64,000 nucleotides of DNA from an uncultured Tropicimonas sp. (GTDB taxonomy: Bacteria; Pseudomonadota; Alphaproteobacteria; Rhodobacterales; Rhodobacteraceae). Positions 1 through 64,000 of the stretch are shown one piece after another. The stretch spans positions 310,001 to 374,000 of the forward strand of contig CANMIP010000001.1 of assembly GCA_947497945.1 (NCBI GenBank), given 5' to 3'. The notes beneath the pieces were generated by a model. That model made no database searches. It saw only the letters and a program-made list of their open reading frames with translations, and was not told the DNA's origin. Positions within the stretch are counted from its first letter, which is position 1. Each line of letters opens with the position of its first letter. Both the position numbers and the translations under genes were made by a program.

Positions 1-897
1 GAGCATGAGGAAGGGCGGGTCGAGGTTGGCGGCACGGATCCCGACCCGCGCAAGCATTTCCTGACGCGCTCGATCCAGCCGATGAATGCCGGCGGTTTCC
101 GGGCGGAGGTCGCGCGGCGGCTGGCCGCCAATCCGCAATATAACGGCGAAGCCTTCATCTTCATCCACGGTTTCAACAACACGATGGGCGACGGTGTGTT
201 CCGGGCGGCGCAGATTGCCTCCGATCTCGGGATCGAGGCGCTCCCGGTGCATTATGGCTGGCCTTCGGGCGGACATCCGCTGGGCTATCACTATGACCGG
301 GACAGTGCGCTCTTTGCCCGCAACGGGTTGCAGGAGCTGATCGAGGAAGTTGCGGCGGGCGGGGCGAAGAGCATCGTGCTGCTGGCGCATTCCATGGGCT
401 CGAATGTCACGATGGAGGCGCTCCGGCAGATGTCGTTGAGCGGACGGGGCCGGGCCTGGGACCGGATTGGCGGCGTGGCGCTGATGGCGCCCGATATCGA
501 TATCGACCTGTTCCGGGCACAGGCGAACGATATCGGTGGCCTGCCGCAGCCTTTCCTGATCCTTGTCTCCCGGCATGACTCGGTGCTGAGGCTCTCCGCG
601 CGCCTGAGCGGGCAGAGCGAACGGCTTGGGAATATCTCCTCGCTCGAGGAGGTCGCCGAGCTCGATGTGACCGTCATCGACCTGTCGAATTTCCGCGACA
701 CGCCGAATACTCATATGGCTGCGGTGTCCTCGCCGACGCTGATCAAGCTGGTCTCCGAATCCGAAATGGTCGCGGAGGCGTTCCGTTCCAACACCTCCGC
801 CCGGACGGGGCTGCTGCCGGGGACGATCCTGACAGTGCAGAACGCAACCGAGATCATTCTCGATCCAACCGGCGCTTTGCAGATGCTGGAGGAATAG
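1..897 (+). CDS. Alpha/beta hydrolase, DUF900 family (5' truncated by window)
   Basis: The reading frame is open from base 1, so the gene begins upstream of the window; an internal ATG lies at 82 but is probably not the start. The protein has an alpha/beta hydrolase core: an oxyanion-type segment with FIHGFNN, the nucleophile elbow LLAHSMGSN, and a late Asp/His region (SRHDSVL, then NTHMAA). This fits the DUF900 group of bacterial serine hydrolases, whose substrates are generally unknown. It ends 3 bases before the MFS transporter start, so the two are probably cotranscribed. The catalytic Ser is intact, so it is likely active, but no substrate can be named. Confidence 0.8.
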   Translation, partial: EHEEGRVEVGGTDPDPRKHFLTRSIQPMNAGGFRAEVARRLAANPQYNGEAFIFIHGFNNTMGDGVFRAAQIASDLGIEALPVHYGWPSGGHPLGYHYDRDSALFARNGLQELIEEVAAGGAKSIVLLAHSMGSNVTMEALRQMSLSGRGRAWDRIGGVALMAPDIDIDLFRAQANDIGGLPQPFLILVSRHDSVLRLSARLSGQSERLGNISSLEEVAELDVTVIDLSNFRDTPNTHMAAVSSPTLIKLVSESEMVAEAFRSNTSARTGLLPGTILTVQNATEIILDPTGALQMLEE

Positions 898-900
898 GCG

Positions 901-2148
901 ATGGGCGGTACGCGCAGCTTCCTGCGGGACAACGCGGCCTGGCTGTCGGCGGGTTTCCTGCTGACGCTGTCCTCGAGCTATGGGCAGACCTATTTCATCT
1001 CGGTCTTTGCCGGCGAGATCCGCGCGGCTTTCGGGTTGAGCCATGGCGGCTGGGGCGCGATCTATGCGCTTGGCACGCTTGGATCGGCGGTGACGATGCT
1101 CTGGGCGGGCACGTTGGCGGACCGGTTCCGGGTGCGGGACCTGGCGGTTATCGTGCTGCCCTGCCTGGCGCTGGCATGCCTGGCGATGGCGGCGGTTCCG
1201 GGGGTCTGGGCGCTGCCGGTGGTGATCTTCGCGCTGCGGCTGCTGGGGCAGGGGATGACCATGCATATCGCAGTCGTCGCGATGGCGCGGTGGTTCGTGG
1301 CCAGCCGGGGCAAGGCGCTGTCGGTGGCGCGGCTGGGGGTGACGCTCGGGGAATCGCTGATGCCGATCCTCTTCGTGGCCTTGCTGACGATGTTCGGCTG
1401 GCGTTCGCTCTGGGTGCTCTCGGCCGGGATGGCGCTGCTCGTGGTGCCGGCGGTGCTGCTGCTGCTGCGCAAGGAACGGGTGCCCTCGGCCGATGCCGAG
1501 GCCAGCTCCTCGCTCGGGATGGACGCGCGGCACTGGAGCCGGGGCGAGATGATGCGTAACTGGCTGTTCTGGGCGATGTTCCCGCTGATCCTCGGGCCGC
1601 CGACCTTCATCACCGTGCTGTTCTTCCACCAGGTCCATCTTGCCGAGATCAAGGAGATTCCGCATCTCTCCTTCGTGGCGCTGTTCCCGCTCTATACCGC
1701 CTGTTCGGTGGGGATGATGCTGGTGGCGGGCGCGGTCCTCGACCGGATTGGCACGGCGCGGCTGTTTCCTTTCCTGCCGCTTCCCATCGCGGTCGGTTTT
1801 CTCCTGCTTGGAAATGCTGGCGGCCTCGTCGAGATGGCGATTGGCATGGCGCTGATCGGGGCGACCTCGGGCGCGCATTTCACCGTGATCGGCGCCTTCT
1901 GGGCAGAGTTTTACGGGACACGGAATCTCGGGGCGATCAAGGCGGTTTCAACCGCGATCATGGTCTTCGGCTCGGCCTTCGGACCGGCCCTGACCGGCGC
2001 CCTGATCGACTTGGGATATGGATTGGACCGCCAGATGATGATGATCGGGGTCTATTTCATCGCCGCGGGCGGGATCACCTTCTTCGCGATCCGCAAAGCC
2101 GCCGCGCATCTACCGCCGCCGGGACAGGTAGACGTAATACGCCCCTGA
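901..2148 (+). CDS. MFS transporter
   Basis: This 415-residue protein is almost wholly hydrophobic, with about 12 predicted membrane helices and a central hydrophilic loop around residues 190-215, the layout of major facilitator superfamily carriers. The segment WAGTLADRFRVRD near residues 68-80 matches the conserved loop 2-3 MFS motif. The substrate cannot be read from the sequence. It follows the DUF900 hydrolase by 3 bases and overlaps the convergent Smr gene by 39 bases, so both genes use the same DNA for their C-termini. Confidence 0.85.
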   Translation: MGGTRSFLRDNAAWLSAGFLLTLSSSYGQTYFISVFAGEIRAAFGLSHGGWGAIYALGTLGSAVTMLWAGTLADRFRVRDLAVIVLPCLALACLAMAAVPGVWALPVVIFALRLLGQGMTMHIAVVAMARWFVASRGKALSVARLGVTLGESLMPILFVALLTMFGWRSLWVLSAGMALLVVPAVLLLLRKERVPSADAEASSSLGMDARHWSRGEMMRNWLFWAMFPLILGPPTFITVLFFHQVHLAEIKEIPHLSFVALFPLYTACSVGMMLVAGAVLDRIGTARLFPFLPLPIAVGFLLLGNAGGLVEMAIGMALIGATSGAHFTVIGAFWAEFYGTRNLGAIKAVSTAIMVFGSAFGPALTGALIDLGYGLDRQMMMIGVYFIAAGGITFFAIRKAAAHLPPPGQVDVIRP

Positions 2149-2727
2149 GCCGCCATGGCTGATATGGGCGTCTGTCACCTGCAGGACCAGCGCGCCGAGC
2201 GGGGCGAGCTGGAGCCAGTGCGGAACCTGGTTTCGCAACACGCCACGCGGTGTCGGGATCGGGCCGTCATCATCGCGGAACTTGCCCGGGCCAAGCCCCT
2301 TGCCGGTGACGACGAGGACGAGGCGGCAGCCATCGGTGCTGGCGGCCATGATGAAACGCGCCAGCGCGGAATGTGCCGTGGTCATGGTCATGCCGTGCAG
2401 GTCGATCTTGCGCTCGGGGCGCAGCTTGCCCTTCTTCATCTTGCCGAAAGTCTTGCGGTCCATGCGGACGGGCTGGGCGGAGAGGCGTTGCTCCAGTGTG
2501 TGGGCGAGGTCGTGGCCCTTGGAGGTGTCGTAGCGCGCGGACTGGCCGACGCGGAAGGGGGCGAGGACCGCGGAGCTCGGTTGGGTCCGCTTTTGGGGCA
2601 GTTTGAGGGGTTTGGGCTCCGGGTCCGGCGCGGGTTTGCGCCTGCCCGGGTGCATCGGATTGGTGGAGCGGGCGACCTGGCCCCATATTGCCAGGTCATC
2701 CTCCGAGAGGCGCCGTTTGCGTGACAT
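2110..2727 (-). CDS. Smr domain protein
   Basis: The 205-residue protein has a basic, Pro-rich N-terminal half and a C-terminal Smr domain (about residues 105-205). The domain shows the hallmark IDLHGMT and the glycine loop VVTGKGLGPG. Smr domains are nucleic-acid endonuclease or binding modules, found at the MutS2 C-terminus and as stand-alone proteins. The gene ends inside the 3' end of the convergent MFS gene and lies 2 bases downstream of mltA, so mltA and smr look like one leftward operon. This Smr-MltA-Tim44 order recurs near alphaproteobacterial origins. Confidence 0.85.
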   Translation of the reverse strand: MSRKRRLSEDDLAIWGQVARSTNPMHPGRRKPAPDPEPKPLKLPQKRTQPSSAVLAPFRVGQSARYDTSKGHDLAHTLEQRLSAQPVRMDRKTFGKMKKGKLRPERKIDLHGMTMTTAHSALARFIMAASTDGCRLVLVVTGKGLGPGKFRDDDGPIPTPRGVLRNQVPHWLQLAPLGALVLQVTDAHISHGGSGAYYVYLSRRR

Positions 2728-2729
2728 GG

Positions 2730-3761
2730 TTATTCCTCGTCCACCATGGCAAAGGCGCGCTGGATGGGCATGAGGACGATCATGCGGCCGGGATCCCGGA
2801 TCTTGCCGGCGTCGAGGCCGGCCTGCGCGCCCGTGCCGAAGAAAATATCCGCGCGTTGCGCGCCCTTGATCGCGGAGCCGGTGTCCTGGGCGATCATAAG
2901 TCTGTGAATGGGCTCCGCGCCATCCTTCTCGACCCAGACCGGCGCGCCGAGCGGGGTGAAGGCCGGGTCCACAGCGACGGTGCGGCCGGCGGTGACCGGT
3001 CGGTTCATCGCCCCGATCGGGCCTTCCTTCGGATCGTTGCCCTTCACCTTCCGAAAGAAGACATAGGAGGGATTGAAACGGAGGAGCGCCGCTCCGTCGA
3101 TCGGGTTTCGCCGCACCCAGTTCTTGATGACCTGTGCGGAGACCTGATGCGCCTCGTAGATGCCCCGGCGGATCATTTCCTGTCCGATGGAGCGGTAATT
3201 ATGGCCGTTATGGCCGCCATAGCCGACGCGGAGCACCTGTCCGCCGGGAAGCTTGATGCGGCCGGATCCCTGGATCTGAAGGAAGAAGAGATCGACCGGG
3301 TCCTCGACCCAGGCAATCTCCAGGCCACGGCCCTCGAGCAGGCCCTGTTCCTCGATCTCGGCGCGGGTCGCCCATGGCTGTCCCTCGGGCACGTTGCGGG
3401 GGCGAACATAGAGGGGAACGCGGAAACGCGGGGTGCGGGTCAGCGATCCGCGCAGCTCCGGTTCGAAATAGCCGGTGAACAGGGCGGTCTCGTCGCCGCG
3501 GATCAGGACCGGCCGGAAGAAAAGTTCGAAAAAGCTGCGCCCGCCGCCTTTTTCCCGCGCGACCCGGCAAAGGCTCCGCCATTCGGGGTCTTTCGGGATG
3601 TCGCAGGTCTTGAGGAAGGTCTTGAGGGCGGCGGAATGGTCATCCTCCGCCCAGCCCTCGAGCTGGTCGAAGGAGAGCAATTGAAGGTCCGCCTCGGCAA
3701 TGGCCGGGCTCGCAGCTGTCAGAAGAGCCGCGAGAAGCGTCGCCCGGCCCGCCCGGGTCAT
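2730..3761 (-). CDS. mltA: Membrane-bound lytic murein transglycosylase A
   Basis: The product cleaves peptidoglycan glycan strands with formation of 1,6-anhydromuramic acid in the periplasm. The 343-residue protein begins with a signal peptide (MTRAGRATLLAALLTAASPAIAEA) and has the MltA domain (FTGYFEPELRGS, IQGSGRIKLPGG) followed by a C-terminal 3D domain ending around IAQDTGSAIKGAQRADIFFG, whose Asp residues form the active site. The signal peptide has no lipobox Cys, so it may be soluble rather than a lipoprotein as in E. coli. Its start overlaps the stop of the Tim44-like gene by 4 bases. Confidence 0.93.
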   Translation of the reverse strand: MTRAGRATLLAALLTAASPAIAEADLQLLSFDQLEGWAEDDHSAALKTFLKTCDIPKDPEWRSLCRVAREKGGGRSFFELFFRPVLIRGDETALFTGYFEPELRGSLTRTPRFRVPLYVRPRNVPEGQPWATRAEIEEQGLLEGRGLEIAWVEDPVDLFFLQIQGSGRIKLPGGQVLRVGYGGHNGHNYRSIGQEMIRRGIYEAHQVSAQVIKNWVRRNPIDGAALLRFNPSYVFFRKVKGNDPKEGPIGAMNRPVTAGRTVAVDPAFTPLGAPVWVEKDGAEPIHRLMIAQDTGSAIKGAQRADIFFGTGAQAGLDAGKIRDPGRMIVLMPIQRAFAMVDEE

Positions 3762-4426
3762 TCGCCAGTGGCCACCAGTTGCCAGTTCGGATCCCCGGCC
3801 CCCATGCGGCGGGCAAAGGTCCAGACATCGCGCTGGCGCTTGATCTCGGTTTCGGAGCCTTCCAGCACCTCGCCTTCGGCATTGCGCACGACCGAGGTCA
3901 GCTCGCCAACGAAGCGGACAGTGACCTCGCCCATCTCCGTGCCGGGGTCGAAATTCGCGCCGACAAGGGAAAGCTCGCGCACGCCGATGAAGCTCGCGTC
4001 CACCGACAGGCCCTGCTCCTCACGGTGCTGGAGCACCTGGGAAAAGGCATCATGGACATCGGGGCTGAGAAAACGCGCGACCTGTTCGATATCGCCATGT
4101 TCGAACGCCATGAGGATCATTTCATAGGCACCGCGCGCGCCTTGCAGAAATTCGCCGACATTGAAGGAGGGTTCGACCCGCTTCATCTGTGCCAGCGCAT
4201 CTGCGATCGGGCTGCCTTCTTCGGCATGGTCCGTTATGTCGTGGTCGACGCCGCCTTCGATCACTTCCAGATCCGGGCGCCCGGAGCGGCGGTCCGCCGG
4301 GCTTTCGTCCACAGGAAGGGGCGGCTTTTCAAAGCCTTCGCGGGTTCCGAGGACGGAACGAAGCCGCAGGATCAGGAAAATAGCGATCCCGGCCAAAACC
4401 AGGAGCTGGATCACGGCAGCACTCAT
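3758..4426 (-). CDS. Tim44/TimA-like membrane-associated protein
   Basis: The 222-residue protein has one N-terminal membrane helix (residues 4-23), a charged linker, and a C-terminal Tim44-like domain (about 85-222) with FLQGARGAYEMILMAFEHGD and a final WTFARRMGAGDPNWQLVATGE. In mitochondria Tim44 tethers Hsp70 to the import channel; bacterial homologues sit at the inner membrane with less defined roles. It precedes mltA in a leftward pair and starts back to back with the rightward fxsA gene, so 4427-4533 must hold both promoters. Confidence 0.88.
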   Translation of the reverse strand: MSAAVIQLLVLAGIAIFLILRLRSVLGTREGFEKPPLPVDESPADRRSGRPDLEVIEGGVDHDITDHAEEGSPIADALAQMKRVEPSFNVGEFLQGARGAYEMILMAFEHGDIEQVARFLSPDVHDAFSQVLQHREEQGLSVDASFIGVRELSLVGANFDPGTEMGEVTVRFVGELTSVVRNAEGEVLEGSETEIKRQRDVWTFARRMGAGDPNWQLVATGE

Positions 4427-4533
4427 TGAAATCCTCTTCTTTCGACTATGGGTTGGTATCGAGCCTTCACCGCACTTATGTAAGCGAGCAGGAAAGACAA
4501 GTCCACAAACACCCGCTCCTTCGGAGGAGGCTA

Positions 4534-5034
4534 ATGCTTCTGCTTTTGCTCTTCATCGCGGTTCCGTTGATCGAGATCGCCCTTTTCATTCAGCTTGGCT
4601 CGGCGCTCGGGCTTGGCTGGACCCTGCTGATCGTCGTGCTCACGGCCCTGATCGGGACCTGGCTGGTGCGTCAGCAAGGCCTTGCCGTGCTGTCGAAGGT
4701 CCAGAACTCGATGAATGAGATGAACGACCCGACGGAGCCGCTGGCCCATGGGGCGATGATCCTGTTTTCCGGCGCCTTGCTGCTTACGCCGGGCTTTTTC
4801 ACCGACACGGTGGGATTCCTGTTGCTGGTGCCGAAGGTTCGCGAAGCGATGTTCCGCTGGATCCGGTCGCGGATGGTTGTCCAGTCTTCGGCGAGTTTTC
4901 ATTCCGCCCAGTTCCGGTCCGGCCCGCAAAATGGTCGGAACCCGGGACCGAAGGACGTGATTGACGGCGAATTTCAGGAAATTCCCGAGGAACCGAGGCG
5001 GACGAAAGGTCCATCGGGCTGGACTCAGGATTGA
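4534..5034 (+). CDS. fxsA: FxsA family membrane protein
   Basis: An integral membrane protein of 166 residues with the typical FxsA profile: three or four helices at the N-terminus (LLLLLFIAVPLIEIALFIQ, then LGWTLLIVVLTALIGTWLV, then a later helix near GAMILFSGALLLTPGFF) and a hydrophilic tail. E. coli FxsA counteracts F-exclusion of phage T7; its cellular role elsewhere is obscure. I chose ATG 4534 because it follows GGAGGAGG at 4523-4530 and starts directly with the first helix; an in-frame ATG at 4426 would add 36 non-hydrophobic residues. Confidence 0.85.
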   Translation: MLLLLLFIAVPLIEIALFIQLGSALGLGWTLLIVVLTALIGTWLVRQQGLAVLSKVQNSMNEMNDPTEPLAHGAMILFSGALLLTPGFFTDTVGFLLLVPKVREAMFRWIRSRMVVQSSASFHSAQFRSGPQNGRNPGPKDVIDGEFQEIPEEPRRTKGPSGWTQD

Positions 5035-5098
5035 GGCGCCCGGCGTGGTCTGATAAGGCCGCAGCAAACCTGTGGAACAATCATTTCTGGAGACGAGA

Positions 5099-5626
5099 AT
5101 GTCCGACCAACCCACTGAAAACGGCGCATCCCCTGACGGCGCGGCGCAACAACCGCCGGCGCAGCCGAAGATGCAGGTTCTCGGGCAGTATATCCGGGAC
5201 ATGTCCTTCGAGAACATCGTCGCTCAAAAGGGCGTGAATGGCGAGGTTTCGCCGGATGTGCAGGTCCAGGTCAACCTGGATGCCAAGAAGCGCAGCGTCG
5301 AGAACCAGTTCGAGGTTGTCTGCAAGTTCAAGGTCGAGAGCCGCAACAAGGGCGAGGACAAGTCGCCGCTCTTCCTGCTGGAGTTGGAATATGGCGGTAT
5401 CTTCCTGATCGAGAACGTCTCGGAAGAGCAGCTGCACCCGTTCCTGCTGATCGAGTGCCCGCGGATGCTCTTCCCCTTCGTGCGCCGGATCGTCTCCGAT
5501 GTGACCCGCGACGGCGGCTTCCCGCCGCTCAATCTCGACAATGTCGATTTCGTCGCCCTCTACCGACAGGAACTGATCCGGCGGGCCCAGGCCGAGCAGG
5601 CCGCCAAGGCACAGCCCGACGCCTGA
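5099..5626 (+). CDS. secB: Protein-export chaperone SecB
   Basis: SecB binds unfolded presecretory proteins in the cytosol and delivers them to SecA. The 175-residue protein shows the family core (QYIRDMSFENI, VQVNLDAKKR, FLLELEYGGIF, LIECPRMLFPFVRRIVSD, GGFPPLNLDNVDFVALY) with Ala/Gln-rich tails. ATG 5099 follows GGAGACGAGA; an upstream in-frame start at 5072 is possible but lacks family similarity. It sits between fxsA and the convergent dnaQ, as in other alphaproteobacterial origin regions. Confidence 0.96.
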   Translation: MSDQPTENGASPDGAAQQPPAQPKMQVLGQYIRDMSFENIVAQKGVNGEVSPDVQVQVNLDAKKRSVENQFEVVCKFKVESRNKGEDKSPLFLLELEYGGIFLIENVSEEQLHPFLLIECPRMLFPFVRRIVSDVTRDGGFPPLNLDNVDFVALYRQELIRRAQAEQAAKAQPDA

Positions 5627-5668
5627 TCATAGTCCGGGCCGGGGACGTGCTCCCCGGCTCATCCGGGC

Positions 5669-6358
5669 TCAGGCTTCGAAAGATTTCCAGAGCGCGTCGT
5701 CCCCGAGGCTGTCCAGCAGCTTCGCATGGGCGGCGCGCTCTTTCTCTGTCAGCCGCGAGGGCAGGGGGGTCGGACGCGGTTTCGGACGCCAGGCCGTGCC
5801 CGCTGTCGCGCTGGCCTGCGCCGTCGTGGCGAGGGCGAAATCCGGTTGCCGGCCGCCGATGAGCTCGAGATAGACATCGGCCAGGATCTCCGAGTCGAGC
5901 AGGGCGCCGTGCAGGGTTCGCGACGAGTTGTCGATATTGAACCGCCGGCAGAGGCCATCGAGCGTGTTGTTGGAGCCGGCAAAACGTTTACGGGCCATTT
6001 CAAGGGTGTCGAGCGCCTGTGACAGCGGGAGCTGCGAGAGCCCGGCCCAGTCCAGTTCGGCATTGAGGAACTTCATGTCGAACGGGGCGTTGTGGATCAC
6101 GAGGACCGCGTCGCCGACGAAATCGATGAACTCTTTCGCGATCGCCTCGAAAGGCGGTTTGCTGGAGAGAAACTCCTCCGAAAGCCCGTGGATGTTGAAG
6201 GCTTCGATCGGCATGTCCCGGCGGGGATTGATATATTGGTGATAGGTGCGGCCCGTGGGAACGTGGTTCTCCAGCTCGACGCCGCCGATCTCGACGACAC
6301 GGTGGCCGTCAAACGGATCGAGGCCGGTCGTCTCCGTGTCCATCACGATTTCACGCAT
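5669..6358 (-). CDS. dnaQ: DNA polymerase III epsilon subunit (3'-5' exonuclease)
   Basis: Proofreading exonuclease of the replicative polymerase. All DEDDh motifs are visible: [10 protein letters not shown] (Asp7/Glu9) in Exo [13 protein letters not shown] in Exo II, and [14 protein letters not shown] with the catalytic His and Asp in Exo III. At 229 residues it matches the family, with a C-terminal tail after about residue 180 for alpha-subunit binding. Its start overlaps the stop of coaE by 8 bases, and coaE overlaps aroE, so aroE-coaE-dnaQ is a translationally coupled leftward operon running from maf. Confidence 0.95.
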
Positions 6359-6944
6359 GTTTCTGCCTCAGCTCTTCTACGATGGATTGGACCTGTCTGC
6401 GTGCACCGGTGAGGGTTGAGGTGTCAATCACCAGATCGGCGCGGGCGCGTTTTTCGGCATCCGGCATCTGCTTGCCCAGGATCACCTGAAACTGCTCCGT
6501 TGTCATTCCGGGACGGTCCAGAACCCGGCGCCGCTGTTCGGACGGCGGGACGGAGACGACGATGACAAGATCCATCTGCGCGGAATTGCCCGTCTCGAAA
6601 AGGAGCGGCATGTCGAGCAGGAGGATCGGCTGCTGGCTGTTTGCGATGAACGCGGCCCGGTCCTTGGCGACCAGCGGGTGCACGACAGCTTCGATCTTGC
6701 GCAGGGCGGTGTCATCTTCGGCGATCCACTGCTTGAGCGCATGCCGGCTGACCGCGCCATCCAGGATGGCCTCCGGCCGGAGCGCGCGGAGCGCCTCGAC
6801 CGCGGCGCCTCCAGGCGCGTAGAGGCGGTGGACAGCGACATCTGCGTCCCAGACTGGAATTCCCTCGTCGGCAAACATCGACGCGGTGGTCGATTTGCCC
6901 ATGCCGATGGAACCGGTCAGGCCGATCAGGAAGGGTTTGGTCAT
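6351..6944 (-). CDS. coaE: Dephospho-CoA kinase
   Basis: Last step of CoA synthesis: ATP-dependent 3'-phosphorylation of dephospho-CoA. The 197-residue protein has the P-loop [12 protein letters not shown] (residues 8-19), the [10 protein letters not shown] lid/substrate segment near residue 33, and [12 protein letters not shown] near residue 108, all diagnostic for CoaE. The start overlaps aroE by 4 bases and the end overlaps dnaQ by 8 bases. Confidence 0.95.
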
Positions 6945-7774
6945 GCGTCGAGAACCGCCCGGCGCAGTTCCTCATTGACCTCCGGGCGAAGGCCGAACCA
7001 GCGTTCGAAACCCGGGGCCGCCTGGTGCAACAGCATGCCGAGACCGTCGACGGTGCGGCAGCCACGCGCGGCAGCTTGCTCGAGAAAGGGCGTCCGAAGC
7101 GGTGCGTAGACGAGGTCGTTGACCACGGCGTCGGGGTCGATGGCGTCGAGCGACAGCTTGAATTCGGGTTTGCCGACCATGCCGAGGGAGGTCGTATTGA
7201 CCACTGTTGCGGCCCCGGCGAGCATCGGTCCGGCATGCACCCAGTCATGCACGGTGATCTTGGGGCCGAACTCGGACCGAAGCGCCTCGGCACGGCCGCG
7301 TGTGCGGTTGGTAAGGCGGATTTCAGGGGCGCCGGCGTCGAGCAGGGCCGTGACAATCGCACGGGCCGCGCCCCCGGCTCCGAAGACCGCTGCGGGACCG
7401 TCCTGGGCTTTCCATCCCGAGGCATTCTGTCGAAGGTTCGCGAGGAAACCATGCCCATCCGTGTTATCGGCATGGATTCGACCATCTTCGTTGAAAATCA
7501 ACGTGTTGGCAGCACCGATAAGCGCCGCGCGATCGGTTACGAGATTGGCCAGGGAGAGCGCGGCTTCCTTGTGCGGGATCGTTACATTGACCCCGACAAA
7601 GCCCATGCGGGGCAGGGTCTGAAGGACGTTTGCCAGATCCTCCGGGGCAACTTCCAGGGGTATGTAATGGCCGGCAATGCCATAGCTGCGCAGCCAGTGC
7701 CCATGCAGCCGTGGCGACAGCGAATGCCCGACCGGCGAGCCTATGACACCGGCGAGTGGAATCCGTTTGGTCAT
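6941..7774 (-). CDS. aroE: Shikimate dehydrogenase
   Basis: NADPH-dependent reduction of 3-dehydroshikimate to shikimate in aromatic amino-acid synthesis. Visible motifs are the substrate-binding [13 protein letters not shown] (residues 12-24), the catalytic Lys in [11 protein letters not shown], the NTDGHGF segment, and the nucleotide-binding glycine loop [12 protein letters not shown] followed by LTNRTRGRA. The length of 277 residues is normal. It overlaps maf by 4 bases at its start and coaE by 4 bases at its end. Confidence 0.95.
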
Positions 7775-8367
7775 GTTTCAATCACTCCCTTGAGTGCAAG
7801 ATGATCCAACAACGGCAATAACGGAAGCCCGAGAACGGAAAAGTAGTCGCCTTCGATGCGGGTGAAGAGACGGCTGCCTTCGGCTTCGAGCTGGTAGGCG
7901 CCGACGCAATGGCGAATGTCGGACCAGTTGCGGGCAACATAGTCTTCGACATAGGCGTTCGAGAGCGCGCGCATCGTCAAGCGCACCGTGGCGACATGGC
8001 GCCAGACCACCTGGCCGCCCTCGATCAGAACGGCTGCGGAATGGAGGAAATGGGTCTGCCCGGACATGGAAAGAATCTGCTGGACCGCGTGCGCCTCGGA
8101 GCTCGGCTTGGCCAATGCCTGCTCCTGGAATTCAAGGATCTGGTCGCAGCCCAGAACCAGCGCGTCCGCCTGACGCGACGCGATCTTGAGCGCCTTGGAT
8201 TCGGCGAGGTGATCCGCCATGTCGCGCGGCGAAATCTTCTCGGCAGCCATCGCGCGGCGCAAGCTGTCCTCGTCGATGCGCGCCCGGGCCGTCTCGAATC
8301 TCAGCCCCGCATTGCACAGCAACTGGCTGCGGATTTCCGAGGCGGAGGCGAGGACCAGGTTCGACAT
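7771..8367 (-). CDS. maf: Maf family nucleotide pyrophosphatase
   Basis: A house-cleaning nucleoside triphosphate pyrophosphatase of the Maf/YhdE/YceF family, acting on non-canonical or methylated nucleotides. The 198-residue protein starts MSNLVLASASEIRSQLL, the usual Maf N-terminus, and has ADALVLGCDQIL with the conserved Asp and IEGDYFSVLGLPLLPLL at the C-terminus. I chose ATG 8367 rather than in-frame codons further upstream, because similarity begins exactly there and GAGGT precedes it. Its 5' edge borders the putative replication origin; one DnaA-box-like 9-mer overlaps the start codon. Confidence 0.92.
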   Translation of the reverse strand: MSNLVLASASEIRSQLLCNAGLRFETARARIDEDSLRRAMAAEKISPRDMADHLAESKALKIASRQADALVLGCDQILEFQEQALAKPSSEAHAVQQILSMSGQTHFLHSAAVLIEGGQVVWRHVATVRLTMRALSNAYVEDYVARNWSDIRHCVGAYQLEAEGSRLFTRIEGDYFSVLGLPLLPLLDHLALKGVIET

Positions 8368-8612
8368 GTGGACAACCTCGTGGACAAGCTTGGGGGTTTG
8401 ATCGGGAACCCTTGTGGCCGGTTTGGGACAGAAATGCCAGACTTGGGGACAGCTCCGCATTTCGGGTTCTGCCGGGGTGTTCGCTCCACCGTGGAGAAGT
8501 CGAGCTCGTGTCGCTGGACAGATTGAAGAGGGGTGATGTTTGCGGGAAGTTGCGTACAGGGTCGTCCACAGGCACATTCATTCAATACATTGAAATTAAT
8601 TTGTTTTTTGGG

Positions 8613-8621
8613 ATATTCACA
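8613..8621 (+). promoter_or_regulatory. DnaA-box-like 9-mer
   Basis: ATATTCACA differs from TTATNCACA only at the first base. It lies at the end of an AT-rich tract inside the putative origin. Confidence 0.35.
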
Positions 8622-8681
8622 GCCCTTGGATGGCTTTTGTGCTGATGTTTCGCGATGTGGGGGAAACGGGGGATGACTCGA

Positions 8682-8690
8682 TAATCCACA
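8682..8690 (+). promoter_or_regulatory. DnaA-box-like 9-mer
   Basis: TAATCCACA differs from TTATCCACA only at the second base. A GANTC site lies 3 bases before it and an AT-rich tract follows from 8709. Confidence 0.4.
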
Positions 8691-8777
8691 AATGCACAGG
8701 CCCTACATCAACAACATCTTTTATTTCTTTTCTTTTTATATTTAGGTGGCGCGAGCTGGTTTGACAGGAGAAATGCA

Positions 8778-9230
8778 ATGATTGGTGATTGGCTTGCCAA
8801 TGGCTATGTCTGGATCAAGTCGTTGCATGTGATCTCCGTGATCGCGTGGATGGCTGGACTGTTCTACCTGCCCCGGTTGTACGTTCACCACACCGAGCGG
8901 ACAGAGGCCGGAACGGAGATGGATACGGTCTTTCAGATGATGGAGAAGAAGCTCCTGAAGCTGATCATGAACCCGTCCATGATCGCGAGCTGGGTCTTTG
9001 GCCTGCTTCTGGTTCTGACCCCCGGGATCGTGGACTGGTCGGCGGTGTGGCCCTACACCAAGGGTGTTTCGCTGCTGGCGATGACCTGGTTCCACATGTG
9101 GCTGGCAGCGCATCGGCACGACTTCGTTCGGGGGGATTTCAAGCTTTCCGGGCGCACCTACCGGATAATGAACGAGCTTCCGACGGTGCTTATGATCGTG
9201 ATCGTTTTCTCCGTCATCGTTCGTTTCTGA
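8778..9230 (+). CDS. hemJ: Protoporphyrinogen IX oxidase HemJ
   Basis: HemJ oxidises protoporphyrinogen IX to protoporphyrin IX in the membrane and replaces HemG/HemY in many proteobacteria. The 150-residue protein has about four helices and the family features WIKSLHVISVIAWMAGLFYLPRLYVHH (conserved His in the first helix) and MTWFHMWLA with a second conserved His. ATG 8778 follows AGGAG at 8766-8770; an out-of-frame ATG at 8773 is closer to it. It is the first rightward gene from the putative origin. Confidence 0.9.
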   Translation: MIGDWLANGYVWIKSLHVISVIAWMAGLFYLPRLYVHHTERTEAGTEMDTVFQMMEKKLLKLIMNPSMIASWVFGLLLVLTPGIVDWSAVWPYTKGVSLLAMTWFHMWLAAHRHDFVRGDFKLSGRTYRIMNELPTVLMIVIVFSVIVRF

Positions 9231-9250
9231 ACGATTGATCGGCTCGGGAA

Positions 9251-9279
9251 TTGACTCGCGGGGCGAAAGTTCCTAAATG
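9251..9279 (+). promoter_or_regulatory. Probable sigma70-type promoter of rho
   Basis: TTGACT at 9251-9256 and TAAATG at 9274-9279 are separated by 17 bases, upstream of rho. The -10 context TTCCTAAATG resembles CTCCTAAATC upstream of hrcA. The leader then contains the short inverted repeat TGGCAGTCCTGCCA. Confidence 0.45.
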
Positions 9280-9359
9280 GGCCTGCAATGGCAGTCCTGC
9301 CAGGTCCCTCCATCCACGACGACAGCGCGCCCGGTTCTTCCGGAGCAGGATATATATAC

Positions 9360-10631
<1,272 letters not shown>

Positions 10632-10654
10632 CACGTCAGTTTTCGGAGAGAGTT

Positions 10655-11935
10655 ATGGATACGATCTATGCCTTGGCCACGGCGCCTGGCCGGGCTGGCG
10701 TGGCAGTGGTTCGTGTCTCTGGGGCAGAGTCCAGAAATGTCTGCCGGATACTGGCCGGAGATCTTCCGAACCCACGGTTGGCGAGTTTGCGCCGCCTTCA
10801 GTACAGAGATGACGTGATCGATGAAGCCCTGGTGCTCTTCTTTCCGAAGGGAGCCAGTTTCACCGGGGAGGATGTTGTCGAGTTTCAGACCCATGGAAGT
10901 CCGGCTGTAATCTCGCGGCTGTTGGGTACGCTGTCTCACTTCGAAGGGGTACGCGCGGCAGAGCCGGGGGAGTTCACTCGGCGCGCGCTGGAAAATGGGC
11001 GTTTGAACCTGGCAGAAGTTGAAGGCTTGGCGGATCTGATCGATGCGGAAACGGAAGCGCAGCGTGTTCAGGCCTTTCGGACCTTTGATGGTGAACTCGG
11101 ACGGCAAGTGGAAACCTGGCGGCGGGATCTGGTTCGAGCTGCTGCGCTTGTAGAAGCCAGTATAGACTTCGCGGATGAGGATGTGCCGGAGGACGTGGTG
11201 CCAGAGGTCCTGTCGCTTCTCCGGGCCCTGATTGCGTCTTTCTTGTCCGAGGTAAAGGGCGTGGGAGCGGCAGAACGGATCCGGTCAGGATTTGAGGTCG
11301 CCATTGTTGGCCCGCCAAATGCCGGAAAGTCGACATTGCTGAACAGGTTGGCGGGTCGAGAAGCAGCGATCACATCGGAATATGCCGGCACAACTCGGGA
11401 CGTGATTGAGGTTCGGTTGGATCTGAACGGTGTCCCGGTGACGTTTCTGGACACGGCCGGCGTTCGAGAGACAGAAGATTCCATCGAGGCTTTGGGGGTC
11501 GAGCGCGCATTGGAGAGGGCAAATGCTGCGGATATCAGGGTTGTGTTGGGATCCGTCGGTGCCGAGCTGGATCTTCGACCAGATGATATCGTTCTAGTAC
11601 CCAAGTGTGACCTGGAAAGCGATGTCAGTGGAATGGGCGTCTCGGGACTGACCGGGGCGGGCGTGTCCTCCTTGCTGGAACGTATTTCGGGGATCCTTTC
11701 TGAAAGGGCGGCCGAAGCCGGTGTTGCGACTCGACTCCGGCACAAGGAGGCGCTTACGGCGTCAGTTGACGCTTTGGAGATGGCATTGGAGAGTCTATCT
11801 TCACAGGGAGATTCGCTCGAGCTTGGCGCCGAGCATATTCGTACGGCCTCCAGAAAGGTTGATACGTTGCTTGGACGGGTGGGAGTCGAAGAGCTTCTAG
11901 GTGAAATCTTCAGCAGTTTTTGCATCGGCAAGTAG
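10655..11935 (+). CDS. mnmE: tRNA modification GTPase MnmE
   Basis: With MnmG it forms the complex that adds cmnm5/nm5 groups to wobble uridine of certain tRNAs. The 426-residue protein has the N-terminal tetrahydrofolate-binding domain (FTGEDVVEFQTHG), the G1 loop GPPNAGKST (residues 219-227), G2/G3 elements TSEYAGTTRD and LDTAGVRE, and the catalytic C-terminal CIGK (423-426). It is slightly shorter than E. coli MnmE. A GGAGAG element precedes the ATG, and the mnmG start follows within 3-12 bases, so the pair is coupled. Confidence 0.96.
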   Translation: MDTIYALATAPGRAGVAVVRVSGAESRNVCRILAGDLPNPRLASLRRLQYRDDVIDEALVLFFPKGASFTGEDVVEFQTHGSPAVISRLLGTLSHFEGVRAAEPGEFTRRALENGRLNLAEVEGLADLIDAETEAQRVQAFRTFDGELGRQVETWRRDLVRAAALVEASIDFADEDVPEDVVPEVLSLLRALIASFLSEVKGVGAAERIRSGFEVAIVGPPNAGKSTLLNRLAGREAAITSEYAGTTRDVIEVRLDLNGVPVTFLDTAGVRETEDSIEALGVERALERANAADIRVVLGSVGAELDLRPDDIVLVPKCDLESDVSGMGVSGLTGAGVSSLLERISGILSERAAEAGVATRLRHKEALTASVDALEMALESLSSQGDSLELGAEHIRTASRKVDTLLGRVGVEELLGEIFSSFCIGK

Positions 11936-11939
11936 GGAT

Positions 11940-11955
11940 TGTTTCACGTGAAACA
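11940..11955. other. parS centromere site 1 (overlaps mnmG start)
   Basis: TGTTTCACGTGAAACA is the perfect 16-bp palindromic ParB-binding consensus. It spans the 5' end of mnmG and its central GTG is the likely mnmG start codon. parA-parB lie 2.5 kb downstream. Confidence 0.95.
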
Positions 11956-13810
11956 CGAATTCGACGTAGTGGTTGTTGGCGGAGGCCATGCCGGATGTGA
12001 GGCCGCATCCGCAGCGGCACGAATGGGCGCACGGACCGCACTCGTTACCCTCAATGCGAACGATATTGGTGTGATGTCTTGCAATCCAGCGATCGGCGGA
12101 TTGGGGAAGGGGCATCTTGTTCGCGAGATTGATGCTCTTGATGGATTGATGGGCCGCGTTGCTGACTCGGCCGGAATCCAGTTTCGACTGTTGAATCGGA
12201 AAAAGGGGCCCGCGGTTCAAGGGCCACGCGCGCAAGCTGACCGCAAACGATACCAGGCCGCCATGCGCGACGAGATCCTTCAGACGGATGGGCTTCGGTT
12301 GGTTATTGGAGAGGTGTCAGGTTTGATCCTGGATGGAGGGTCAGTTGCCGGGGTTCGGCTGGGGGATCAGTCCGAGATCAATGCGCGAGCAGTTGTTCTT
12401 ACCACGGGAACTTTTCTGAATGGGGTGATCCACATCGGCGATGAGGAATTCTCCGGTGGGCGGATCGGTGACAAGAACTCGACAGTTCTGGCGAAGCAGT
12501 TGAAGGACTTTGGTCTGTTCACTGGTCGCCTGAAGACAGGCACACCGCCTCGGTTGGACGGCCGGACGATCAATTGGAGTGCGTTGGAGGAGCAACCCGG
12601 GGACGATGATCCTACGATGTTCTCTTTTTTGTCGAGAGCGCCGGAAGCGCGTCAGATATCCTGCGGGATCACCCATACGAACTCACAAACCCATGACATT
12701 ATTCGAAAAAACCTCGAACGATCAGCGATGTATGGCGGCCATATCGAGGGTGTCGGGCCGCGATATTGTCCTTCCATAGAGGACAAGGTTGTGCGTTTCG
12801 CGGAAAAGACGTCGCATCAGGTTTTTCTGGAACCAGAAGGGCTGGATGACAGCAAGGTCTACCCGAACGGGATCTCGACCTCTTTGCCTCGTGATGTGCA
12901 AGAAGATTACGTGCACAGCATGGTTGGTTTGGAAAATGCACAAATACTGCAGCCGGGATATGCGATCGAATATGATTACGTGGATCCGCGTGGTCTGGAT
13001 CCGCAGCTTGCGACCAAGGAGTTGTCCGGGCTCTACCTGGCCGGCCAGATCAATGGAACAACTGGCTATGAAGAAGCAGCTGCGCAAGGTCTGGTTGCGG
13101 GCTTGAACGCGGCTGCGATGGTCTTGGGACGGGAATCCGTTGGGTTCACCAGGGATTCGAGTTACATCGGCGTCATGGTCGACGATCTGACAACGCAAGG
13201 TGTGAGTGAGCCTTACCGAATGTTCACATCGCGTGCCGAGTACCGACTTTCGCTCCGAGCCGACAATGCGGACCAGAGACTGACGCCTCTTGCCATAAGC
13301 CTTGGGATCGTATCGGCGAAACGGTCGGAGTTCTTCAATCGGAAGATGTCCGCCATCGAGAATTCGAAGCGGTCTATGCGGGAAGTCATGATTTCGTCGA
13401 GGGCGCTGAGCGAAGCAGGGGTCAAGGTAAATCCCGACGGACCCAAGAGATCCTTGCTCGAAGCGTGTTCTCTCCCGGGGGCGACAGCAAACGTAATCGA
13501 GGGATTCTATTCCGAAGTTGCGTCGATAGACCCGGCGATCTTGCAGCAGGTCACGTATGACTCGCTCTATCGCCACTATATTGACCGCCAACGCAAGGAT
13601 GTCGAAGCGCTAAAAAGGGACGAATCCTGGGTCATTCCGGTTGATTTCGACTATGGGGCGTTGTCGGGACTATCGAATGAGTTGCGAGACAAGCTTTCGC
13701 GGGTACGCCCGGAGTCACTTGGCAGGGCAGGGAGAGTTGACGGAATGACGCCTGCGGCTCTGTCCTTGATTCTTGCCCATCTCAGAAAAAAAGAGCGTGT
13801 GAATGGGTAG
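11948..13810 (+). CDS. mnmG: tRNA uridine 5-carboxymethylaminomethyl enzyme MnmG (GidA)
   Basis: FAD-dependent partner of MnmE in wobble-uridine modification. Visible are the dinucleotide-binding [13 protein letters not shown] at the N-terminus, [22 protein letters not shown], a catalytic-Cys region in [12 protein letters not shown], and [17 protein letters not shown], all diagnostic. I favour GTG 11948 (620 residues) because AGGGA at 11934-11938 is then 9 bases upstream; an in-frame TTG at 11939 (623 residues, MFHVKH...) has no room for a ribosome site. Either way the start lies in or beside parS site 1. It overlaps rsmG by 8 bases. Confidence 0.95.
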
Positions 13811-14435
13811 TTCCCATATCGAAATTGGCGATGTGCTCGGAAGGGATGTTTCACGTGAAACACTGTCCTTGCTGGAGGCCCATCTGGAGCTCCTGAGAAA
13901 GTGGAATCCAGCTATCAACCTGGTGTCGTCCAGCACGTTGGCTGACGGATGGCAAAGGCACATCGTTGATTCCGCTCAAGTATTTGCATGCGGGATGACC
14001 CAATCCGGACTATGGGTGGACTTCGGGGCTGGAGGCGGATTTCCAGGCCTGGTGAGTGCTATTCTTGCGACAGAACTTGCGCCGGACATCCGTTTCGCGC
14101 TTGTGGAAAGCGACAAACGCAAGGCTGCCTTCCTGACGAACGCGGTCAACACGCTCAAACTCAACGTTTCTGTCGTTGCCTCCAGGATGGAGGATCTACC
14201 CGCTCAATCGGCGCAAGTGATCTCAGCGAGGGCTGTTTCCGATCTGCCTCGGCTTCTGGATTATGCAACACCGCATCTGGCCGATGGCGGCATATGCATT
14301 TTTCCCAAGGGAGAGCGATACCAGCAAGAAATTACGACGGCCAAACGACACTGGCGCTTCAAGCTCTCTGAAAGGCCAAGTATAACCAACCCGAAAGCCG
14401 TTATCCTTGTTCTAGGAGATGTTCAGCGTGTCTGA
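13803..14435 (+). CDS. rsmG: 16S rRNA (guanine527-N7)-methyltransferase RsmG (GidB)
   Basis: SAM-dependent methylation of G527 of 16S rRNA. The 210-residue protein shows [24 protein letters not shown] and the SAM-binding loop [13 protein letters not shown], then [15 protein letters not shown] and IFPKGERY typical of RsmG. Its N-terminal coding DNA contains the second perfect parS, which encodes DVSRET in this frame. It overlaps mnmG at the start and ends just inside parA. Confidence 0.95.
13847..13862. other. parS centromere site 2 (inside rsmG)
   Basis: A second perfect TGTTTCACGTGAAACA, 1.9 kb after site 1 and about 0.57 kb before parA. It lies wholly within the rsmG coding sequence in a different reading phase from site 1, so conservation of the 16 bases is not due to a shared peptide. 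Confidence 0.95.
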
Positions 14436-15237
14436 TGGGACCAACCCGCGCTCTGCGAAAATCGTTGCGATTGCGAACCAGAAGGGCGGAGTTGGCAAGA
14501 CAACGACTGCCATAAATCTCGGTGCAGCCCTTGCTGAATCGGGGCTCAGGACACTAATCGTGGACCTTGATCCGCAAGGAAATGCGTCTACCGGTTTGGG
14601 CATTGCGCTCACCGAACGGAATATAACAACCTACGATCTCTTGCTGGAAGAGGCGCCGCTTCAGGATGTGTGCCAAAAGACCGAACTGCCGGGTCTTTTT
14701 GTTGCACCTTCGACGACGGATCTAAGCTCCGCGGATATTGAACTGGTATCGAATGAGCGCCGAAGCTTTCTGCTTCACGACTCCCTGAGAAAGCCAGAAG
14801 TCGCCGCAATGGGCTTCGATCATATTCTCATTGATTGCCCGCCGTCCTTGAACCTTTTGACAGTCAACGCGATGGTTGCCGCACATTCCCTCCTGGTTCC
14901 TCTGCAGAGCGAGTTTTTCGCGTTGGAAGGCCTATCGCAGCTCATGCTGACCCTTCGGGAGGTCCGTCAGAGCGCGAATCCTTCGCTGCGAATCGAGGGG
15001 GTGGTCCTGACGATGTTCGATTCTCGAAACAACCTGTCTCAACAAGTGGAGCAGGACGCTCGGGAAGCCCTCGGTGAGCTTGTATTCAACACGCGCATCC
15101 CGCGAAATGTGCGAATAAGCGAAGCTCCAAGTTATGCGCAAACAGTGCTCGAATATGATACGCGATCCAAGGGAAGTGCGGCTTATCGGGCCTTGGCGGA
15201 AGAAATGATTGCGCGCAATGTCGGCGTTTCGGACTAA
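14428..15237 (+). CDS. parA: Chromosome partitioning ATPase ParA
   Basis: Walker-type ATPase that moves ParB-parS complexes. The deviant Walker A KGGVGKTTTAINLG and LIVDLDPQGNAST are near the N-terminus, with LIDCPPSLNLLTVNAM as the Walker B region. GTG 14428 gives 269 residues and sits 9 bases after AGGAG (14414-14418); ATG 14419 directly abuts that element and is less likely. parB begins 10 bases after the stop. Chromosomal ParA proteins of about 265 residues fit well. Confidence 0.95.
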   Translation: MSDGTNPRSAKIVAIANQKGGVGKTTTAINLGAALAESGLRTLIVDLDPQGNASTGLGIALTERNITTYDLLLEEAPLQDVCQKTELPGLFVAPSTTDLSSADIELVSNERRSFLLHDSLRKPEVAAMGFDHILIDCPPSLNLLTVNAMVAAHSLLVPLQSEFFALEGLSQLMLTLREVRQSANPSLRIEGVVLTMFDSRNNLSQQVEQDAREALGELVFNTRIPRNVRISEAPSYAQTVLEYDTRSKGSAAYRALAEEMIARNVGVSD

Positions 15238-15247
15238 GGGGGTACAG

Positions 15248-16165
15248 ATGGAAAAGAAGACGAAGAAAGCCCGTGGGCTTGGGCGTGGCCTTTCGGCGCT
15301 GATGGCCGATGTCGCCCTGGACCCTCAAGACTCTGGGGATATGCCGGAGAAGTCCGTTGAACGCCTTGTTCCGATTGAACTTCTTGAGGCCAACCCGGAT
15401 CAGCCGCGCAAGAGCTTTGCGCCGGCGGCGCTCCAGGAACTCGCGGATTCCATTCGGGAAAAGGGTGTGTTGCAGCCCCTGATCGTTCGAAAGAGCCCCC
15501 GCAAGGCGGAAGCATTCGAGATTGTGGCTGGGGAGCGGCGTTGGCGCGCTTCGCAGATGGCACAGCTCCACAAAATCCCGATCCTGGTTCGTGAGCTGAG
15601 CGATACAGAAGTTCTCGAGATCGCAATTATCGAGAATATTCAACGGGCCGACCTGAACGCCATCGAAGAAGCCCATGGCTACAAGCAACTGATTGATCGA
15701 TTTGGGCACACTCAGGAGCAGCTGGCCCAAGCGCTCAGCAAGAGCCGAAGCCATATTGCCAATATCATGCGCCTTCTTCAGCTTCCGGATGATGTCCAAG
15801 GCTTTCTGAGAGAAGGAAAGTTGACAGCGGGTCATGCGCGCGCGCTCATCACGACTGAAAATCCTTCTGATCTCGCCCGCAAGGTTGTTTCGCAGGGCTT
15901 GTCGGTGCGAGAGACGGAAGCGCTGGTCAAGCGGGAGGCCGACGGGGCTGGGACACCGAAAAAAGAGCGCAGAAAAGCACCTGACAAGGATGCAGATACG
16001 CGCGCGCTGGAATCCGATCTTTCAGCAAACCTTCAAATGAAGGTGTCTATTGAGCACCTTGATGTTGATGGTTCTGGCAATCTGACGATCCGGTACCGAT
16101 CTTTGGATCAGCTTGATGCACTGTGCCAGCTCTTGACCGTCAGCCCGTTGGACGGGACCAGATAA
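15248..16165 (+). CDS. parB: Chromosome partitioning protein ParB (CTPase clamp)
   Basis: Binds parS and spreads as a CTP-gated clamp. The N-terminus KKARGLGRGLSALMADV is typical of chromosomal ParB. The CTP-binding segment includes NPDQPRKSF and the VAGERRWRAS motif, followed by ENIQRADLNAIEEAHGY and a helix-turn-helix near LAQALSKSRSHIANIMRLLQLP; the C-terminal dimerisation domain covers about residues 255-305. ATG 15248 follows AAGGGGG. The 3' end overlaps the convergent ybaN-like gene by 26 bases. Confidence 0.96.
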   Translation: MEKKTKKARGLGRGLSALMADVALDPQDSGDMPEKSVERLVPIELLEANPDQPRKSFAPAALQELADSIREKGVLQPLIVRKSPRKAEAFEIVAGERRWRASQMAQLHKIPILVRELSDTEVLEIAIIENIQRADLNAIEEAHGYKQLIDRFGHTQEQLAQALSKSRSHIANIMRLLQLPDDVQGFLREGKLTAGHARALITTENPSDLARKVVSQGLSVRETEALVKREADGAGTPKKERRKAPDKDADTRALESDLSANLQMKVSIEHLDVDGSGNLTIRYRSLDQLDALCQLLTVSPLDGTR

Positions 16166-16493
16166 ACAGAAGAACGCCGATCAAAACAATCGCTTGAATA
16201 ATCAGCAAGCTGACATCGAGATTGGCAATCCATGAGAGACAGAAAACCATCGCGATGGATATGGTGGCGAGACGCTTGCCTTTGAGCGAAATCGCCCCGT
16301 TCTCCCGCCAGTCCTTGATGCTCGGACCGAACACGGCGTGATCCACCAGCCAGTCGTGAAGGCGATCGGAGGATCGGGAAAAACAAAAGGCGGCCAACAG
16401 AATAAATGGCACCGTCGGGAGAAGTGGCAACAGGACACCCAGAAGGCCAAGCATGAGTGATACTGTGCCTGCAAGCGCCCAGAAGACTCTCAT
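16140..16493 (-). CDS. YbaN/DUF454 family inner membrane protein
   Basis: A 117-residue protein with an N-terminal helical hairpin (ALAGTVSLMLGLLGVLLPLLP then FILLAAFCFSRSS), a conserved soluble loop HDWLVDHAVFGPSIKDWRENGAI, and two more helices. That loop is the hallmark of the DUF454/YbaN family, whose function is unknown. It overlaps hemW by 4 bases and converges on parB, overlapping it by 26 bases. Confidence 0.88.
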   Translation of the reverse strand: MRVFWALAGTVSLMLGLLGVLLPLLPTVPFILLAAFCFSRSSDRLHDWLVDHAVFGPSIKDWRENGAISLKGKRLATISIAMVFCLSWIANLDVSLLIIQAIVLIGVLLFIWSRPTG

Positions 16494-17689
16494 TCGTTCC
16501 CCAGAATCAATTCTCGCAGAACCGCATTCAGAAGATTTCTGCCCTGAACAGTGGTCCTGACTTGATCTCCGTCCTGGATAAGCATTCCTGCCGTTTCCAT
16601 TTCACCAATTCTCCTGGGCATCCCGGTATCGGCACCCATGTTCATCAAGCGGTTGAGCGAAATACCATGTCGATGGCGCAAGCCCATCATGAGATATTCC
16701 TCGGCGCGCTCTTGGCCAGCCAAAGATCTTGTCTCCCAGAACGGGCGGGACTGACTCTCGGCCCCGGCCAACCAGACCGACGGATTGGAAGCAGAAACGC
16801 TTGCCCATCGAGCGCCGTCGAAAGTCAGCCGACCATGGGCACCAGGCCCTATACCTAGGTAGTCACCCCCCGACCAATACAGGATGTTGTGTCTGCTCTC
16901 GGCGCCGGGGCGGGCGAAATTGGAAACCTCATAGAGATCCAGGCCCGAGGCAAGGCAGGTTTCGACGGTCAGGTCATACATGTCGCCGGCGAGGTCCTCG
17001 TCGGGCAAACCAGACAGGCCTCCCGCAGCATGGCGGTGTCCGAAGGCCGTTCCGGGCTCGATTGTGAGCTGGTAGAGCGATAGGTGGTCAATTGCCAGCT
17101 CCAGTGCTTCCTGAAGCTCGTTCCGCCAGTCCGGGATGGATTGGTCTTGACGCGCATAGATCAAGTCAAAGGAAATTCGTTCGAAAACCTGCTGGGCGAC
17201 ACCGAAGGCCTCGCGCGCATCCCTCGCCGTGTGAAGGCGGCCCAGTCGTTGAAGATCCGCGTCCCGCAAGGACTGGACCCCCAGTGACAATCTGTTGATC
17301 CCGGCTTCTCGGTAGCCCTCGAAACGACCGATTTCCACGGAGGTCGGATTGGCCTCCAGCGTAACTTCCAGATCGTTGGAAAAAGCCCAGGCCTGCCGGA
17401 TCTCGTCCATGACCGCCCGCACGGTCGCCGGCGTCATCAGGCTGGGTGTTCCACCGCCAAAATAGATCGAATCGAGCTTTCGACCGGGCAGAAGGGCAGC
17501 GGCGGCACGGATCTGCCGCCGATATGCCTCGGCCCAGCGAGGCTGGTCGATACTGGCCGCAACATGCGAATTGAAGTCGCAATACGGGCATTTGGACTGG
17601 CAGAAGGGCCAATGCAGATAGAGGCCGAACCCCGCGTTTTGCCAATCAGCGATCGGCAAAGCAGCCTGCAACCAGCTTGGCGAACGCAT
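16490..17689 (-). CDS. hemW: Radical SAM heme chaperone HemW
   Basis: A 399-residue radical SAM protein with the cluster motif [10 protein letters not shown] (CX3CX2C), followed by [10 protein letters not shown] and LEANPTSVE. HemW was formerly called oxygen-independent coproporphyrinogen oxidase; the family is now thought to bind and transfer heme. The HemN-specific N-terminal motif is absent, supporting HemW. The start is taken as ATG 17689, which overlaps the 3' end of rdgB by 44 bases; a later start is possible but would leave little before the cluster motif. Confidence 0.9.
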
Positions 17690-18260
17690 CGGAGCGGTGG
17701 CTCATCGAATGTTTGCGCGACGGGTCCATCTCGCCGAAAGTTTCGGTCTCGCCCACCGGCTGGAACATGGGGTCGAACCCGAATCCATGCGCACCCCGGA
17801 GCGGCCAGACCAGATGACCTTCAACAGTGCCGTCGAAGATCTCGTCATGTCCATCCGGCCAGGCCAGACACAGCACGCAGTGAAACCGTGCGACGCGAGG
17901 CTGCGGCGCGGAAATCTCCTGGCATTTGCCCCAGACCTTGGTCATCGCCATCTTGAAATCCCGGCCCGTCGGGGTTTCGGCCCAATCTGCCGTATAGACA
18001 CCCGGAGCCCCGTCGAGCGCATCGACACTCAATCCGCTGTCATCGGACAGCGCGGGCAAACCGCTGGCTTTTGCAGCCGCATGGGCCTTGATCCGTGCAT
18101 TGCCGATGAAATTGTCCTCGGTCTCCTCCGGTTCGGCCAGGCCAAGCTCGCCGGCCGATTTCACAGTGACGCCGAACGGCGCCAGAAGGTCCCCGATCTC
18201 GCGAACCTTCCCCGCATTGTGCGAAGCGATGACAAGTTCCTTGCCGTCAAACCCGCGCAT
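17646..18260 (-). CDS. rdgB: dITP/XTP pyrophosphatase RdgB
   Basis: Hydrolyses ITP, dITP and XTP to monophosphates, preventing incorporation of deaminated purines. The 204-residue protein has [12 protein letters not shown] near the start, the signature [19 protein letters not shown], and FGFDPMFQP and HRSDAF in the C-terminal half. I chose ATG 18260, preceded by GGGAG and overlapping the rph 3' region; an in-frame ATG at 18293 would add 11 residues inside rph. The rph-rdgB-hemW order is a common proteobacterial operon. Confidence 0.94.
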
Positions 18261-18261
18261 T

Positions 18262-18975
18262 TCAGGCTCCCACGGCCGCTTTTTGTGCCGCAACCAGCTC
18301 TGCGACGCCGCTTTCGGCCAGATCCATCAGTGTGGAGAGGTCTTCGCGCCCAAAGGTTGCGCCTTCGGCCGATGCCTGCACCTCGATCAAACGCCCGCGG
18401 CCGGTCATGACGAAATTCGCATCCGTACCCGCTTCGCTGTCTTCCGGATAATCGAGATCGACCACCGGCTGTCCGGCATAGAGACCGCAGGACACCGCCG
18501 CCACGTGATCCGTCATCGGATCGCTGATCACGTCGCCTGCCTTCATCAGCTTGTTCATGGCAAGCCGCAGCGCAACCCAGCCGCCGGTGATCGACGCGCA
18601 GCGCGTTCCGCCATCGGCCTGGATCACGTCGCAATCGACCACGATCTGCCGCTCGCCAAGCGCGACCCGGTCAACGCCGGCCCGCAGCGCCCGTCCGATC
18701 AAGCGCTGGATCTCCTGCGTCCGTCCGGATTGACCACGCTTCGCTTCCCGGTTCATCCGGCTATGTGTCGCCCGCGGCAGCATTCCGTATTCCGCCGTGA
18801 CCCAACCCAGCCCACTGTTCTTCAGGAAAGGCGGCACCCGCTCATCGATCGACGCCGTGCAGAGCACATGCGTATCGCCGCATTTGATCAGGCAAGAGCC
18901 TTCGGCATGCCGGGTTACCCCGGTCTCGATCGAAATCTCTCGCATCTGGTTCACTTCACGGCCGGACGGGCGCAT
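18262..18975 (-). CDS. rph: Ribonuclease PH
   Basis: Phosphorolytic 3' exoribonuclease that matures tRNA 3' ends. The 237-residue protein matches the family along its length: [12 protein letters not shown] at the start, [14 protein letters not shown], the RNA-binding [17 protein letters not shown], and the phosphate-binding [14 protein letters not shown]. Full length with no frameshift. It heads the leftward rph-rdgB-hemW-ybaN run and is divergent from hrcA. Confidence 0.96.
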
Positions 18976-19037
18976 AGGGTCTCTCCTTGTAGATTTGCAC
19001 CTCTCTTGGCGATGACGGCGGCGTGATGCAAGCCCGA

Positions 19038-19067
19038 TTGACCGCAGGGCCCCAAGGCTCCTAAATC
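19038..19067 (+). promoter_or_regulatory. Possible sigma70-type promoter of hrcA-grpE
   Basis: TTGACC at 19038-19043 and TAAATC at 19062-19067 are 18 bases apart, 33 bases before the hrcA start. No CIRCE inverted repeat was seen, so HrcA autoregulation is not evident. Confidence 0.35.
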
Positions 19068-19099
19068 AAATTCCGAACAGGAGCATTCCGAGCGACCAG

Positions 19100-20164
19100 A
19101 TGAACAACACGTCCCAGATCCTCGACCAGATGAACGAACGCTCCCGCGAGGTCTTTCGCCGGGTGGTCGAAGGCTATCTTACTTCTGGCGAACCCGTCGG
19201 CTCGCGCACGCTCACCCGCTCCTTGTCCGAAAAGGTGTCCGCAGCGACGGTTCGCAACGTCATGCAGGACCTGGAATATCTCGGGCTGCTCAATTCTCCC
19301 CATATCTCTGCCGGCCGTGTTCCAACCCAGCAGGGTTTGCGCATGTTCGTCGACGGTCTCCTGGAAGTGCGGGATCTCGACCAGCAGGACCGCGAACGGA
19401 TCGATGCAACCCTCGGTGCGCCCGAATCCGATATCGGCGATCTCATGACCCGGGTCGGCTCTGCGCTGTCCGGTGCGACCCAGGTTGCCAGCCTCGTGCT
19501 CGCGCCGAAACACGAAGCCCCGATCCGTCATATCGAGTTCGTCCAGCTCGCGGCGGATCGTGCGCTCGTTGTCCTCGTCTTTGCGGATGGACAGGTCGAG
19601 AACCGTGTCTTCACACCGCCGCCGGGCCAGACCCCGTCCTCGCTGCGTGAAGCGGCCAACTTCCTGAACTCGCTTGCCGAAGGGCGCACGCTGTCGGAGT
19701 TGCGTCACACGATCGGCCAGGAGATCGCGACACGCCGCCAGGAGATCGATGCCCTCGCGCGTGACATGGTCGATAGCGGGCTTGCCACCTGGGCGGATGC
19801 CGGCGAGTCGACCGAGCGCCTCATCGTCCGTGGCCGGGCCAACCTGCTCGAAGAAGGCACCGAGGCCGCCGATCTCGACCGCATCCGGACCCTCTTCGAT
19901 GACCTCGAACGCAAGCGTGATATTGCCGATTTTCTCGAGCTGACCGAGGAGGGCGAAGGTGTGCGCATTTTTATCGGTTCGGAGAACAAGCTTTTCTCAC
20001 TTTCGGGTTCCTCTCTGGTGGTTTCTCCCTATATGAACGCGGATCGAAAGATTGTGGGCGCCGTCGGCGTGATCGGCCCCACGCGACTGAATTATGGACG
20101 CATCGTGCCTATCGTGGACTATACCGCGCAGCTGCTGGGCAGGATGCTATCGGACCGGAGCTAG
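19100..20164 (+). CDS. hrcA: Heat-inducible transcription repressor HrcA
   Basis: Repressor of class I heat-shock genes that binds CIRCE elements. The 354-residue protein has the N-terminal winged helix (REVFRRVVEGYLTSGEPVGSRTL, then SAATVRNVMQDLEYLGLL and SAGRVPTQQGLRMFVDG) and the C-terminal segment FIGSENKLFSLSGSSLVVSPY. grpE follows after 8 bases. The CIRCE-controlled groESL genes and dnaK are not in this window. Confidence 0.95.
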   Translation: MNNTSQILDQMNERSREVFRRVVEGYLTSGEPVGSRTLTRSLSEKVSAATVRNVMQDLEYLGLLNSPHISAGRVPTQQGLRMFVDGLLEVRDLDQQDRERIDATLGAPESDIGDLMTRVGSALSGATQVASLVLAPKHEAPIRHIEFVQLAADRALVVLVFADGQVENRVFTPPPGQTPSSLREAANFLNSLAEGRTLSELRHTIGQEIATRRQEIDALARDMVDSGLATWADAGESTERLIVRGRANLLEEGTEAADLDRIRTLFDDLERKRDIADFLELTEEGEGVRIFIGSENKLFSLSGSSLVVSPYMNADRKIVGAVGVIGPTRLNYGRIVPIVDYTAQLLGRMLSDRS

Positions 20165-20172
20165 AGGCGACG

Positions 20173-20751
20173 ATGGCGGAAAAGAAGACGGACGAAACGC
20201 TGGACGAACAGGTCGAAGAGATTTCCATCGAGGGGCTTGCCGAGGATACCGAGGAGTTTATCGGTGATCCGCTGGCCGTCGATGACGAGCTGGATACGAT
20301 CAAGGCCGAGCGCGACGAGTTCCGCGACCGTTTCATGCGTGCGCTGGCCGAAGCCGAGAACTCGCGCAAGCGCTCCGAACGCGATCGCCGCGAGGCGGAG
20401 CAATATGGCGGCTCCAAGCTCGCCCGCGACATGCTGCCGGTCTATGACAATCTCAGCCGTGCGCTCGAAGCGGCAACCGAAGAGCAGCGCGAGCAGGCCG
20501 CCGCCCTAATCGAAGGCGTTGAGCTGACCATGCGCGAGCTGCTCAACGTCTTCTCAAAGCACGGCATCACGCGTGTGCGGCCGGAGGTCGGCGACAAGTT
20601 TGACCCGCAGATCCACCAGGCCATGTTCGAGGCTCCGGTTCCCAACACGGTTGCCGGCGACATCATCCAGGTCATGACGGAAGGTTTCCTGCTGCATGAT
20701 CGTCTCCTGCGCCCGGCGCAGGTTGGTGTCTCCTCTACCCCGGGGGGCTGA
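20173..20751 (+). CDS. grpE: Nucleotide exchange factor GrpE
   Basis: Exchange factor for DnaK. The 192-residue protein has an acidic N-terminus, a long coiled coil (AERDEFRDRFMRALAEAENSRKR, with KLARDMLPVYDNLSRAL) and the C-terminal beta domain (GITRVRPEVGDKFDPQIHQAMFE, GFLLHDRLLRPAQVGV). It is cotranscribed with hrcA. Its stop codon lies 2 bases from that of the convergent mutS. Confidence 0.96.
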   Translation: MAEKKTDETLDEQVEEISIEGLAEDTEEFIGDPLAVDDELDTIKAERDEFRDRFMRALAEAENSRKRSERDRREAEQYGGSKLARDMLPVYDNLSRALEAATEEQREQAAALIEGVELTMRELLNVFSKHGITRVRPEVGDKFDPQIHQAMFEAPVPNTVAGDIIQVMTEGFLLHDRLLRPAQVGVSSTPGG

Positions 20752-20753
20752 GC

Positions 20754-23399
20754 TCAGCTTTCGTCGCGCGCGAGTGCCTTGAGATCGTAGATCAGTGACA
20801 GGGCCTCGCGCGGTGACAACTCGTCCGGAAGAACGTCGCCGAGCCGCTCCACAAGGGCACTTGGCGCCGCGCTAGGCGCCGACACCGGGGCAGGGGAGAC
20901 GGCCGAAAACAGCGGCAGGTCATCGATCAGCGCCAGCTGTCGTTTTCCACCCTCGCGATCCCCTTTTTCGAGCTGGTCCAGCACAACGCGCGCGCGTTCC
21001 ACGACCGAGGCCGGCAGCCCGGCCAGCCGCGCCACCTGCACGCCATAAGAGCGATCCGCCGCCCCGTCCCGGACCTCATGCAGGAAGATCACCTCACCTT
21101 CCCACTCCTTGACAGCCACGGTCGCGTTCTCCACGCCGTCGAGCTTCGTCGCCAGCGTCGTCAGCTCGTGATAATGGGTGGCAAACAGCGCCCGGCACCG
21201 ATTGGATGCGTGAAGGTGTTCCAGAGTGGCCCAGGCAATGGAAAGCCCGTCATAGGTCGCGGTTCCACGTCCGATCTCGTCTAGAATGACCAGCGAGCGC
21301 TCATCTGCCTGGTTCAGGATCGTCGCTGTCTCCACCATCTCGACCATGAAGGTCGAGCGCCCGCGCGCCAGGTCGTCCGAAGCGCCAACCCGGCTGAACA
21401 GCGACGACACCACCCCGATCATTGCCGAAGACGCCGGCACGAAGCTCCCCGATTGCGCCAGGAGCGCGATCAGGGCGTTCTGCCGGAGATAGGTCGACTT
21501 ACCGGCCATGTTCGGGCCTGTCAGCAGCCGTACATGCGCTGCCTCGCCCTCGGCCGTCAGACGACAATCATTGGCGATGAATGCCTTCCCTTCCCGCTTC
21601 AACGCATGTTCGACGACCGGATGCCGCCCCCCGGTGACCTCGAAATCGCGGCTCTCATCCACGGTCGGGCGTGTCCAGTTCTCCCCGCGCGCAAGATCCG
21701 CGAGGCCCGTCGCGACATCGAGTTCGGCCAGGGCACCGGCGGCAGCACCCGTCTCGCCGGCGCCGTTGAGTACATCCGCACGCAGCGCCTCGAACAGGCG
21801 TTTCTCGATCTCTTGCGCCCGGTTCCCGGCATTGAGAATCCGCGTCTCCAGTTCCGACAATTCGACGGTCGTGAACCGGACCGCATTGGCTGTGGTCTGC
21901 CGGTGAATGAAGCTTTCCGAGAGCGGAGCGGACAACATCTTCTCGGAATGGGTCGCCGTTACTTCGACGAAATACCCCAAAACGTTGTTATGTTTGACTT
22001 TTAACGACGAGATTCCGGTCATGTCGGAATAGCGGGCCTGCAGCGAGGCAATCACGCCCCGGCCTTCATCCCGCAGCGTTCGGACCTCGTCGAGCTCCTC
22101 GTCATAGCCCGCGGCGATGAAGCCGCCATCGCGCAACATCAACGGCGGCTCGGCAACAAGTGCCGTGTCGAGCCGGTCGACCATTTCCTCATGACCGTTC
22201 AGCCCGGCGCCCAAGGGCAGCAGCAACTCCGTGCCATCCGTTTCCGAGAGGATCACCGCAATCTCCCCGGCTTGCGTCAGCCCGGCCCGGATCGCCGCCA
22301 GGTCTCGCGGTCCGCCGCGTTCCAGCGACAGCCGGGACAGCGCCCGGTCCATGTCGGGCACCCTGCGCAAGGCCGCCCGCACGGTTTCGGCGATGGAAAT
22401 CCCGTCGACAAAGAACTCGACGATGTCGAGCCGCTCTTGGATGCGGTCGATATTACAGGAGGGGCTTGAAATCCGCCGGGAGAGCAGCCGTCCGCCCGCG
22501 GCCGTCACCGTGTGGTCGATGGACGCCAGCAGCGATCCGTCCCGACCGCCGGACAGGCTGGCGGTCAGCTCCAGGTTGCGCCGGGTTGCCGCGTCGATCT
22601 GCATGACGTCGCCGCCCAGATCACGCTGCGGCGGGCGCAGGAGCGGCAGTTTGCCCTTCTGGGTCAGCTCCAGATAGGCGGCGATCGCTCCAAGCGCCGC
22701 AATCTCCGCCCGTTCGAAGGATCCGTAGACCTTCAGCTCCGAGATCCCGAAGACCTGGCACAGCCGTTGCTCGGCGCCGGAACTGTCGAAACTCGACCGT
22801 GCGACCGGTGTCAGCGCCGCGCCGGACTCCTCGACCAGCTCCCGGAGCGCGGCTTCCTCGCCATCGGACACGATCACTTCCCGCGGAGCGAGCCGCGCGA
22901 GTTCCGGACCGAGCCGCACAAGCGGGCAGGGGCCGACGCGCAGCTCGCCGGTCGAAATATCCACCGTCGCCAGCGCCGAAACATCCCGGATACGCGCGAA
23001 GGCACAGAGGAAATTGTTCCGGCGCGCATCCAGAAGGCTGTCTTCGGTCAGCGTCCCCGGCGTGACAAGGCGGACGACTTCGCGCCGAACCACGGCCTTG
23101 TAGCCGCGTTTCTTCGCTTCCGCCGGATTTTCCATCTGTTCGCAAACCGCGACGCGGAACCCCTTTCGGATCAGCGTCAGCAGATAGCCTTCGGCTGCGT
23201 GGACAGGGACACCGCACATCGGGATATCCTCGCCCGCATGCTTGCCGCGCTTGGTCAACGCGATATCGAGCGCGGCGGCGGCGGCCACGGCGTCGTCGAA
23301 GAACATCTCGTAGAAATCGCCCATCCGGTAGAAAAGCAGGGCCTCGGGATGGCCTGCCTTGATCTCCAGATATTGCGCCATCATCGGCGTGACGGTCAC
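20754..23399 (-). CDS. mutS: DNA mismatch repair protein MutS
   Basis: Mismatch-recognition ATPase. The N-terminal mismatch-binding domain contains [15 protein letters not shown] with the Phe-X-Glu wedge; the C-terminal ATPase has Walker [15 protein letters not shown], Walker [18 protein letters not shown] and [15 protein letters not shown] chose GTG 23399, preceded by GGGGGGTG, giving 881 residues beginning [19 protein letters not shown], which aligns with the family N-terminus. An in-frame ATG at 23594 would add 65 unrelated residues crossing the divergent maeB start. Confidence 0.95.
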
Positions 23400-23586
23400 G
23401 GGCACCCCCCAAATCCAGCGTCGCGTTCGGCGCAGACTATGCGAGCCACGCGCGGGCGTGAAGCCGCCATCCCAAGCTATCCACAGCTTCCTTGCCCGCG
23501 CCGCGTCAATCGGCGGTTTCGTTTTCCATCGAAAGAAGGGATATTCCTGTTCCGGAATGAAAAGACCCGCAGGGAGGGCGGCCCTC

Positions 23587-25842
23587 ATGGCCAAGAAACA
23601 GATTACATCCGACGAGGCGCTTCTCTATCACCTGGAGCCGCAGCCCGGAAAATTCGAAGTGGTTGCGACCAAGCCGATGACCACGCAGCGCGACCTGTCG
23701 CTGGCCTATTCGCCCGGGGTGGCCGTCCCGGTCGAGGCAATCGCGGAAAACCCTGCCACCGCTTATGATTACACGGCCAAGGGCAACACCGTCGCGGTGA
23801 TCTCCAACGGGACCGCGATCCTGGGATTGGGCAATCTCGGTGCGCTGGCCTCGAAGCCTGTGATGGAAGGCAAGGCGGTGCTCTTCAAGCGTTTCGCCGA
23901 CATCAACTCCATCGATATCGAGCTCGATACCGAGGATGCGGACGAGTTCATCAACGCGGTGAAACTCATGGGGCCCGCCTTTGGCGGTATCAATCTTGAG
24001 GATATCAAGGCGCCGGAATGTTTCATCATCGAGCAGCAGCTCAAGGAAAAGATGGATATTCCCGTCTTCCATGATGACCAGCACGGCACCGCCGTCATCT
24101 GCGCGGCCGGCCTGATCAACGCGCTCGACCTGACCGGCAAGAAGATCGAGGACTGCAAGATCGTGCTCAATGGCGCCGGGGCTGCCGGTATCGCCTGTAT
24201 CGAGCTGGTCAAGCATATGGGCGCAAAACACGACAATTGCATCGTCTGCGATACCAAGGGCGTGATCTACCAGGGCCGCAAGAAGGGCATGAACCAGTGG
24301 AAATCGGCCCATGCCGCGAAGACCGCGGACCGGACGCTGGAAGACGCCATGAAGGGGGCCGATGTCTTTCTCGGCGTTTCGGCCAAGGGCGCGCTGACGC
24401 CGGACATGGTCGCCTCGATGAATGACGACCCGATCATCTTTGCCATGGCCAACCCGGATCCGGAGATCACTCCGGAAGAGGCCTATGAGGTCCGCGCCGA
24501 TGCCATCGTTGCCACAGGCCGGTCGGATTATCCCAATCAGGTCAACAACGTGCTGGGTTTCCCCTATCTCTTCCGCGGTGCGCTGGACATCCAGGCCCGG
24601 GCCATCAACGAAGAGATGAAGATTGCCTGCGCGCAGGCGCTGGCCAGTCTTGCCCGCGAGGATGTCCCCGATGAGGTCGCCATGGCCTATGGGCGCAAGC
24701 TGAGCTTCGGTCGGGAATATATCATCCCCACGCCTTTCGATCCGCGCCTGATCTACACGATCCCGCCGGCTGTTGCCCGCGCGGGCATCGAGACCGGCGT
24801 CGCCCGCCGTCCCATCGTGGACATGGACGCTTACGAACAGACGCTAAAGGCCCGGATGGACCCGACAGCGACGATCCTGTCCTCGATTTCCGCCCGCGCC
24901 AAGGCTGCGCAGGCGCGGATGATCTTTGCCGAGGGCGACGATCCGAAAGTGCTGCGCGCAGCTGTCGCCTATCAGCGGCAGGGCTTCGGCAAGGCGCTTG
25001 TCGTCGGGCGCGAGAAGGACGTGAAACGGAATCTCGAAGAGGCCGGGATGGGCGACGCCTATCGCGAGTTGACCGTCGTCAACGCCGCCAACACCCGCCA
25101 TCTCGAGGCCTATACGGCCTTCCTCTACAAGAAGCTTCAGCGCAAGGGTTTCGATACCTCCGATATCTATCGGATGGCGGCGCGGGACCGGCATGTCTTC
25201 TCGGCGCTGATGCTGGCCCATGGTCATGGTGACGGGCTTGTCACCGGTGTGACCCGCAAGGCCGCGCATGTGCTGCACCAGATGAACCGCGTCTTTCCGG
25301 CGTCGGCCGAAGATGGTGCGGTGGGCGTCACGGCCGTCCTGCACAAGGGCCGTATCGTTCTCGTGGCGGACACGCTTGTGCATGAATGGCCGGACGAAGA
25401 GGATCTCGGCGACATCGCCATCGCGGCCGCAAAGGTGGCGCGTGGTCTTGGGTTGGAGCCGCGCGTGGCCTTTGCCAGCTTCTCGACCTTCGGGTACCCG
25501 GTCTCCGAGCGGGCCCACAAGATGCATATTGCGCCGAGCGTGCTCGACAGGCGGGGCGTCGATTTCGAGTATGATGGCGAAATGACCGTCGATGTCGCGC
25601 TCAACCGCGAGCAAATGGCGCTCTACCCGTTCTGCCGGCTCACCGGACCCGCGAATATCCTGGTCATGCCGGCGCGGCACTCGGCGTCGATCTCGGTGAA
25701 ACTGATATCGGAAATGGCCGGGGCGACGGTGATTGGCCCGATCCTGTCCGGCGTCGGTGCACAGATTCAGATCTGTCATACCGGGGCGACGGTGAACGAC
25801 ATTCTCCACATGGCTTCAATCGCGGCCTGCAAGATCGGATAG
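23587..25842 (+). CDS. maeB: NADP-dependent malic enzyme with phosphotransacetylase-like domain
   Basis: Oxidative decarboxylation of malate to pyruvate. The 751-residue protein is a fusion: malic enzyme catalytic and NAD(P) domains (residues 1-430; [52 protein letters not shown]) followed by a phosphate acetyltransferase-like C-terminal domain (about 430-751), which in MaeB is regulatory. ATG 23587 follows AGGGAGG and gives the family N-terminus [16 protein letters not shown] PfkB-type kinase gene starts 4 bases after the stop. Confidence 0.95.
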
Positions 25843-25846
25843 CGAC

Positions 25847-26740
25847 ATGGCACTCTACAATCTGGGCTCCATCAACACCGACTGGTTCTATCAGGTTGAC
25901 CATTGCCCGATGGATGGCGAGACGGTCGCAGCGGATGGCTGCGCCAACGGATTGGGCGGCAAGGGCGCCAACCAGTCCGTTGCGGCGGCGCGGGCGGGAT
26001 CGGTCGTGCATCATATCGGGTCGGTCGGCGGCGAAGGGGTCTGGGCTGTCGAGCAGCTCAAGTCGATGGGGGTGGATGTTACCCATGTCGCCATCGAGCT
26101 GACCGAACCGACCGGTCACGCCCTGATCTTCGTCACGCCCGATGGTGAAAACCGGATCGTGATCTTTCCGGGTACGAACCGGATGATCGAAGACGCGGAT
26201 GTAAAGACGGCACTGGCGCGCGCGAAGCCCCAGGACACGCTTCTGATCCAGAACGAAACCAACGCTCAGGTCTATGCGGCTCAGCGCGCCAAGGCGCGGG
26301 GGATGCGGGTGGTTTATTCGGCCGCTCCGTTCGAACTCGAAGCAGTGCGCGAAATGCTCCCGCATATTGATCTTCTGGCGGTGAATTCCGTCGAGGCTGG
26401 ACAGCTGGCGGAGGCGCTCGGCGTGGATATCACGGCCTTGCCTGTATCGGAATTGCTGGTGACTCAGGGTGCAAAGGGGGCAACCTGGCACGATCTGAAA
26501 CAGGGTCAAACCTTGTCGGTCACTCCTCCGGAAGTTGATCCGGTGGACACGACGGGCGCGGGTGACACTTTTGCCGGTTTTTTCTGTGCTGGTCGAGACC
26601 TTGGGCTGACAGTTGCCGAATGTCTGGAGCTGGCCGTCGGTGCTGCAGCGCTGAAGGTGACCCGTCCGGGAACCTCTGAAGCGATCCCGCTGCTGTCAGA
26701 GGTTCGCGCTTTCCTGGAAAGCCGCGCCGCATCTCTGTAG
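25847..26740 (+). CDS. PfkB family carbohydrate kinase, ribokinase-like
   Basis: The 297-residue protein has the PfkB N-terminal signature NGLGGKGANQSVAAARAGS and the C-terminal catalytic signature DTTGAGDTFAGFF with the base Asp. The GGKGANQ loop points to ribokinase (RbsK), but no other ribose genes are nearby and related kinases act on nucleosides or other pentoses. It follows maeB by 4 bases and is ended by a strong terminator at 26762-26791. Confidence 0.82.
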   Translation: MALYNLGSINTDWFYQVDHCPMDGETVAADGCANGLGGKGANQSVAAARAGSVVHHIGSVGGEGVWAVEQLKSMGVDVTHVAIELTEPTGHALIFVTPDGENRIVIFPGTNRMIEDADVKTALARAKPQDTLLIQNETNAQVYAAQRAKARGMRVVYSAAPFELEAVREMLPHIDLLAVNSVEAGQLAEALGVDITALPVSELLVTQGAKGATWHDLKQGQTLSVTPPEVDPVDTTGAGDTFAGFFCAGRDLGLTVAECLELAVGAAALKVTRPGTSEAIPLLSEVRAFLESRAASL

Positions 26741-26761
26741 TATGGTGGAAGATATAAAAGG

Positions 26762-26791
26762 AAAAGGCGGGCCAAGTGACCCGCCTTTTTT
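26762..26791 (+). terminator. Rho-independent terminator, bidirectional
   Basis: AAAAGGCGGG (26762-26771), an 8-base loop, then CCCGCCTTTTTT (to 26791): a GC stem flanked by A and T runs, so it can act in both directions. It separates the rightward kinase gene from the leftward small secreted-peptide gene. Confidence 0.9.
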
Positions 26792-26813
26792 AGTCTCTCA
26801 GGATCCCGAGATC

Positions 26814-26996
26814 TTAGCTGCAGCCAGCCGCAGCGGCAGCGATCACAACAAAGATCGCCAGCGGGAGCCAGACGCCACCCGAGGAACCAGTCTCTTCTTC
26901 GATGATGACCGGTTCGATGATCGGCTCTTCGTATCCACCAGCGAACGAGGCGGTTGCGGCGAGCGACAGGGCGGCAGCAAGAGCAAGCTTTTTCAT
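26814..26996 (-). CDS. Small secreted/membrane peptide, copy A (60 aa)
   Basis: A 60-residue protein: signal peptide (MKKLALAAALSLAATASFAG), an acidic proline segment EEPIIEPVIIEEETGSSGG, and a C-terminal hydrophobic helix ending AAAAAGCS. Similar tiny proteins occur in Rhodobacterales; I know of no function. It differs from copy B by three residues (positions 5, 9 and 48). ATG 26996 has GGAG upstream; an in-frame ATG at 27104 would precede the signal peptide and is unlikely. The final Cys-Ser is notable. Confidence 0.75.
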   Translation of the reverse strand: MKKLALAAALSLAATASFAGGYEEPIIEPVIIEEETGSSGGVWLPLAIFVVIAAAAAGCS

Positions 26997-27074
26997 GTAA
27001 GTCTCCGATTTTTGCGTGGGCGCAAGCAGATAGCAAAGCGACCCATGTTCCAAGTAGTTCACACCTTGTAAGAA

Positions 27075-27118
27075 ATTCCTCGCAGAGGAAGCGCCGTTTG
27101 GCAATTGCTCTGCGAGGA
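27075..27118 (-). terminator. Hairpin between the two small-peptide genes
   Basis: CCTCGCAGAG (27078-27087) and CTCTGCGAGG (27108-27117) form a perfect 10-bp inverted repeat with a 20-base loop. Read on the minus strand it is followed by AATTTCTT, so it may terminate the copy B transcript or protect it. Confidence 0.45.
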
Positions 27119-27187
27119 GGCTGAAACTACCCGGTCCTTGATGTCGTCAATTGGCAACACCTGCAGTAACCAGAGGAGATACGCGAA

Positions 27188-27370
27188 TTAGCTGCAGCCA
27201 GCCGCAGCGGCAGCGATCACAACGAACAGCGCCAGCGGGAGCCAGACGCCACCCGAGGAACCGGTTTCTTCTTCGATGATAACCGGCTCAATGATCGGCT
27301 CTTCGTAGCCACCGGCAAAGCTGGCGGTCGCGGCGAGCGACAGGGTAGCGGCAAGAACGAGTTTCTTCAT
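27188..27370 (-). CDS. Small secreted/membrane peptide, copy B (60 aa)
   Basis: Near-identical tandem paralogue of copy A: same length, signal peptide, acidic EPIIEPVIIEEETGSSGG segment and C-terminal helix with final GCS; changes are A5V, A9T and I48L. The two DNA copies remain clearly similar over the coding region but differ in leaders, suggesting a duplication confined to the gene. ATG 27370 has an excellent GGAGGTTGT ribosome site. Function unknown. Confidence 0.75.
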   Translation of the reverse strand: MKKLVLAATLSLAATASFAGGYEEPIIEPVIIEEETGSSGGVWLPLALFVVIAAAAAGCS

Positions 27371-27517
27371 GACAACCTCCGTAGTTTGCACGGACAATGA
27401 ATCAAAAACGAGATCCGTGCCCCAAGTCATTCCTCGTACAGAAGACGATTCCAGAGTAGGCTTGAACAGGCAATAGTCAACTATTGTCAATCATTTCGCG
27501 TCGGCCAACTGTGCCAA

Positions 27518-28117
27518 TTATATCAGCAAAACCTGGGCACCGTTGGAAACGAGCGCATAGAGCTCCGAGATATGCTCATTATACAGGCCGATACACCCGT
27601 TTGAAGACCGGCGGCCGATCTTGCGGGTGTCATGCGTCCCGTGGATCCGGTAATACTTCCAGCCAAGGTAAAGTGCGTGTGTTCCCAGCGGGTTGTCGGG
27701 GCCGGGCGGCACGAAATCCGGCCATTCCGGGTTCCGCTTTTTCATCGACGGAGTGGGCGCCCAGGACGGCCCTTCCACCTTGCGGACAACAGAGGTTCGG
27801 CCGCGGCGGGTGAGTTCTTCGGAAATGGGGATGCTGGTCGGGTAGAGCTTGTAGACTGTCTGGTCCGCGGACCAGTAATGCAGCGCACGTGAGCTGGTAT
27901 CGACCAGAATCGCACCGCCAGCCGTCGAGGAGAAATACGGTTGCCAGCTCAGCGAACGGAAGCTCGAGATGTTGCGCTGAGTCGCCGGATCTTCGTCCGG
28001 GATTGGCTCGAAAACGGAGGTTTGGGCGAGGGCAGGCGTTGCGAGCCCGCCAAGAAGCGCGGTTCCCGCGCCAAGGAACCCTCGGCGGTTCAGTTTGTTG
28101 GCAGTCGAATCGGTCAT
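27518..28117 (-). CDS. L,D-transpeptidase (YkuD domain), Tat-exported
   Basis: A 199-residue periplasmic enzyme. The N-terminus NRRGFLGAGTALLGG is a twin-arginine-type signal cleaved near ALAQ. The YkuD domain (about 65-199) has RIHGTHDTRKIG and the active-site SSNGCIGLYN with the catalytic Cys. L,D-transpeptidases make 3-3 cross-links or attach proteins to peptidoglycan. A second enzyme of this class and a CAP lipoprotein lie just to the right. Confidence 0.88.
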   Translation of the reverse strand: MTDSTANKLNRRGFLGAGTALLGGLATPALAQTSVFEPIPDEDPATQRNISSFRSLSWQPYFSSTAGGAILVDTSSRALHYWSADQTVYKLYPTSIPISEELTRRGRTSVVRKVEGPSWAPTPSMKKRNPEWPDFVPPGPDNPLGTHALYLGWKYYRIHGTHDTRKIGRRSSNGCIGLYNEHISELYALVSNGAQVLLI

Positions 28118-28274
28118 TGAATCCTCTTCGGTAATCCGGGCCTGGCGTGACGCCGAATGATATTGCGTCGTGGACGCGTTCGCAAATCAAACACTCGCGC
28201 GCAGGGTGAAGTGTTTGAAACCTTGACGGCTTCCGGCTACAGGATTCGGGAACAATGCGATGGGTGCCGACGAT

Positions 28275-28814
28275 ATGAAAAGCCTTTATGCCCTTCTCGC
28301 CGTGATGGCGCTCCTTCTGACGGCCTGTGGTGGATCCACTGGCGGATCCTCGGGCGGTTACCGGATCTCTTCAGGCGACACGACCAAGATCCAGTATCGT
28401 ACGCTCGATTCGATCAACTCCTATCGGACGGCGGCCGGTCTCGCCACGCTGCAGCTCAACTCGCAGTTGAATTCGGCCGCGTCGAGTCATTCGCGCGACA
28501 TGTCGGCCCAGAATCGTCCCTGGCATTTCGGTTCGGATGGCTCCTCGCCGCTTGAACGCGTCGCCCGGGCGGGTTACTCCGGCAAGATGCTTGGCGAGAA
28601 CATCTCGGAAACCTATGAGAGCGAAGTCGAGACCCTCTCCGCCTGGATGGATCAGCCCGACACGCGCAACGTGATCATGGACCCCGAAGCGCGCGACCTG
28701 GGCTTTGCCTGGTATCAGGAGAAGAACGGCAAGATCTGGTGGACCCTGGTTACTGGCGGCTACGGGGCAGCCGCTCTTCCGGCCGCCAACCCCGTCGCCG
28801 ATATTCAGGGGTGA
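28275..28814 (+). CDS. CAP (SCP/PR1) domain lipoprotein
   Basis: The protein starts with a lipoprotein signal, LYALLAVMALLLTACGG, with lipobox LTAC, then a short Gly/Ser linker and a CAP domain (TLDSINSYRTAAGLATLQLNSQLN, HSRDMSAQNRPWHFG, MLGENI, WMDQPDTRNVIMDPEARDLGFAW). CAP-domain proteins are often extracytoplasmic hydrolases or binding proteins; the role here is unknown. I use ATG 28275 (179 residues) because it begins the signal peptide; ATG 28260 would add five residues. It overlaps the convergent L,D-transpeptidase gene by 10 bases. Confidence 0.85.
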   Translation: MKSLYALLAVMALLLTACGGSTGGSSGGYRISSGDTTKIQYRTLDSINSYRTAAGLATLQLNSQLNSAASSHSRDMSAQNRPWHFGSDGSSPLERVARAGYSGKMLGENISETYESEVETLSAWMDQPDTRNVIMDPEARDLGFAWYQEKNGKIWWTLVTGGYGAAALPAANPVADIQG

Positions 28815-29305
28815 ATGTCGATCGGTGTGCCCAGGCGCACCATCGCATAGATGTCTTCCATCTGCTTGTCCTTGACGGCGATACATCCCGCCGTCCAGTC
28901 CTTGCCGCGTGGGTCGTCCGGCCGACGGTCGCCGTGCAAAAAGATATCGCCGCCCGGGTCCCGACCGAGTGCCGCTGCATAGGCCCGGTCTGCCTCGTTC
29001 GGATATGAGATCCCCAGCGACAGGTGGAAGGAGCTGCGCGGGTTGCGCCTGTCGACGACATATGCGCCCTCGGGGGTTTTGCCATCGCCACGAAATTGCT
29101 TTGGGCCCTGCGTGTTGTTGCCCAGGTGAATCTTGTATTCGGCCAGCAATTCCTTGTGGTTGAAAATGTAGAGCCTGCGGCGGTTCTTGACCACCTGCAG
29201 CCGTGTTACTTCCGGACCATCATAGGTCTTGAACTTGCTGGACGAACAGGCCGCCAGCGTCAGCGCCGCGCCGCCTGCAAGAAGGGATCTTCTGTGGACT
29301 GTCAT
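28805..29305 (-). CDS. L,D-transpeptidase (YkuD domain) lipoprotein
   Basis: A 166-residue enzyme with an N-terminal RRSLLAGGAALTLAACSSS combining an Arg-Arg motif and a lipobox (LAAC), so it is probably exported and lipid-anchored. The YkuD domain has IFLHGDRRPDDPRG and the active-site TAGCIAVKD with the catalytic Cys. It is distinct from the enzyme at 27518-28117 (lipoprotein versus soluble) and converges on the CAP gene. Confidence 0.88.
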   Translation of the reverse strand: MTVHRRSLLAGGAALTLAACSSSKFKTYDGPEVTRLQVVKNRRRLYIFNHKELLAEYKIHLGNNTQGPKQFRGDGKTPEGAYVVDRRNPRSSFHLSLGISYPNEADRAYAAALGRDPGGDIFLHGDRRPDDPRGKDWTAGCIAVKDKQMEDIYAMVRLGTPIDIHP

Positions 29306-29394
29306 GCTCGTGAACTGCCTCGTTTCCTGAGTTTTGCCCGATGATCTACCTTAAAATCGTTCTGAAATGAAGCGCGGCGATGGGTGGAGGGCGA

Positions 29395-30213
29395 TCACGG
29401 AGCCGTGAAGCTGTCAGGGCGGGACTCCGGTTTCTCTGCCGCACCATCGGCCTGCTGGCGCACCAGGCGCTCGATCTCATCCAGCCGGGCCAGCACGTCG
29501 TCCCGATAGGCGCCGGTCTCCGCCACGTCTTCCTCGTGGTGCGCGTCCTGCATCGAGTTGACGATGAGGCCGACGAGCAGGTTCACCACGGCGAAGGTGG
29601 TCAGCAGGATGAAGGGCACGAAGAAGGCCCAGGCGCCGGGATGCTCGGTCATGATCGGGCGGACGATGCCCATGGACCAGCTCTCCAGCGTCATGATCTG
29701 AAAGAGCGAATAGAACGACTTTCCGAGCGAGCCGAACCAGTCCGGGAAGCTCTGGCCATAGAGCTTGGTCGCCATGACGGCGCCGATATAGAAGACGAGC
29801 GCCATCAGCAGGAAGACCGAGCCCATCCCCGGAAGCGCCGAAATGAAGCCTTCGACCACCCGCCGAAGGCGCGGCATGACCGAGATCACCCGCAGCACCC
29901 GCAGGATGCGGAGCGCCCGCAGGACGGAGAAGGCATGAGCCGATGGCACAAGCGCAATGCCGACAATTACAAAATCGAAGATATTCCAAGGGTTCCGGAA
30001 AAACCCGAAGCGATAGACGACGAGCTTGGCCAGGATCTCGATGACGAAGATCGTCAGGCAGAGCGTATCGAGCGCAATGATCACCCCGCCGGCCCGATTC
30101 ATGACCGCCGGATAGGTCTCGAGCCCGAGCAGGACAGCGTTGAACAGGATCACGCCAATGATGAAATTGCTGACGCCCGGGCGTTCCAGCCAGGCCTTCA
30201 AAGTCTCGCGCAT
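29395..30213 (-). CDS. Bacterial voltage-gated sodium channel (BacNav)
   Basis: A 272-residue single-domain six-helix channel. S4 carries regularly spaced Arg at positions 99, 102, 105 and 108 (RALRILRVLR), the voltage sensor. The pore has the exact selectivity filter TLESWSM (175-181) seen in NavMs/NavSp-type tetrameric sodium channels, followed by S6 (FILLTTFAVVNLLVGLIVNSM). The C-terminal tail (about 225-255, DDVLARLDEIERLVRQQ) reads as the coiled coil that assembles the tetramer. The TLESW filter argues against a potassium channel. Confidence 0.92.
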   Translation of the reverse strand: MRETLKAWLERPGVSNFIIGVILFNAVLLGLETYPAVMNRAGGVIIALDTLCLTIFVIEILAKLVVYRFGFFRNPWNIFDFVIVGIALVPSAHAFSVLRALRILRVLRVISVMPRLRRVVEGFISALPGMGSVFLLMALVFYIGAVMATKLYGQSFPDWFGSLGKSFYSLFQIMTLESWSMGIVRPIMTEHPGAWAFFVPFILLTTFAVVNLLVGLIVNSMQDAHHEEDVAETGAYRDDVLARLDEIERLVRQQADGAAEKPESRPDSFTAP

Positions 30214-30237
30214 ATCTCTCCCTCGCGCTCGTCGGTC

Positions 30238-31467
30238 TCAGGCGCCGATATGGCGACGCGTGAAGCAGGCTGCAAGCTCGACATGGGTGGACCAGCGGAA
30301 CTGGTCGACGAGCTGCACCCATTCGAGGCGGAAACCTGCCTGAACGAGCAGCGCCGCGTCGCGGGCGAAAGTCACCGGATTGCAGGAGACGGAGGCAACA
30401 CGATCAACGGCGGAGCGCGCGATCTCCGTGCATTGCGCCTGCGCGCCTGCGCGGGGCGGATCGATCACGATCGCATCGAATTTATCCAGCTCGTCCGGCA
30501 GCAGCGGCCTGCGATAGAGATCGCGGGTCTCGACGGTTACCCGCTTCAACCCGGTTGCGCGGCGCCATCCGGCTTCCAGCGCATGGGTCAGATCATCCAG
30601 CCCTTCGACCGCGTGGACCTCCGCCTGTCGCGCGAGCGGGAGCGCGAATGTCCCGCAACCGGCAAAGAGATCGACGATGCGCCCCGCATCCCCGACGATT
30701 TCCCGCACCGCATCGCGCAGGGCGGCCTCGCCATCCTCTGTTGCCTGCAGAAAGGCGCCCGGCGGTGGTTCGACAGCAAGGCCGTCGAAGCGAACCAGCG
30801 GCCTGGCACCTTGCGCGACCTGTTCGGAGCCCCAGCTCAACCTTGCCAGCCCATGCTCCCCGGCAATCGCACCCAGTGCCGTGCGCAGCGGAAGATCCAG
30901 CGGCTTTCCGCCATGGACGGCAATGTCGGGCCCCGCATCCGTCAGCGTCACTGTGAACCCCAGCTCGCCCTTGCGCGATCCGCCAGCGCGGATCATCGCG
31001 GCAAGGGCCGGATGCGTTGCCAGAAGCTCGGGCCGAAGGAGCTGGCAGTCGGGAACCTCGATCACGGTATCGGAGGCACGGGCGTGAAAGCCGATCAGCA
31101 CATCCTTTTTCGTCCGCCGCCCGGAGAAGACCGCGCGCCGCCGGCTCCGGGGCGGCGAGCTGTGCACCGGGCGAAGCTCGGTCTCCAGGCCATGCGCTTC
31201 GAGCGCCGAGCGGACGATCCCGAGCTTCCATTCGGCGACAAAGACATCCGAGGCGTGCTGAACAGCGCAGCCGCCGCAGCTCTTGTAATGCCGGCAGGGC
31301 GGAGAGACCCGGTGTTCCGAGGGTTCGAGGATCCGGGGCGCCGCGATCCGGCCGTCGACGATCTCGCCCTCGATCACTTCTCCCGGAAGGCAGCGCGCCG
31401 CGAAGACAGGCCCGGCGAGGATTCCGTCGCCTAGATGTCCCAGCCGTTCGACAACAAGACCGCTCAT
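30238..31467 (-). CDS. Class I SAM-dependent RNA m5U methyltransferase (TrmA/RlmD family)
   Basis: The 409-residue protein has an Fe-S cluster motif CRHYKSCGGC (C-X5-C-X2-C), a SAM-binding loop IVDLFAGCGTFALPLA and the catalytic-Cys segment VSCNPVTFARD, diagnostic of RumA/TrmA-type uridine-C5 methyltransferases. I cannot tell whether the target is 23S rRNA or tRNA. Its start overlaps the stop of the downstream-oriented ABC gene by 4 bases, so the three leftward genes (two ABC exporters, then this) are probably one operon. Confidence 0.88.
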   Translation of the reverse strand: MSGLVVERLGHLGDGILAGPVFAARCLPGEVIEGEIVDGRIAAPRILEPSEHRVSPPCRHYKSCGGCAVQHASDVFVAEWKLGIVRSALEAHGLETELRPVHSSPPRSRRRAVFSGRRTKKDVLIGFHARASDTVIEVPDCQLLRPELLATHPALAAMIRAGGSRKGELGFTVTLTDAGPDIAVHGGKPLDLPLRTALGAIAGEHGLARLSWGSEQVAQGARPLVRFDGLAVEPPPGAFLQATEDGEAALRDAVREIVGDAGRIVDLFAGCGTFALPLARQAEVHAVEGLDDLTHALEAGWRRATGLKRVTVETRDLYRRPLLPDELDKFDAIVIDPPRAGAQAQCTEIARSAVDRVASVSCNPVTFARDAALLVQAGFRLEWVQLVDQFRWSTHVELAACFTRRHIGA

Positions 31468-33296
31468 TCCGCCGCCTCCTCGATATTGAGAAACCCGCCC
31501 GATTGCCGCTTCCAGTACCGCGCATAGAGCCCGTCCATTGCAAGCAGTTGGGCATGGCTGCCTTCTTCGGCGATCCGACCCTCGTCGAGCACCACGATCC
31601 GATCCATCCGTGCGATGGTCGACAGCCGGTGGGCAATGGCAAGCACGGTCTTGCCCTCCATCACCCGATCCAGCGCGGCCTGGATCTGCGCCTCGACCTC
31701 GGAATCCAGCGCCGAGGTGGCCTCGTCCAGCACCAGGATTGGCGCATTCTTCAGGATCGCCCGCGCCAGCGCGATCCGCTGCCGCTGGCCGCCCGAAAGC
31801 CGCACGCCGCGCTCGCCGAGATGCGCGTCATAGCCTTCGCGTCCCTTGAAATCCTTCAATCCGATAATGAACTCATGCGCTTCTGCTCGGCGCGCGGCGG
31901 CGATCATCTCCGCATCCGTCGCCTCGGGACGACCGTATAGCAGGTTCTCCCGGGCCGAGCGGTTGAACATCTCGGTTTCCTGCGTGACCATTCCGATCTG
32001 CCGGCGCAGGCTGTCCTGGGTGATCGCGCTGATGTCCTGCCCGTCGATCCGCACGATGCCACGTTCGGGATCGTGCAGCCGCAACAGCAGGTTCACCAGC
32101 GTGGACTTGCCGGCACCGGATGCGCCGACCAGCCCGACCTTCTCGCCGGGATGCAGCGTCAGCGAGATCCCGTCGACACCGCCTGCGCCGCGCCCATAGG
32201 TGAAGCCGATATCATCGAAGACCACCTCGCCGCGCGAAAGCGGCAAGACAGCGGCGTCGGACGCGTCGGTCAGGGCATGCGGCACGGTCAGGGTCCGGAT
32301 GCCGTCCTCGACCTCGCCAATATTGGAATAGATCGTCATCAGCGTGAAAGAGACCCAGCCGGTCATCTGTGCGATGCGGATGGCGATGGCGCCGGCGGCG
32401 GCGATATCGCCGGGCGTGGCGACCCCCTGTCGCCAGAGCAGCAGCGTGCCGCCGATCAACAGCACCGGCAACATCCCGGCCAGCGTCATCAGCACGGTGC
32501 GAAAGATCGAGGCGAGCACGCCGAAATCGACCGCGGTGCTGCGGAAATCGTCCATGGCGCCGAGCGCGGCGCGGTCTTCGTGGCCCATATGGGCGAAGAG
32601 CTTGACCGTCTTGATATTGGTGATCGTGTCGACCACCTGTCCGGAGACATTGGCCCGCGCATTGGCCCGTGCCTTGGCGCGAATGCGGATGCGCGGCAGG
32701 AAATAGGAGATCAGCGCGATATAGCCGACCAGCCAGACCGACAGCGCCAGCGCCACGCGCCAGTCGATCGAGGTCAACAGCAGCGCTGAGCCCACCAGCG
32801 AGGCCAGCGCAAAGAAGACGACATTGATGATCTCGGAGACGACATCTGTGACCGCACGGGCGGTTTGCATCTGTTTCTGCGCGATCCTGCCGGCGAAGTC
32901 GTTGTCGAAGAAGGTCACCGACTGGCCCATTGTCCAGCGATGCAGGCGGGACAGGACCAGCGGGGTCACGTTCGGCTGCACGATCACGGCATTTGCCGCC
33001 GCCGAGGCGCCGAAGAAGAAAGGACGCAGCAGGACGAAGAAGGCCAAAGCGCCGATGAGAAGCGGCAGGTTAGAGGCGAAGAAATGCTCCGGTCCGGTTT
33101 CCAGCGCGGTATCGATGATGCGGCCGAGCAGCAGCGCGGAGATGACTTCGAGCGTGCCGACAATCGCCGAGAGCAGACCTGCGCCAAGCAGAACGGGCAC
33201 GGAGCCTTTCAGGCACCATTGCAGGAAGGCCATCAGGCGGCGCGGCGGCGGCCCTTCGGCGGATTGAAAGGCAGGGATCAGGTCGGAAAGAGTCAT
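31464..33296 (-). CDS. ABC exporter subunit (TMD-NBD), second of pair
   Basis: A 610-residue half-transporter: membrane domain (about 25-330, six helices) fused to an ATPase (about 350-600) with Walker A GASGAGKSTLVN, signature LSGGQRQRIALARAIL and Walker B ILVLDEATSALDSE. It overlaps the preceding ABC gene by 4 bases. The two are similar in length and sequence and probably form a heterodimer. The export substrate cannot be inferred; both ATPases look catalytically complete. Confidence 0.9.
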   Translation of the reverse strand: MTLSDLIPAFQSAEGPPPRRLMAFLQWCLKGSVPVLLGAGLLSAIVGTLEVISALLLGRIIDTALETGPEHFFASNLPLLIGALAFFVLLRPFFFGASAAANAVIVQPNVTPLVLSRLHRWTMGQSVTFFDNDFAGRIAQKQMQTARAVTDVVSEIINVVFFALASLVGSALLLTSIDWRVALALSVWLVGYIALISYFLPRIRIRAKARANARANVSGQVVDTITNIKTVKLFAHMGHEDRAALGAMDDFRSTAVDFGVLASIFRTVLMTLAGMLPVLLIGGTLLLWRQGVATPGDIAAAGAIAIRIAQMTGWVSFTLMTIYSNIGEVEDGIRTLTVPHALTDASDAAVLPLSRGEVVFDDIGFTYGRGAGGVDGISLTLHPGEKVGLVGASGAGKSTLVNLLLRLHDPERGIVRIDGQDISAITQDSLRRQIGMVTQETEMFNRSARENLLYGRPEATDAEMIAAARRAEAHEFIIGLKDFKGREGYDAHLGERGVRLSGGQRQRIALARAILKNAPILVLDEATSALDSEVEAQIQAALDRVMEGKTVLAIAHRLSTIARMDRIVVLDEGRIAEEGSHAQLLAMDGLYARYWKRQSGGFLNIEEAAE

Positions 33297-35146
33297 TCTG
33301 CTGCCTCGCCGCTTGGATCGAGCCCGATGAACCCGCCCGATTGCCGCTCCCAGAACCGCGCATAGAGCCCGCCGACGGCAAGCAGCTCCGCATGCGTCCC
33401 CTGTTCGGCGATATGACCGTTATCGAGCACGAGGATCCGGTCCATTCGGGCGATGGTCGAGAGCCGGTGTGCGATGGCGATCACCGTCTTGCCCTCCATC
33501 ACGCCATAGAGCGTGTCCTGGATAGCCGCCTCGATCTCGCTGTCGAGCGCAGAGGTTGCCTCGTCGAGCAGGAGAATCGGCGCGTCCTTGAGGATGACCC
33601 GGGCCAGCGCAATCCGCTGTCGTTGCCCGCCGGAAAGTTTCACACCACGTTCACCGACCTTGGCGCCATAGCCGGAATGCCCCTCCTGGTCGGTCAGTTC
33701 CTCGATGAACTCATGCGCGGCGGCGCGAGTTGCGGCGGCGATCATCTCCGCCTCAGTCGCATCGGGTCGGCCATAGAGGATATTCTCGGCAATCGAACGG
33801 TGCAGCAAAGCAGAATCCTGCTGGACCATGCCGATATGGCTGCGCAGGCTGTCCTGTGTGACGGCGGTCACATCCTGCCCATCGATCTCTATTCGCCCGG
33901 CTTCGGGATCGTAGAACCGCAGCAGCAGTTTTACGAGGGTCGACTTGCCCGCCCCGGAGCGCCCGATCAGCCCGATCTTCTCGCCCGGTGCGATGTCCAG
34001 CGTCAGCCGGTCCAGCCCGCCGGCGCCGCGCCCGTAATGGTGGCTGACGGAGTCGAAGGTGATCCGCCCCTCGGTCAATGCGAGCGCCGGCGCGTTTGGC
34101 GCATCGGTCAGCTCGATGGGCTGGGCAATGGTCTCCATCCCCTCTGCCACAACCCCGAGATTTCGGAAGAAGGAGGAGACGGCCCACATGATCCAGCCCG
34201 TCATGGCGTTGAGCCGAAGCGTCAACGCGGTGGCTGCGGCGACCACGCCGACCGTGGCCGAGCCCTGCATCCAGAGCGCCACGCACCAGCCGACAACGCC
34301 GACGATCAGCCAGCCATTGATGATGGTCAACGAGATATCCATCACCGTGTAGATCCGCATCTCCTTCTGGAAGGTCTTGCGGGTGTTTTCGATCGCCTCC
34401 CGGGCATAATCCAGCTCGCGGTCATGATGTGCGAACATCTTGACGGAATGGATATTGCTGTAGGCGTCGACGACGCGCCCGGTGACCTCGCTGCGTGCAT
34501 CCGAGGCGGCCTTGGAGGCTGGGCCGACACGCTTGATTGTCCAGCGCAACAGCAGCGCATAGCCAGCGAACCAGATCATCAGTGGCAGGGTCAGCCGCGC
34601 ATCGGCTTGCGCCAGCAGAACGGCGGCGCCGGCGAGATAGGCGAGCGCGAAGGTCAGCGCGTCGAAGACCTGGAAGATTGCTTCACCGGCGGCGGGCGGG
34701 GTCTGCATGATCCGATTGGCGATCCGTCCGGCGAAATCGTTCTCGAACCAGCCGACCGACTGCCGCAACACGTGCCGATGCGAGCGCCAGCGGATCAGGG
34801 TGCCGAAATTCGGCATGATCCCGTTATTGAGCACTAGCACGTCCAGCGCCTGCAACAGCGGGCGCAACAGGAGGATGAAGACCGCGATGCCGATCAGCTC
34901 CCAGCGATGCGCCGTCCAGACGTCCGAGGGGGACGTGCTGGAAAGGATGTCAACCACGCGGCCCATATAGTGGATCAACCCGATCTCGACCGCAGCCACA
35001 ACGACGGACAGCAGAGCAGCCACCACAAACACCCGCTTGAACGGTTGCGAATAGGCCCAGAGGAACGGCCACAGCCGGCTTGGCGGAGTGTCGGTCTCCT
35101 CATACGGCGTATAAGGATCGACAAGTTTTTCGAAACGTCGGAACAC
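33293..35146 (-). CDS. ABC exporter subunit (TMD-NBD), first of pair
   Basis: A 617-residue half-transporter: membrane domain with about six helices (residues 35-330), then an ATPase with Walker A GRSGAGKSTLVKLLL, signature LSGGQRQRIALARVIL and Walker B ILLLDEATSALDSE. It is translated just before, and coupled to, the paralogous gene at 31464-33296. It is of the MsbA/lipid-multidrug type, but the substrate is unknown. No gene or terminator was recognised in 35147-35368 upstream. Confidence 0.9.
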   Translation of the reverse strand: MFRRFEKLVDPYTPYEETDTPPSRLWPFLWAYSQPFKRVFVVAALLSVVVAAVEIGLIHYMGRVVDILSSTSPSDVWTAHRWELIGIAVFILLLRPLLQALDVLVLNNGIMPNFGTLIRWRSHRHVLRQSVGWFENDFAGRIANRIMQTPPAAGEAIFQVFDALTFALAYLAGAAVLLAQADARLTLPLMIWFAGYALLLRWTIKRVGPASKAASDARSEVTGRVVDAYSNIHSVKMFAHHDRELDYAREAIENTRKTFQKEMRIYTVMDISLTIINGWLIVGVVGWCVALWMQGSATVGVVAAATALTLRLNAMTGWIMWAVSSFFRNLGVVAEGMETIAQPIELTDAPNAPALALTEGRITFDSVSHHYGRGAGGLDRLTLDIAPGEKIGLIGRSGAGKSTLVKLLLRFYDPEAGRIEIDGQDVTAVTQDSLRSHIGMVQQDSALLHRSIAENILYGRPDATEAEMIAAATRAAAHEFIEELTDQEGHSGYGAKVGERGVKLSGGQRQRIALARVILKDAPILLLDEATSALDSEIEAAIQDTLYGVMEGKTVIAIAHRLSTIARMDRILVLDNGHIAEQGTHAELLAVGGLYARFWERQSGGFIGLDPSGEAAE

Positions 35147-35368
35147 GGGGATCTGCCTTTGGCAATCGGGGGGGCCAGAGATAGCCCGATCCTGTTACAG
35201 GATTTCCGGTGTCTGGGAAAGCGGCCTCACTCCGGGAAAAGGTGTTGCTCGCAGGCGGCGACGACCGCTGCTATCCAGACATTGAGTGTTCCTGGCCGGT
35301 GTTCGGTCGGGGGAAGAAGGGTTCGATTGTGGACGGCGCTAACACGGGGAGGAAGGCAGGAAGGGTCT

Positions 35369-36523
35369 TCACCGGCCCGCAAGCAGGGCTTCCCGATCAA
35401 GGCTGAATCCGGAGTCGATCCAGAGCCGTTCCAGGCGCTTCATTGCCGTTCCGATTTCCGATCCACGCAAGGCCGGCATCAGATCCTGCGCCTTGACGGG
35501 AAACACCGCGTCAGCCCCGCGTGCAGCGGCCTCCAGGGCGTGCGGCGGTACGGCGACACCCATCAGCGCATCCTGCAAAATGACCGCGGCGGTTCCGTCC
35601 GCCTGGCCAAGCCGATAGCCCAACTCACCGGCCGACTGGCCGGACCTTGCGGCTTCGGACACCGTTTGCAACCGGCGCGCATCACGCCGGCTCAGGCGAA
35701 GGCGTCGGGAGACATCTTCCCCGCCGAGCGCGGCAAGACGCAGGATGGCGTCCGGCGCGCGACCGAGCTGCTCCTCCAGATGCACGAGGATCGGCAGGGC
35801 GGTGACGTCTGCCCCGGGCAGGATCGTGTCCAGAACGCCCGTTGTCTGCATGACCGACACGGCCTGGCTTGGCTGCGGTGCCGAGAGCAGCTTGCGCATC
35901 TCCGCTCCGACCCGTTCGGCCGAAATCCGCGCCAACCCGTCCAGATGTGTCGCGCACGCCGCCAGCGCGTCCGGGTCCATCCCGTTCTCGGGATCGGCAT
36001 ACCACGCAGAGAAGCGGAAGAAGCGCAGGATCCGGAGGTAGTCTTCCCGTACCCGGTTCTTCGCCTGGCCGACGAAGCGCAGCCGCCGGGCCCACAAGTC
36101 AGGCAGGCCGTCCAGCGGGTCGACGATCTCGCCCCGGCAGTCGCAATAGATGGCGTTCATGGTGAAGTCGCGTCGCCGTGCATCGTCCCGGACATCCGTC
36201 GCGAAACGGACAACGGCACGGCGCCCATCCGTGGCGACATCCAGCCGGAAGGTCGTGATCTCGAAAACCTCGTCGTCGATGACAGCCGTGACCGTCCCGT
36301 GATCGATCCCCGTCGGGATGACCTTCAGCCCGGCATCCTGCATGAGCGCGATGACCGTTTGCGGCGTCGCGTCGGTCGACAGGTCGTGATCACTGACAGG
36401 ATATTTCAGCAACGTGTTGCGCACGCACCCGCCGACAAAGAGCGCCCGGTGGCCCGCCGCTTCCAGCAACGCACAGACATGCTGCACTTCAGGTGCGTCG
36501 AGCCACGGCGCCGAGATCTTCAT
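35369..36523 (-). CDS. CCA tRNA nucleotidyltransferase / poly(A) polymerase family
   Basis: Class II nucleotidyltransferase of 384 residues with the catalytic core ALFVGGCVRNTLL, SDHDLSTDATPQ and the flanking DGRRAVVRFATDVRDDARRRDFTMNAIYCD (motifs A-C), followed by the RNA-binding helical region. The role is CCA addition or repair at tRNA 3' ends; a poly(A)-polymerase role cannot be excluded. ATG 36523 fits the family; it overlaps the stop of the upstream Nudix gene by 4 bases. Confidence 0.88.
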   Translation of the reverse strand: MKISAPWLDAPEVQHVCALLEAAGHRALFVGGCVRNTLLKYPVSDHDLSTDATPQTVIALMQDAGLKVIPTGIDHGTVTAVIDDEVFEITTFRLDVATDGRRAVVRFATDVRDDARRRDFTMNAIYCDCRGEIVDPLDGLPDLWARRLRFVGQAKNRVREDYLRILRFFRFSAWYADPENGMDPDALAACATHLDGLARISAERVGAEMRKLLSAPQPSQAVSVMQTTGVLDTILPGADVTALPILVHLEEQLGRAPDAILRLAALGGEDVSRRLRLSRRDARRLQTVSEAARSGQSAGELGYRLGQADGTAAVILQDALMGVAVPPHALEAAARGADAVFPVKAQDLMPALRGSEIGTAMKRLERLWIDSGFSLDREALLAGR

Positions 36524-37125
36524 TTCGGCATCCGGTCGGCCAGAGATCGTAGCATCCGCGCTGTAGCGCCCCAGATATAGTAGGGGCCATGCGGCACCGT
36601 GTAGAAGCTGCGCCAGGTACCGCGCCAACGCCGACGCTCGATCGAGAAGCGGGACGGGTTGGTGACCAGTTCCAGCGGGACCGTGAAGACTTCCTGAACC
36701 TCGCCGGGTTCGGGCACCGGTTCGAACGCGTCGTGCAGCAGGCCGACAACCGGGGTCACGTCGAATCCCGTCACGGTCTCGTGGCTTGGCAATGTCCCGA
36801 GGATCTCGACGGTCGCCGGCGGCAATCCGATCTCCTCCTGCGCCTCGCGCAGGGCCGTGGCTTCCAGGCCGGAATCTCCCTCATCCAGTTTGCCACCCGG
36901 AAAGGCGACCTGCCCGGGATGGTGCTTGAGCCGCGATGAGCGCTTTGTCAGGTAGAGTCGCACGCCGTGCGGCTCCAGCGAGATCGGGAGCAACACCGCT
37001 GCCGCCCGAAGCTTGCGGTTCGGCGGCAGTTCGACATCGGTGTTGAGATCATAGTCCGAGGACGGGTTGCCCGGCGCCGTTATTGCGCCGCACAACTGTT
37101 CCCGGAGTGCGTCACGACCGGTCAC
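36520..37125 (-). CDS. Nudix hydrolase, CoA pyrophosphatase type
   Basis: The Nudix box GGKLDEGDSGLEATALREAQEEIGL is intact, and just before it YLTKRSSRLKHHPGQVAFPGG is the CoA-pyrophosphatase motif (NudL/YeaB type), implying hydrolysis of CoA or acyl-CoA to 4'-phosphopantetheine and 3',5'-ADP. I chose GTG 37125 (preceded by GAGGTGCAG, 201 residues), which overlaps the hslO stop by 14 bases; ATG 37173 would lie well inside hslO. Cotranscribed with hslO and the CCA gene. Confidence 0.85.
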   Translation of the reverse strand: MTGRDALREQLCGAITAPGNPSSDYDLNTDVELPPNRKLRAAAVLLPISLEPHGVRLYLTKRSSRLKHHPGQVAFPGGKLDEGDSGLEATALREAQEEIGLPPATVEILGTLPSHETVTGFDVTPVVGLLHDAFEPVPEPGEVQEVFTVPLELVTNPSRFSIERRRWRGTWRSFYTVPHGPYYIWGATARMLRSLADRMPK

Positions 37126-38107
37126 CCTGCACCTCCTCGGCTTCGAAGCCGAGCGTCTTGGGATCGAACACATAATGCGCGCCGCAGAACTGGCAGTCGG
37201 CTGTCACCGTACCCTCCTCGGTTGTCATATGGCCGATATCGCGCGCCGAATAGATCGAGAGCGACTGGCGCACCTTGTCGTCGGAACAGGTGCAGCCGAA
37301 CTCGACGGGCTGCGTGTCAAAGACCCGGGGACCTTCCTCGTTGAAAAGCCGGACCAGAAGTTCGGTCGGCTGGACCGAGGGCCCGACCAGTTCGAGCTCT
37401 TCAACCGTATCAAGCAGGATATTGGCGCGATCCCAGTTCTCCCCCTCCTCACCTTCGAGGATGTCGGCGGCAGTGAGCAGGCGCGGCTCGCTTTCGGTGG
37501 TCTCCGCGGCAATTGCGGCCGATGCTTTCGGCATGGCCTGCAGCATGATCCCGCCAGCCCGCCAGCCGGAATGATCCTGGCCGGTCGAGTGCCCGAAGCT
37601 CAGCGCGAACCTGGACGGAAGCTGCTCGGATTGCGCGAAATAGGTCTCCGCGCAACGCGCAAGGCTGCCTCCGGCAATCGGTGTGATCCCCTGGTAGGGA
37701 GCATTGCCACTGCCCTGGTCGATCAGAATGGCGAAATAGCCCTTGCCGATCAGCTTGAACGGGTCGCCGTCGAGCGGCCGGTTGTCATCGAAGCTGGCAT
37801 AGGCGCGGATGCGCGCGGGCGTCCCGTCCTCGCCGGGCGCATAATAGTCGGTTGCGATCAGGCGTGCCGGCCCGTCGCCACGAATCTGCAGCGAGAGTTT
37901 CCAGCGCAGCTTGATCGTCTGGCCGATCAGAGCGGTCAGCAGGGTCATCTCCGCTACGAGCGCCTCGATGGCGGGGGGGTAGTCATGTTGTTCCAGCACG
38001 CGATCCAGCACGCCGTCGAGGCGGGCGATCCGGCCGCGAATGTCGGAACGGTCGAGTTGGAAGGGCAGGACGGTGTCGTCCCACGCGATTCTGGAGCCGA
38101 TGGTCAT
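37112..38107 (-). CDS. hslO: Redox-regulated chaperone Hsp33
   Basis: A cytosolic holdase activated by oxidation. The 331-residue protein has the C-terminal zinc-binding switch with GCTCSDD and, about 30 residues later, CQFCGAHYVF, i.e. the four conserved Cys. Motifs SFGHSTGQDHSGWRAGGIMLQAMP match the family core. ATG 38107 follows AAGGAA; an in-frame ATG at 38185 is unlikely because the divergent Nudix gene starts at 38184. Confidence 0.93.
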   Translation of the reverse strand: MTIGSRIAWDDTVLPFQLDRSDIRGRIARLDGVLDRVLEQHDYPPAIEALVAEMTLLTALIGQTIKLRWKLSLQIRGDGPARLIATDYYAPGEDGTPARIRAYASFDDNRPLDGDPFKLIGKGYFAILIDQGSGNAPYQGITPIAGGSLARCAETYFAQSEQLPSRFALSFGHSTGQDHSGWRAGGIMLQAMPKASAAIAAETTESEPRLLTAADILEGEEGENWDRANILLDTVEELELVGPSVQPTELLVRLFNEEGPRVFDTQPVEFGCTCSDDKVRQSLSIYSARDIGHMTTEEGTVTADCQFCGAHYVFDPKTLGFEAEEVQGDRS

Positions 38108-38183
38108 GGGGTTTCCTTGCAGGCCTGTCGCTGGCATATCGCAGCCATGTAGGCGCGGCAATCCGTGGTTAAAAGGGGCAGGC

Positions 38184-38618
38184 ATGATCCGACGCTTTGG
38201 AGAGCGATTTGTTGAGGGCCGAAACTATCGCCTGAGGCCGGGAGTCTACGCGGTTCTGCAGCAACGGGGGCTGGTCTTGCTGACCCATCAGGCGACGCCC
38301 AAACCGGAGTTGCAGCTTCCCGGCGGCGGGATAGATCCCGGGGAGCAACCCATTGCGGCGCTGCACAGGGAAGTTCTTGAGGAAACCGGTTGGACAATCC
38401 GCGTGAACCGCCGCCTGGGAGCCTTCCGCCGGTACACTTACATGCCCGATTACGAACTCTGGGCGGAGAAGCTCTGCACCGTCTATCTTGGCACGCCGGT
38501 TCTTCGCAGGTCCGCGCCAACCGAGCCGGGGCATATGGCTGTGTGGCTTCCGAGTGCTGAAGCGGGGGAAGTGCTTGGAAATGCAGGCGATCGGCATTTC
38601 CTACAGTCCTGGATCTGA
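38184..38618 (+). CDS. Nudix hydrolase
   Basis: A 144-residue protein that is little more than a Nudix domain, with the box GGGIDPGEQPIAALHREVLEETGW (all key Glu present). The substrate cannot be predicted; it is not the CoA type seen at 36520-37125. ATG 38184 follows AAAAGGGG. It is divergent from hslO with 76 bases between. Confidence 0.85.
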   Translation: MIRRFGERFVEGRNYRLRPGVYAVLQQRGLVLLTHQATPKPELQLPGGGIDPGEQPIAALHREVLEETGWTIRVNRRLGAFRRYTYMPDYELWAEKLCTVYLGTPVLRRSAPTEPGHMAVWLPSAEAGEVLGNAGDRHFLQSWI

Positions 38619-38758
38619 AACGGGATCTGGCCCAAATCTTCTCCCGTGTCGTCTTCCGGCGTGTTTCGGGTGTTTGAGCCGGCAACCAACGGCATTCGCT
38701 TCGGTGCCACACTCGAAACAAGAAGCACGACAGAATAACGGAGCCAGGATCCCCTGGT

Positions 38759-40027
38759 CTAATCTGCGTTTCGTTTCGGTCCGCCAAATTCGAAGAGAAC
38801 AGCAGAAACGTCGTCCGTGAACTCCTTCTCGCCGGCATGGCTGTGCAGGTTCCAGGTCAGGGCCTCGAGAAAGGCCGGGCCGGTCAGCGTATGATTCTTG
38901 CTCATCGTCTGACGGATACCGTCCTCGTCAAACATTCGACCATCGGGTGTCTCACATTCGGTCACCCCGTCGGAAACAATAAAGAGGCGGTCGCCCTTGC
39001 CCAGTTCGAAACCGACCCTCTGATAGCCAGCCCCGGGAACAAGCCCCACCGGAAGCCCGCCCTCTCCGATGAACTCGATTTCGCCGCTGGCGCGCTGGAT
39101 TGCGGGATGGGGATGCCCTGCCTGAACCAGCATGCCTTGCCCGCTGACGAGATCGATTTCCGCGAAAAGGAGTGTGAAATATGTCTCGGTCTGGATCTCG
39201 TCGAGTATCAGCTCATTGAGACGTGCGGCGACCATTTCCGGTGGATGAGCATCGTAGATACCGAACTCGCCTTCGAAGAGAGCCACATTCTGGTCCGCCG
39301 AGCTGCCGGAAAGAAAACCCGCAAGACGGGCCGTCATCAGGGCGGATGTGACGCCATGGCCGGAAACATCGATGGAGAACAGGGCCACCCGACTCGCGTT
39401 GATCGGAAAGAAACCGACAAGGTCGCCGCCGACATGTCCGCTTGGGCGCAGCAACAGCGAAACCTGCGAATTTCCAAAACTTCGGAATCGCTCTTTCACC
39501 AAGGATTGCTGTAGCTTACGTGCTTCAACAAGGTCGCTGTCAAGGGAATCGTAAACGGTCTGCAGCTCGTTCAAAGTGCTGCTGAGAAGGTGGTTCTTGT
39601 CCACCAACTCCTGTTCCATGCGGAGGATGCGTTCTCCTGCCTTCAGCCGGGCGCGAAGTTCGTCACCACTGACAGGCTTTGTCAGGAAGTCATCCGCGCC
39701 GGCATCCAGTCCCTGGGCAACATCGACGGCCTCGGACTTGGATGTCAGGAGGATGAAATACCCGTAGGTTTCGCGGTCCATCGCCCGGAAGGCCTGGCAG
39801 AATTCCGGACCGTCCATTCCGGGCATCATCCAGTCGCTGATGACAAAATCGGGAGGAGTCTGAGCGCAGATCTCCAGCGCTTCGGGCCCGGATCCGGCTT
39901 CAGCCACATCGAACCCCCAGCGTTTGAGCGAGGCGGTCAGGATCCGACGCTGCAAGCGACTGTCATCGACGACGAGCACGCGGGACCGGGCGGCCTGGTC
40001 TTCCTTCGGTGCGCTGCTTGTTGTCAT
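38759..40027 (-). CDS. Response regulator with PP2C-type (SpoIIE) phosphatase output
   Basis: A 422-residue fusion: receiver domain (about 16-135) with acidic pocket DD21-22, phosphoacceptor Asp65 in SDWMMPGMDG and Lys117; a coiled linker (about 140-190, LVDKNHLLSSTLNELQTVYDSL); and a PP2C/SpoIIE phosphatase domain (about 195-415) with GGDLVGFFP, DVSGHGVTSALMTARL and VSDGVTECETPDG metal-binding Asp. Such proteins usually dephosphorylate an anti-sigma-factor antagonist in partner-switching systems. No cognate kinase is in the window, but an Hpt gene lies divergently upstream. ATG 40027 was chosen over 40078. Confidence 0.9.
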   Translation of the reverse strand: MTTSSAPKEDQAARSRVLVVDDSRLQRRILTASLKRWGFDVAEAGSGPEALEICAQTPPDFVISDWMMPGMDGPEFCQAFRAMDRETYGYFILLTSKSEAVDVAQGLDAGADDFLTKPVSGDELRARLKAGERILRMEQELVDKNHLLSSTLNELQTVYDSLDSDLVEARKLQQSLVKERFRSFGNSQVSLLLRPSGHVGGDLVGFFPINASRVALFSIDVSGHGVTSALMTARLAGFLSGSSADQNVALFEGEFGIYDAHPPEMVAARLNELILDEIQTETYFTLLFAEIDLVSGQGMLVQAGHPHPAIQRASGEIEFIGEGGLPVGLVPGAGYQRVGFELGKGDRLFIVSDGVTECETPDGRMFDEDGIRQTMSKNHTLTGPAFLEALTWNLHSHAGEKEFTDDVSAVLFEFGGPKRNAD

Positions 40028-40211
40028 GTTGTCTCGGGATCCGCCTTGGAAAAACTGTTGCCGCCATGGAATGACCAATCCGTGGCACAGGCGGATTAAC
40101 GCGCGGTGAAGTCTATAATTTTACGTAACTTTTCTGGCTAATCATATATTAAGTGCTCGTTCGTAACCTGTGTTCAGCGAGAATGTGAATCAGGTCGCGG
40201 GAAAGAATGAG

Positions 40212-40544
40212 ATGATCGACTGGAAGCGTGTGTCCGAGCTGCGGTCCGAGATTGGCGAGCCAGATTTCGACGAGGTTGTCGAATTGTTTCTGGAAGAGGT
40301 CGAGGGCCTTTTGTCGAGGCTGAAGACGGATCCGAAGCCCGAACTCTTCCACGAGGATCTGCATTTCCTGAAAGGCTGCTCGGCAAATCTGGGTTTCGGC
40401 GCACTGGCGACGATGTGCCTGTCGGGAGAGACCATCGCTGCCGGTGGCGCGCCCGAGAAGATCGACTTGCCGTCAATCTTCGATTGTTATGAGCGTTCAA
40501 AGACGCAGTTCTTCGATGGTTTGGAAAGTGGGCTCGCCGCCTGA
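40212..40544 (+). CDS. Histidine phosphotransfer (Hpt) domain protein
   Basis: A 110-residue all-alpha protein with the Hpt signature HFLKGCSANLGF; His51 is the predicted phosphorylation site, followed by the usual Lys-Gly. It would relay phosphate between a hybrid kinase and a response regulator, plausibly the REC-PP2C protein transcribed divergently at 38759-40027. ATG 40212 follows GGGAAAG and gives the natural domain start MIDWKRVSELR; an in-frame ATG at 40170 would add 14 residues. Confidence 0.85.
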   Translation: MIDWKRVSELRSEIGEPDFDEVVELFLEEVEGLLSRLKTDPKPELFHEDLHFLKGCSANLGFGALATMCLSGETIAAGGAPEKIDLPSIFDCYERSKTQFFDGLESGLAA

Positions 40545-40583
40545 GGGAATCACCCGCGACACGCTCTTTGTTGGGGCACCATT

Positions 40584-40607
40584 ATGATCGACCAGAAAGT
40601 CGATCAT
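40584..40607. terminator. Stem-loop between hpt and ilvA
   Basis: ATGATCGAC (40584-40592) and GTCGATCAT (40599-40607) form a perfect 9-bp stem with a 6-base loop between convergent genes. No T-run follows on either strand, so it may be a weak or factor-assisted terminator. Confidence 0.35.
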
Positions 40608-40661
40608 TGGAATGCCAAGATGAAGTCAAGGTGAGCCGGAAGGCCTGGCCTGGACCGTGGG

Positions 40662-41906
40662 TCAGATAACGAACTCGGACAGGGTTTCGTCACTCGTTAT
40701 GTCGTTAAAGACCAGCCCGGCGGAGTCCAGGCGTGCAAAGAGCGCCGTGAAGTTCTCCTTGTGCGTCGTCTCGATTCCCAGAAGAACGGAGCCGAAGTTC
40801 CGGGCCGATTTCTTCATGTACTCAAAGCGGGCAATGTCGTCTTCGGGGCCGAGCAGGTCGAGGAAATCCCTCAACGCGCCGGGGCGCTGCGGAAGGCGCA
40901 AAATGATGTACTTCTTGACGCCCGCGTAGCGCTGGGCTCGCTCTTTCACCTCGGGAAGACGCTCGAAGTCGAAATTTCCGCCCGACGTGACACAGACAAT
41001 GCGCCGGCCGCGAATCTGGTTTGCGAGATCGGGCAGAACATCGACCGACAATGCCCCTGCTGGCTCTAACACGATGCCCTCGACATTCAGCATCTCGATG
41101 ATCGTGGTACAGATCCGGTCTTCCGGAGCGCGCAAGATGTCTGCCGGTGCAACATGGTTCAGTGCTGCAAAGGGCAGATCGCCGATTCGCGCAACGGCGG
41201 CGCCATCAACGAAGGAATTCACCTTGTCCAATGTCACAGGACGGCCGGCCGCCACAGCCGCTGTCAGGCTCGCGCCACCGGCGGGTTCCACGTAGCGCAG
41301 CCCGACCAATGGCGAGACCTCCTCGAGATATCGGGTCACTCCACCGGAAAGCCCGCCCCCGCCGACCGGCAGGATCACCATGTCGGGTGGATCGATCTCA
41401 TCGAGCACCTCGACCATGACAGATGCCTGCCCTTCGATCACATCCGCGTCGTCGAAGGGCGCCAGGAAATGCCCGCCCTCTGCCTCGCACCAGGTCTTGG
41501 CTTCGGCCAGTGTGTCGTCGAAATAGTCGCCCACGAGCCGAATCTCGATGCAGTCTCCGCCGAAGATCCGCGTTTTCTGGATTTTCTGTTGCGGAGTCGT
41601 GACCGGCATGAAGATCACCCCGCGCAGGCCGAAATGCCGGCAGACGAAGGCGACGCCCTGTGCGTGATTGCCCGCCGAGGCGCAGACGAAGAGCGACTGG
41701 TCGGGCCGCTCGGCCAACACCTTTCGCATGGCGTTGAAGGCACCGCGCAGCTTGTAGGAGCGCACGGGTGCGAGGTCTTCGCGCTTGAGATAGATCTCGG
41801 CGCCAAAGCGGTCCGAGAGGTGATCATTGCGCTGAAGAGGGGTCGCGGGGAAGAGGCTTCGCAATTCTTCCGTCGCGGCGCGAGCTTTTTCGGCAAAACT
41901 GGTCAT
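40662..41906 (-). CDS. ilvA: Threonine ammonia-lyase (threonine dehydratase)
   Basis: PLP enzyme converting threonine to 2-oxobutanoate for isoleucine synthesis. The 414-residue protein has the PLP-Lys segment [40 protein letters not shown] and [12 protein letters not shown], then a C-terminal ACT-like regulatory region (about 325-414, [13 protein letters not shown]). One ACT region rather than two fits the shorter IlvA form. ATG 41906 gives the normal start; argG lies divergently, leaving 111 bases for both promoters. Confidence 0.93.
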
Positions 41907-42017
41907 GTTTCGGGCGTTAGCAAAGATGGCGGCCCCATGCCACGGGAATCCGCCTTGCCCGGAGAGGTCTTCCCGTCTACACGGCAGCGTCGAACGCAAG
42001 ATACGAGGAAGCGAGAG

Positions 42018-43241
42018 ATGGCCCAGCCGAAGAAAGTGGTGCTTGCCTATTCCGGGGGTCTCGACACCTCGATCATCCTGAAGTGGTTGCAGGTGGAGTA
42101 TGGTTGCGAAGTCGTGACCTTCACCGCCGACCTGGGACAGGGTGAAGAGCTCGAGCCCGCGCGCAAGAAGGCGGAGATGCTTGGCATCAATCCGGACAAC
42201 ATCTTCATCGAGGATCTGCGCGAGGAATTCGTGCGCGATTTCGTCTTCCCGATGTTCCGAGCCAACGCGCAGTACGAAGGTCTCTACCTGCTCGGCACCG
42301 CCATTGCGCGCCCGCTGATCTCAAAGCGTCTTGTCGAGATCGCCGCCGAGACCGGCGCTGATGCCGTGTCCCATGGCGCGACCGGCAAGGGCAACGACCA
42401 GGTCCGGTTCGAGCTGTCGGCCTATGCGCTGAACCCCGAGATCATCACCATCGCGCCCTGGCGCGAGTGGGACCTCGGATCGCGGACCCGTCTGCTGGAA
42501 TTCGCAGAGCAGCACCAGATCCCGATCGCCAAGGACAAGCGCGGCGAGGCGCCCTTCTCGGTCGATGCGAACCTGCTGCACACCTCCTCCGAGGGCAAGG
42601 TGCTCGAGGATCCGGCCGAGGAAGCGCCCGATTACGTCTACCAGCGGACGGTTCATCCCGAGGATGCGCCGGACACGCCCGAATATGTCGAGATCGAGTT
42701 CGAGCGTGGCGACGCGGTTGGCATCAATGGCGAGCGTCTGAGCCCGGCGACCGTGCTGACGAAGCTCAACGACCTGGGTCGCAAGCACGGTATCGGCCGG
42801 CTTGACCTCGTTGAGGGGCGGTTTGTTGGCATGAAGTCGCGCGGTATCTACGAGACGCCGGGCGGGACGATCCTGCTCGACGCGCACCGCGCCATCGAGT
42901 CGATCACGATGGACCGAGTCGCGATCCATCTGAAAGACGAGCTGATGCCGAAATATGCCGAGATGATCTATAACGGCTTCTGGTTCAGCCCCGAGCGCGA
43001 GATGCTGCAGGCGATGATCGATCACAGCCAGGAGCATGTGACAGGCACGGTCCGGATGAAGCTCTACAAGGGCCTGGCGCGCACCGTTGCCCGCTGGTCC
43101 GAGCATTCGATCTATTCGGAAGAGCAGGTGACCTTCGAAGAGGATATGGGCGCCTATGATCAGTCCGACGCACAGGGTTTCATCCAGCTCCAGGGCCTGC
43201 GTCTGAGGCTTCTCGCCAACCGCGACAAGAAATTCCGCTAG
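42018..43241 (+). CDS. argG: Argininosuccinate synthase
   Basis: ATP-dependent condensation of citrulline and aspartate in arginine synthesis. The 407-residue protein has the N-type PPi-synthetase loop [14 protein letters not shown] at the N-terminus, [15 protein letters not shown] and [18 protein letters not shown], all diagnostic. ATG 42018 is preceded by GAGGAAGCGAG. The coding frame is open far upstream into the antisense of ilvA, but similarity starts at MAQPKKVV. A hairpin follows the stop. Confidence 0.97.
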
Positions 43242-43273
43242 GGACACGTCCAGAGCGTTCCTGCCAGAAAGAC

Positions 43274-43303
43274 GGGACCGGAATCCGAGCGGATTTCGGT
43301 CCC
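43274..43303 (+). terminator. Inverted repeat downstream of argG
   Basis: GGGACCGGAATCC (43274-43286), loop GAGC, and GGATTTCGGTCCC (43291-43303) pair along 13 bp with one non-Watson-Crick position. There is no long T-run, but it stands between the convergent argG and GntR genes. Confidence 0.6.
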
Positions 43304-43327
43304 GTTTCCGTCTGAGGGGGCTGCAAT

Positions 43328-44068
43328 TCAGGTCCGGGAAGAACCGGACATGTCGGAGTCGAGCCGTTTTTCTTGCATCGGATCGTCGAACAAGGCCATC
43401 CGAATGCGTTTGTAGCCATAGCCGATATGGACATATTGGATATGCCCGACGGCCACGATGTCGCCTTCCATCAGCGCTGCTTCAAGGTCCAGGAGCTCAT
43501 TGATCAGGGCGTCGATTGCGGCGTCGGCACGGGTATCGACCACACGGTGCCAGGTACTTGCGGCCTGGTAGAAGGCCTGCGTCCAAAAGGACCGCAGCAC
43601 CGAATTCCCGATAAGGTCCCGGGTCAGTCCGTGGAGACGGTAGTTGATCTGCACGTATTGACGGGTCCCGGTTTCTCCGTCCAGCGCCTGCGCCTCCCGA
43701 AGCAGGGCGCGCAGGCGTGTCAGGTGGCTTTCCTCGATGCGAACCGGCGTGCTCGTCCCGATAAGCGTCGCAAGGTGAAGGCGCACATCATAGACTTCCG
43801 CGATCTTCTCCGGTGAAAGCTCGACAACAACCGTGCCCACCCCGTTCAGCGTCTCGACGAGACCGAGATGGCTGATCCGGCTGATGGCGTCGCGCACCGG
43901 TGTACGGCTGACACCGAACTCCCGCGCCAGTTCCGCCTCTTTGAGACGGTCGCCGGGAACATAGTCGAGAAAACAGATTCGCTTGAGAATCAGCTGCTGG
44001 ATGTCTTCGACTCCGGGTTTTCCGTCGCTCTGCGGCCAGTCGATCTCGGGTCTTGTGATGTCGTTCAC
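43328..44068 (-). CDS. GntR family regulator, FCD (FadR) subfamily
   Basis: The 246-residue protein has an N-terminal winged helix (PGDRLKEAELAREFGVSRTPVRDAISRISHLGLVE, about residues 38-75) and an all-helical FCD ligand-binding domain (about 90-235). Regulators of this kind typically repress a neighbouring catabolic operon until the substrate or an intermediate binds. It stands at the head of the cluster to 49994. A perfect palindrome with a TGTATACA core at 44946-44961 is the likely operator. Confidence 0.9.
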   Translation of the reverse strand: MNDITRPEIDWPQSDGKPGVEDIQQLILKRICFLDYVPGDRLKEAELAREFGVSRTPVRDAISRISHLGLVETLNGVGTVVVELSPEKIAEVYDVRLHLATLIGTSTPVRIEESHLTRLRALLREAQALDGETGTRQYVQINYRLHGLTRDLIGNSVLRSFWTQAFYQAASTWHRVVDTRADAAIDALINELLDLEAALMEGDIVAVGHIQYVHIGYGYKRIRMALFDDPMQEKRLDSDMSGSSRT

Positions 44069-44140
44069 GAAAGGTGCTCCTCCTGGCTCGCAGGCCCTTG
44101 TTGCGCCGGGGGTGCATATGAGCCGCGCCGAAGCGCGCGG

Positions 44141-44866
44141 TCAATGCTCCCGGAACAGCCGGCCGAAACCCGTTCTCCTGTCGGTCACCCCTGCGAGACG
44201 AAGCGCGTGCCACATCATTGCCTGGTTGGAACATATCACCGGTTTGCCCAGACGCCGTTCGAGCCCGTCGACAATGTCGAGCGATCGCAGGGCGCCGCAG
44301 CTGATGAACAGTGCGTCATTGTCAGGCCCGTCCACCTCTGCGGCGACGTCGGCAATATGGTCCGGGCGGACCCGGATCATGTCGCTGTCCTTTTCGAGCT
44401 GCAGGCCCTCGATCCGCGGGATCTCGAATCCCGCGCGCTCCAGATAGGCCTTCTCCTGCCTGTTGATCTCGTCGAGATAGGGCGTGACGACAGCGACCCG
44501 CCGGGCGCCAACCGCCTGCAAGGCGGCGATGACGGCAGCGATCAGGCTGGTCGGTTTCGCCCCTGTCGCGCCCTTCGCAAGCTCCGCCGCGACCCGCTCT
44601 TCGCCGATGACGAGGCTGCCCGACGTGCAGCCGTAGCTGATCACGTCGAGGCTTCCATCCGGCAACAGCATCCTCGCCGCTTCGGCCAGCCCGTCCGCGT
44701 GGCGCGACAGGCTCTCCACGGTGATGCTGTCCTCGATCCAGGCGCGCGAGAAATGCACGCCGACGCCATTCGGGCGCAGCGTGAACATGTCGTCCTCGAT
44801 CGTCTGTTCGGTCGCCAGAAGAACAAACCCGATCTTGGCCCTGTGGTGCCGACCTGCGTCAAACAT
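44141..44866 (-). CDS. Maleate isomerase / arylmalonate decarboxylase / Asp-Glu racemase superfamily enzyme
   Basis: A 241-residue protein with the two-lobed fold typified by SYGCTSGS and FISCGALRS. Cys80 and Cys190 occupy the paired catalytic positions; two Cys suggest an isomerase or racemase, as in maleate cis-trans isomerase, rather than a one-Cys decarboxylase. EutA of ectoine-utilisation clusters belongs to the same superfamily. It lies downstream of nothing else on its strand except the regulator gene and faces the TRAP operon across a 160-base regulatory region. The substrate is unknown. Confidence 0.85.
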   Translation of the reverse strand: MFDAGRHHRAKIGFVLLATEQTIEDDMFTLRPNGVGVHFSRAWIEDSITVESLSRHADGLAEAARMLLPDGSLDVISYGCTSGSLVIGEERVAAELAKGATGAKPTSLIAAVIAALQAVGARRVAVVTPYLDEINRQEKAYLERAGFEIPRIEGLQLEKDSDMIRVRPDHIADVAAEVDGPDNDALFISCGALRSLDIVDGLERRLGKPVICSNQAMMWHALRLAGVTDRRTGFGRLFREH

Positions 44867-44907
44867 TGAGCGCCCTCCATCATAGATGCATACAGATTGA
44901 GCAAATT

Positions 44908-44927
44908 ATTGAGGAAAAATCCTCAAT
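44908..44927. promoter_or_regulatory. Perfect inverted repeat in the divergent promoter region
   Basis: ATTGAGGA and TCCTCAAT flank a 4-base A loop. It sits between the isomerase and dctP starts, close to the palindrome at 44946, and could be a second protein-binding site or a leader hairpin. Confidence 0.4.
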
Positions 44928-44945
44928 GATCGACAATATACGCTT

Positions 44946-44961
44946 TAGCTGTATACAGCTA
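44946..44961. promoter_or_regulatory. Probable GntR/FCD operator palindrome
   Basis: TAGCTGTATACAGCTA is a perfect 16-bp palindrome with a TGTATACA core, which fits the T-GT...AC-A pattern bound by FadR/FCD-subfamily GntR proteins. It is 65 bases upstream of the chosen dctP start. A half-match, GCATACA, is at 44889-44895. Confidence 0.6.
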
Positions 44962-45026
44962 TGAAAAATATGCGACGGTCTTCACGTGAGAAACAGAACT
45001 CGAATCATCGAGAGGAGGAAGGACAG

Positions 45027-46028
45027 TTGGAGATCACGTCACGTTTGAGGTCCGCGGCGGCGGGCGCTTGCGTTCTGGCGGCCAGTCTCGGCACGGCGCA
45101 GGCCGAGGAAATAATCCTTGGCCATGTCATGGACAGCCAGCACATCTTTCATGCCGTCTCCGAGCAGTTCTCGGCCCGGCTCGAAGAGCTTTCCGGCGGT
45201 GACCTGACCGTCGATTACCATCCGGGCGGCGATCTCGGTGACTGGACCTCGATTGTCGAGCAGGTCTCGCAGGGCGCCATCCAGATGACCATGAGCTGGA
45301 ATTATTCTGAGCTCGACCCGCGCTGGGATGTCTCCGTGCTTGGCTATGTCGCCAGCGACTGGGAAACGGGCAAGGCCGTCTATGGTCCCGGCTCGGTGAT
45401 GAATGCGGTCTATGAGGGGATCATGAACGATCTCGGCATGGTCCTGCTTGGCACCATCCCGACCGATTTCACCGGCTATGTCGTGCGCAAGGGCGTCGAG
45501 GTTCCGACGCATTTCCCGGACGACGCCAAGGGCTTCAAGATGCGCGTGCCCGGCATGCCGATGGCGATCGAGCGCTACAAGGCGACCGGGTTCGCGCCGG
45601 TGCCGATGGCCTTCTCCGAGGTGCATACAGCGCTGCAGACCGGCGCTATCGACGGCCGGGCGTACTCGCCGCCTTCCGAAGTGCTGCTCTTCAAGGACGT
45701 GGTCGGGGCCTATGTCTTCACCCGCGAGAATTTCGAGCACACGTTCTGGACCGCCAACAAGCGCTGGTTTGACGGGCTGAGCGAAGACCAGCAGGGCTGG
45801 ATCCGCCAGGCCGCCGACGAGGCCGTGATCTGGGCCTGGGAGAATGCCGAGGCCGAGAGTCCGAAATGGTTCACCCAGATGGAAGAGGCCGGCATCGAGG
45901 TGGTCGAACTGACGCCTGAGCAGATGGACGGCTATCGTGGCCTCGTGACCGAGACCGAGTATCCCTACATGGAGAAGATCATCGGTGCCGAGGTGATGGC
46001 ACAGATCAAGGCCGCGTCCGGCCAATAG
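45027..46028 (+). CDS. dctP: TRAP transporter solute-binding protein (DctP family)
   Basis: Periplasmic receptor of a tripartite ATP-independent transporter. The 333-residue precursor has a signal peptide (SAAAGACVLAASLGTAQAEE) and the DctP fold: FSARLEELSGGDLTVDYHPGG, GDWTSIVEQVSQGAIQMTMS, FKMRVPGMPM with the conserved carboxylate-binding Arg, and GAIDGRAYSPPSEV. I chose TTG 45027, preceded by the strong GAGGAGGAAGG; ATG 44961 would overlap the operator palindrome and prepend 22 charged residues before the signal. The ligand is unknown, probably a carboxylate. Confidence 0.9.
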   Translation: MEITSRLRSAAAGACVLAASLGTAQAEEIILGHVMDSQHIFHAVSEQFSARLEELSGGDLTVDYHPGGDLGDWTSIVEQVSQGAIQMTMSWNYSELDPRWDVSVLGYVASDWETGKAVYGPGSVMNAVYEGIMNDLGMVLLGTIPTDFTGYVVRKGVEVPTHFPDDAKGFKMRVPGMPMAIERYKATGFAPVPMAFSEVHTALQTGAIDGRAYSPPSEVLLFKDVVGAYVFTRENFEHTFWTANKRWFDGLSEDQQGWIRQAADEAVIWAWENAEAESPKWFTQMEEAGIEVVELTPEQMDGYRGLVTETEYPYMEKIIGAEVMAQIKAASGQ

Positions 46029-46044
46029 CTCCTCCAACCCCCTG

Positions 46045-46075
46045 GCCATGCCCCTCGCCCGCCGACGGGCATGGC
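46045..46075 (+). repeat. Stem-loop between dctP and dctQ
   Basis: GCCATGCCC (46045-46053) and GGGCATGGC (46067-46075) form a perfect 9-bp stem with a 13-base loop, 16 bases after the dctP stop. In transporter operons such structures protect the 3' end of the binding-protein mRNA. Confidence 0.5.
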
Positions 46076-46094
46076 GCTGACACGAGGCGCGCCC

Positions 46095-46700
46095 ATGAAC
46101 AAGGACCTCCTTCATACCGACAGTCTCGACGATGTGATGCCGCCGCAGCCGATCCAGCCGGCCGGGGGCGACCTGTCGGACCCGGCCTATCGTGGGCTCG
46201 ACGGTTTCTACCGGTTCGAAGCCCGGCTGGCGCTGGCGATGCGGGTCATCCTGTTCTGTGCAATCCTCGCGCTCGGCCTGTTGATGGCGGCGCAGGTCTT
46301 CATGCGCTACGTGATCTCCTCGCCCTTTCTCGGCATCGAGGAGTTGGCGCCGATGCTGGCGCTCTGGGTCTATTTCATCGGCATGGCCTATTGCACCCGG
46401 GAGCGCGACCATATCGAGGGCGGCGTGCTGACGCTGCTCACGCATAATCGCGACATCCTGCTGTCCGTGCGCCTCTTCGGCACCCTGGTCTGCCTCGTGA
46501 CGGTGGCGGTCTTCGCCTGGTACGCATGGGATTTCGCGGCCTACAACCTCTCGCTCAACCGCAAGAGCACCTATATGCGGCTGCCGAAATATATATGGGA
46601 TTTCAGTATGATCGCGGGCTTTGCCCTGATGATCTTCTATCTCGCGCTGCAACTCCTGCTCGAAGCGCGCGCGCTTCTCACCGGCCGCGGAAACGACTGA
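46095..46700 (+). CDS. dctQ: TRAP transporter small membrane subunit (DctQ family)
   Basis: A 201-residue protein with a hydrophilic N-terminus (about 40 residues) and four helices (VILFCAILALGLLMAAQVFM; MLALWVYFIGMAYC; LFGTLVCLVTVAVFAWYAW; MIAGFALMIFYLALQLLLEA), the DctQ layout. GIEELAPMLALWVYFIG is the family motif region. ATG 46095 follows GAGGCG. It is 3 bases before dctM, so the subunits are coupled. Confidence 0.87.
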   Translation: MNKDLLHTDSLDDVMPPQPIQPAGGDLSDPAYRGLDGFYRFEARLALAMRVILFCAILALGLLMAAQVFMRYVISSPFLGIEELAPMLALWVYFIGMAYCTRERDHIEGGVLTLLTHNRDILLSVRLFGTLVCLVTVAVFAWYAWDFAAYNLSLNRKSTYMRLPKYIWDFSMIAGFALMIFYLALQLLLEARALLTGRGND

Positions 46701-46703
46701 TCC

Positions 46704-47999
46704 ATGGCAACCTTCCTGATCGCCTTTCTCGCCATCATCCTGCTGCTGCTGATCGAGGTGCCGGTGGGCTTTGCCTTCGGCGCCGGCGCGCTCGCCTATG
46801 GGGTGATGTCCGGCACCAATATCTCCTTTCATGCCGGCTATGGCTACTCGCAGGTCAGCGCCTTTTCGCTGCTCGCCATCCCGCTCTTCATCCTGTCGGG
46901 GACGCTGATGGGGGCGTCCGGCATCTCCGAGCGGCTGCTGAACTTCGTCAACAGTTTCGTCGGCCGCACCAAGGGCGGGTTGGGCGCAGTCACCGTGCTG
47001 ACCTGCGCGCTGTTCGGAGCGATCTCGGGCAGCGCCTCGGCGGCCATCGCCGCGATCGGCAAGATCATGGTGCCGCGCATGATCGACGAAGGCTATCCGC
47101 CGGGCCATGCCACAGCGCTCGTCGCTGTCTCCTCGGTGCTGGCGCTGATGATCCCGCCCTCGATCCCGATGATCGTCTTTGCCATCGCGATCCGCGAATC
47201 CGTCGCCGCCTGCTTTCTCGCCACGATGGGGCCGGGCGTGATGCTGGCGCTGATCTATTGCGGGCTGAACTTCTTCTTCCTGCGCAACAACACCACGATC
47301 ACCGTCGCCCCGCCGCTCACCTTCAAGGAGACCACCGTCGAAGTGGCGCAGACCGGAAAGAAGGCCTCCCTTGCCATCATCATGCCGGTGATTGTGCTCG
47401 GCGGCATCTATAGCGGCATCGCCACGCCGACCGAAGCCGGCGCGGTTGCCCTGGTCTACACACTGGCCGTCGCGCTGATCATCTACCGCTCGCTCCCCAT
47501 GCAGGCGCTCTTCAACTCCACGGTCGAGGCCGCGCGACTGACCGGCGCCATCCTGATGGTGCTCTTCTTCCTCTTCGTGATGAGCCGCGGCATGGTGCTG
47601 GCAAAGATTCCGACCCAGTTCGCCGACATGCTGTTGCAGGTCTCAGAGAACCGCATCGTCATCCTGCTGCTGGTCAACCTCCTGCTGCTGATGATGGGAA
47701 TGATCATCGACGATGTCTCCGGCGGGGTGCTCGCCGCGATCATCCTGCTGCCGGTCACCCAGAAGATCGGCCTCGACCCGATCCACTTCGCCGCCATCGT
47801 CGGCACCAATCTCGGTCTGGGCAACATCTCGCCCCCCTGCGCGCCGCTGCTCTACATGGCGGGCGGTGTCACCCGGCAGCCGCTTTCCGTCTATGTCGGC
47901 CCGACGATGAAATTCCTGCTGCTGGGGCATCTTCCGATGGTGCTGATCGTCACCTTCGTGCCCCCGGTGGCGCTTTTCCTTCCCGGCCTGCTGTACTGA
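46704..47999 (+). CDS. dctM: TRAP transporter large permease (DctM family)
   Basis: A 431-residue permease with about 12 helices, matching DctM/TRAP large subunit: IPLFILSGTLMGASGISERLL, AISGSASAAIAAIGKIMVPRM, IPPSIPMIVFAIA and LGLGNISPPCAPLLYMAGG are recognisable blocks. With dctP and dctQ it makes a sodium-driven importer of an organic, probably carboxylated solute. The M24-family gene begins 45 bases later. Confidence 0.93.
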   Translation: MATFLIAFLAIILLLLIEVPVGFAFGAGALAYGVMSGTNISFHAGYGYSQVSAFSLLAIPLFILSGTLMGASGISERLLNFVNSFVGRTKGGLGAVTVLTCALFGAISGSASAAIAAIGKIMVPRMIDEGYPPGHATALVAVSSVLALMIPPSIPMIVFAIAIRESVAACFLATMGPGVMLALIYCGLNFFFLRNNTTITVAPPLTFKETTVEVAQTGKKASLAIIMPVIVLGGIYSGIATPTEAGAVALVYTLAVALIIYRSLPMQALFNSTVEAARLTGAILMVLFFLFVMSRGMVLAKIPTQFADMLLQVSENRIVILLLVNLLLLMMGMIIDDVSGGVLAAIILLPVTQKIGLDPIHFAAIVGTNLGLGNISPPCAPLLYMAGGVTRQPLSVYVGPTMKFLLLGHLPMVLIVTFVPPVALFLPGLLY

Positions 48000-48044
48000 T
48001 CCGGCGGCCAGTCCCAATACTCAATTTGCAACGGGAGACCCGAT

Positions 48045-49202
48045 ATGCTCGAAGAAGCCCGCAAACGGACAACCCTCCTCCAGGACCGCATGCGCGCGGA
48101 CGGGATCGCCAAGGCTGTCTTCACCGACGAAAGCTCCATCGCCTATCTCGCAGGGTTCTGGGGCTATCTCGGCATCGAGTTCGGCCGCCCGACCATGCTG
48201 GTGGTGGATGCCGACGAGGCGCCGATTGTCATCACGCCGCTGATGGAATCGGAAATGGTGGCAGAGATGACCTGGGTCGAGCGGGTCGAGACCTGGGAAG
48301 ACATCGGCCAGCGCAGTTGGGGGCGTGCCCTCGCTGCAGCGCTTGGCGACACACCGTCCGAGATCTGGATCGAGCGCAGCTCCATTCCGGCGATTGTCCG
48401 CAACCATCTCGACGACACCTATCCGGGCGTGCCGCTCAAGGACATCTCCCCGGTGCTTGGTGCGATGCGCATGATCAAGACGCCCTTCGAGATCGGGGTG
48501 ATGAAACAGGCCGGCGAGATTGCCGGCGCGATGATGGCCGCTGCCCATGACAGCCTCGCCGAGGGGGCGCGGGAGTTCGAATCCGCCCTCGCGGTGATCG
48601 ATGCAGGCTCGCGCAAGGCGGCCTCCTTCCTGACCGATCGCGGCTGGGAGAGATTCGTCTCGCCGATGATCCACAATCTCCAGATCATGCAGAGCGGAAA
48701 GGACGCCTCGATGGTGCATCGCCGGTCCGGCGTGAAGGCCTATGAGCGCTTCGACCCGGTCTATTTCTGCTTCTGCAACATGGCGCAGTTCAAGCAATAC
48801 AAGCTTGGCTTCGACCGCATGTTCCATATCGGGGACGTGACCGACGCCGCGCGCGACGTGCAGGAGGCCGCTATCGAAGCCCAGCAGGCCGCGATTGCGG
48901 CGATGCGCCCGGGCGTGCTGGCGGAAGAGGTCGCGGCGGCGGCCAACGAGGTCTATCGCCGACGCGGCTACGAGACCGGCTATCGCACCGGCCGCTCCAT
49001 CGGTGTGGCCTACCTGGAGGCGCCGGAGCTGAAGGCGGGCGACAGGACGGTGCTGCAGCCGGGCATGACATTCGCTGTCGATGGCGGGATCTCGGTCGAT
49101 GGAGTGACCGCCGGGCGGATCGGGGATTCCGTTGTCGTGACCGAGACCGGCACCGATTACATCACCCATTATCCCCGCGAAATCCTGTTGAGCCGGGCCT
49201 GA
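48045..49202 (+). CDS. M24-fold hydrolase lacking metal ligands (creatinase/ectoine-hydrolase-like)
   Basis: The 385-residue protein has an N-terminal creatinase domain (about 1-150) and a C-terminal pita-bread fold (about 155-380), as in M24B peptidases, creatinase and ectoine hydrolase. Aligning the C-terminal motifs by eye, all five metal-ligand positions are changed: Asp to Cys242, Asp to Gly255, His to Arg317 (YRTGRSIG), Glu to Asp346 and Glu to Gly360 (RIGD). His225, matching a conserved substrate-contacting His, remains. This points to a metal-free C-N hydrolase rather than an aminopeptidase. It is cotranscribed with the TRAP genes. Confidence 0.85.
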   Translation: MLEEARKRTTLLQDRMRADGIAKAVFTDESSIAYLAGFWGYLGIEFGRPTMLVVDADEAPIVITPLMESEMVAEMTWVERVETWEDIGQRSWGRALAAALGDTPSEIWIERSSIPAIVRNHLDDTYPGVPLKDISPVLGAMRMIKTPFEIGVMKQAGEIAGAMMAAAHDSLAEGAREFESALAVIDAGSRKAASFLTDRGWERFVSPMIHNLQIMQSGKDASMVHRRSGVKAYERFDPVYFCFCNMAQFKQYKLGFDRMFHIGDVTDAARDVQEAAIEAQQAAIAAMRPGVLAEEVAAAANEVYRRRGYETGYRTGRSIGVAYLEAPELKAGDRTVLQPGMTFAVDGGISVDGVTAGRIGDSVVVTETGTDYITHYPREILLSRA

Positions 49203-49205
49203 GCG

Positions 49206-49994
49206 ATGGGACTTGCCCTGACCCTCGCCGTGGCCCAGAGCCCCGCCGAGCTCGACGGCCCGCAGGCGCGCCTCGACTGGCTGAGCGACTGCCTCGACGG
49301 GTTGGCGGGACGGCATGTCGACCTGCTTGTCCTGCCCGAGCTTTTCCTGACCGGCTACAATATCGGCGACGCTGTCAGGGATCGCGGCGAGCCGGTCGAC
49401 GGTCCGGCGTTCGACGCCGTGTCGCGCCTCGCCCGGCAGCATGGCACTGCGATCCTGTATGGGTTTGCGGAACTGGCGGAGGGCCGATTGTTCAATGCGG
49501 CCAGCTGCGTCGGCCGGGATGGTCAGCTTCTTTCGACCCATCGCAAGCTGGTGCTCCCGCCGGGGTTCGAGAGCGATCATTTCGCCTCGGGCACGAGTTT
49601 CACCTGTTTCGATGTCGAGGGAATCTCGGTCGCAACGTTGATCTGTTACGATGCCGAGTTCCCGGAGGCCCTTCGCGCCGTGGCCGTGCAAGGCGCGGAG
49701 CTTGTGCTGGTGCCGACCGCCCTCGGCGCGCAATGGGGCGTGGTTGCCGAGCGCATGATCCCGACGCGCGCCTTCGAAAACGGTGTCTATCTTTGCTACG
49801 CGAACTCTGCCGGTCAGGAGAATGGCATGGCGTTTTTCGGCGGGAGTTGCATCGTCGGTCCGGACGGCACCGACCTAGCCCGGGCCGGCACTAAGCCGGA
49901 GGTACTGACCGCGCGGTTCGACAGCAGGAATGTCGCCACCGCCCAGGCCCGCCTTCCTTACCTCATCGATCGGAAGAAGCTCCCTTCGGCGTGA
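49206..49994 (+). CDS. Carbon-nitrogen hydrolase (nitrilase superfamily)
   Basis: A 262-residue amidase-type enzyme with the catalytic triad Glu45 (LPELFLTG), Lys114 (HRKLVLPPGFE) and Cys147 (LICYDAEFPEA). The length and motifs fit aliphatic amidase or carbamoyl-hydrolase branches more than true nitrilases. It starts 3 bases after the M24 gene, so the two probably act in sequence: ring or C-N bond opening, then amide or carbamoyl hydrolysis. The substrate is not known. A strong hairpin lies at 50065-50096. Confidence 0.85.
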   Translation: MGLALTLAVAQSPAELDGPQARLDWLSDCLDGLAGRHVDLLVLPELFLTGYNIGDAVRDRGEPVDGPAFDAVSRLARQHGTAILYGFAELAEGRLFNAASCVGRDGQLLSTHRKLVLPPGFESDHFASGTSFTCFDVEGISVATLICYDAEFPEALRAVAVQGAELVLVPTALGAQWGVVAERMIPTRAFENGVYLCYANSAGQENGMAFFGGSCIVGPDGTDLARAGTKPEVLTARFDSRNVATAQARLPYLIDRKKLPSA

Positions 49995-50064
49995 GCGTGA
50001 CCCGGCATGGGCCGAACGCCGACGGAGCTGCAGGACTTCCGAAACCGTGCCTTGCCGGAAAGAA

Positions 50065-50096
50065 AAGGCCGGGTGCGTTCCAACGCACCCGGCCTT
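50065..50096. terminator. Strong terminator, 13-bp perfect stem
   Basis: AAGGCCGGGTGCG (50065-50077), loop TTCCAA, CGCACCCGGCCTT (50084-50096). Read leftward it is followed by TTCTTTCC, so it ends the AGCS symporter transcript and may also stop the rightward operon. Confidence 0.85.
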
Positions 50097-50121
50097 GTCA
50101 CGTTTCAATCAGGCGCGCGGT

Positions 50122-51549
50122 TCACTCGGCGGGCACTTTCCAGGCCTCCCGGTCGATATCGAGATCGGCATAGTCGTCCGGATTCAGGACGGGGCGTTCG
50201 ATCCCGGCCTTGAGCTGGGCCCTGAAGTCACGCAGCAGCCGCATGGCGACGGGGAACAGCATCATGATCGCCAGCAGGTTGACCAGCGCCAGAACGCCCA
50301 TCATCGGGTCGGAGAAGAAGAAGACCGATGTGGCGGCGGGGGCCGTGGCTCCGAGGAAGACGATGCCGATGATCGCCAGACGCAGGATCAGGATCGACAT
50401 CGGGTTCTTCGAAAGCACGGTCATCGCGTTCTCGCCGAGATAGTAGTTGTAGATGATCGACGAGAAGGAGAAGAGCAGGATCGCGAAGGTCAGGAAATAC
50501 TGCACCCAGCCGCCCAGGTGAGAGACCATGGATTGCTGTGTCAGCACCACGCCGTCGATGCCTTCGGCGCCCGGCACATAGACGTCTCCCAGCAGGATCA
50601 CGAAGGCGGTGCAGGAACAGATCACCATCGTGTCGATGAAGACCGAGAAGGATTGCGTGATGCCCTGGCTGATCGGGTGACGGACTTCCGCCGTCGCCGC
50701 CACGTTGGGCGCCGAGCCGAGGCCGGCTTCGTTGGAGAAGAGGCCGCGCCGCATGCCCTGGGCAATTGCCGCGCCCATGCCGCCGCCGACAGCTTCCTCA
50801 AACCCGAAGGCATTGGCGATGATGTCATAGAGCACGCCGGGAAGCGACGTGATGTTCAGGAGGATGACGATCAGTGCCATGGCGAGATACCCGATGGCCA
50901 TGACCGGGACGACGATGTCGGCGGCCTTGGCGATGCGGTGGATGCCGCCGAAGATGATCACACCGGCAATGGCAGCGAGCGCCGCACCGGAATAGAGGCG
51001 ATCGATTCCCATGCTGTCCTGAACGGCGCCGGCAACCGTGTTGCCCTGGAAGGCATTGAATCCGAAGCCGAAGGCCGCGATGAGGCAGATCGCGTAGACG
51101 ATGGCCAGCCAGCGATAATCCTCGCCGAGCCCGTGGATGATCGAGCGGGCCGGGCCGCCGCGATATTCGTTTTCACCGGTCTTGCGCTTGAAGAGCTGTG
51201 CGATGGAGCATTCCACGAGGCTCGTGGCCATGCCGATCAGCGCGATTGCCCACATCCAGAAGACCGCGCCGGGCCCCCCCAGCGTAATCGCCACGGCAAC
51301 ACCTGCGATGTTGCCGCCGCCGACGCGCCCGCCGACCGAAACGAGCAGCGCCTCCCGGGCGGAAATCTTGTTCGGGTCGGCAGTTTCGTTCTTGTTCGAG
51401 AGCACGCGGAACATGCGCCCGAAGAACTGGAACTGGACGAAACCGGTCGTGATGGTGATGAACACACCAAAGACGACCAGGATCGGGATCAGCGACCATC
51501 CCCATGTCAGGTCACCTATCTTTCCGAAGATCAGTTCGAGAAATCCCAT
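50122..51549 (-). CDS. Sodium/alanine (glycine) symporter, AGCS family
   Basis: A 475-residue membrane protein with 10-11 helices and the family blocks SVGGRVGGGNIAGVAVAI and MRRGLFSNEAGLGSAPNVAATA. AGCS carriers import alanine, glycine or D-alanine with sodium. ATG 51549 follows GAGGGA and begins the first hydrophobic segment; an in-frame ATG at 51588 is less likely. The long leader holds a CTCTCAGGCA motif suggesting a glycine riboswitch, which would favour glycine as substrate or signal. Confidence 0.92.
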   Translation of the reverse strand: MGFLELIFGKIGDLTWGWSLIPILVVFGVFITITTGFVQFQFFGRMFRVLSNKNETADPNKISAREALLVSVGGRVGGGNIAGVAVAITLGGPGAVFWMWAIALIGMATSLVECSIAQLFKRKTGENEYRGGPARSIIHGLGEDYRWLAIVYAICLIAAFGFGFNAFQGNTVAGAVQDSMGIDRLYSGAALAAIAGVIIFGGIHRIAKAADIVVPVMAIGYLAMALIVILLNITSLPGVLYDIIANAFGFEEAVGGGMGAAIAQGMRRGLFSNEAGLGSAPNVAATAEVRHPISQGITQSFSVFIDTMVICSCTAFVILLGDVYVPGAEGIDGVVLTQQSMVSHLGGWVQYFLTFAILLFSFSSIIYNYYLGENAMTVLSKNPMSILILRLAIIGIVFLGATAPAATSVFFFSDPMMGVLALVNLLAIMMLFPVAMRLLRDFRAQLKAGIERPVLNPDDYADLDIDREAWKVPAE

Positions 51550-51589
51550 TTCTGTTGTCCCTCTGTTGTCATGCGGTGCAAGCCGCATT

Positions 51590-51725
51590 TGATTGCGGAA
51601 GCCGGGAGCGGAAGGGGCGGTTCCTGTTTATACCTGCTTGCATCTGCCTGAGAGGGGGTAGTTCAAGACCGCTTCAGGAAGAGAAGGGACGGCTCTTGTC
51701 TCGCGACCTGCCACAAACCTCCGGG
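51590..51725 (-). promoter_or_regulatory. Possible glycine riboswitch in the AGCS symporter leader
   Basis: On the minus strand the leader contains CTCTCAGGCA (51654-51645), the most conserved glycine-aptamer element, preceded by CTGAAGCGGTC and CCCC and, further upstream, by TCGCGAGAC. Glycine riboswitches commonly precede AGCS symporter genes. The rest of the core (a GAAGGRGC-like segment) is degenerate, so this is tentative; covariance search is needed. Confidence 0.42.
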
Positions 51726-51818
51726 TGCTGAGCGTTTACCACAAATCCATCGAGAAAGTCTGCGGTTTGCCCAGGGTCAACGGGTCGCAGTTCGATTGCG
51801 GCAGCGGTGCTTGCTGGC

Positions 51819-52436
51819 TCAAACGCGCATATCGGTCTGCGTGACGGCAGCGGCGATGCGCCGTGCATTTGCGAGGTCATTGCCGCGCGCGCGGGCTTCG
51901 GCGTCTTCCTGGCTGTGATCGAAGCGAATCCAGCGCCGGACGAGCCGCTCCAGTAGCACTTCCTCCGGAACGTCGAGATAGCAGGAGAAGTCCCACAGCC
52001 CGGCGAGTTCCTCCCAGGGTTTTTCGCCGAAACAAAGGTAATTGCCTTCGACCACGGCGATCCGGTCTTCCGGACCGATGACCACGGACCCGGCGATCGA
52101 CTTGTCGATCTCGCGGTCGAAGCTTGGCAGGATCACCTCGGCCTCATGCTTGAGCCGCTTCACGGCGTGGATGAAGCCGGCCGCGTCGAAAGTCTCAGGC
52201 GCCCCCTTGCGCGCCCGCAGCCCGCGCGCATCGAGGACCGCGTTGTCGAGGTGAAACCCGTCCATCGGAACGGCAACGGCTGCCAGGCCGCGGCCACGGA
52301 GCTCATCGGCAAGCTCCTGTGCTGCGCGGGATTTCCCGGAGGCCGGCGGGCCAGCCAGCGCGACCAGCGCACGCGGTCCCGCAGGCGCCAGTGACGCGAC
52401 CCGGTCAGCCAGCTCGTTCAGGTTCTCGCGTTCCAT
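51819..52436 (-). CDS. frcK: Sugar-associated P-loop kinase (FrcK type)
   Basis: A 205-residue P-loop kinase of the phosphoribulokinase/uridine-kinase type: Walker A GPPASGKSRAAQEL (residues 29-42), VPMDGFHLDN, and a late RWIRFDHSQEDAEAR. Its place just after frcA matches the frcBCAK fructose-uptake locus described in Sinorhizobium meliloti, where frcK encodes a putative kinase. The substrate is inferred from context only. Confidence 0.75.
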   Translation of the reverse strand: MERENLNELADRVASLAPAGPRALVALAGPPASGKSRAAQELADELRGRGLAAVAVPMDGFHLDNAVLDARGLRARKGAPETFDAAGFIHAVKRLKHEAEVILPSFDREIDKSIAGSVVIGPEDRIAVVEGNYLCFGEKPWEELAGLWDFSCYLDVPEEVLLERLVRRWIRFDHSQEDAEARARGNDLANARRIAAAVTQTDMRV

Positions 52437-52448
52437 TTCCGTCCCCCG

Positions 52449-53228
52449 TCAGGCCGCCAGGTCAGGCGGCGGCTGCATTGCGCCGGTCATCATCGCCACG
52501 GCGTCGGACATCGAGTGGGCGTCGGGACGAATGACGCAGAGCCGTTTGCCGAGCCGGTGGATATGGATCCTGTCGGCCACCTCGAAGACATGCGGCATGT
52601 TGTGCGAGATCAGCACAATCGGAATGCCGCGCGCGCGCACGTCCTGGATCAGTTCCAGCACGCGGCGGCTCTCCTTGACCCCGAGTGCGGCCGTCGGTTC
52701 GTCGAGGATGATCACCTTGGAGCCGAACGCGGCGGCGCGGGCCACGGCGATGCCCTGCCGCTGGCCACCGGAGAGCGTTTCCACGGCCTGGCGGATGTTC
52801 TGGATGGTCATCAGTCCGAGTTCCGTCAGCTTCTCACGCGAGAATTTCTCCATCGCCCGCTTGTCGAGCTGGCGCAGGTACTTGCCCCGCCAGCCCGGTT
52901 TGCGCAGTTCGCGGCCCATGAACATGTTGTCGGCAATCGAGAGCGCCGGGGACATGGCAAGGGTCTGGTAGACGGTTGCGAGCCCGGCCTCCTGCGCCTC
53001 CAGCGGCGTGCTGAAATGCACCTGCTGGCCGTCCAGCAGCACCTCGCCATGATCTGGCCTGAGCGCGCCGGACAGGGTCTTGATCATCACCGACTTGCCG
53101 GCGCCGTTGTCGCCGATCACGGCGAGCACTTCCCCGGGATAGAGCTCGAAATCGCAGCCGTCGAGCGCCGTGACCTTGCCGAATTTCTTGACCAGTCCAC
53201 GGCCTTGCAGAACAGGTTGCTGTGTCAT
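52449..53228 (-). CDS. frcA: Sugar ABC transporter ATPase FrcA
   Basis: A 259-residue single-domain ATPase: Walker A GDNGAGKSVMIKTL, signature LSGGQRQGIAVARA, Walker B VIILDEPTAALGV. Unlike RbsA/MglA it has one, not two, ATPase domains, as in the Frc subfamily. ATG 53228 overlaps the frcC stop by 4 bases and gives the natural N-terminus MTQQPVLQGRGL. Confidence 0.88.
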   Translation of the reverse strand: MTQQPVLQGRGLVKKFGKVTALDGCDFELYPGEVLAVIGDNGAGKSVMIKTLSGALRPDHGEVLLDGQQVHFSTPLEAQEAGLATVYQTLAMSPALSIADNMFMGRELRKPGWRGKYLRQLDKRAMEKFSREKLTELGLMTIQNIRQAVETLSGGQRQGIAVARAAAFGSKVIILDEPTAALGVKESRRVLELIQDVRARGIPIVLISHNMPHVFEVADRIHIHRLGKRLCVIRPDAHSMSDAVAMMTGAMQPPPDLAA

Positions 53229-54310
53229 GCCGTTCCCTTTCTGATCCACTGGTCGATGGTGACCGCGAAGATGATCAGCGCGCCGATGAGCAGGTAGGTC
53301 CATTGCGGGTCGGTGCCGATCATGCGCAGGCCGAGCGAGAAGACCCCGACGATGAGGCCACCGGCCAGCGCGCCCAGGATCGAGCCGCGCCCGCCGAAGA
53401 GCGAGATGCCTCCGATCGCGACGGCGGTGATGGATTCGATGTTGGCATTCTGCCCGGAGGTCGGCGAGACCGAGCCGATCCGGCCGATCAGGGCCCAGCC
53501 GGCGAAGGCGCAGATCAGGCCGGCGAGGCAATAGACCTGGATCAGCACGTTCTTGACCTTGACGCCTGAGAGTTCGGCGGCTTCCGGGTCGTCTCCCACC
53601 GCGTAGACATGGCGGCCCCAGGCGGTTGATCGCAGCACATAGGCGAGCAGGAAGACGATGACGAGCATCGCCACGGCGCCATAGGTGAAGACGGCGCCGC
53701 CGATCTTGAATTTCTCGCCGAAGAACTGCAACGCGGGCGCCTGTTCGGCGATCTCCTGACTTCGGATGGTCTCATTGGCCGAGTAGAGGAAGTTGGCGGC
53801 GAGGAAGATCTGCCAGGTGCCGAGCGTCACGATGAAGGGCGGCAGGCGTAGATAGGCAACGAGCACGCCATTGATGAAGCCCATGCCGGCGCCGGCGGCG
53901 AGCCCGAGCGCAATGGAGATCTCCGCCGGAAGTCCGTAGCGGAAGGTGAACTGGCCCATGATCACCGAGGAAAACACCATGATCGCGCCGACCGAGAGGT
54001 CGATCCCCGCGGTCAGGATGACCAGCGTTTGCGCGGAAGCGGTGATGCCGACGATCATGACCTGTTGCAGGATCAATGTCAGCGCGAAGGGGGAGAAGAA
54101 CTTGCTGCCCAGGATCAGTCCGAAGATGATCACGGCCATGACCAGCACGAACATCGGAACGGCGGCGGGTGTCGAATGCAGCCAGCTCTGGATCTTGTTG
54201 GAAAAGGAACTGTCCTCGTCGAACTCGGCGACGGTGGTCTCCGCATCCTTGAGGACGTCTTCATAGCTTTGGTTTGCGGGGGCGCGGGGGGCGGATTCTG
54301 CGTCCGACAT
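53225..54310 (-). CDS. frcC: Sugar ABC transporter permease FrcC
   Basis: A 361-residue permease of the RbsC/FrcC family with 8-10 helices, including VILTAGIDLSVGAIMVFSSVIMG (the EAA-like/Asp-Leu-Ser-Val block) and INGVLVAYLRLPPFIVTLGT, and AIGGISLFGGRGSILGALAG. It has a 60-residue acidic N-terminal extension before the first helix. It sits between frcB and frcA; a strong hairpin separates it from frcB. Confidence 0.88.
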   Translation of the reverse strand: MSDAESAPRAPANQSYEDVLKDAETTVAEFDEDSSFSNKIQSWLHSTPAAVPMFVLVMAVIIFGLILGSKFFSPFALTLILQQVMIVGITASAQTLVILTAGIDLSVGAIMVFSSVIMGQFTFRYGLPAEISIALGLAAGAGMGFINGVLVAYLRLPPFIVTLGTWQIFLAANFLYSANETIRSQEIAEQAPALQFFGEKFKIGGAVFTYGAVAMLVIVFLLAYVLRSTAWGRHVYAVGDDPEAAELSGVKVKNVLIQVYCLAGLICAFAGWALIGRIGSVSPTSGQNANIESITAVAIGGISLFGGRGSILGALAGGLIVGVFSLGLRMIGTDPQWTYLLIGALIIFAVTIDQWIRKGTA

Positions 54311-54375
54311 CGGGTCTCCCTCCAGGTTTGCGCGTTTGGCCCGGATCGCGGGCGCGTGGACGGGACGGCACAGCG

Positions 54376-54405
54376 CGAAGGGCGGCGGTCAGGCGCCGCC
54401 CTTCG
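54376..54405 (-). repeat. Stem-loop between frcB and frcC
   Basis: CGAAGGGCGGCG (54376-54387) and CGCCGCCCTTCG (54394-54405) form a perfect 12-bp stem with a 6-base loop, 30 bases after the frcB stop on the minus strand. It lacks a T-run and probably acts as a 3' mRNA stabiliser or partial terminator lowering frcCA relative to frcB. Confidence 0.65.
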
Positions 54406-54434
54406 ACTGTCTGGTCAGGTTTGCTGGAGGGAGA

Positions 54435-55466
54435 TCAGCCCCAGCAGAGGTCCATACCCATCTTGGAGTCGATGCTCTCGACGCCGTCGACCGGCTCATC
54501 CGTGATCAGCTTGACGCCGGTGTCGAAGAAGGCCTTGCCTTCTGTCGGCTTCGGGGCTTCGCCGGTCTCGGCCCATGCCTTGATCGCCTCGATCCCGAAC
54601 TTGGCCATGTCGAGCGGATATTGCTGGGCGGTGGCGCCGAGCGTGCCGTCGGCGATGTTCTTGACGCCCGGGCAGCCGCCATCGACGGAGACGATGATCA
54701 CGTCATTCTCGCGGCCAATGGCCTTGAGCGCTTCATAGGCACCGGCAGCGGCGGGCTCGTTGATCGTGTAGACGACGTTGATGAAGGGCTCCTTGGCGAG
54801 CAGGTTCTCCATCGCCTTGCGGCCGCCTTCTTCGTTGCCCTGGGTCACGTCATGACCGGCAATGCGCGGATCGTCCTCGTCGCCCCACTTGTTGGGGTCC
54901 TTGATGTCGATCCCGAAGCCCTGCATGAAGCCCTGGTCGCGCTGCACGCCAACGGTCGGCTGGCTGACGGCGAGGTCGAGGAAGCCGATCTTGGCATCCG
55001 CCGCGGCGTCGCCCAGCTTGCCGGCGGCCCATTTGCCGATCAGTTCGCCGGCGAGGAAGTTGTCGGTCGCGAAGGTCGCGTCGGCGGCATCGGTCGGGTT
55101 CAGTTCGGTGTCGAGCGCGATCACGACGAGACCGGCATCGCGGGCCTGCTGTACCGAGGAAACGATGGACGACGTGTCCGAAGCGGTGATCAGGATGCCC
55201 TTGGCGCCATCGGCGATGCAGGTCTCGATGGCCGCGACCTGGCTCTCATGGTCGCCATCGATCTTGCCGGCATAGGCTTTCAGACTGATCCCCAGTTCCT
55301 CGGCCTTGGCGGTCGCGCCTTCCTTCATCTTCACGAAGAAGGGGTTGGTATCGGTCTTGGTGATCAGGCAGGCGCTGATATCGGCGGCCGACGCGGTCCC
55401 GGCAAGGCCGACAAGGCCCAGAGCGGTTGCGCCGAACAGTGTGGTAATGGATTGACGAGCTTTCAC
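54435..55466 (-). CDS. frcB: Sugar ABC transporter periplasmic binding protein FrcB
   Basis: A 343-residue precursor with a signal peptide ([22 protein letters not shown]) and the periplasmic-binding-protein-I fold: [65 protein letters not shown]. It matches FrcB-type fructose-binding proteins. I chose GTG 55466, preceded by GGGAGGGAAAA; codons further upstream would precede the signal peptide. It is the first gene of the leftward frcB-frcC-frcA-frcK operon. Confidence 0.9.
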
Positions 55467-55658
55467 GGTTTTCCCTCCCGTTGGTGACATAGGCCCTCCC
55501 AGGCCCCGAAGAAGCGGTGCCGGCCTCCCACCGGAACCGTTCATGGCGCCAAGGAACAGGGAATCGCCCCGGACTGTCAAGATAAATAAATCAGCCTTAC
55601 TTATTATTGACAGGCCATCGCAGGTTCTCCACTCTCCGCCGTGTTGGGAGGAAGTTTT

Positions 55659-56879
55659 TTGACGACATCCGAGCGAGACAATGCAGGTCGGGCGGATCCC
55701 TGGCCGGTGCGCGGCTCCAATCAGAGTGGCATGCGGGCGCATAACGAGCGGCTTGTCCTGTCGATGTTGCGCCAGCGCGGGCCGATGCCCAAGGCGGAGA
55801 TCGCGCGGGCAACCGGGCTCTCTGCACAGACGATCTCGGTCATCATGCGCGGGCTGGAACGCGACGGCCTCTTGCAGCGCGGAGATCCGATCCGGGGACG
55901 TGTCGGTCAACCCTCGATCCCCATGGATCTTGCGCCCGACGGGGCGTTCTTCTTCGGCCTGAAGGTCGGGCGGCGATCAGCCGATCTCATCCTGATCAAC
56001 TTCGTGGGCGACGTGCTTGGCCGGGTGCACCGGACCCATCCCTACCCGATGCCGGACGCGATCCTCGACTTCACGGAAAGCGCGGTGTCCGAGCTGTTGG
56101 GCCAACTGCCGCCGGACAATGTCGCCCGGGTCGCCGGGCTGGGCATCGCCATTCCCTTCAGCCTCTGGGATTGGGGCGCGACCGTCGGAGCGCCGGCGGG
56201 CGAGATGGGCCAGTGGAAGCTTCGGGACATCAAGCGCGAGCTGGGGGAGCGGCTGCCCTTCCCGGTCTACCTGGAGAATGACGCCTCTGCAGCCTGTGCC
56301 GCCGAACTGGTACTCGGAAAGACCGATTTGCCGGGGAGCTTCCTGCATTTCTATATCGGTTATTTCATCGGTGGTGGCCTCGTTCTCAACAACCGGCTGT
56401 TCACAGGTCCGACCGGGAATGCCGGGGCTATCGGTCCCGTTCCGGTGCCCGGGGGGCCGAGCGGAACCCGTCCGCTGATGGAGATCGCCTCTCTTTCCGT
56501 CCTGGAGCAATCTCTGTTGACGCGAGGCCTGCCGACGCAGTCGCTCTGGGCTGGGACGGAGGAGTGGCAACTGGACGAGCCGGTGGTGACGGAATGGATC
56601 CATACGGCGGCTACCGGGCTCGCCTTTGCGTCTGCAGCGGCCTGTTCGATCCTGGACTTCGAGGCCGTGCTGATCGATGGCTGGATGCCTGCCAGCATCC
56701 GGCAGCGACTTGTCCGGGAGACCGAACGGGCGCTCGGCGCGTTCAACCTGACCTCGATCGACGTACCCACCATCCGCGAAGGGTCGATCGGACCTGATGC
56801 ACGTGCACTCGGCGCGGCCAGCCTGCCGCTGTCCGAACGGTATCTTGTCGATCTCAACGCGGTATTCCTGTCCGGCTAG
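55659..56879 (+). CDS. frcR: ROK family transcriptional regulator FrcR
   Basis: A 406-residue regulator with an N-terminal winged helix ([29 protein letters not shown]) and a ROK/hexokinase-like domain with [32 protein letters not shown] and [19 protein letters not shown]. The zinc-binding Cys cluster usual in ROK proteins is not visible; the corresponding stretch reads [17 protein letters not shown] 55659 is preceded by GGGAGGAAG, so I prefer it over GTG 55641. Divergent from frcB, it most likely represses the frc operon. It overlaps the convergent Rrf2 gene by 4 bases. Confidence 0.85.
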
Positions 56880-57295
56880 TTCTGGGCGACCGGACTATAG
56901 GCAGACGGGTTCGCGGCGATCACATCGGCGAGCGAATACGTGTCGAGTGCGCCAAAGAATGCCTTCCGCGCATCGTCCAGGATGCAGACCAGCCCGCAGG
57001 ACGGCGCGAGCAGGCAATCGGTGCAATCGATGACCGGCTGCTCGCCTTCGGTCTGCCGCAGGATGTCGCCGAGCAGGATGTCCCCCGGCGCTCGCGCCAG
57101 CCGCAGACCGCCCGATCGCCCACGCACCGATTCCAGGAAGCCCGCGCCGACAAGGTCCATGGCGAGCTTCATCACGTTGCTGCGCGGGATCCCATGTGCC
57201 TCCACGATCTCGGAGATCGGAACAAGCCGTTCCCTCTGGCTCGAAAGATAGAGACAGATCCGCAAGGCGTAGTCGGAATAACGTGTAAGCTTCAT
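56876..57295 (-). CDS. nsrR: Rrf2 family regulator, NsrR-like
   Basis: A 139-residue protein starting KLTRYSDYALRICLYL, the NsrR-type winged-helix N-terminus including the Asp8 ligand. The Cys cluster DCTDCLLAPSCGLVC in the C-terminal half supplies the Cys ligands of an Fe-S cluster. NsrR senses nitric oxide. Its targets cannot be told from the window; the neighbour is the molybdenum-cofactor operon, which is divergent (157 bases between starts). A different Rrf2 sensor remains possible. Confidence 0.8.
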   Translation of the reverse strand: MKLTRYSDYALRICLYLSSQRERLVPISEIVEAHGIPRSNVMKLAMDLVGAGFLESVRGRSGGLRLARAPGDILLGDILRQTEGEQPVIDCTDCLLAPSCGLVCILDDARKAFFGALDTYSLADVIAANPSAYSPVAQN

Positions 57296-57452
57296 TCGGG
57301 CGTTCCGTTCAGGCGCGCCATACCTAGTCCGTCGTGGTGCGTCCTCTCAAGCAAATTCGGTGCGTCTTCGCTGTCATATTGCCATTTCCCCACGATCCGG
57401 TCTTGATGTGGACGCAGCGAAGGGACGGGGCGGTGCCCCTGGGAGAAGCAAG

Positions 57453-58337
57453 ATGGCAAACGAGGAAACCGGGCTGGTCCTGTCTCCGGATCCGAATGAT
57501 GCACGGCTGGTGACACGGATTTTGGCGGTGGATCACGCGGGCCAGCCGGTCGAGCTTTCCGTGGTGACGGAGCGTCCCCTGACCATATTCCTGAACGCGC
57601 AGGAAATCGTGACGGCGATGACCATCGGCGATCATCCGGACCTGCTGGCGATAGGCTTCCTGCGCAACCAGGGAATGCTGGCTCCGGACGAACCTGTCGA
57701 GGCTGTGAGCTATGACGAAGACCTTGATGTCGTTGTAGTCCGCACCGCGCGGAAGACCAATTACGAGGAGAAGCTGCGCAAGAAGACCCGGACAAGCGGT
57801 TGCGCCGTCGGAACGGTGTTCGGCGACATGATGGAAGGGCTTGAGGGCGTACGCTTGCCGAAGGCAGAGCTGCGCACCTCCTGGCTCTATGCATTGGCCC
57901 ATGAGATCAACCGCACGCCCAGCCTCTATCTCGCCGCGGGCGCCATTCATGGCACCGTGCTCTGCGAAAAGGACCGGCCGCTGGTCTATATGGAGGATGT
58001 CGGCCGCCACAATGCCGTCGACAAGGTGGCGGGCTGGATGTTCGTCAACAAGGTCCCGGCGGGAGACAAGATTCTCTACACGACCGGTCGTCTGACCTCC
58101 GAGATGGTGCTGAAGACCGCGCATATGGGAATCCCCGTCCTGGTCTCGCGCTCCGGTTTTACGGCCTGGGGGGTGGAGCTGGCGAAGGAGCTGGGCATGA
58201 CGCTGATCGGGCGGCTGCGTGGTCGGCGCTTCGCTTGCGTGAGCGGGGCCGACCGGCTGATCTGGGATGCCGACGCGGAGGCGGTCTCAGAGGAATCCAC
58301 GCGGCATCGGCGCAAGAGCAGCCAGTCCGATGACTGA
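57453..58337 (+). CDS. fdhD: Formate dehydrogenase sulfurtransferase FdhD
   Basis: FdhD delivers sulfur to the Mo-bis-MGD cofactor of formate dehydrogenase. The 294-residue protein has RTSGCAVGTVFGD around the reactive Cys, RPLVYMEDVGRHNAVDKVAG and TTGRLTSEMVLKTAHMGIPVLVSRSG, diagnostic of the family. E. coli FdhD has a CxxC; here only the first Cys is present. ATG 57453 gives the usual start. The stop overlaps the mobA start (58330) by 8 bases, so fdhD-mobA-mobB-moeA form one operon. Confidence 0.92.
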   Translation: MANEETGLVLSPDPNDARLVTRILAVDHAGQPVELSVVTERPLTIFLNAQEIVTAMTIGDHPDLLAIGFLRNQGMLAPDEPVEAVSYDEDLDVVVVRTARKTNYEEKLRKKTRTSGCAVGTVFGDMMEGLEGVRLPKAELRTSWLYALAHEINRTPSLYLAAGAIHGTVLCEKDRPLVYMEDVGRHNAVDKVAGWMFVNKVPAGDKILYTTGRLTSEMVLKTAHMGIPVLVSRSGFTAWGVELAKELGMTLIGRLRGRRFACVSGADRLIWDADAEAVSEESTRHRRKSSQSDD

Positions 58338-58953
58338 GCGTGCCTTGCGGATCCCCGCGATCATCCTTGCCGGGGGGCTGGCACGCCGCATGGGCGGTGG
58401 CGACAAGGCGTTGCTGGAGCTTGGTGGCGAAACCCTCCTCTCCCGCGTGATCGCGCGGCTGGAGCCACAGGCCGGGCCTATCGCGCTCAACGCCAATGGC
58501 GACCCGTCGCGGTTTCAGGGCTATGGACTGCCGGTGGTCGCCGACAGCCTTCCAGGCTTTGTCGGCCCGCTGGCGGGCGTGCTCGCCGGGATGGAGTGGG
58601 CCGCGGGACTCGGCGCGCGGCAGATCGTCAGTGTCGCGGCCGACACGCCCTTCTTCCCGCGCGATCTCGTGACGCGGTTGCAGGCCGGCGCGGGCGGCGC
58701 GCCTGTGACCCTGGCCGCGACGCCGGATCCGGTGCGCGGGACCGTCCGACAGCCGACTTTCGGCCTCTGGTCAGTCGATTTGCGCGACGATCTGCGCGCG
58801 GCGCTGGAACAGGGCCTGCGCAAGGTCGTGATCTGGACCGATCGCCATGGCGCCTCCGAGGTTGTCTTCGAAAGCGAAGCAGGCGATCCCTTCTTCAACA
58901 TCAACAGACCGGAGGACCTCGAGGAGGCTCTGGAGCGGGGGGCAGATTCGTGA
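58330..58953 (+). CDS. mobA: Molybdenum cofactor guanylyltransferase MobA
   Basis: Adds GMP to molybdopterin to form Mo-MGD. The 207-residue protein has the nucleotidyltransferase signature IILAGGLARRMGGGDKALLELGG at the N-terminus, LAGVLAGMEWA, and VAADTPFFPRDLV with the metal-binding Asp. It overlaps fdhD at the start and mobB by 4 bases at the end. Confidence 0.93.
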   Translation: MTERALRIPAIILAGGLARRMGGGDKALLELGGETLLSRVIARLEPQAGPIALNANGDPSRFQGYGLPVVADSLPGFVGPLAGVLAGMEWAAGLGARQIVSVAADTPFFPRDLVTRLQAGAGGAPVTLAATPDPVRGTVRQPTFGLWSVDLRDDLRAALEQGLRKVVIWTDRHGASEVVFESEAGDPFFNINRPEDLEEALERGADS

Positions 58954-59459
58954 AGATCTTCGGGGTTACGGGATGGAAGAATTCGGGCAAGACCGGGCTG
59001 ATGGAACGGCTCGTTGCCGATATCTCCGGGCGCGGCTTGCGGGTTTCGACGGTGAAACATGCGCATCACGGCTTCGATATCGATCAGCCGGGCCGTGACA
59101 GTTTCCGGCATCGCGAGGCGGGGGCCGAGCAGGTCCTTCTCGTCTCCTCCAGCCGCTGGGCGTTGATGACGGAGTTGCGGGAGGCGCCGGAACCGTCCTT
59201 GGAAGAGATGCTGGAACAGGTTGCGCGGGTCGATCTCGTCTTGGTCGAGGGGTTCAAGCGCGACCGGCATCCCAAGATCGAGGCGCAGCGAATCGAGACC
59301 GGCCAACCGCTGATCGCGCCGGAAGACGAGACAATCCGCGCCATCGCCACCAATTGCCCGGAAGCCGCCGCCGAGATCCTGCCGGGGCGCGGGGTGTTCC
59401 ACCTTGACGACACGGCCGCCATTGCGGCGTTCGTTTTGCGGGAAGTGGGCCTAGCATGA
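58950..59459 (+). CDS. mobB: Molybdopterin-guanine dinucleotide biosynthesis adaptor MobB
   Basis: A 169-residue P-loop GTPase: KIFGVTGWKNSGKTGLMERLV (Walker A), VSTVKHAHHGFDIDQPGRDSFRHREAGA and VLVEGFKRDRHPKIEA are the conserved MobB blocks. It starts at GTG 58950 within GTGA overlapping the mobA stop. MobB assists MobA; its precise role is not settled. The next start (moeA) overlaps its stop by 4 bases. Confidence 0.92.
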   Translation: MKIFGVTGWKNSGKTGLMERLVADISGRGLRVSTVKHAHHGFDIDQPGRDSFRHREAGAEQVLLVSSSRWALMTELREAPEPSLEEMLEQVARVDLVLVEGFKRDRHPKIEAQRIETGQPLIAPEDETIRAIATNCPEAAAEILPGRGVFHLDDTAAIAAFVLREVGLA

Positions 59460-60724
59460 TCGATCCCCCAAAGCTGCGCAACGACTGCTTCGCCCTGCCG
59501 CCGGGCATCGACTGGGTTCCGATGGAGCAGGCGCTTTCGGCGCTGCGGGAGCGGATGCATCCCGTGGTCGCGACCGAATCAGTCCCGCTGGGTGCGGCCG
59601 CTGGCTGTCGTCTGGCGGAAGACCTGCACGCGCGCCGCTCCAACCCGCCCGCGCCGAACTCCGCCGTGGACGGCTATGGCTTTGCCGGGCCCGCTCCGGA
59701 AGGCGTTGTCGAGATGCCCCTGGCCCCGGGCCGCGCGGCCGCGGGCGTTCCGTTCGAGGGGAGCGTGAAGGCGGGCGAGGCGATTCGCATCCTCACCGGA
59801 GCGATCCTGCCCGATGGTGTCGATACGGTTGTCCTGCAGGAGGATTGCTCTGTCGCGGAGGGCCGGGTCGCCTTTCGCGGGCCGCTCAAGCACCGGGCCA
59901 ATGCGCGCAAGGCGGGGGAAGATGTTGAAGCGGGCGATCTCCTGCTGCCGGCCGGTCGCCGCCTGAAACCGCAGGATATCGCCTTGCTGGCAGCGTCCGG
60001 ACACGAAACGGTGCCGGTTTTCAAACCTTTGCGGGTCGGCGTCCTGTCCAGTGGGGACGAGATCGTTTCACCGGGCGCCGTCGCGCCGGAGGCGATGCGA
60101 CCCGGACAGATCTATGACGCGAATCGCGTGATGCTGCTTTCGCAGGTCGCACAATGGGGGTTCGAGGCGGTGGATCTCGGTCTGGCACCGGACAGTCGCG
60201 ACGGGCTGCGCGCGCTGCTGGATGCGGCGCGGGGGCAGGTTGATGCGGTTCTGACCTCGGGCGGTGTTTCGACCGGGGACGAGGATCATGTTTCCGCCCT
60301 GCTGGGCAGCGAGGGCCGGCTGGAGACCTGGCGCATCGCGATCAAGCCGGGGCGACCGCTCGCGCTCGGTCTCTGGGGAGACCTGCCGGTGTTCGGATTG
60401 CCGGGAAACCCGGTTGCGGCACTGGTTTGCACCTTGCTCTTTGCCCGTCCGGCGCTGGAAGTGCTCGCGGGGGGGGCCTGGTTCCGGCCTGAGGGCTATC
60501 AGCTCCCTGCCGCGTTCGCCAAGAACAAGAAGCCGGGGCGATCGGAGTTCCTTCGCGCCCGGATCGGTCCGGACGGACGGGTCGAGTGCTTTGCCTCCGA
60601 AGGCTCCGGGAGGATCTCGGGACTCGGCTGGGCCAGTGGGCTGGTCGAGCTGGATGAGGCTGCGCGGGAGATCGTGCCGGGAGATGCGGTGCGGTTCATC
60701 CCCTATGCCGCATTCGACGGGTAG
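59456..60724 (+). CDS. moeA: Molybdopterin molybdotransferase MoeA
   Basis: Inserts molybdate into adenylylated molybdopterin. The 422-residue protein has PPAPNSAVDGYGF with the conserved Asp, ILTGAILPDGVDTVVLQEDC, VGVLSSGDEIV, the TSGGVSTGDEDHV block of the MPT-binding domain and GLPGNPVAALVCTLLFARP. The Glp/MoeA family assignment is clear. It is the last gene of the fdhD-mobA-mobB-moeA operon. Confidence 0.94.
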   Translation: MIDPPKLRNDCFALPPGIDWVPMEQALSALRERMHPVVATESVPLGAAAGCRLAEDLHARRSNPPAPNSAVDGYGFAGPAPEGVVEMPLAPGRAAAGVPFEGSVKAGEAIRILTGAILPDGVDTVVLQEDCSVAEGRVAFRGPLKHRANARKAGEDVEAGDLLLPAGRRLKPQDIALLAASGHETVPVFKPLRVGVLSSGDEIVSPGAVAPEAMRPGQIYDANRVMLLSQVAQWGFEAVDLGLAPDSRDGLRALLDAARGQVDAVLTSGGVSTGDEDHVSALLGSEGRLETWRIAIKPGRPLALGLWGDLPVFGLPGNPVAALVCTLLFARPALEVLAGGAWFRPEGYQLPAAFAKNKKPGRSEFLRARIGPDGRVECFASEGSGRISGLGWASGLVELDEAAREIVPGDAVRFIPYAAFDG

Positions 60725-60848
60725 ATCCTGTTCGGAGGCGAGGATCACCTTCGGATCAACGCGGGCGAGACAGCCAAACCCTGCTGAGCGCGGCGTTGGA
60801 CATCGCCACCGCCAAGGCTTGCGCAGGAGAAAAAGAAGGGGAAGTGGT

Positions 60849-60942
60849 GAGAGGCTGGACAACGACCCAAGCGGGGCTCGTTACGGCTGCTTCCTTCCGG
60901 ACCTGACCGGGTTGGCGAGGCGCCTGCCCGCGCCAACCTCTC
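60849..60942 (-). ncRNA. ffs: Signal recognition particle RNA (4.5S type, small)
   Basis: The minus strand contains GGTCAGGTCCGGAAGG followed by AAGCAGCC, the universally conserved SRP RNA tip (domain IV) bound by Ffh. The ends GAGAGGTTGG and CCAGCCTCTC pair as the terminal stem (one G-U), giving about 94 nt. It lies between moeA and the rightward saccharopine dehydrogenase gene. Exact 5' and 3' ends are estimates from the stem. Confidence 0.93.
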
Positions 60943-61226
60943 GATGCTTGATGTAGGCGATCCGGGCGCGGGTTTCAAGCAGGTCTGCCGGAAGCTCTCT
61001 GTGGAGGGTGCCGGGCGTGTGCCGGTCACGGCCGCGACCCGGGCGGGACATCCCGAACGCAAGGGCAACCTGCCGGTCTCGGCGCCGGATTTCTGCCAAG
61101 CCTGAACGCCAAGGCACCGCCTGTTCGCGCGGCCAGCGCGCGCCTTCGCCAAATTCCCGAAACCGGACGCTTCAACGCCAGCCCGAAACGCTTTAGGACG
61201 ATGCAGAGCAAAGACGAGGGCGAGAC

Positions 61227-62282
61227 ATGACGCATTTATGGGTCCGGGCCGAGGAAAGGCCGAACGAGGAGCGGGTTGGACTGCTGCCCGATGGCGTGCG
61301 CGCATTGCGGGGCGCCGGCATGCGGGTGACGGTCGAGAAAAGCGCGGTGCGCGCGCTGCCGCTGGAGCCCTATGCCGAGGCAGGTGCCGAGATCGCCGAG
61401 GCCGGGAGCTGGCGCGAGGCGCCGGAGGAGGCAATCGTCTTCGGTCTCAAGGAGTTGCCGCTTGACGGGTTGCCGCTCAAGCATCGCCACATCATGTTCG
61501 GCCACGCCTACAAGGGCCAGTCGGACGGGCGCGAATTGCTCAAGCAGTTCAAGGCCGGCGGCGGGGCGCTCTACGATCTCGAATATCTCGTCGATGAGAC
61601 CGGCCGCCGGGTCGCAGCCTTCGGCTATTGGGCGGGGTATGCTGGCGCGGCCGTGTCGCTCAAATGCTGGGCAGCGCAGCAGCGCGGTGAGATTTGCGGT
61701 CCGGTCGGCGTCTATCCTGGCCAGCAGGCGCTGCTCGACGATCTCGGTTCCGAGCTGGCGGCCACGGGGGAGGCCCGCCCGACTGCGCTGATCATTGGCG
61801 CCAAGGGCCGTGTCGGCACCGGCGCGGCGGATCTTTGCGCTGCGATGGGTGTCGAAACGACACTTTGGGACCTGGAGGAGACGGCAAAAGGTGGGCCCTT
61901 CCCGGAGGTGCTCGACCATGACGTCTTTCTCAATTGCATCCTTGCCCGCCCGGGCACACCGGTCTTCGTCCCCGCCTCGGCCAGGACGGACAGCCGCCGG
62001 CTCTCGGTGATCGGCGATATCTCCTGCGATCCGTCGAGCGATTTCTCCCCGATCAAGGTTTACGACCGGGTCACCGACTGGGCCGAGCCCGCCTTGCGGG
62101 TCCATGACGCTCCGCCGCTCGACGTCACCGCGATCGACAACCTGCCCTCCATGCTGCCTGCCGAAAGCTCGGAAGATTTCGCCAGCCAGCTCTTGCCCTC
62201 GCTGATGACGCTCGACACACTTGCGGACGGGGTCTGGGGACGTGCCAAGGCCGAATTCGACCGGCATGTCGCCGAAGTCTGA
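61227..62282 (+). CDS. Saccharopine dehydrogenase (LYS1-type)
   Basis: A 351-residue dehydrogenase of the alanine-dehydrogenase/LYS1 superfamily: RAEERPNEERVGLLPDGV and FGLKELPLDGLPLKHRHIMFGHAYKGQ at the N-terminus, and the nucleotide-binding ALIIGAKGRVGTGAADLC. Enzymes of this type interconvert lysine plus 2-oxoglutarate and saccharopine. The neighbouring gene at 62293 encodes the glutamate-side enzyme, so the pair probably degrades lysine. Preceding 60943-61226 (284 bases) shows nothing I can identify. Confidence 0.88.
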   Translation: MTHLWVRAEERPNEERVGLLPDGVRALRGAGMRVTVEKSAVRALPLEPYAEAGAEIAEAGSWREAPEEAIVFGLKELPLDGLPLKHRHIMFGHAYKGQSDGRELLKQFKAGGGALYDLEYLVDETGRRVAAFGYWAGYAGAAVSLKCWAAQQRGEICGPVGVYPGQQALLDDLGSELAATGEARPTALIIGAKGRVGTGAADLCAAMGVETTLWDLEETAKGGPFPEVLDHDVFLNCILARPGTPVFVPASARTDSRRLSVIGDISCDPSSDFSPIKVYDRVTDWAEPALRVHDAPPLDVTAIDNLPSMLPAESSEDFASQLLPSLMTLDTLADGVWGRAKAEFDRHVAEV

Positions 62283-62292
62283 GGGGTAGAAG

Positions 62293-63435
62293 ATGACGAT
62301 CCATTGGTGTGGCGCTGGCCTGAGTGCCATTCCCGGCCTGCGCCGGCTGCTTGAATTCAACAACGAGGTCTGTGTCTGGAACCGGACCGTGGCCAAGGCG
62401 CATGAGTCCGTGGGCGACCTGACCGACTGGATCGAGCCCTTCGACCTGCCGACATTGCGCGAGGCGCTGGCGCCGGGCGATGTTGTCGTCTCGATGCTGC
62501 CGGGTGACTGGCATGTTCCGCTGGCCAGGGCCTGTATCGCGGAGCGGGCGCATTTTGTGTCCTCCTCCTATATCTCCCCCCAGATGGCGGCGTTGGACAG
62601 CGCGGCGAAAGAGGCCGGTGTCTGCCTTGTCAACGAGGTCGGGCTCGACCCCGGGATCGATCACCTGATGGCCCATTGGCTGGTCGCCGATATGCGCAAG
62701 GGCGGGCATGTGCAGCCCGGCGCCGAATATGAGTTCATCTCCTATTGCGGCGGCGTCCCGAAGGAACCGAACGCCTTTCGCTACAAGTTCAGCTGGTCGC
62801 CGCTGGGCGTTCTCAAGGCGCTGCGCTCGCCGTCCCGTTCAATCCGCGACTATTCGGTTCTCGATGTGGCCCGACCCTGGGACGCGCTCACGCGCTATGA
62901 CGCGCCTTTGGTGCAGCCGGAGAGTTTCGAGGTCTATCCCAACCGGGATTCGCTGCCTTTCATGGAGGAATACGGCTTCGAGGAGGGCTGGAAGGTCCGG
63001 CAATTCGTGCGTGGAACGCTGCGTCTGAACGGCTGGGCCGAGGCCTGGGCCGATGTCTTTGCCGAGATCGAGACGCTGGAAGGGCCGGAGGGCGACGCGC
63101 GCCTTCAGGAGATGTCGGACAGTTTCTGGGCGGAGAATGCGTACGCGCCGGATGAGCCGGACCGCGTGGTTCTTTGTGTCGGGCTGAAAGTCTCCCAAGA
63201 CGGGGTGCCGGTCTATGACAAGACCTACCTGCTCAACGCATGGGGCGACGCCCGTGGCTCGGCGATGGCGCGGCTGGTCTCGCAGCCGGTGTCTCTCGCG
63301 GTGGAATCGGCGAAGGCACGGGAGATCGCGCCGGGTGTCAGCGCGGCGCCGAAAGATCCGCGCCTCGTGGAGCGCTGGCTTGCTGCGGTGGACGTGCAGG
63401 CACAGCAGATGATGGTGGTAGATCACCTGGTGTGA
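62293..63435 (+). CDS. Saccharopine dehydrogenase (glutamate-forming, LYS9-type)
   Basis: A 380-residue protein with VNEVGLDPGIDHLMAHWL and YCGGVPKEPNAFRYKFSWSPLGVLKALRSP, blocks typical of saccharopine reductase, plus a degenerate N-terminal nucleotide-binding segment MTIHWCGAGLSAIPGL. It starts 10 bases after the LYS1-type gene, so the two likely act in series: saccharopine to glutamate and alpha-aminoadipate semialdehyde. Direction (synthesis or degradation) is inferred as catabolic. Confidence 0.87.
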   Translation: MTIHWCGAGLSAIPGLRRLLEFNNEVCVWNRTVAKAHESVGDLTDWIEPFDLPTLREALAPGDVVVSMLPGDWHVPLARACIAERAHFVSSSYISPQMAALDSAAKEAGVCLVNEVGLDPGIDHLMAHWLVADMRKGGHVQPGAEYEFISYCGGVPKEPNAFRYKFSWSPLGVLKALRSPSRSIRDYSVLDVARPWDALTRYDAPLVQPESFEVYPNRDSLPFMEEYGFEEGWKVRQFVRGTLRLNGWAEAWADVFAEIETLEGPEGDARLQEMSDSFWAENAYAPDEPDRVVLCVGLKVSQDGVPVYDKTYLLNAWGDARGSAMARLVSQPVSLAVESAKAREIAPGVSAAPKDPRLVERWLAAVDVQAQQMMVVDHLV

Positions 63436-63479
63436 CGGTCGAACGCCGGGTCAGGGGGACAGCCATCGGGTTCCGAAAT

Positions 63480-63497
63480 CCGGGCCGAGAGGCCCGG
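63480..63497 (+). terminator. Stem-loop downstream of the saccharopine genes
   Basis: CCGGGCC (63480-63486), loop GAGA, GGCCCGG (63491-63497), in the gap between convergent genes. There is no T-run directly after the stem. Confidence 0.4.
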
Positions 63498-63535
63498 CGG
63501 GACAGCCTGTTTCCACGCCGTGCCGGGGCGCGGCG

Positions 63536-63862
63536 TCAGTTCCGCTCGCGGAGATTGTCTTCCTCATGCGCGACATCAAGCCCGACAGCGTCCATCCCGC
63601 CTTCGATGAAATCCGCCAGTTCCGGCATGCCGCTGAGGTAATCCTCGGTCGGCGCGGAGCGTTCGCGCCGGGCGGTGTCGAGCGCGTCATCCAGCTCATC
63701 GGCGCCAAAGCTTTCGCGACCAATCCAGCACAGAGCAACCAGGCTGACTTGCTCATCCACGTTCAACCCGGAGATATAGTTTCTCAAATGCGGGCTCTCG
63801 GGACCGAACTCGCGCGCCAGGGCGATCACTCTCACCAATTTTCCGGTGCTGATTTCGAGCAT
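63536..63862 (-). CDS. DUF3775 family protein
   Basis: A 108-residue acidic protein: MLEISTGKLVRVIALAREF and SLVALCWIGRESFGADELDDALDTARRE are typical of DUF3775, whose function is unknown. ATG 63862 follows AAGGGGAGG; an in-frame ATG at 63994 would prefix 44 residues with no similarity. It converges on the saccharopine genes. Confidence 0.78.
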   Translation of the reverse strand: MLEISTGKLVRVIALAREFGPESPHLRNYISGLNVDEQVSLVALCWIGRESFGADELDDALDTARRERSAPTEDYLSGMPELADFIEGGMDAVGLDVAHEEDNLRERN

Positions 63863-64000
63863 GGTCCTCCCCTTCCATCTGTTCCTAACTCCCAATTTCA
63901 CGTGCCGAGACGCCAACTGCAAGAGGCCTTTCGGCGAGAACGCAAACAACAATGGTTTCAGGGCAAAAAACAGGGCGATTCCTGCATGGAACAAGACCGA
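63863..64000. other. Window end, no gene identified
   Basis: The 138 bases upstream of the DUF3775 start show no coding or RNA signal that I can support; they probably carry its promoter. Confidence 0.5.

Follow-up and report, generated by a model that had tools for sequence, protein, structure and literature searches.

A widespread cassette of a metal-free M24 protein and an amidase, probably for the uptake and breakdown of a small nitrogen compound

We have found that a group of seven genes in a 64,000-nucleotide stretch of Tropicimonas DNA (the window) is a real and widespread variant of the creatinase/ectoine-hydrolase type of cassette. It probably imports and degrades a small nitrogen compound. 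The conserved unit consists of an M24 protein with an amidase and frequently has a GntR operator; TRAP importer and racemase are optional additions to it. The cassette is not the ectoine pathway. No description of it was found in literature available as titles and the beginnings of abstracts, most subscription journals being beyond reach.

Genes, neighbours and operator of the cassette

All seven open reading frames reported in the initial annotation were confirmed at their coordinates, and Pfam and NCBIfam bear out the group of genes that it described. None of the seven proteins reaches a function-specific (equivalog) NCBIfam cut-off. On the reverse strand are a GntR/FCD transcriptional regulator, a probable local repressor (43328–44068; PF00392 and PF07729 over cut-off) of 246 residues without a match to an aminotransferase domain, and an isomerase-like protein of the Asp/Glu racemase superfamily, of the two-cysteine racemase/isomerase type (44141–44866; PF17645, 120 bits). 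On the forward strand are all three components of a TRAP transporter, the solute-binding protein DctP (44961–46028; PF03480, 159 bits), the small permease DctQ (46071–46700; PF04290, 87.5 bits) and the large permease DctM (46704–47999; PF06808, 299 bits; TIGR00786 over cut-off). They are followed by the M24 (pita-bread) protein, a predicted metal-free C–N hydrolase in a clade of its own (48045–49202; M24 and Creatinase_N), and by an amidase of the nitrilase (CN-hydrolase) superfamily (49206–49994; PF00795, 158 bits). The likely start of DctP is the TTG at 45027 rather than the ATG at 44961, as a Shine–Dalgarno-like aggaggaagg, read by eye, precedes the TTG. The best PDB matches of DctP, some of which we take to be ectoine binders, are too close to each other (73–81 bits in the top nine) to indicate a ligand; the ectoine binders are among them and not ahead. 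The amidase has the Glu-Lys-Cys triad (Glu45, Lys114, Cys147) and a further glutamate, Glu151. With near-duplicates kept in, the lysine, cysteine and second glutamate are found in 93 of 93 sequences and the first glutamate in 92 (one gap).

The grouping is not due to chance: of 100 distinct clade-A loci, 93 have an amidase in the neighbourhood of the M24 gene, and the form with this TRAP permease recurs in 16. The amidase is of the CN-hydrolase type in 80 and of the AtzE type in 13, with both types in none and neither in seven. Since one or the other is present in most loci but never both, an amide-cleaving step is probably needed. The M24 and CN-hydrolase genes are on the same strand in 92 of 94 loci, and in 90 they are separated by −30 to 60 bp (duplicates kept in for both counts). 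The TRAP genes are found in 16 of the 100 loci, the GntR gene in 51 and the racemase gene in 25, and many loci have the regulator, M24 protein and nitrilase-type amidase alone. For this minimal cassette the chirality of the substrate and its route of uptake are guesses, because racemase and TRAP genes are unseen in most loci.

Sarcosine-oxidase genes accompany 6 of the 100 loci of clade A, 2 of the 8 of clade C and 5 of the 24 of clade D, and in three loci (L018, L024 and L043) they lie downstream of the M24 and amidase genes on the same strand. This minority of loci suggests an N-methylated product. No such gene is seen in the other 94 clade-A loci, and Roseibium/Labrenzia account for three of the six with one. 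A Mesorhizobium plasmid has its sox genes behind a second M24 gene, ~10 kb from the clade-A one. The presence of soxA anywhere in the genome was dropped as evidence because 288 of the 295 family genomes carry it, as tallied from only two scored candidates per genome.

The racemase gene and dctP are divergently transcribed, and between them lies a perfect 14-bp palindrome, AGCTGTATACAGCT (44947–44960), a putative operator, together with a weaker operator-like site, AGATGCATACAGAT (44884–44897, 3 mismatches). GntR relatives are found in 51 of the 100 distinct loci. A palindrome of the AGCTGTATACAGCT type, with up to 3 mismatches, is present in 48 of 51 linked divergent regions compared with 0.7% of mononucleotide shuffles, a figure that overstates the contrast since the regions are related and the pattern was derived from the same regions in which it was counted; the fairer control, regions without a linked GntR or racemase gene, has it in 1 of 55. 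Two or more TGTATACA-like octamers are found in 33 of the 51 regions and in 0.4% of shuffles. By its distribution, the palindrome links the GntR regulator to the cassette. AGCTGTATACAGCT is the only exact site in its own genome, and AGATGCATACAGAT has two other 3-mismatch counterparts elsewhere in the window, where 0.69 are expected in all. A wider GntR regulon was rejected: the genome has no second close site, and 2-mismatch places are at chance level, because a control pattern read backwards matched more often than the pattern itself (21 versus 4 per strand). Three further 2-mismatch places were seen, one (C29:26328) inside a GntR reading frame beside an EutD homologue and two with altered cores.

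The M24 and isomerase-like proteins

The M24 protein had been described as free of metal ligands, and this is correct. The ligands Asp, Asp, His, Glu and Glu are replaced by Cys242, Gly255, Arg317, Asp346 and Gly360, and the same five residues are found in all 49 clade rows picked out of 114 non-redundant rows, so that none of these rows keeps any of the five ligands of the M24 metallopeptidases (prolidase and aminopeptidase P). The catalytic histidine (His225) is kept in all 49, as are Phe46, Arg48, Asp257 and Asp346. The two aspartates lie at the positions of creatinase Glu262 and Glu358, which we take to be the residues that hold the guanidinium, whereas EutD has Ser or Cys and Met there. 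The full FGRP motif is found in 32 of 32 clade-A rows but is not invariant throughout the clade (Gly47 in 46 and Pro49 in 47 of the 49), and most rows of the 'other' M24 group share its Arg-Pro (12 and 13 of 15). An invariant cysteine occupies the position of the first metal ligand. Alignment with MAFFT puts Cys242 there, and reading back without gaps from the C-terminal side gives Cys244; both are invariant in 40 of 40 sequences.

The initial annotation had proposed a phylogeny of the M24 protein as a check. In a quick tree its clade is separate from EutD/DoeA (SH-aLRT 99 for A + C + D), several of the EutD rows being below their own cut-off. Amongst 999 aligned chains, the folds nearest to the M24 model are three creatinases (Z 39.5–39.7, rmsd 2.3), compared with Z 37.4 and rmsd 3.0 for DoeA. 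The model is weak around the active site, where the blocks containing His225 and Cys242 have average pLDDT of 62 and 67, and residues 206–212 are below 50.

The isomerase-like protein had been called maleate-isomerase-like. The superfamily assignment stands, whilst the identity with maleate isomerase does not, the best matches being EutA and arylmalonate decarboxylase (AMDase). Its two cysteines, Cys80 and Cys190, are those of the Asp/Glu racemase superfamily and are both present in 24 of 24 isomerase-like sequences. Both are also found in 39 of 39 tree rows other than that of AMDase, which has Gly then Cys; AMDase itself is ruled out by the first cysteine. A branch with SH-aLRT 99 splits the 25 racemases of M24 loci, labelled by at least 44% identity to the queries, from 10 of 11 EutA hits; L120 alone among the EutA hits exceeds its cut-off. 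The EutA hit L129 and the AMDase row group with the 25 racemases, and three lower-identity racemase-like genes of clade-D loci (L138:819, L161:3386 and L167:11689) fall with the EutA hits. The racemases of clade A, C and D loci form their own group, apart from the EutA hits.

Proposed pathway and its alternatives

The explanation that we favour, at a probability of roughly one half, is that of an inducible import-and-hydrolyse cassette. DctPQM would import a small organic anion, and the M24 protein, working like creatinase and needing no metal, would cleave a C–N bond beside a carbon of the amidine, guanidine, ureido or cyclic-amide kind. His225 would act as acid/base, Arg48 and neighbouring arginines would hold the carboxylate, Asp257 and Asp346 would hold the nitrogen-rich group, and the invariant Cys242 would sit where the first metal ligand has been lost. 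The nitrilase-type amidase that is paired with it (elsewhere the AtzE-type) may then remove the remaining amide or carbamoyl group, and the racemase relative may interconvert enantiomers, so that a chiral substrate or intermediate could enter in either form. The GntR/FCD protein would bind AGCTGTATACAGCT and leave it in response to the substrate or an intermediate. Some relatives would pass the product on to N-demethylation of the sarcosine-oxidase type, and the most likely class of substrate is therefore an amidino-, guanidino- or ureido-amino acid that is chiral and N-methylated, or the cyclic form of one. A bolder proposal, which we put forward only tentatively, is that the clade is a new catalytic class of pita-bread hydrolase whose cysteine, in the place of the first metal ligand, serves as nucleophile in the attack on a carbon of an amidine, guanidine or lactam. 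It would open a so far unrecognised route for a nitrogen compound that is chiral and N-methylated; if true, this compound would be one met by roseobacters in the sea and by legume symbionts in the plant.

A hydantoin-type system seems rather unlikely. Here, the M24 protein would open a 5-substituted hydantoin or dihydropyrimidine, the isomerase-like protein would be a hydantoin racemase and the amidase an N-carbamoyl-amino-acid hydrolase. The same three activities are needed, both catalytic cysteines are present, and N-carbamoyl-amino-acid hydrolases are among the matches of the amidase, though not the best ones. Hydantoin racemases share the superfamily of the isomerase-like protein (PMC4996985). 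The racemase is, however, found in only a quarter of clade-A loci (25/100), and acids at the creatinase Glu positions would fit a cation better than an imide. The hydantoinases known to us are, moreover, metal-dependent amidohydrolases.

We also think it unlikely that the cassette is an alternative creatine or creatinine pathway, in which creatine itself would be the substrate of the M24 protein and N-carbamoylsarcosine that of the amidase. The creatinase-like fold and motif, the sarcosine-oxidase neighbours in some loci and the membership of N-carbamoyl amidases in the CN-hydrolase superfamily all favour it. Against this, a close homologue of the creatinase of this genome is present in 23 of the 25 family genomes that carry a clade-A M24 gene (199 of 295 overall), and ordinary creatine breakdown is therefore probably not the role of the cassette. 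The genome's own creatinase scores 519 bits against 1chm and the cassette M24 protein only 62. Creatine is also achiral and would leave the racemase idle, although the racemase is optional.

The low counts of the TRAP and racemase genes, and the many loci with GntR, M24 and amidase genes alone, could mean that these three are the real unit and that the TRAP and racemase genes in the window are unrelated passengers. We regard this as improbable: the putative GntR operator lies between the racemase gene and dctP, the TRAP proteins are syntenic in other genera at 52–93% identity, and the racemases beside clade A, C and D M24 genes group together.

The initial annotation had suggested a pathway parallel to that of ectoine. 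A catabolic cassette apart from that of ectoine holds, but ectoine is less well supported as the nearest model, since fold rank, FGRP and the two acids point to creatinase. A variant ectoine or hydroxyectoine pathway, with a divergent EutD and a EutA, has the same kinds of gene, EutD/DoeA and EutA are among the best equivalog matches, and TRAP importers serve ectoine too (PMC13188858). It is nevertheless very improbable, and scores, trees and residues lead us to reject it. The M24 protein scores 89 bits against TIGR02993 (EutD; cut-off 613) and the isomerase-like protein 203 against TIGR02990 (EutA; cut-off 318), and Cys242, Asp257 and Asp346 take the place of Glu, Ser/Cys and Met. In the trees the two proteins group with neither the EutD rows nor the EutA hits, so that the outcome which the initial annotation had named as refuting, a place within the known EutD and EutA clades, did not occur. 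The genome also has a separate EutD homologue on contig C29, beside a deacetylase, which at 582 bits is just below the 613 cut-off. EutB, EutC and EutE had been reported as absent, and no model for them is over cut-off among the 8 cluster and 9 flanking reading frames; the PLP enzyme at 40662–41999 was identified as IlvA (573 bits, cut-off 421) and falls below both EutB models (184 and 153, cut-offs 413). EnuR, the regulator of ectoine clusters, is of the MocR/GabR type, and no EnuR model is among those tabulated; the regulator of the cassette is of the GntR/FCD type. Peptide scavenging by an Xaa-Pro peptidase and a general amidase is scarcely credible: prolidases and aminopeptidase P proteins are the top phmmer matches of the M24 protein, but creatinases outrank prolidases by fold, and the loss of all five ligands in 49 of 49 rows rules out such a peptidase, since prolidases of the pita-bread fold, to our knowledge, need metal.

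If the import-and-hydrolyse reading is right, there is a further branch of metal-free M24 hydrolases beside creatinase and ectoine hydrolase, with an invariant cysteine where those two have Asn or Glu. Marine and plant-associated bacteria would gain a route into a nitrogen pool that is hidden from annotation, because NCBIfam gives none of the three enzymes a specific name. With the operator and the two alternative amidases as handles, the substrate could be sought by induction and by knockout.

Comparison with known systems

The cassette amidase shares its CN-hydrolase family and Glu-Lys-Cys triad with 3hkx, which we take to be the Nesterenkonia amidase, and with N-carbamoyl amidases, but it scores only 118 bits against 3hkx and reaches no NCBIfam equivalog. 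The AtzE-type amidase (PF01425) that stands in for it in 13 of the 100 loci recalls AtzE of the cyanuric acid pathway, and its gene often lies behind one for a ~70-residue protein that is AtzG-like by size and position alone and has no Pfam match; a single member was scanned and falls short of the AtzE cut-offs (348 of 461 and 319 of 426). EutA and AMDase belong to the superfamily of the isomerase-like protein and give its best scores, and it differs from them in lying apart from the EutA hits and in having two catalytic cysteines in place of the Gly and Cys of AMDase.

Ectoine utilisation with EutD/DoeA (PDB 6twk) resembles the cassette in its metal-free M24 enzyme, its EutA-like partner and, often, its TRAP importer. 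The cassette differs in the separate M24 clade, in Cys/Asp/Asp as opposed to Glu/Ser-Cys/Met, and in lacking any eutBCE model that exceeds its cut-off.

Creatinase (creatine amidinohydrolase, PDB 1chm) itself is ruled out by the score and by co-occurrence with creatinase homologues. The cassette M24 protein is only 24% identical to it, with Asp for Glu262 and Glu358, Cys for Asn at the first ligand position and Arg for His and Gly for His at two others, and it is accompanied by an amidase. The two share the pita-bread fold (creatinase ranks first among the 999 aligned chains, Z 39.7), the lack of a standard metal site, the FGRP motif, the catalytic histidine, acids at positions 262 and 358 and, in some relatives, sarcosine-oxidase genes nearby.

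Gene content and candidate regulator site

All seven open reading frames claimed in the initial annotation are present where it placed them. Searches with Pfam and NCBIfam cover, on the minus strand, the GntR/FCD regulator (43328–44068) and the protein resembling arylmalonate decarboxylase (AMDase) and the ectoine-cluster isomerase EutA (44141–44866) and, on the plus strand, DctP, DctQ and DctM (44961–47999), the M24 protein (48045–49202) and the CN-hydrolase (49206–49994). The sole NCBIfam models reached among the seven are the transporter subfamily models TRAP_S1 and TIGR00786; no enzyme model reaches its cut-off for any of them. The flanking genes look unrelated to the cassette. IlvA (40662–41999) and ArgG (41154–43241) lie ahead of it, and past its other end come a symporter of the AgcS family and an ABC transporter of the sugar type. 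Since the M24 protein of this type is absent from all eight congeners examined, the cassette is an accessory set, probably mobile, and looks like an insertion next to argG.

A perfect palindrome, AGCTGTATACAGCT (44947–44960), is a candidate operator. DctP probably starts at the TTG at 45027, which places the palindrome upstream of its coding sequence. With up to 3 mismatches the motif occurs in 48 of 51 distinct divergent regions and in 0.7% of mononucleotide shuffles. As it was first noticed in these same regions, which are related sequences, the comparison of linked with unlinked regions is the fairer test: it occurs, again at up to 3 mismatches, in 1 of 55 unlinked stretches, each the 250 bp before the first gene at loci where neither GntR nor a racemase gene was found to be linked. 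The GntR regulon is probably local, because the organism's own genome has no second exact copy and no one-mismatch copy of AGCTGTATACAGCT.

The M24 protein and the isomerase-like protein

The M24 alignment has 87 rows, drawn from 114 non-redundant ones, of which 49 belong to the branch of the window protein (clade A) and its more distant relatives (clades C and D). In all 49 the five metal-ligand positions of prolidase are replaced (C242, G255, R317, D346, G360), as had been proposed; the catalytic His225 is conserved throughout. The three clades group together (SH-aLRT 99), separate from the 12 EutD/DoeA (ectoine hydrolase) rows, several of which score under the EutD cut-off, and apart from a second, DoeA-like M24 of Roseibium and a Mesorhizobium plasmid; this is a quick tree with long branches flagged, and we claim no relation between groups. 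The phylogeny against EutD/DoeA that the initial annotation had called for thus leaves the window clade outside.

The AlphaFold model of the M24 protein has a mean pLDDT of 86, falling to 54–67 in blocks 201–230 and 241–250, which contain His225 and Cys242. Among 999 chains aligned, its best fold matches are three creatinases (Z 39.7, 39.6 and 39.5; rmsd 2.3; 370 residues), with DoeA at Z 37.4 (rmsd 3.0) and prolidases next (Z ~36). The creatinase FGRP stretch occurs in 32 of 32 clade-A rows, and over the three clades Phe and Arg are each kept in 49/49, Gly in 46/49 and Pro in 47/49. All 12 EutD rows have V in place of the Arg; Arg-Pro without FG is also found in most other M24 rows. Asp257 and Asp346 occupy the positions of creatinase Glu262 and Glu358 in 49/49 rows, where EutD has S/C and M. 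Creatinase Phe62, Arg64, His232, Glu262 and Glu358, which we take to bind or act on creatine, match the 1chm (creatinase) chain in residue letter with a shift of one. In DoeA, a Glu at a metal-ligand position is presumably used by the enzyme.

Cys80 and Cys190 are invariant in 24/24 isomerase-like proteins. AMDase, a decarboxylase, has Gly rather than Cys at the first catalytic position, so that a racemase or isomerase is the better guess for this protein. A quick tree has a branch with support 99 that separates 25 racemases from M24 loci (assigned by their identity to the queries), together with another hit and the AMDase row, from 10 of 11 EutA hits; three racemases from clade-D loci, of lower similarity, fall on the EutA side. 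As far as such a tree can show, the 25 racemases are a separate group, with no sharp border to EutA, since a single EutA hit exceeds the EutA cut-off. PMC4996985 treats EutA, hydantoin racemases and AMDases as one superfamily and notes TRAP genes near amd.

Distribution and neighbours in relatives

Scanning one genome per species yielded 221 related stretches. The 80 best, at 73–90% identity, were retained; by their titles they come mostly from Rhodobacterales, and also from Roseibium/Labrenzia, Hoeflea and Granulosicoccus. At ≥69% identity, a clade-A M24 is found in 25 of 295 genomes sampled from the family and in 11 of 385 sampled from the class, own genome included in each. Clade C (~50% identity) is carried by large plasmids or symbiosis plasmids in rhizobia and Paraburkholderia, and clade D (~40%) is a third branch. 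We collected 147 loci (80 from the species scan, 10 plasmid, 57 from the genome samples), and removal of exact duplicates and of loci lacking a clear M24 match left 132: 100 of clade A, 8 of clade C and 24 of clade D.

The strongest functional hint is that two unrelated amidases are mutually exclusive: of the clade-A loci, 80 have the nitrilase type, 13 the AtzE type, none both and 7 neither. An amide-type bond is therefore probably cut before or after the M24 step. With duplicates included, M24 and the nitrilase-type gene share a strand in 92 of the 94 loci that have both, at a gap of −30 to 60 bp in 90. The AtzE-type amidase belongs to PF01425, the single member scanned scoring under the AtzE cut-offs; the ~70-residue protein beside it, called AtzG-like from size and position alone, has no Pfam match. 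GntR is present in 51, a racemase-like gene in 25 and the window-type TRAP permease in 16 of the 100 clade-A loci. All these neighbour counts are lower bounds because they rest on identity thresholds and many loci (mean 15.4 kb) end at contig ends.

Genes for sarcosine oxidase (soxA or soxB) lie within 6/100 clade-A, 2/8 clade-C and 5/24 clade-D loci, three of the six clade-A cases being Roseibium/Labrenzia. About 1 soxA in 100 loci is expected by chance (by hand, from two to three soxA per ~4 Mb genome), a rough background because two candidates alone were scored per genome; soxA occurs in 288 of 295 family genomes. Plasmids of Mesorhizobium amorphae and Rhizobium sp. CCGE532 carry nearby sarcosine-oxidase genes, purU, a beta-eliminating-lyase (threonine-aldolase-like) gene and a threonine/serine-dehydratase gene, which in M. 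amorphae follow a second M24 and not the clade-A one. These neighbours suggest, rather than prove for the window, an N-methyl amino acid as product.

The second M24, DoeA-like but separate (L018:9202–10353, L024:9202–10353, L043:9212–10363, L133:16811–17968), immediately follows the clade-A M24 in Roseibium and is ~7 kb from it in M. amorphae. It has Glu at the first ligand position in 4/4 rows and may be one more uncharacterised class of metal-free M24.

The loci L134, L135, L136 and L141, from large or symbiosis plasmids in Rhizobium, Paraburkholderia and Mesorhizobium, combine GntR, racemase and M24 genes, mostly also an amidase gene, with an ABC transporter. That legume symbionts carry this gene set on plasmids is a hint that the substrate comes from the plant. 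In the copy of S. meliloti AK57 (L137), GntR and the amidase are annotated in fragments. Three Roseovarius loci (L059:10686–14274, L062, L082) have the cassette flanked by a TRAP-type permease of another kind and by genes judged by eye to be of the molybdenum-hydroxylase type.

Relation to creatinase and ectoine hydrolase

Membership in creatinase and in ectoine hydrolase is ruled out by curated scores and clade placement. The organism's own genome already has a creatinase on contig C33 (519 bits to 1chm) and, on contig C29, an EutD homologue (582 bits, under the 613 cut-off) beside a deacetylase gene, so the window set is an M24 cassette additional to these. Of the 25 clade-A carriers in the family sample, 23 also have a close homologue of this creatinase, against 199 of 295 genomes overall. 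At the C29 locus (L144, G000:C29:23870–27076) the EutD homologue has as neighbours a gene resembling acetylornithine deacetylase and a GntR gene; the reading frame of the latter contains a TGTATACA site. EutD phylogeny and TRAP/ABC ectoine clusters are described in PMC13188858.

Of the 24 clade-D loci (L139, L167 and others), 12 have an M20-type deacylase near the M24, one of which was scanned, and a PLP enzyme resembling diaminopropionate ammonia-lyase is sometimes present. This arrangement is reminiscent of the ectoine pathway, but with a diamino acid of shorter chain. We infer that the window cassette works in the manner of creatinase, or of ectoine hydrolase with a deacylase acting after it.
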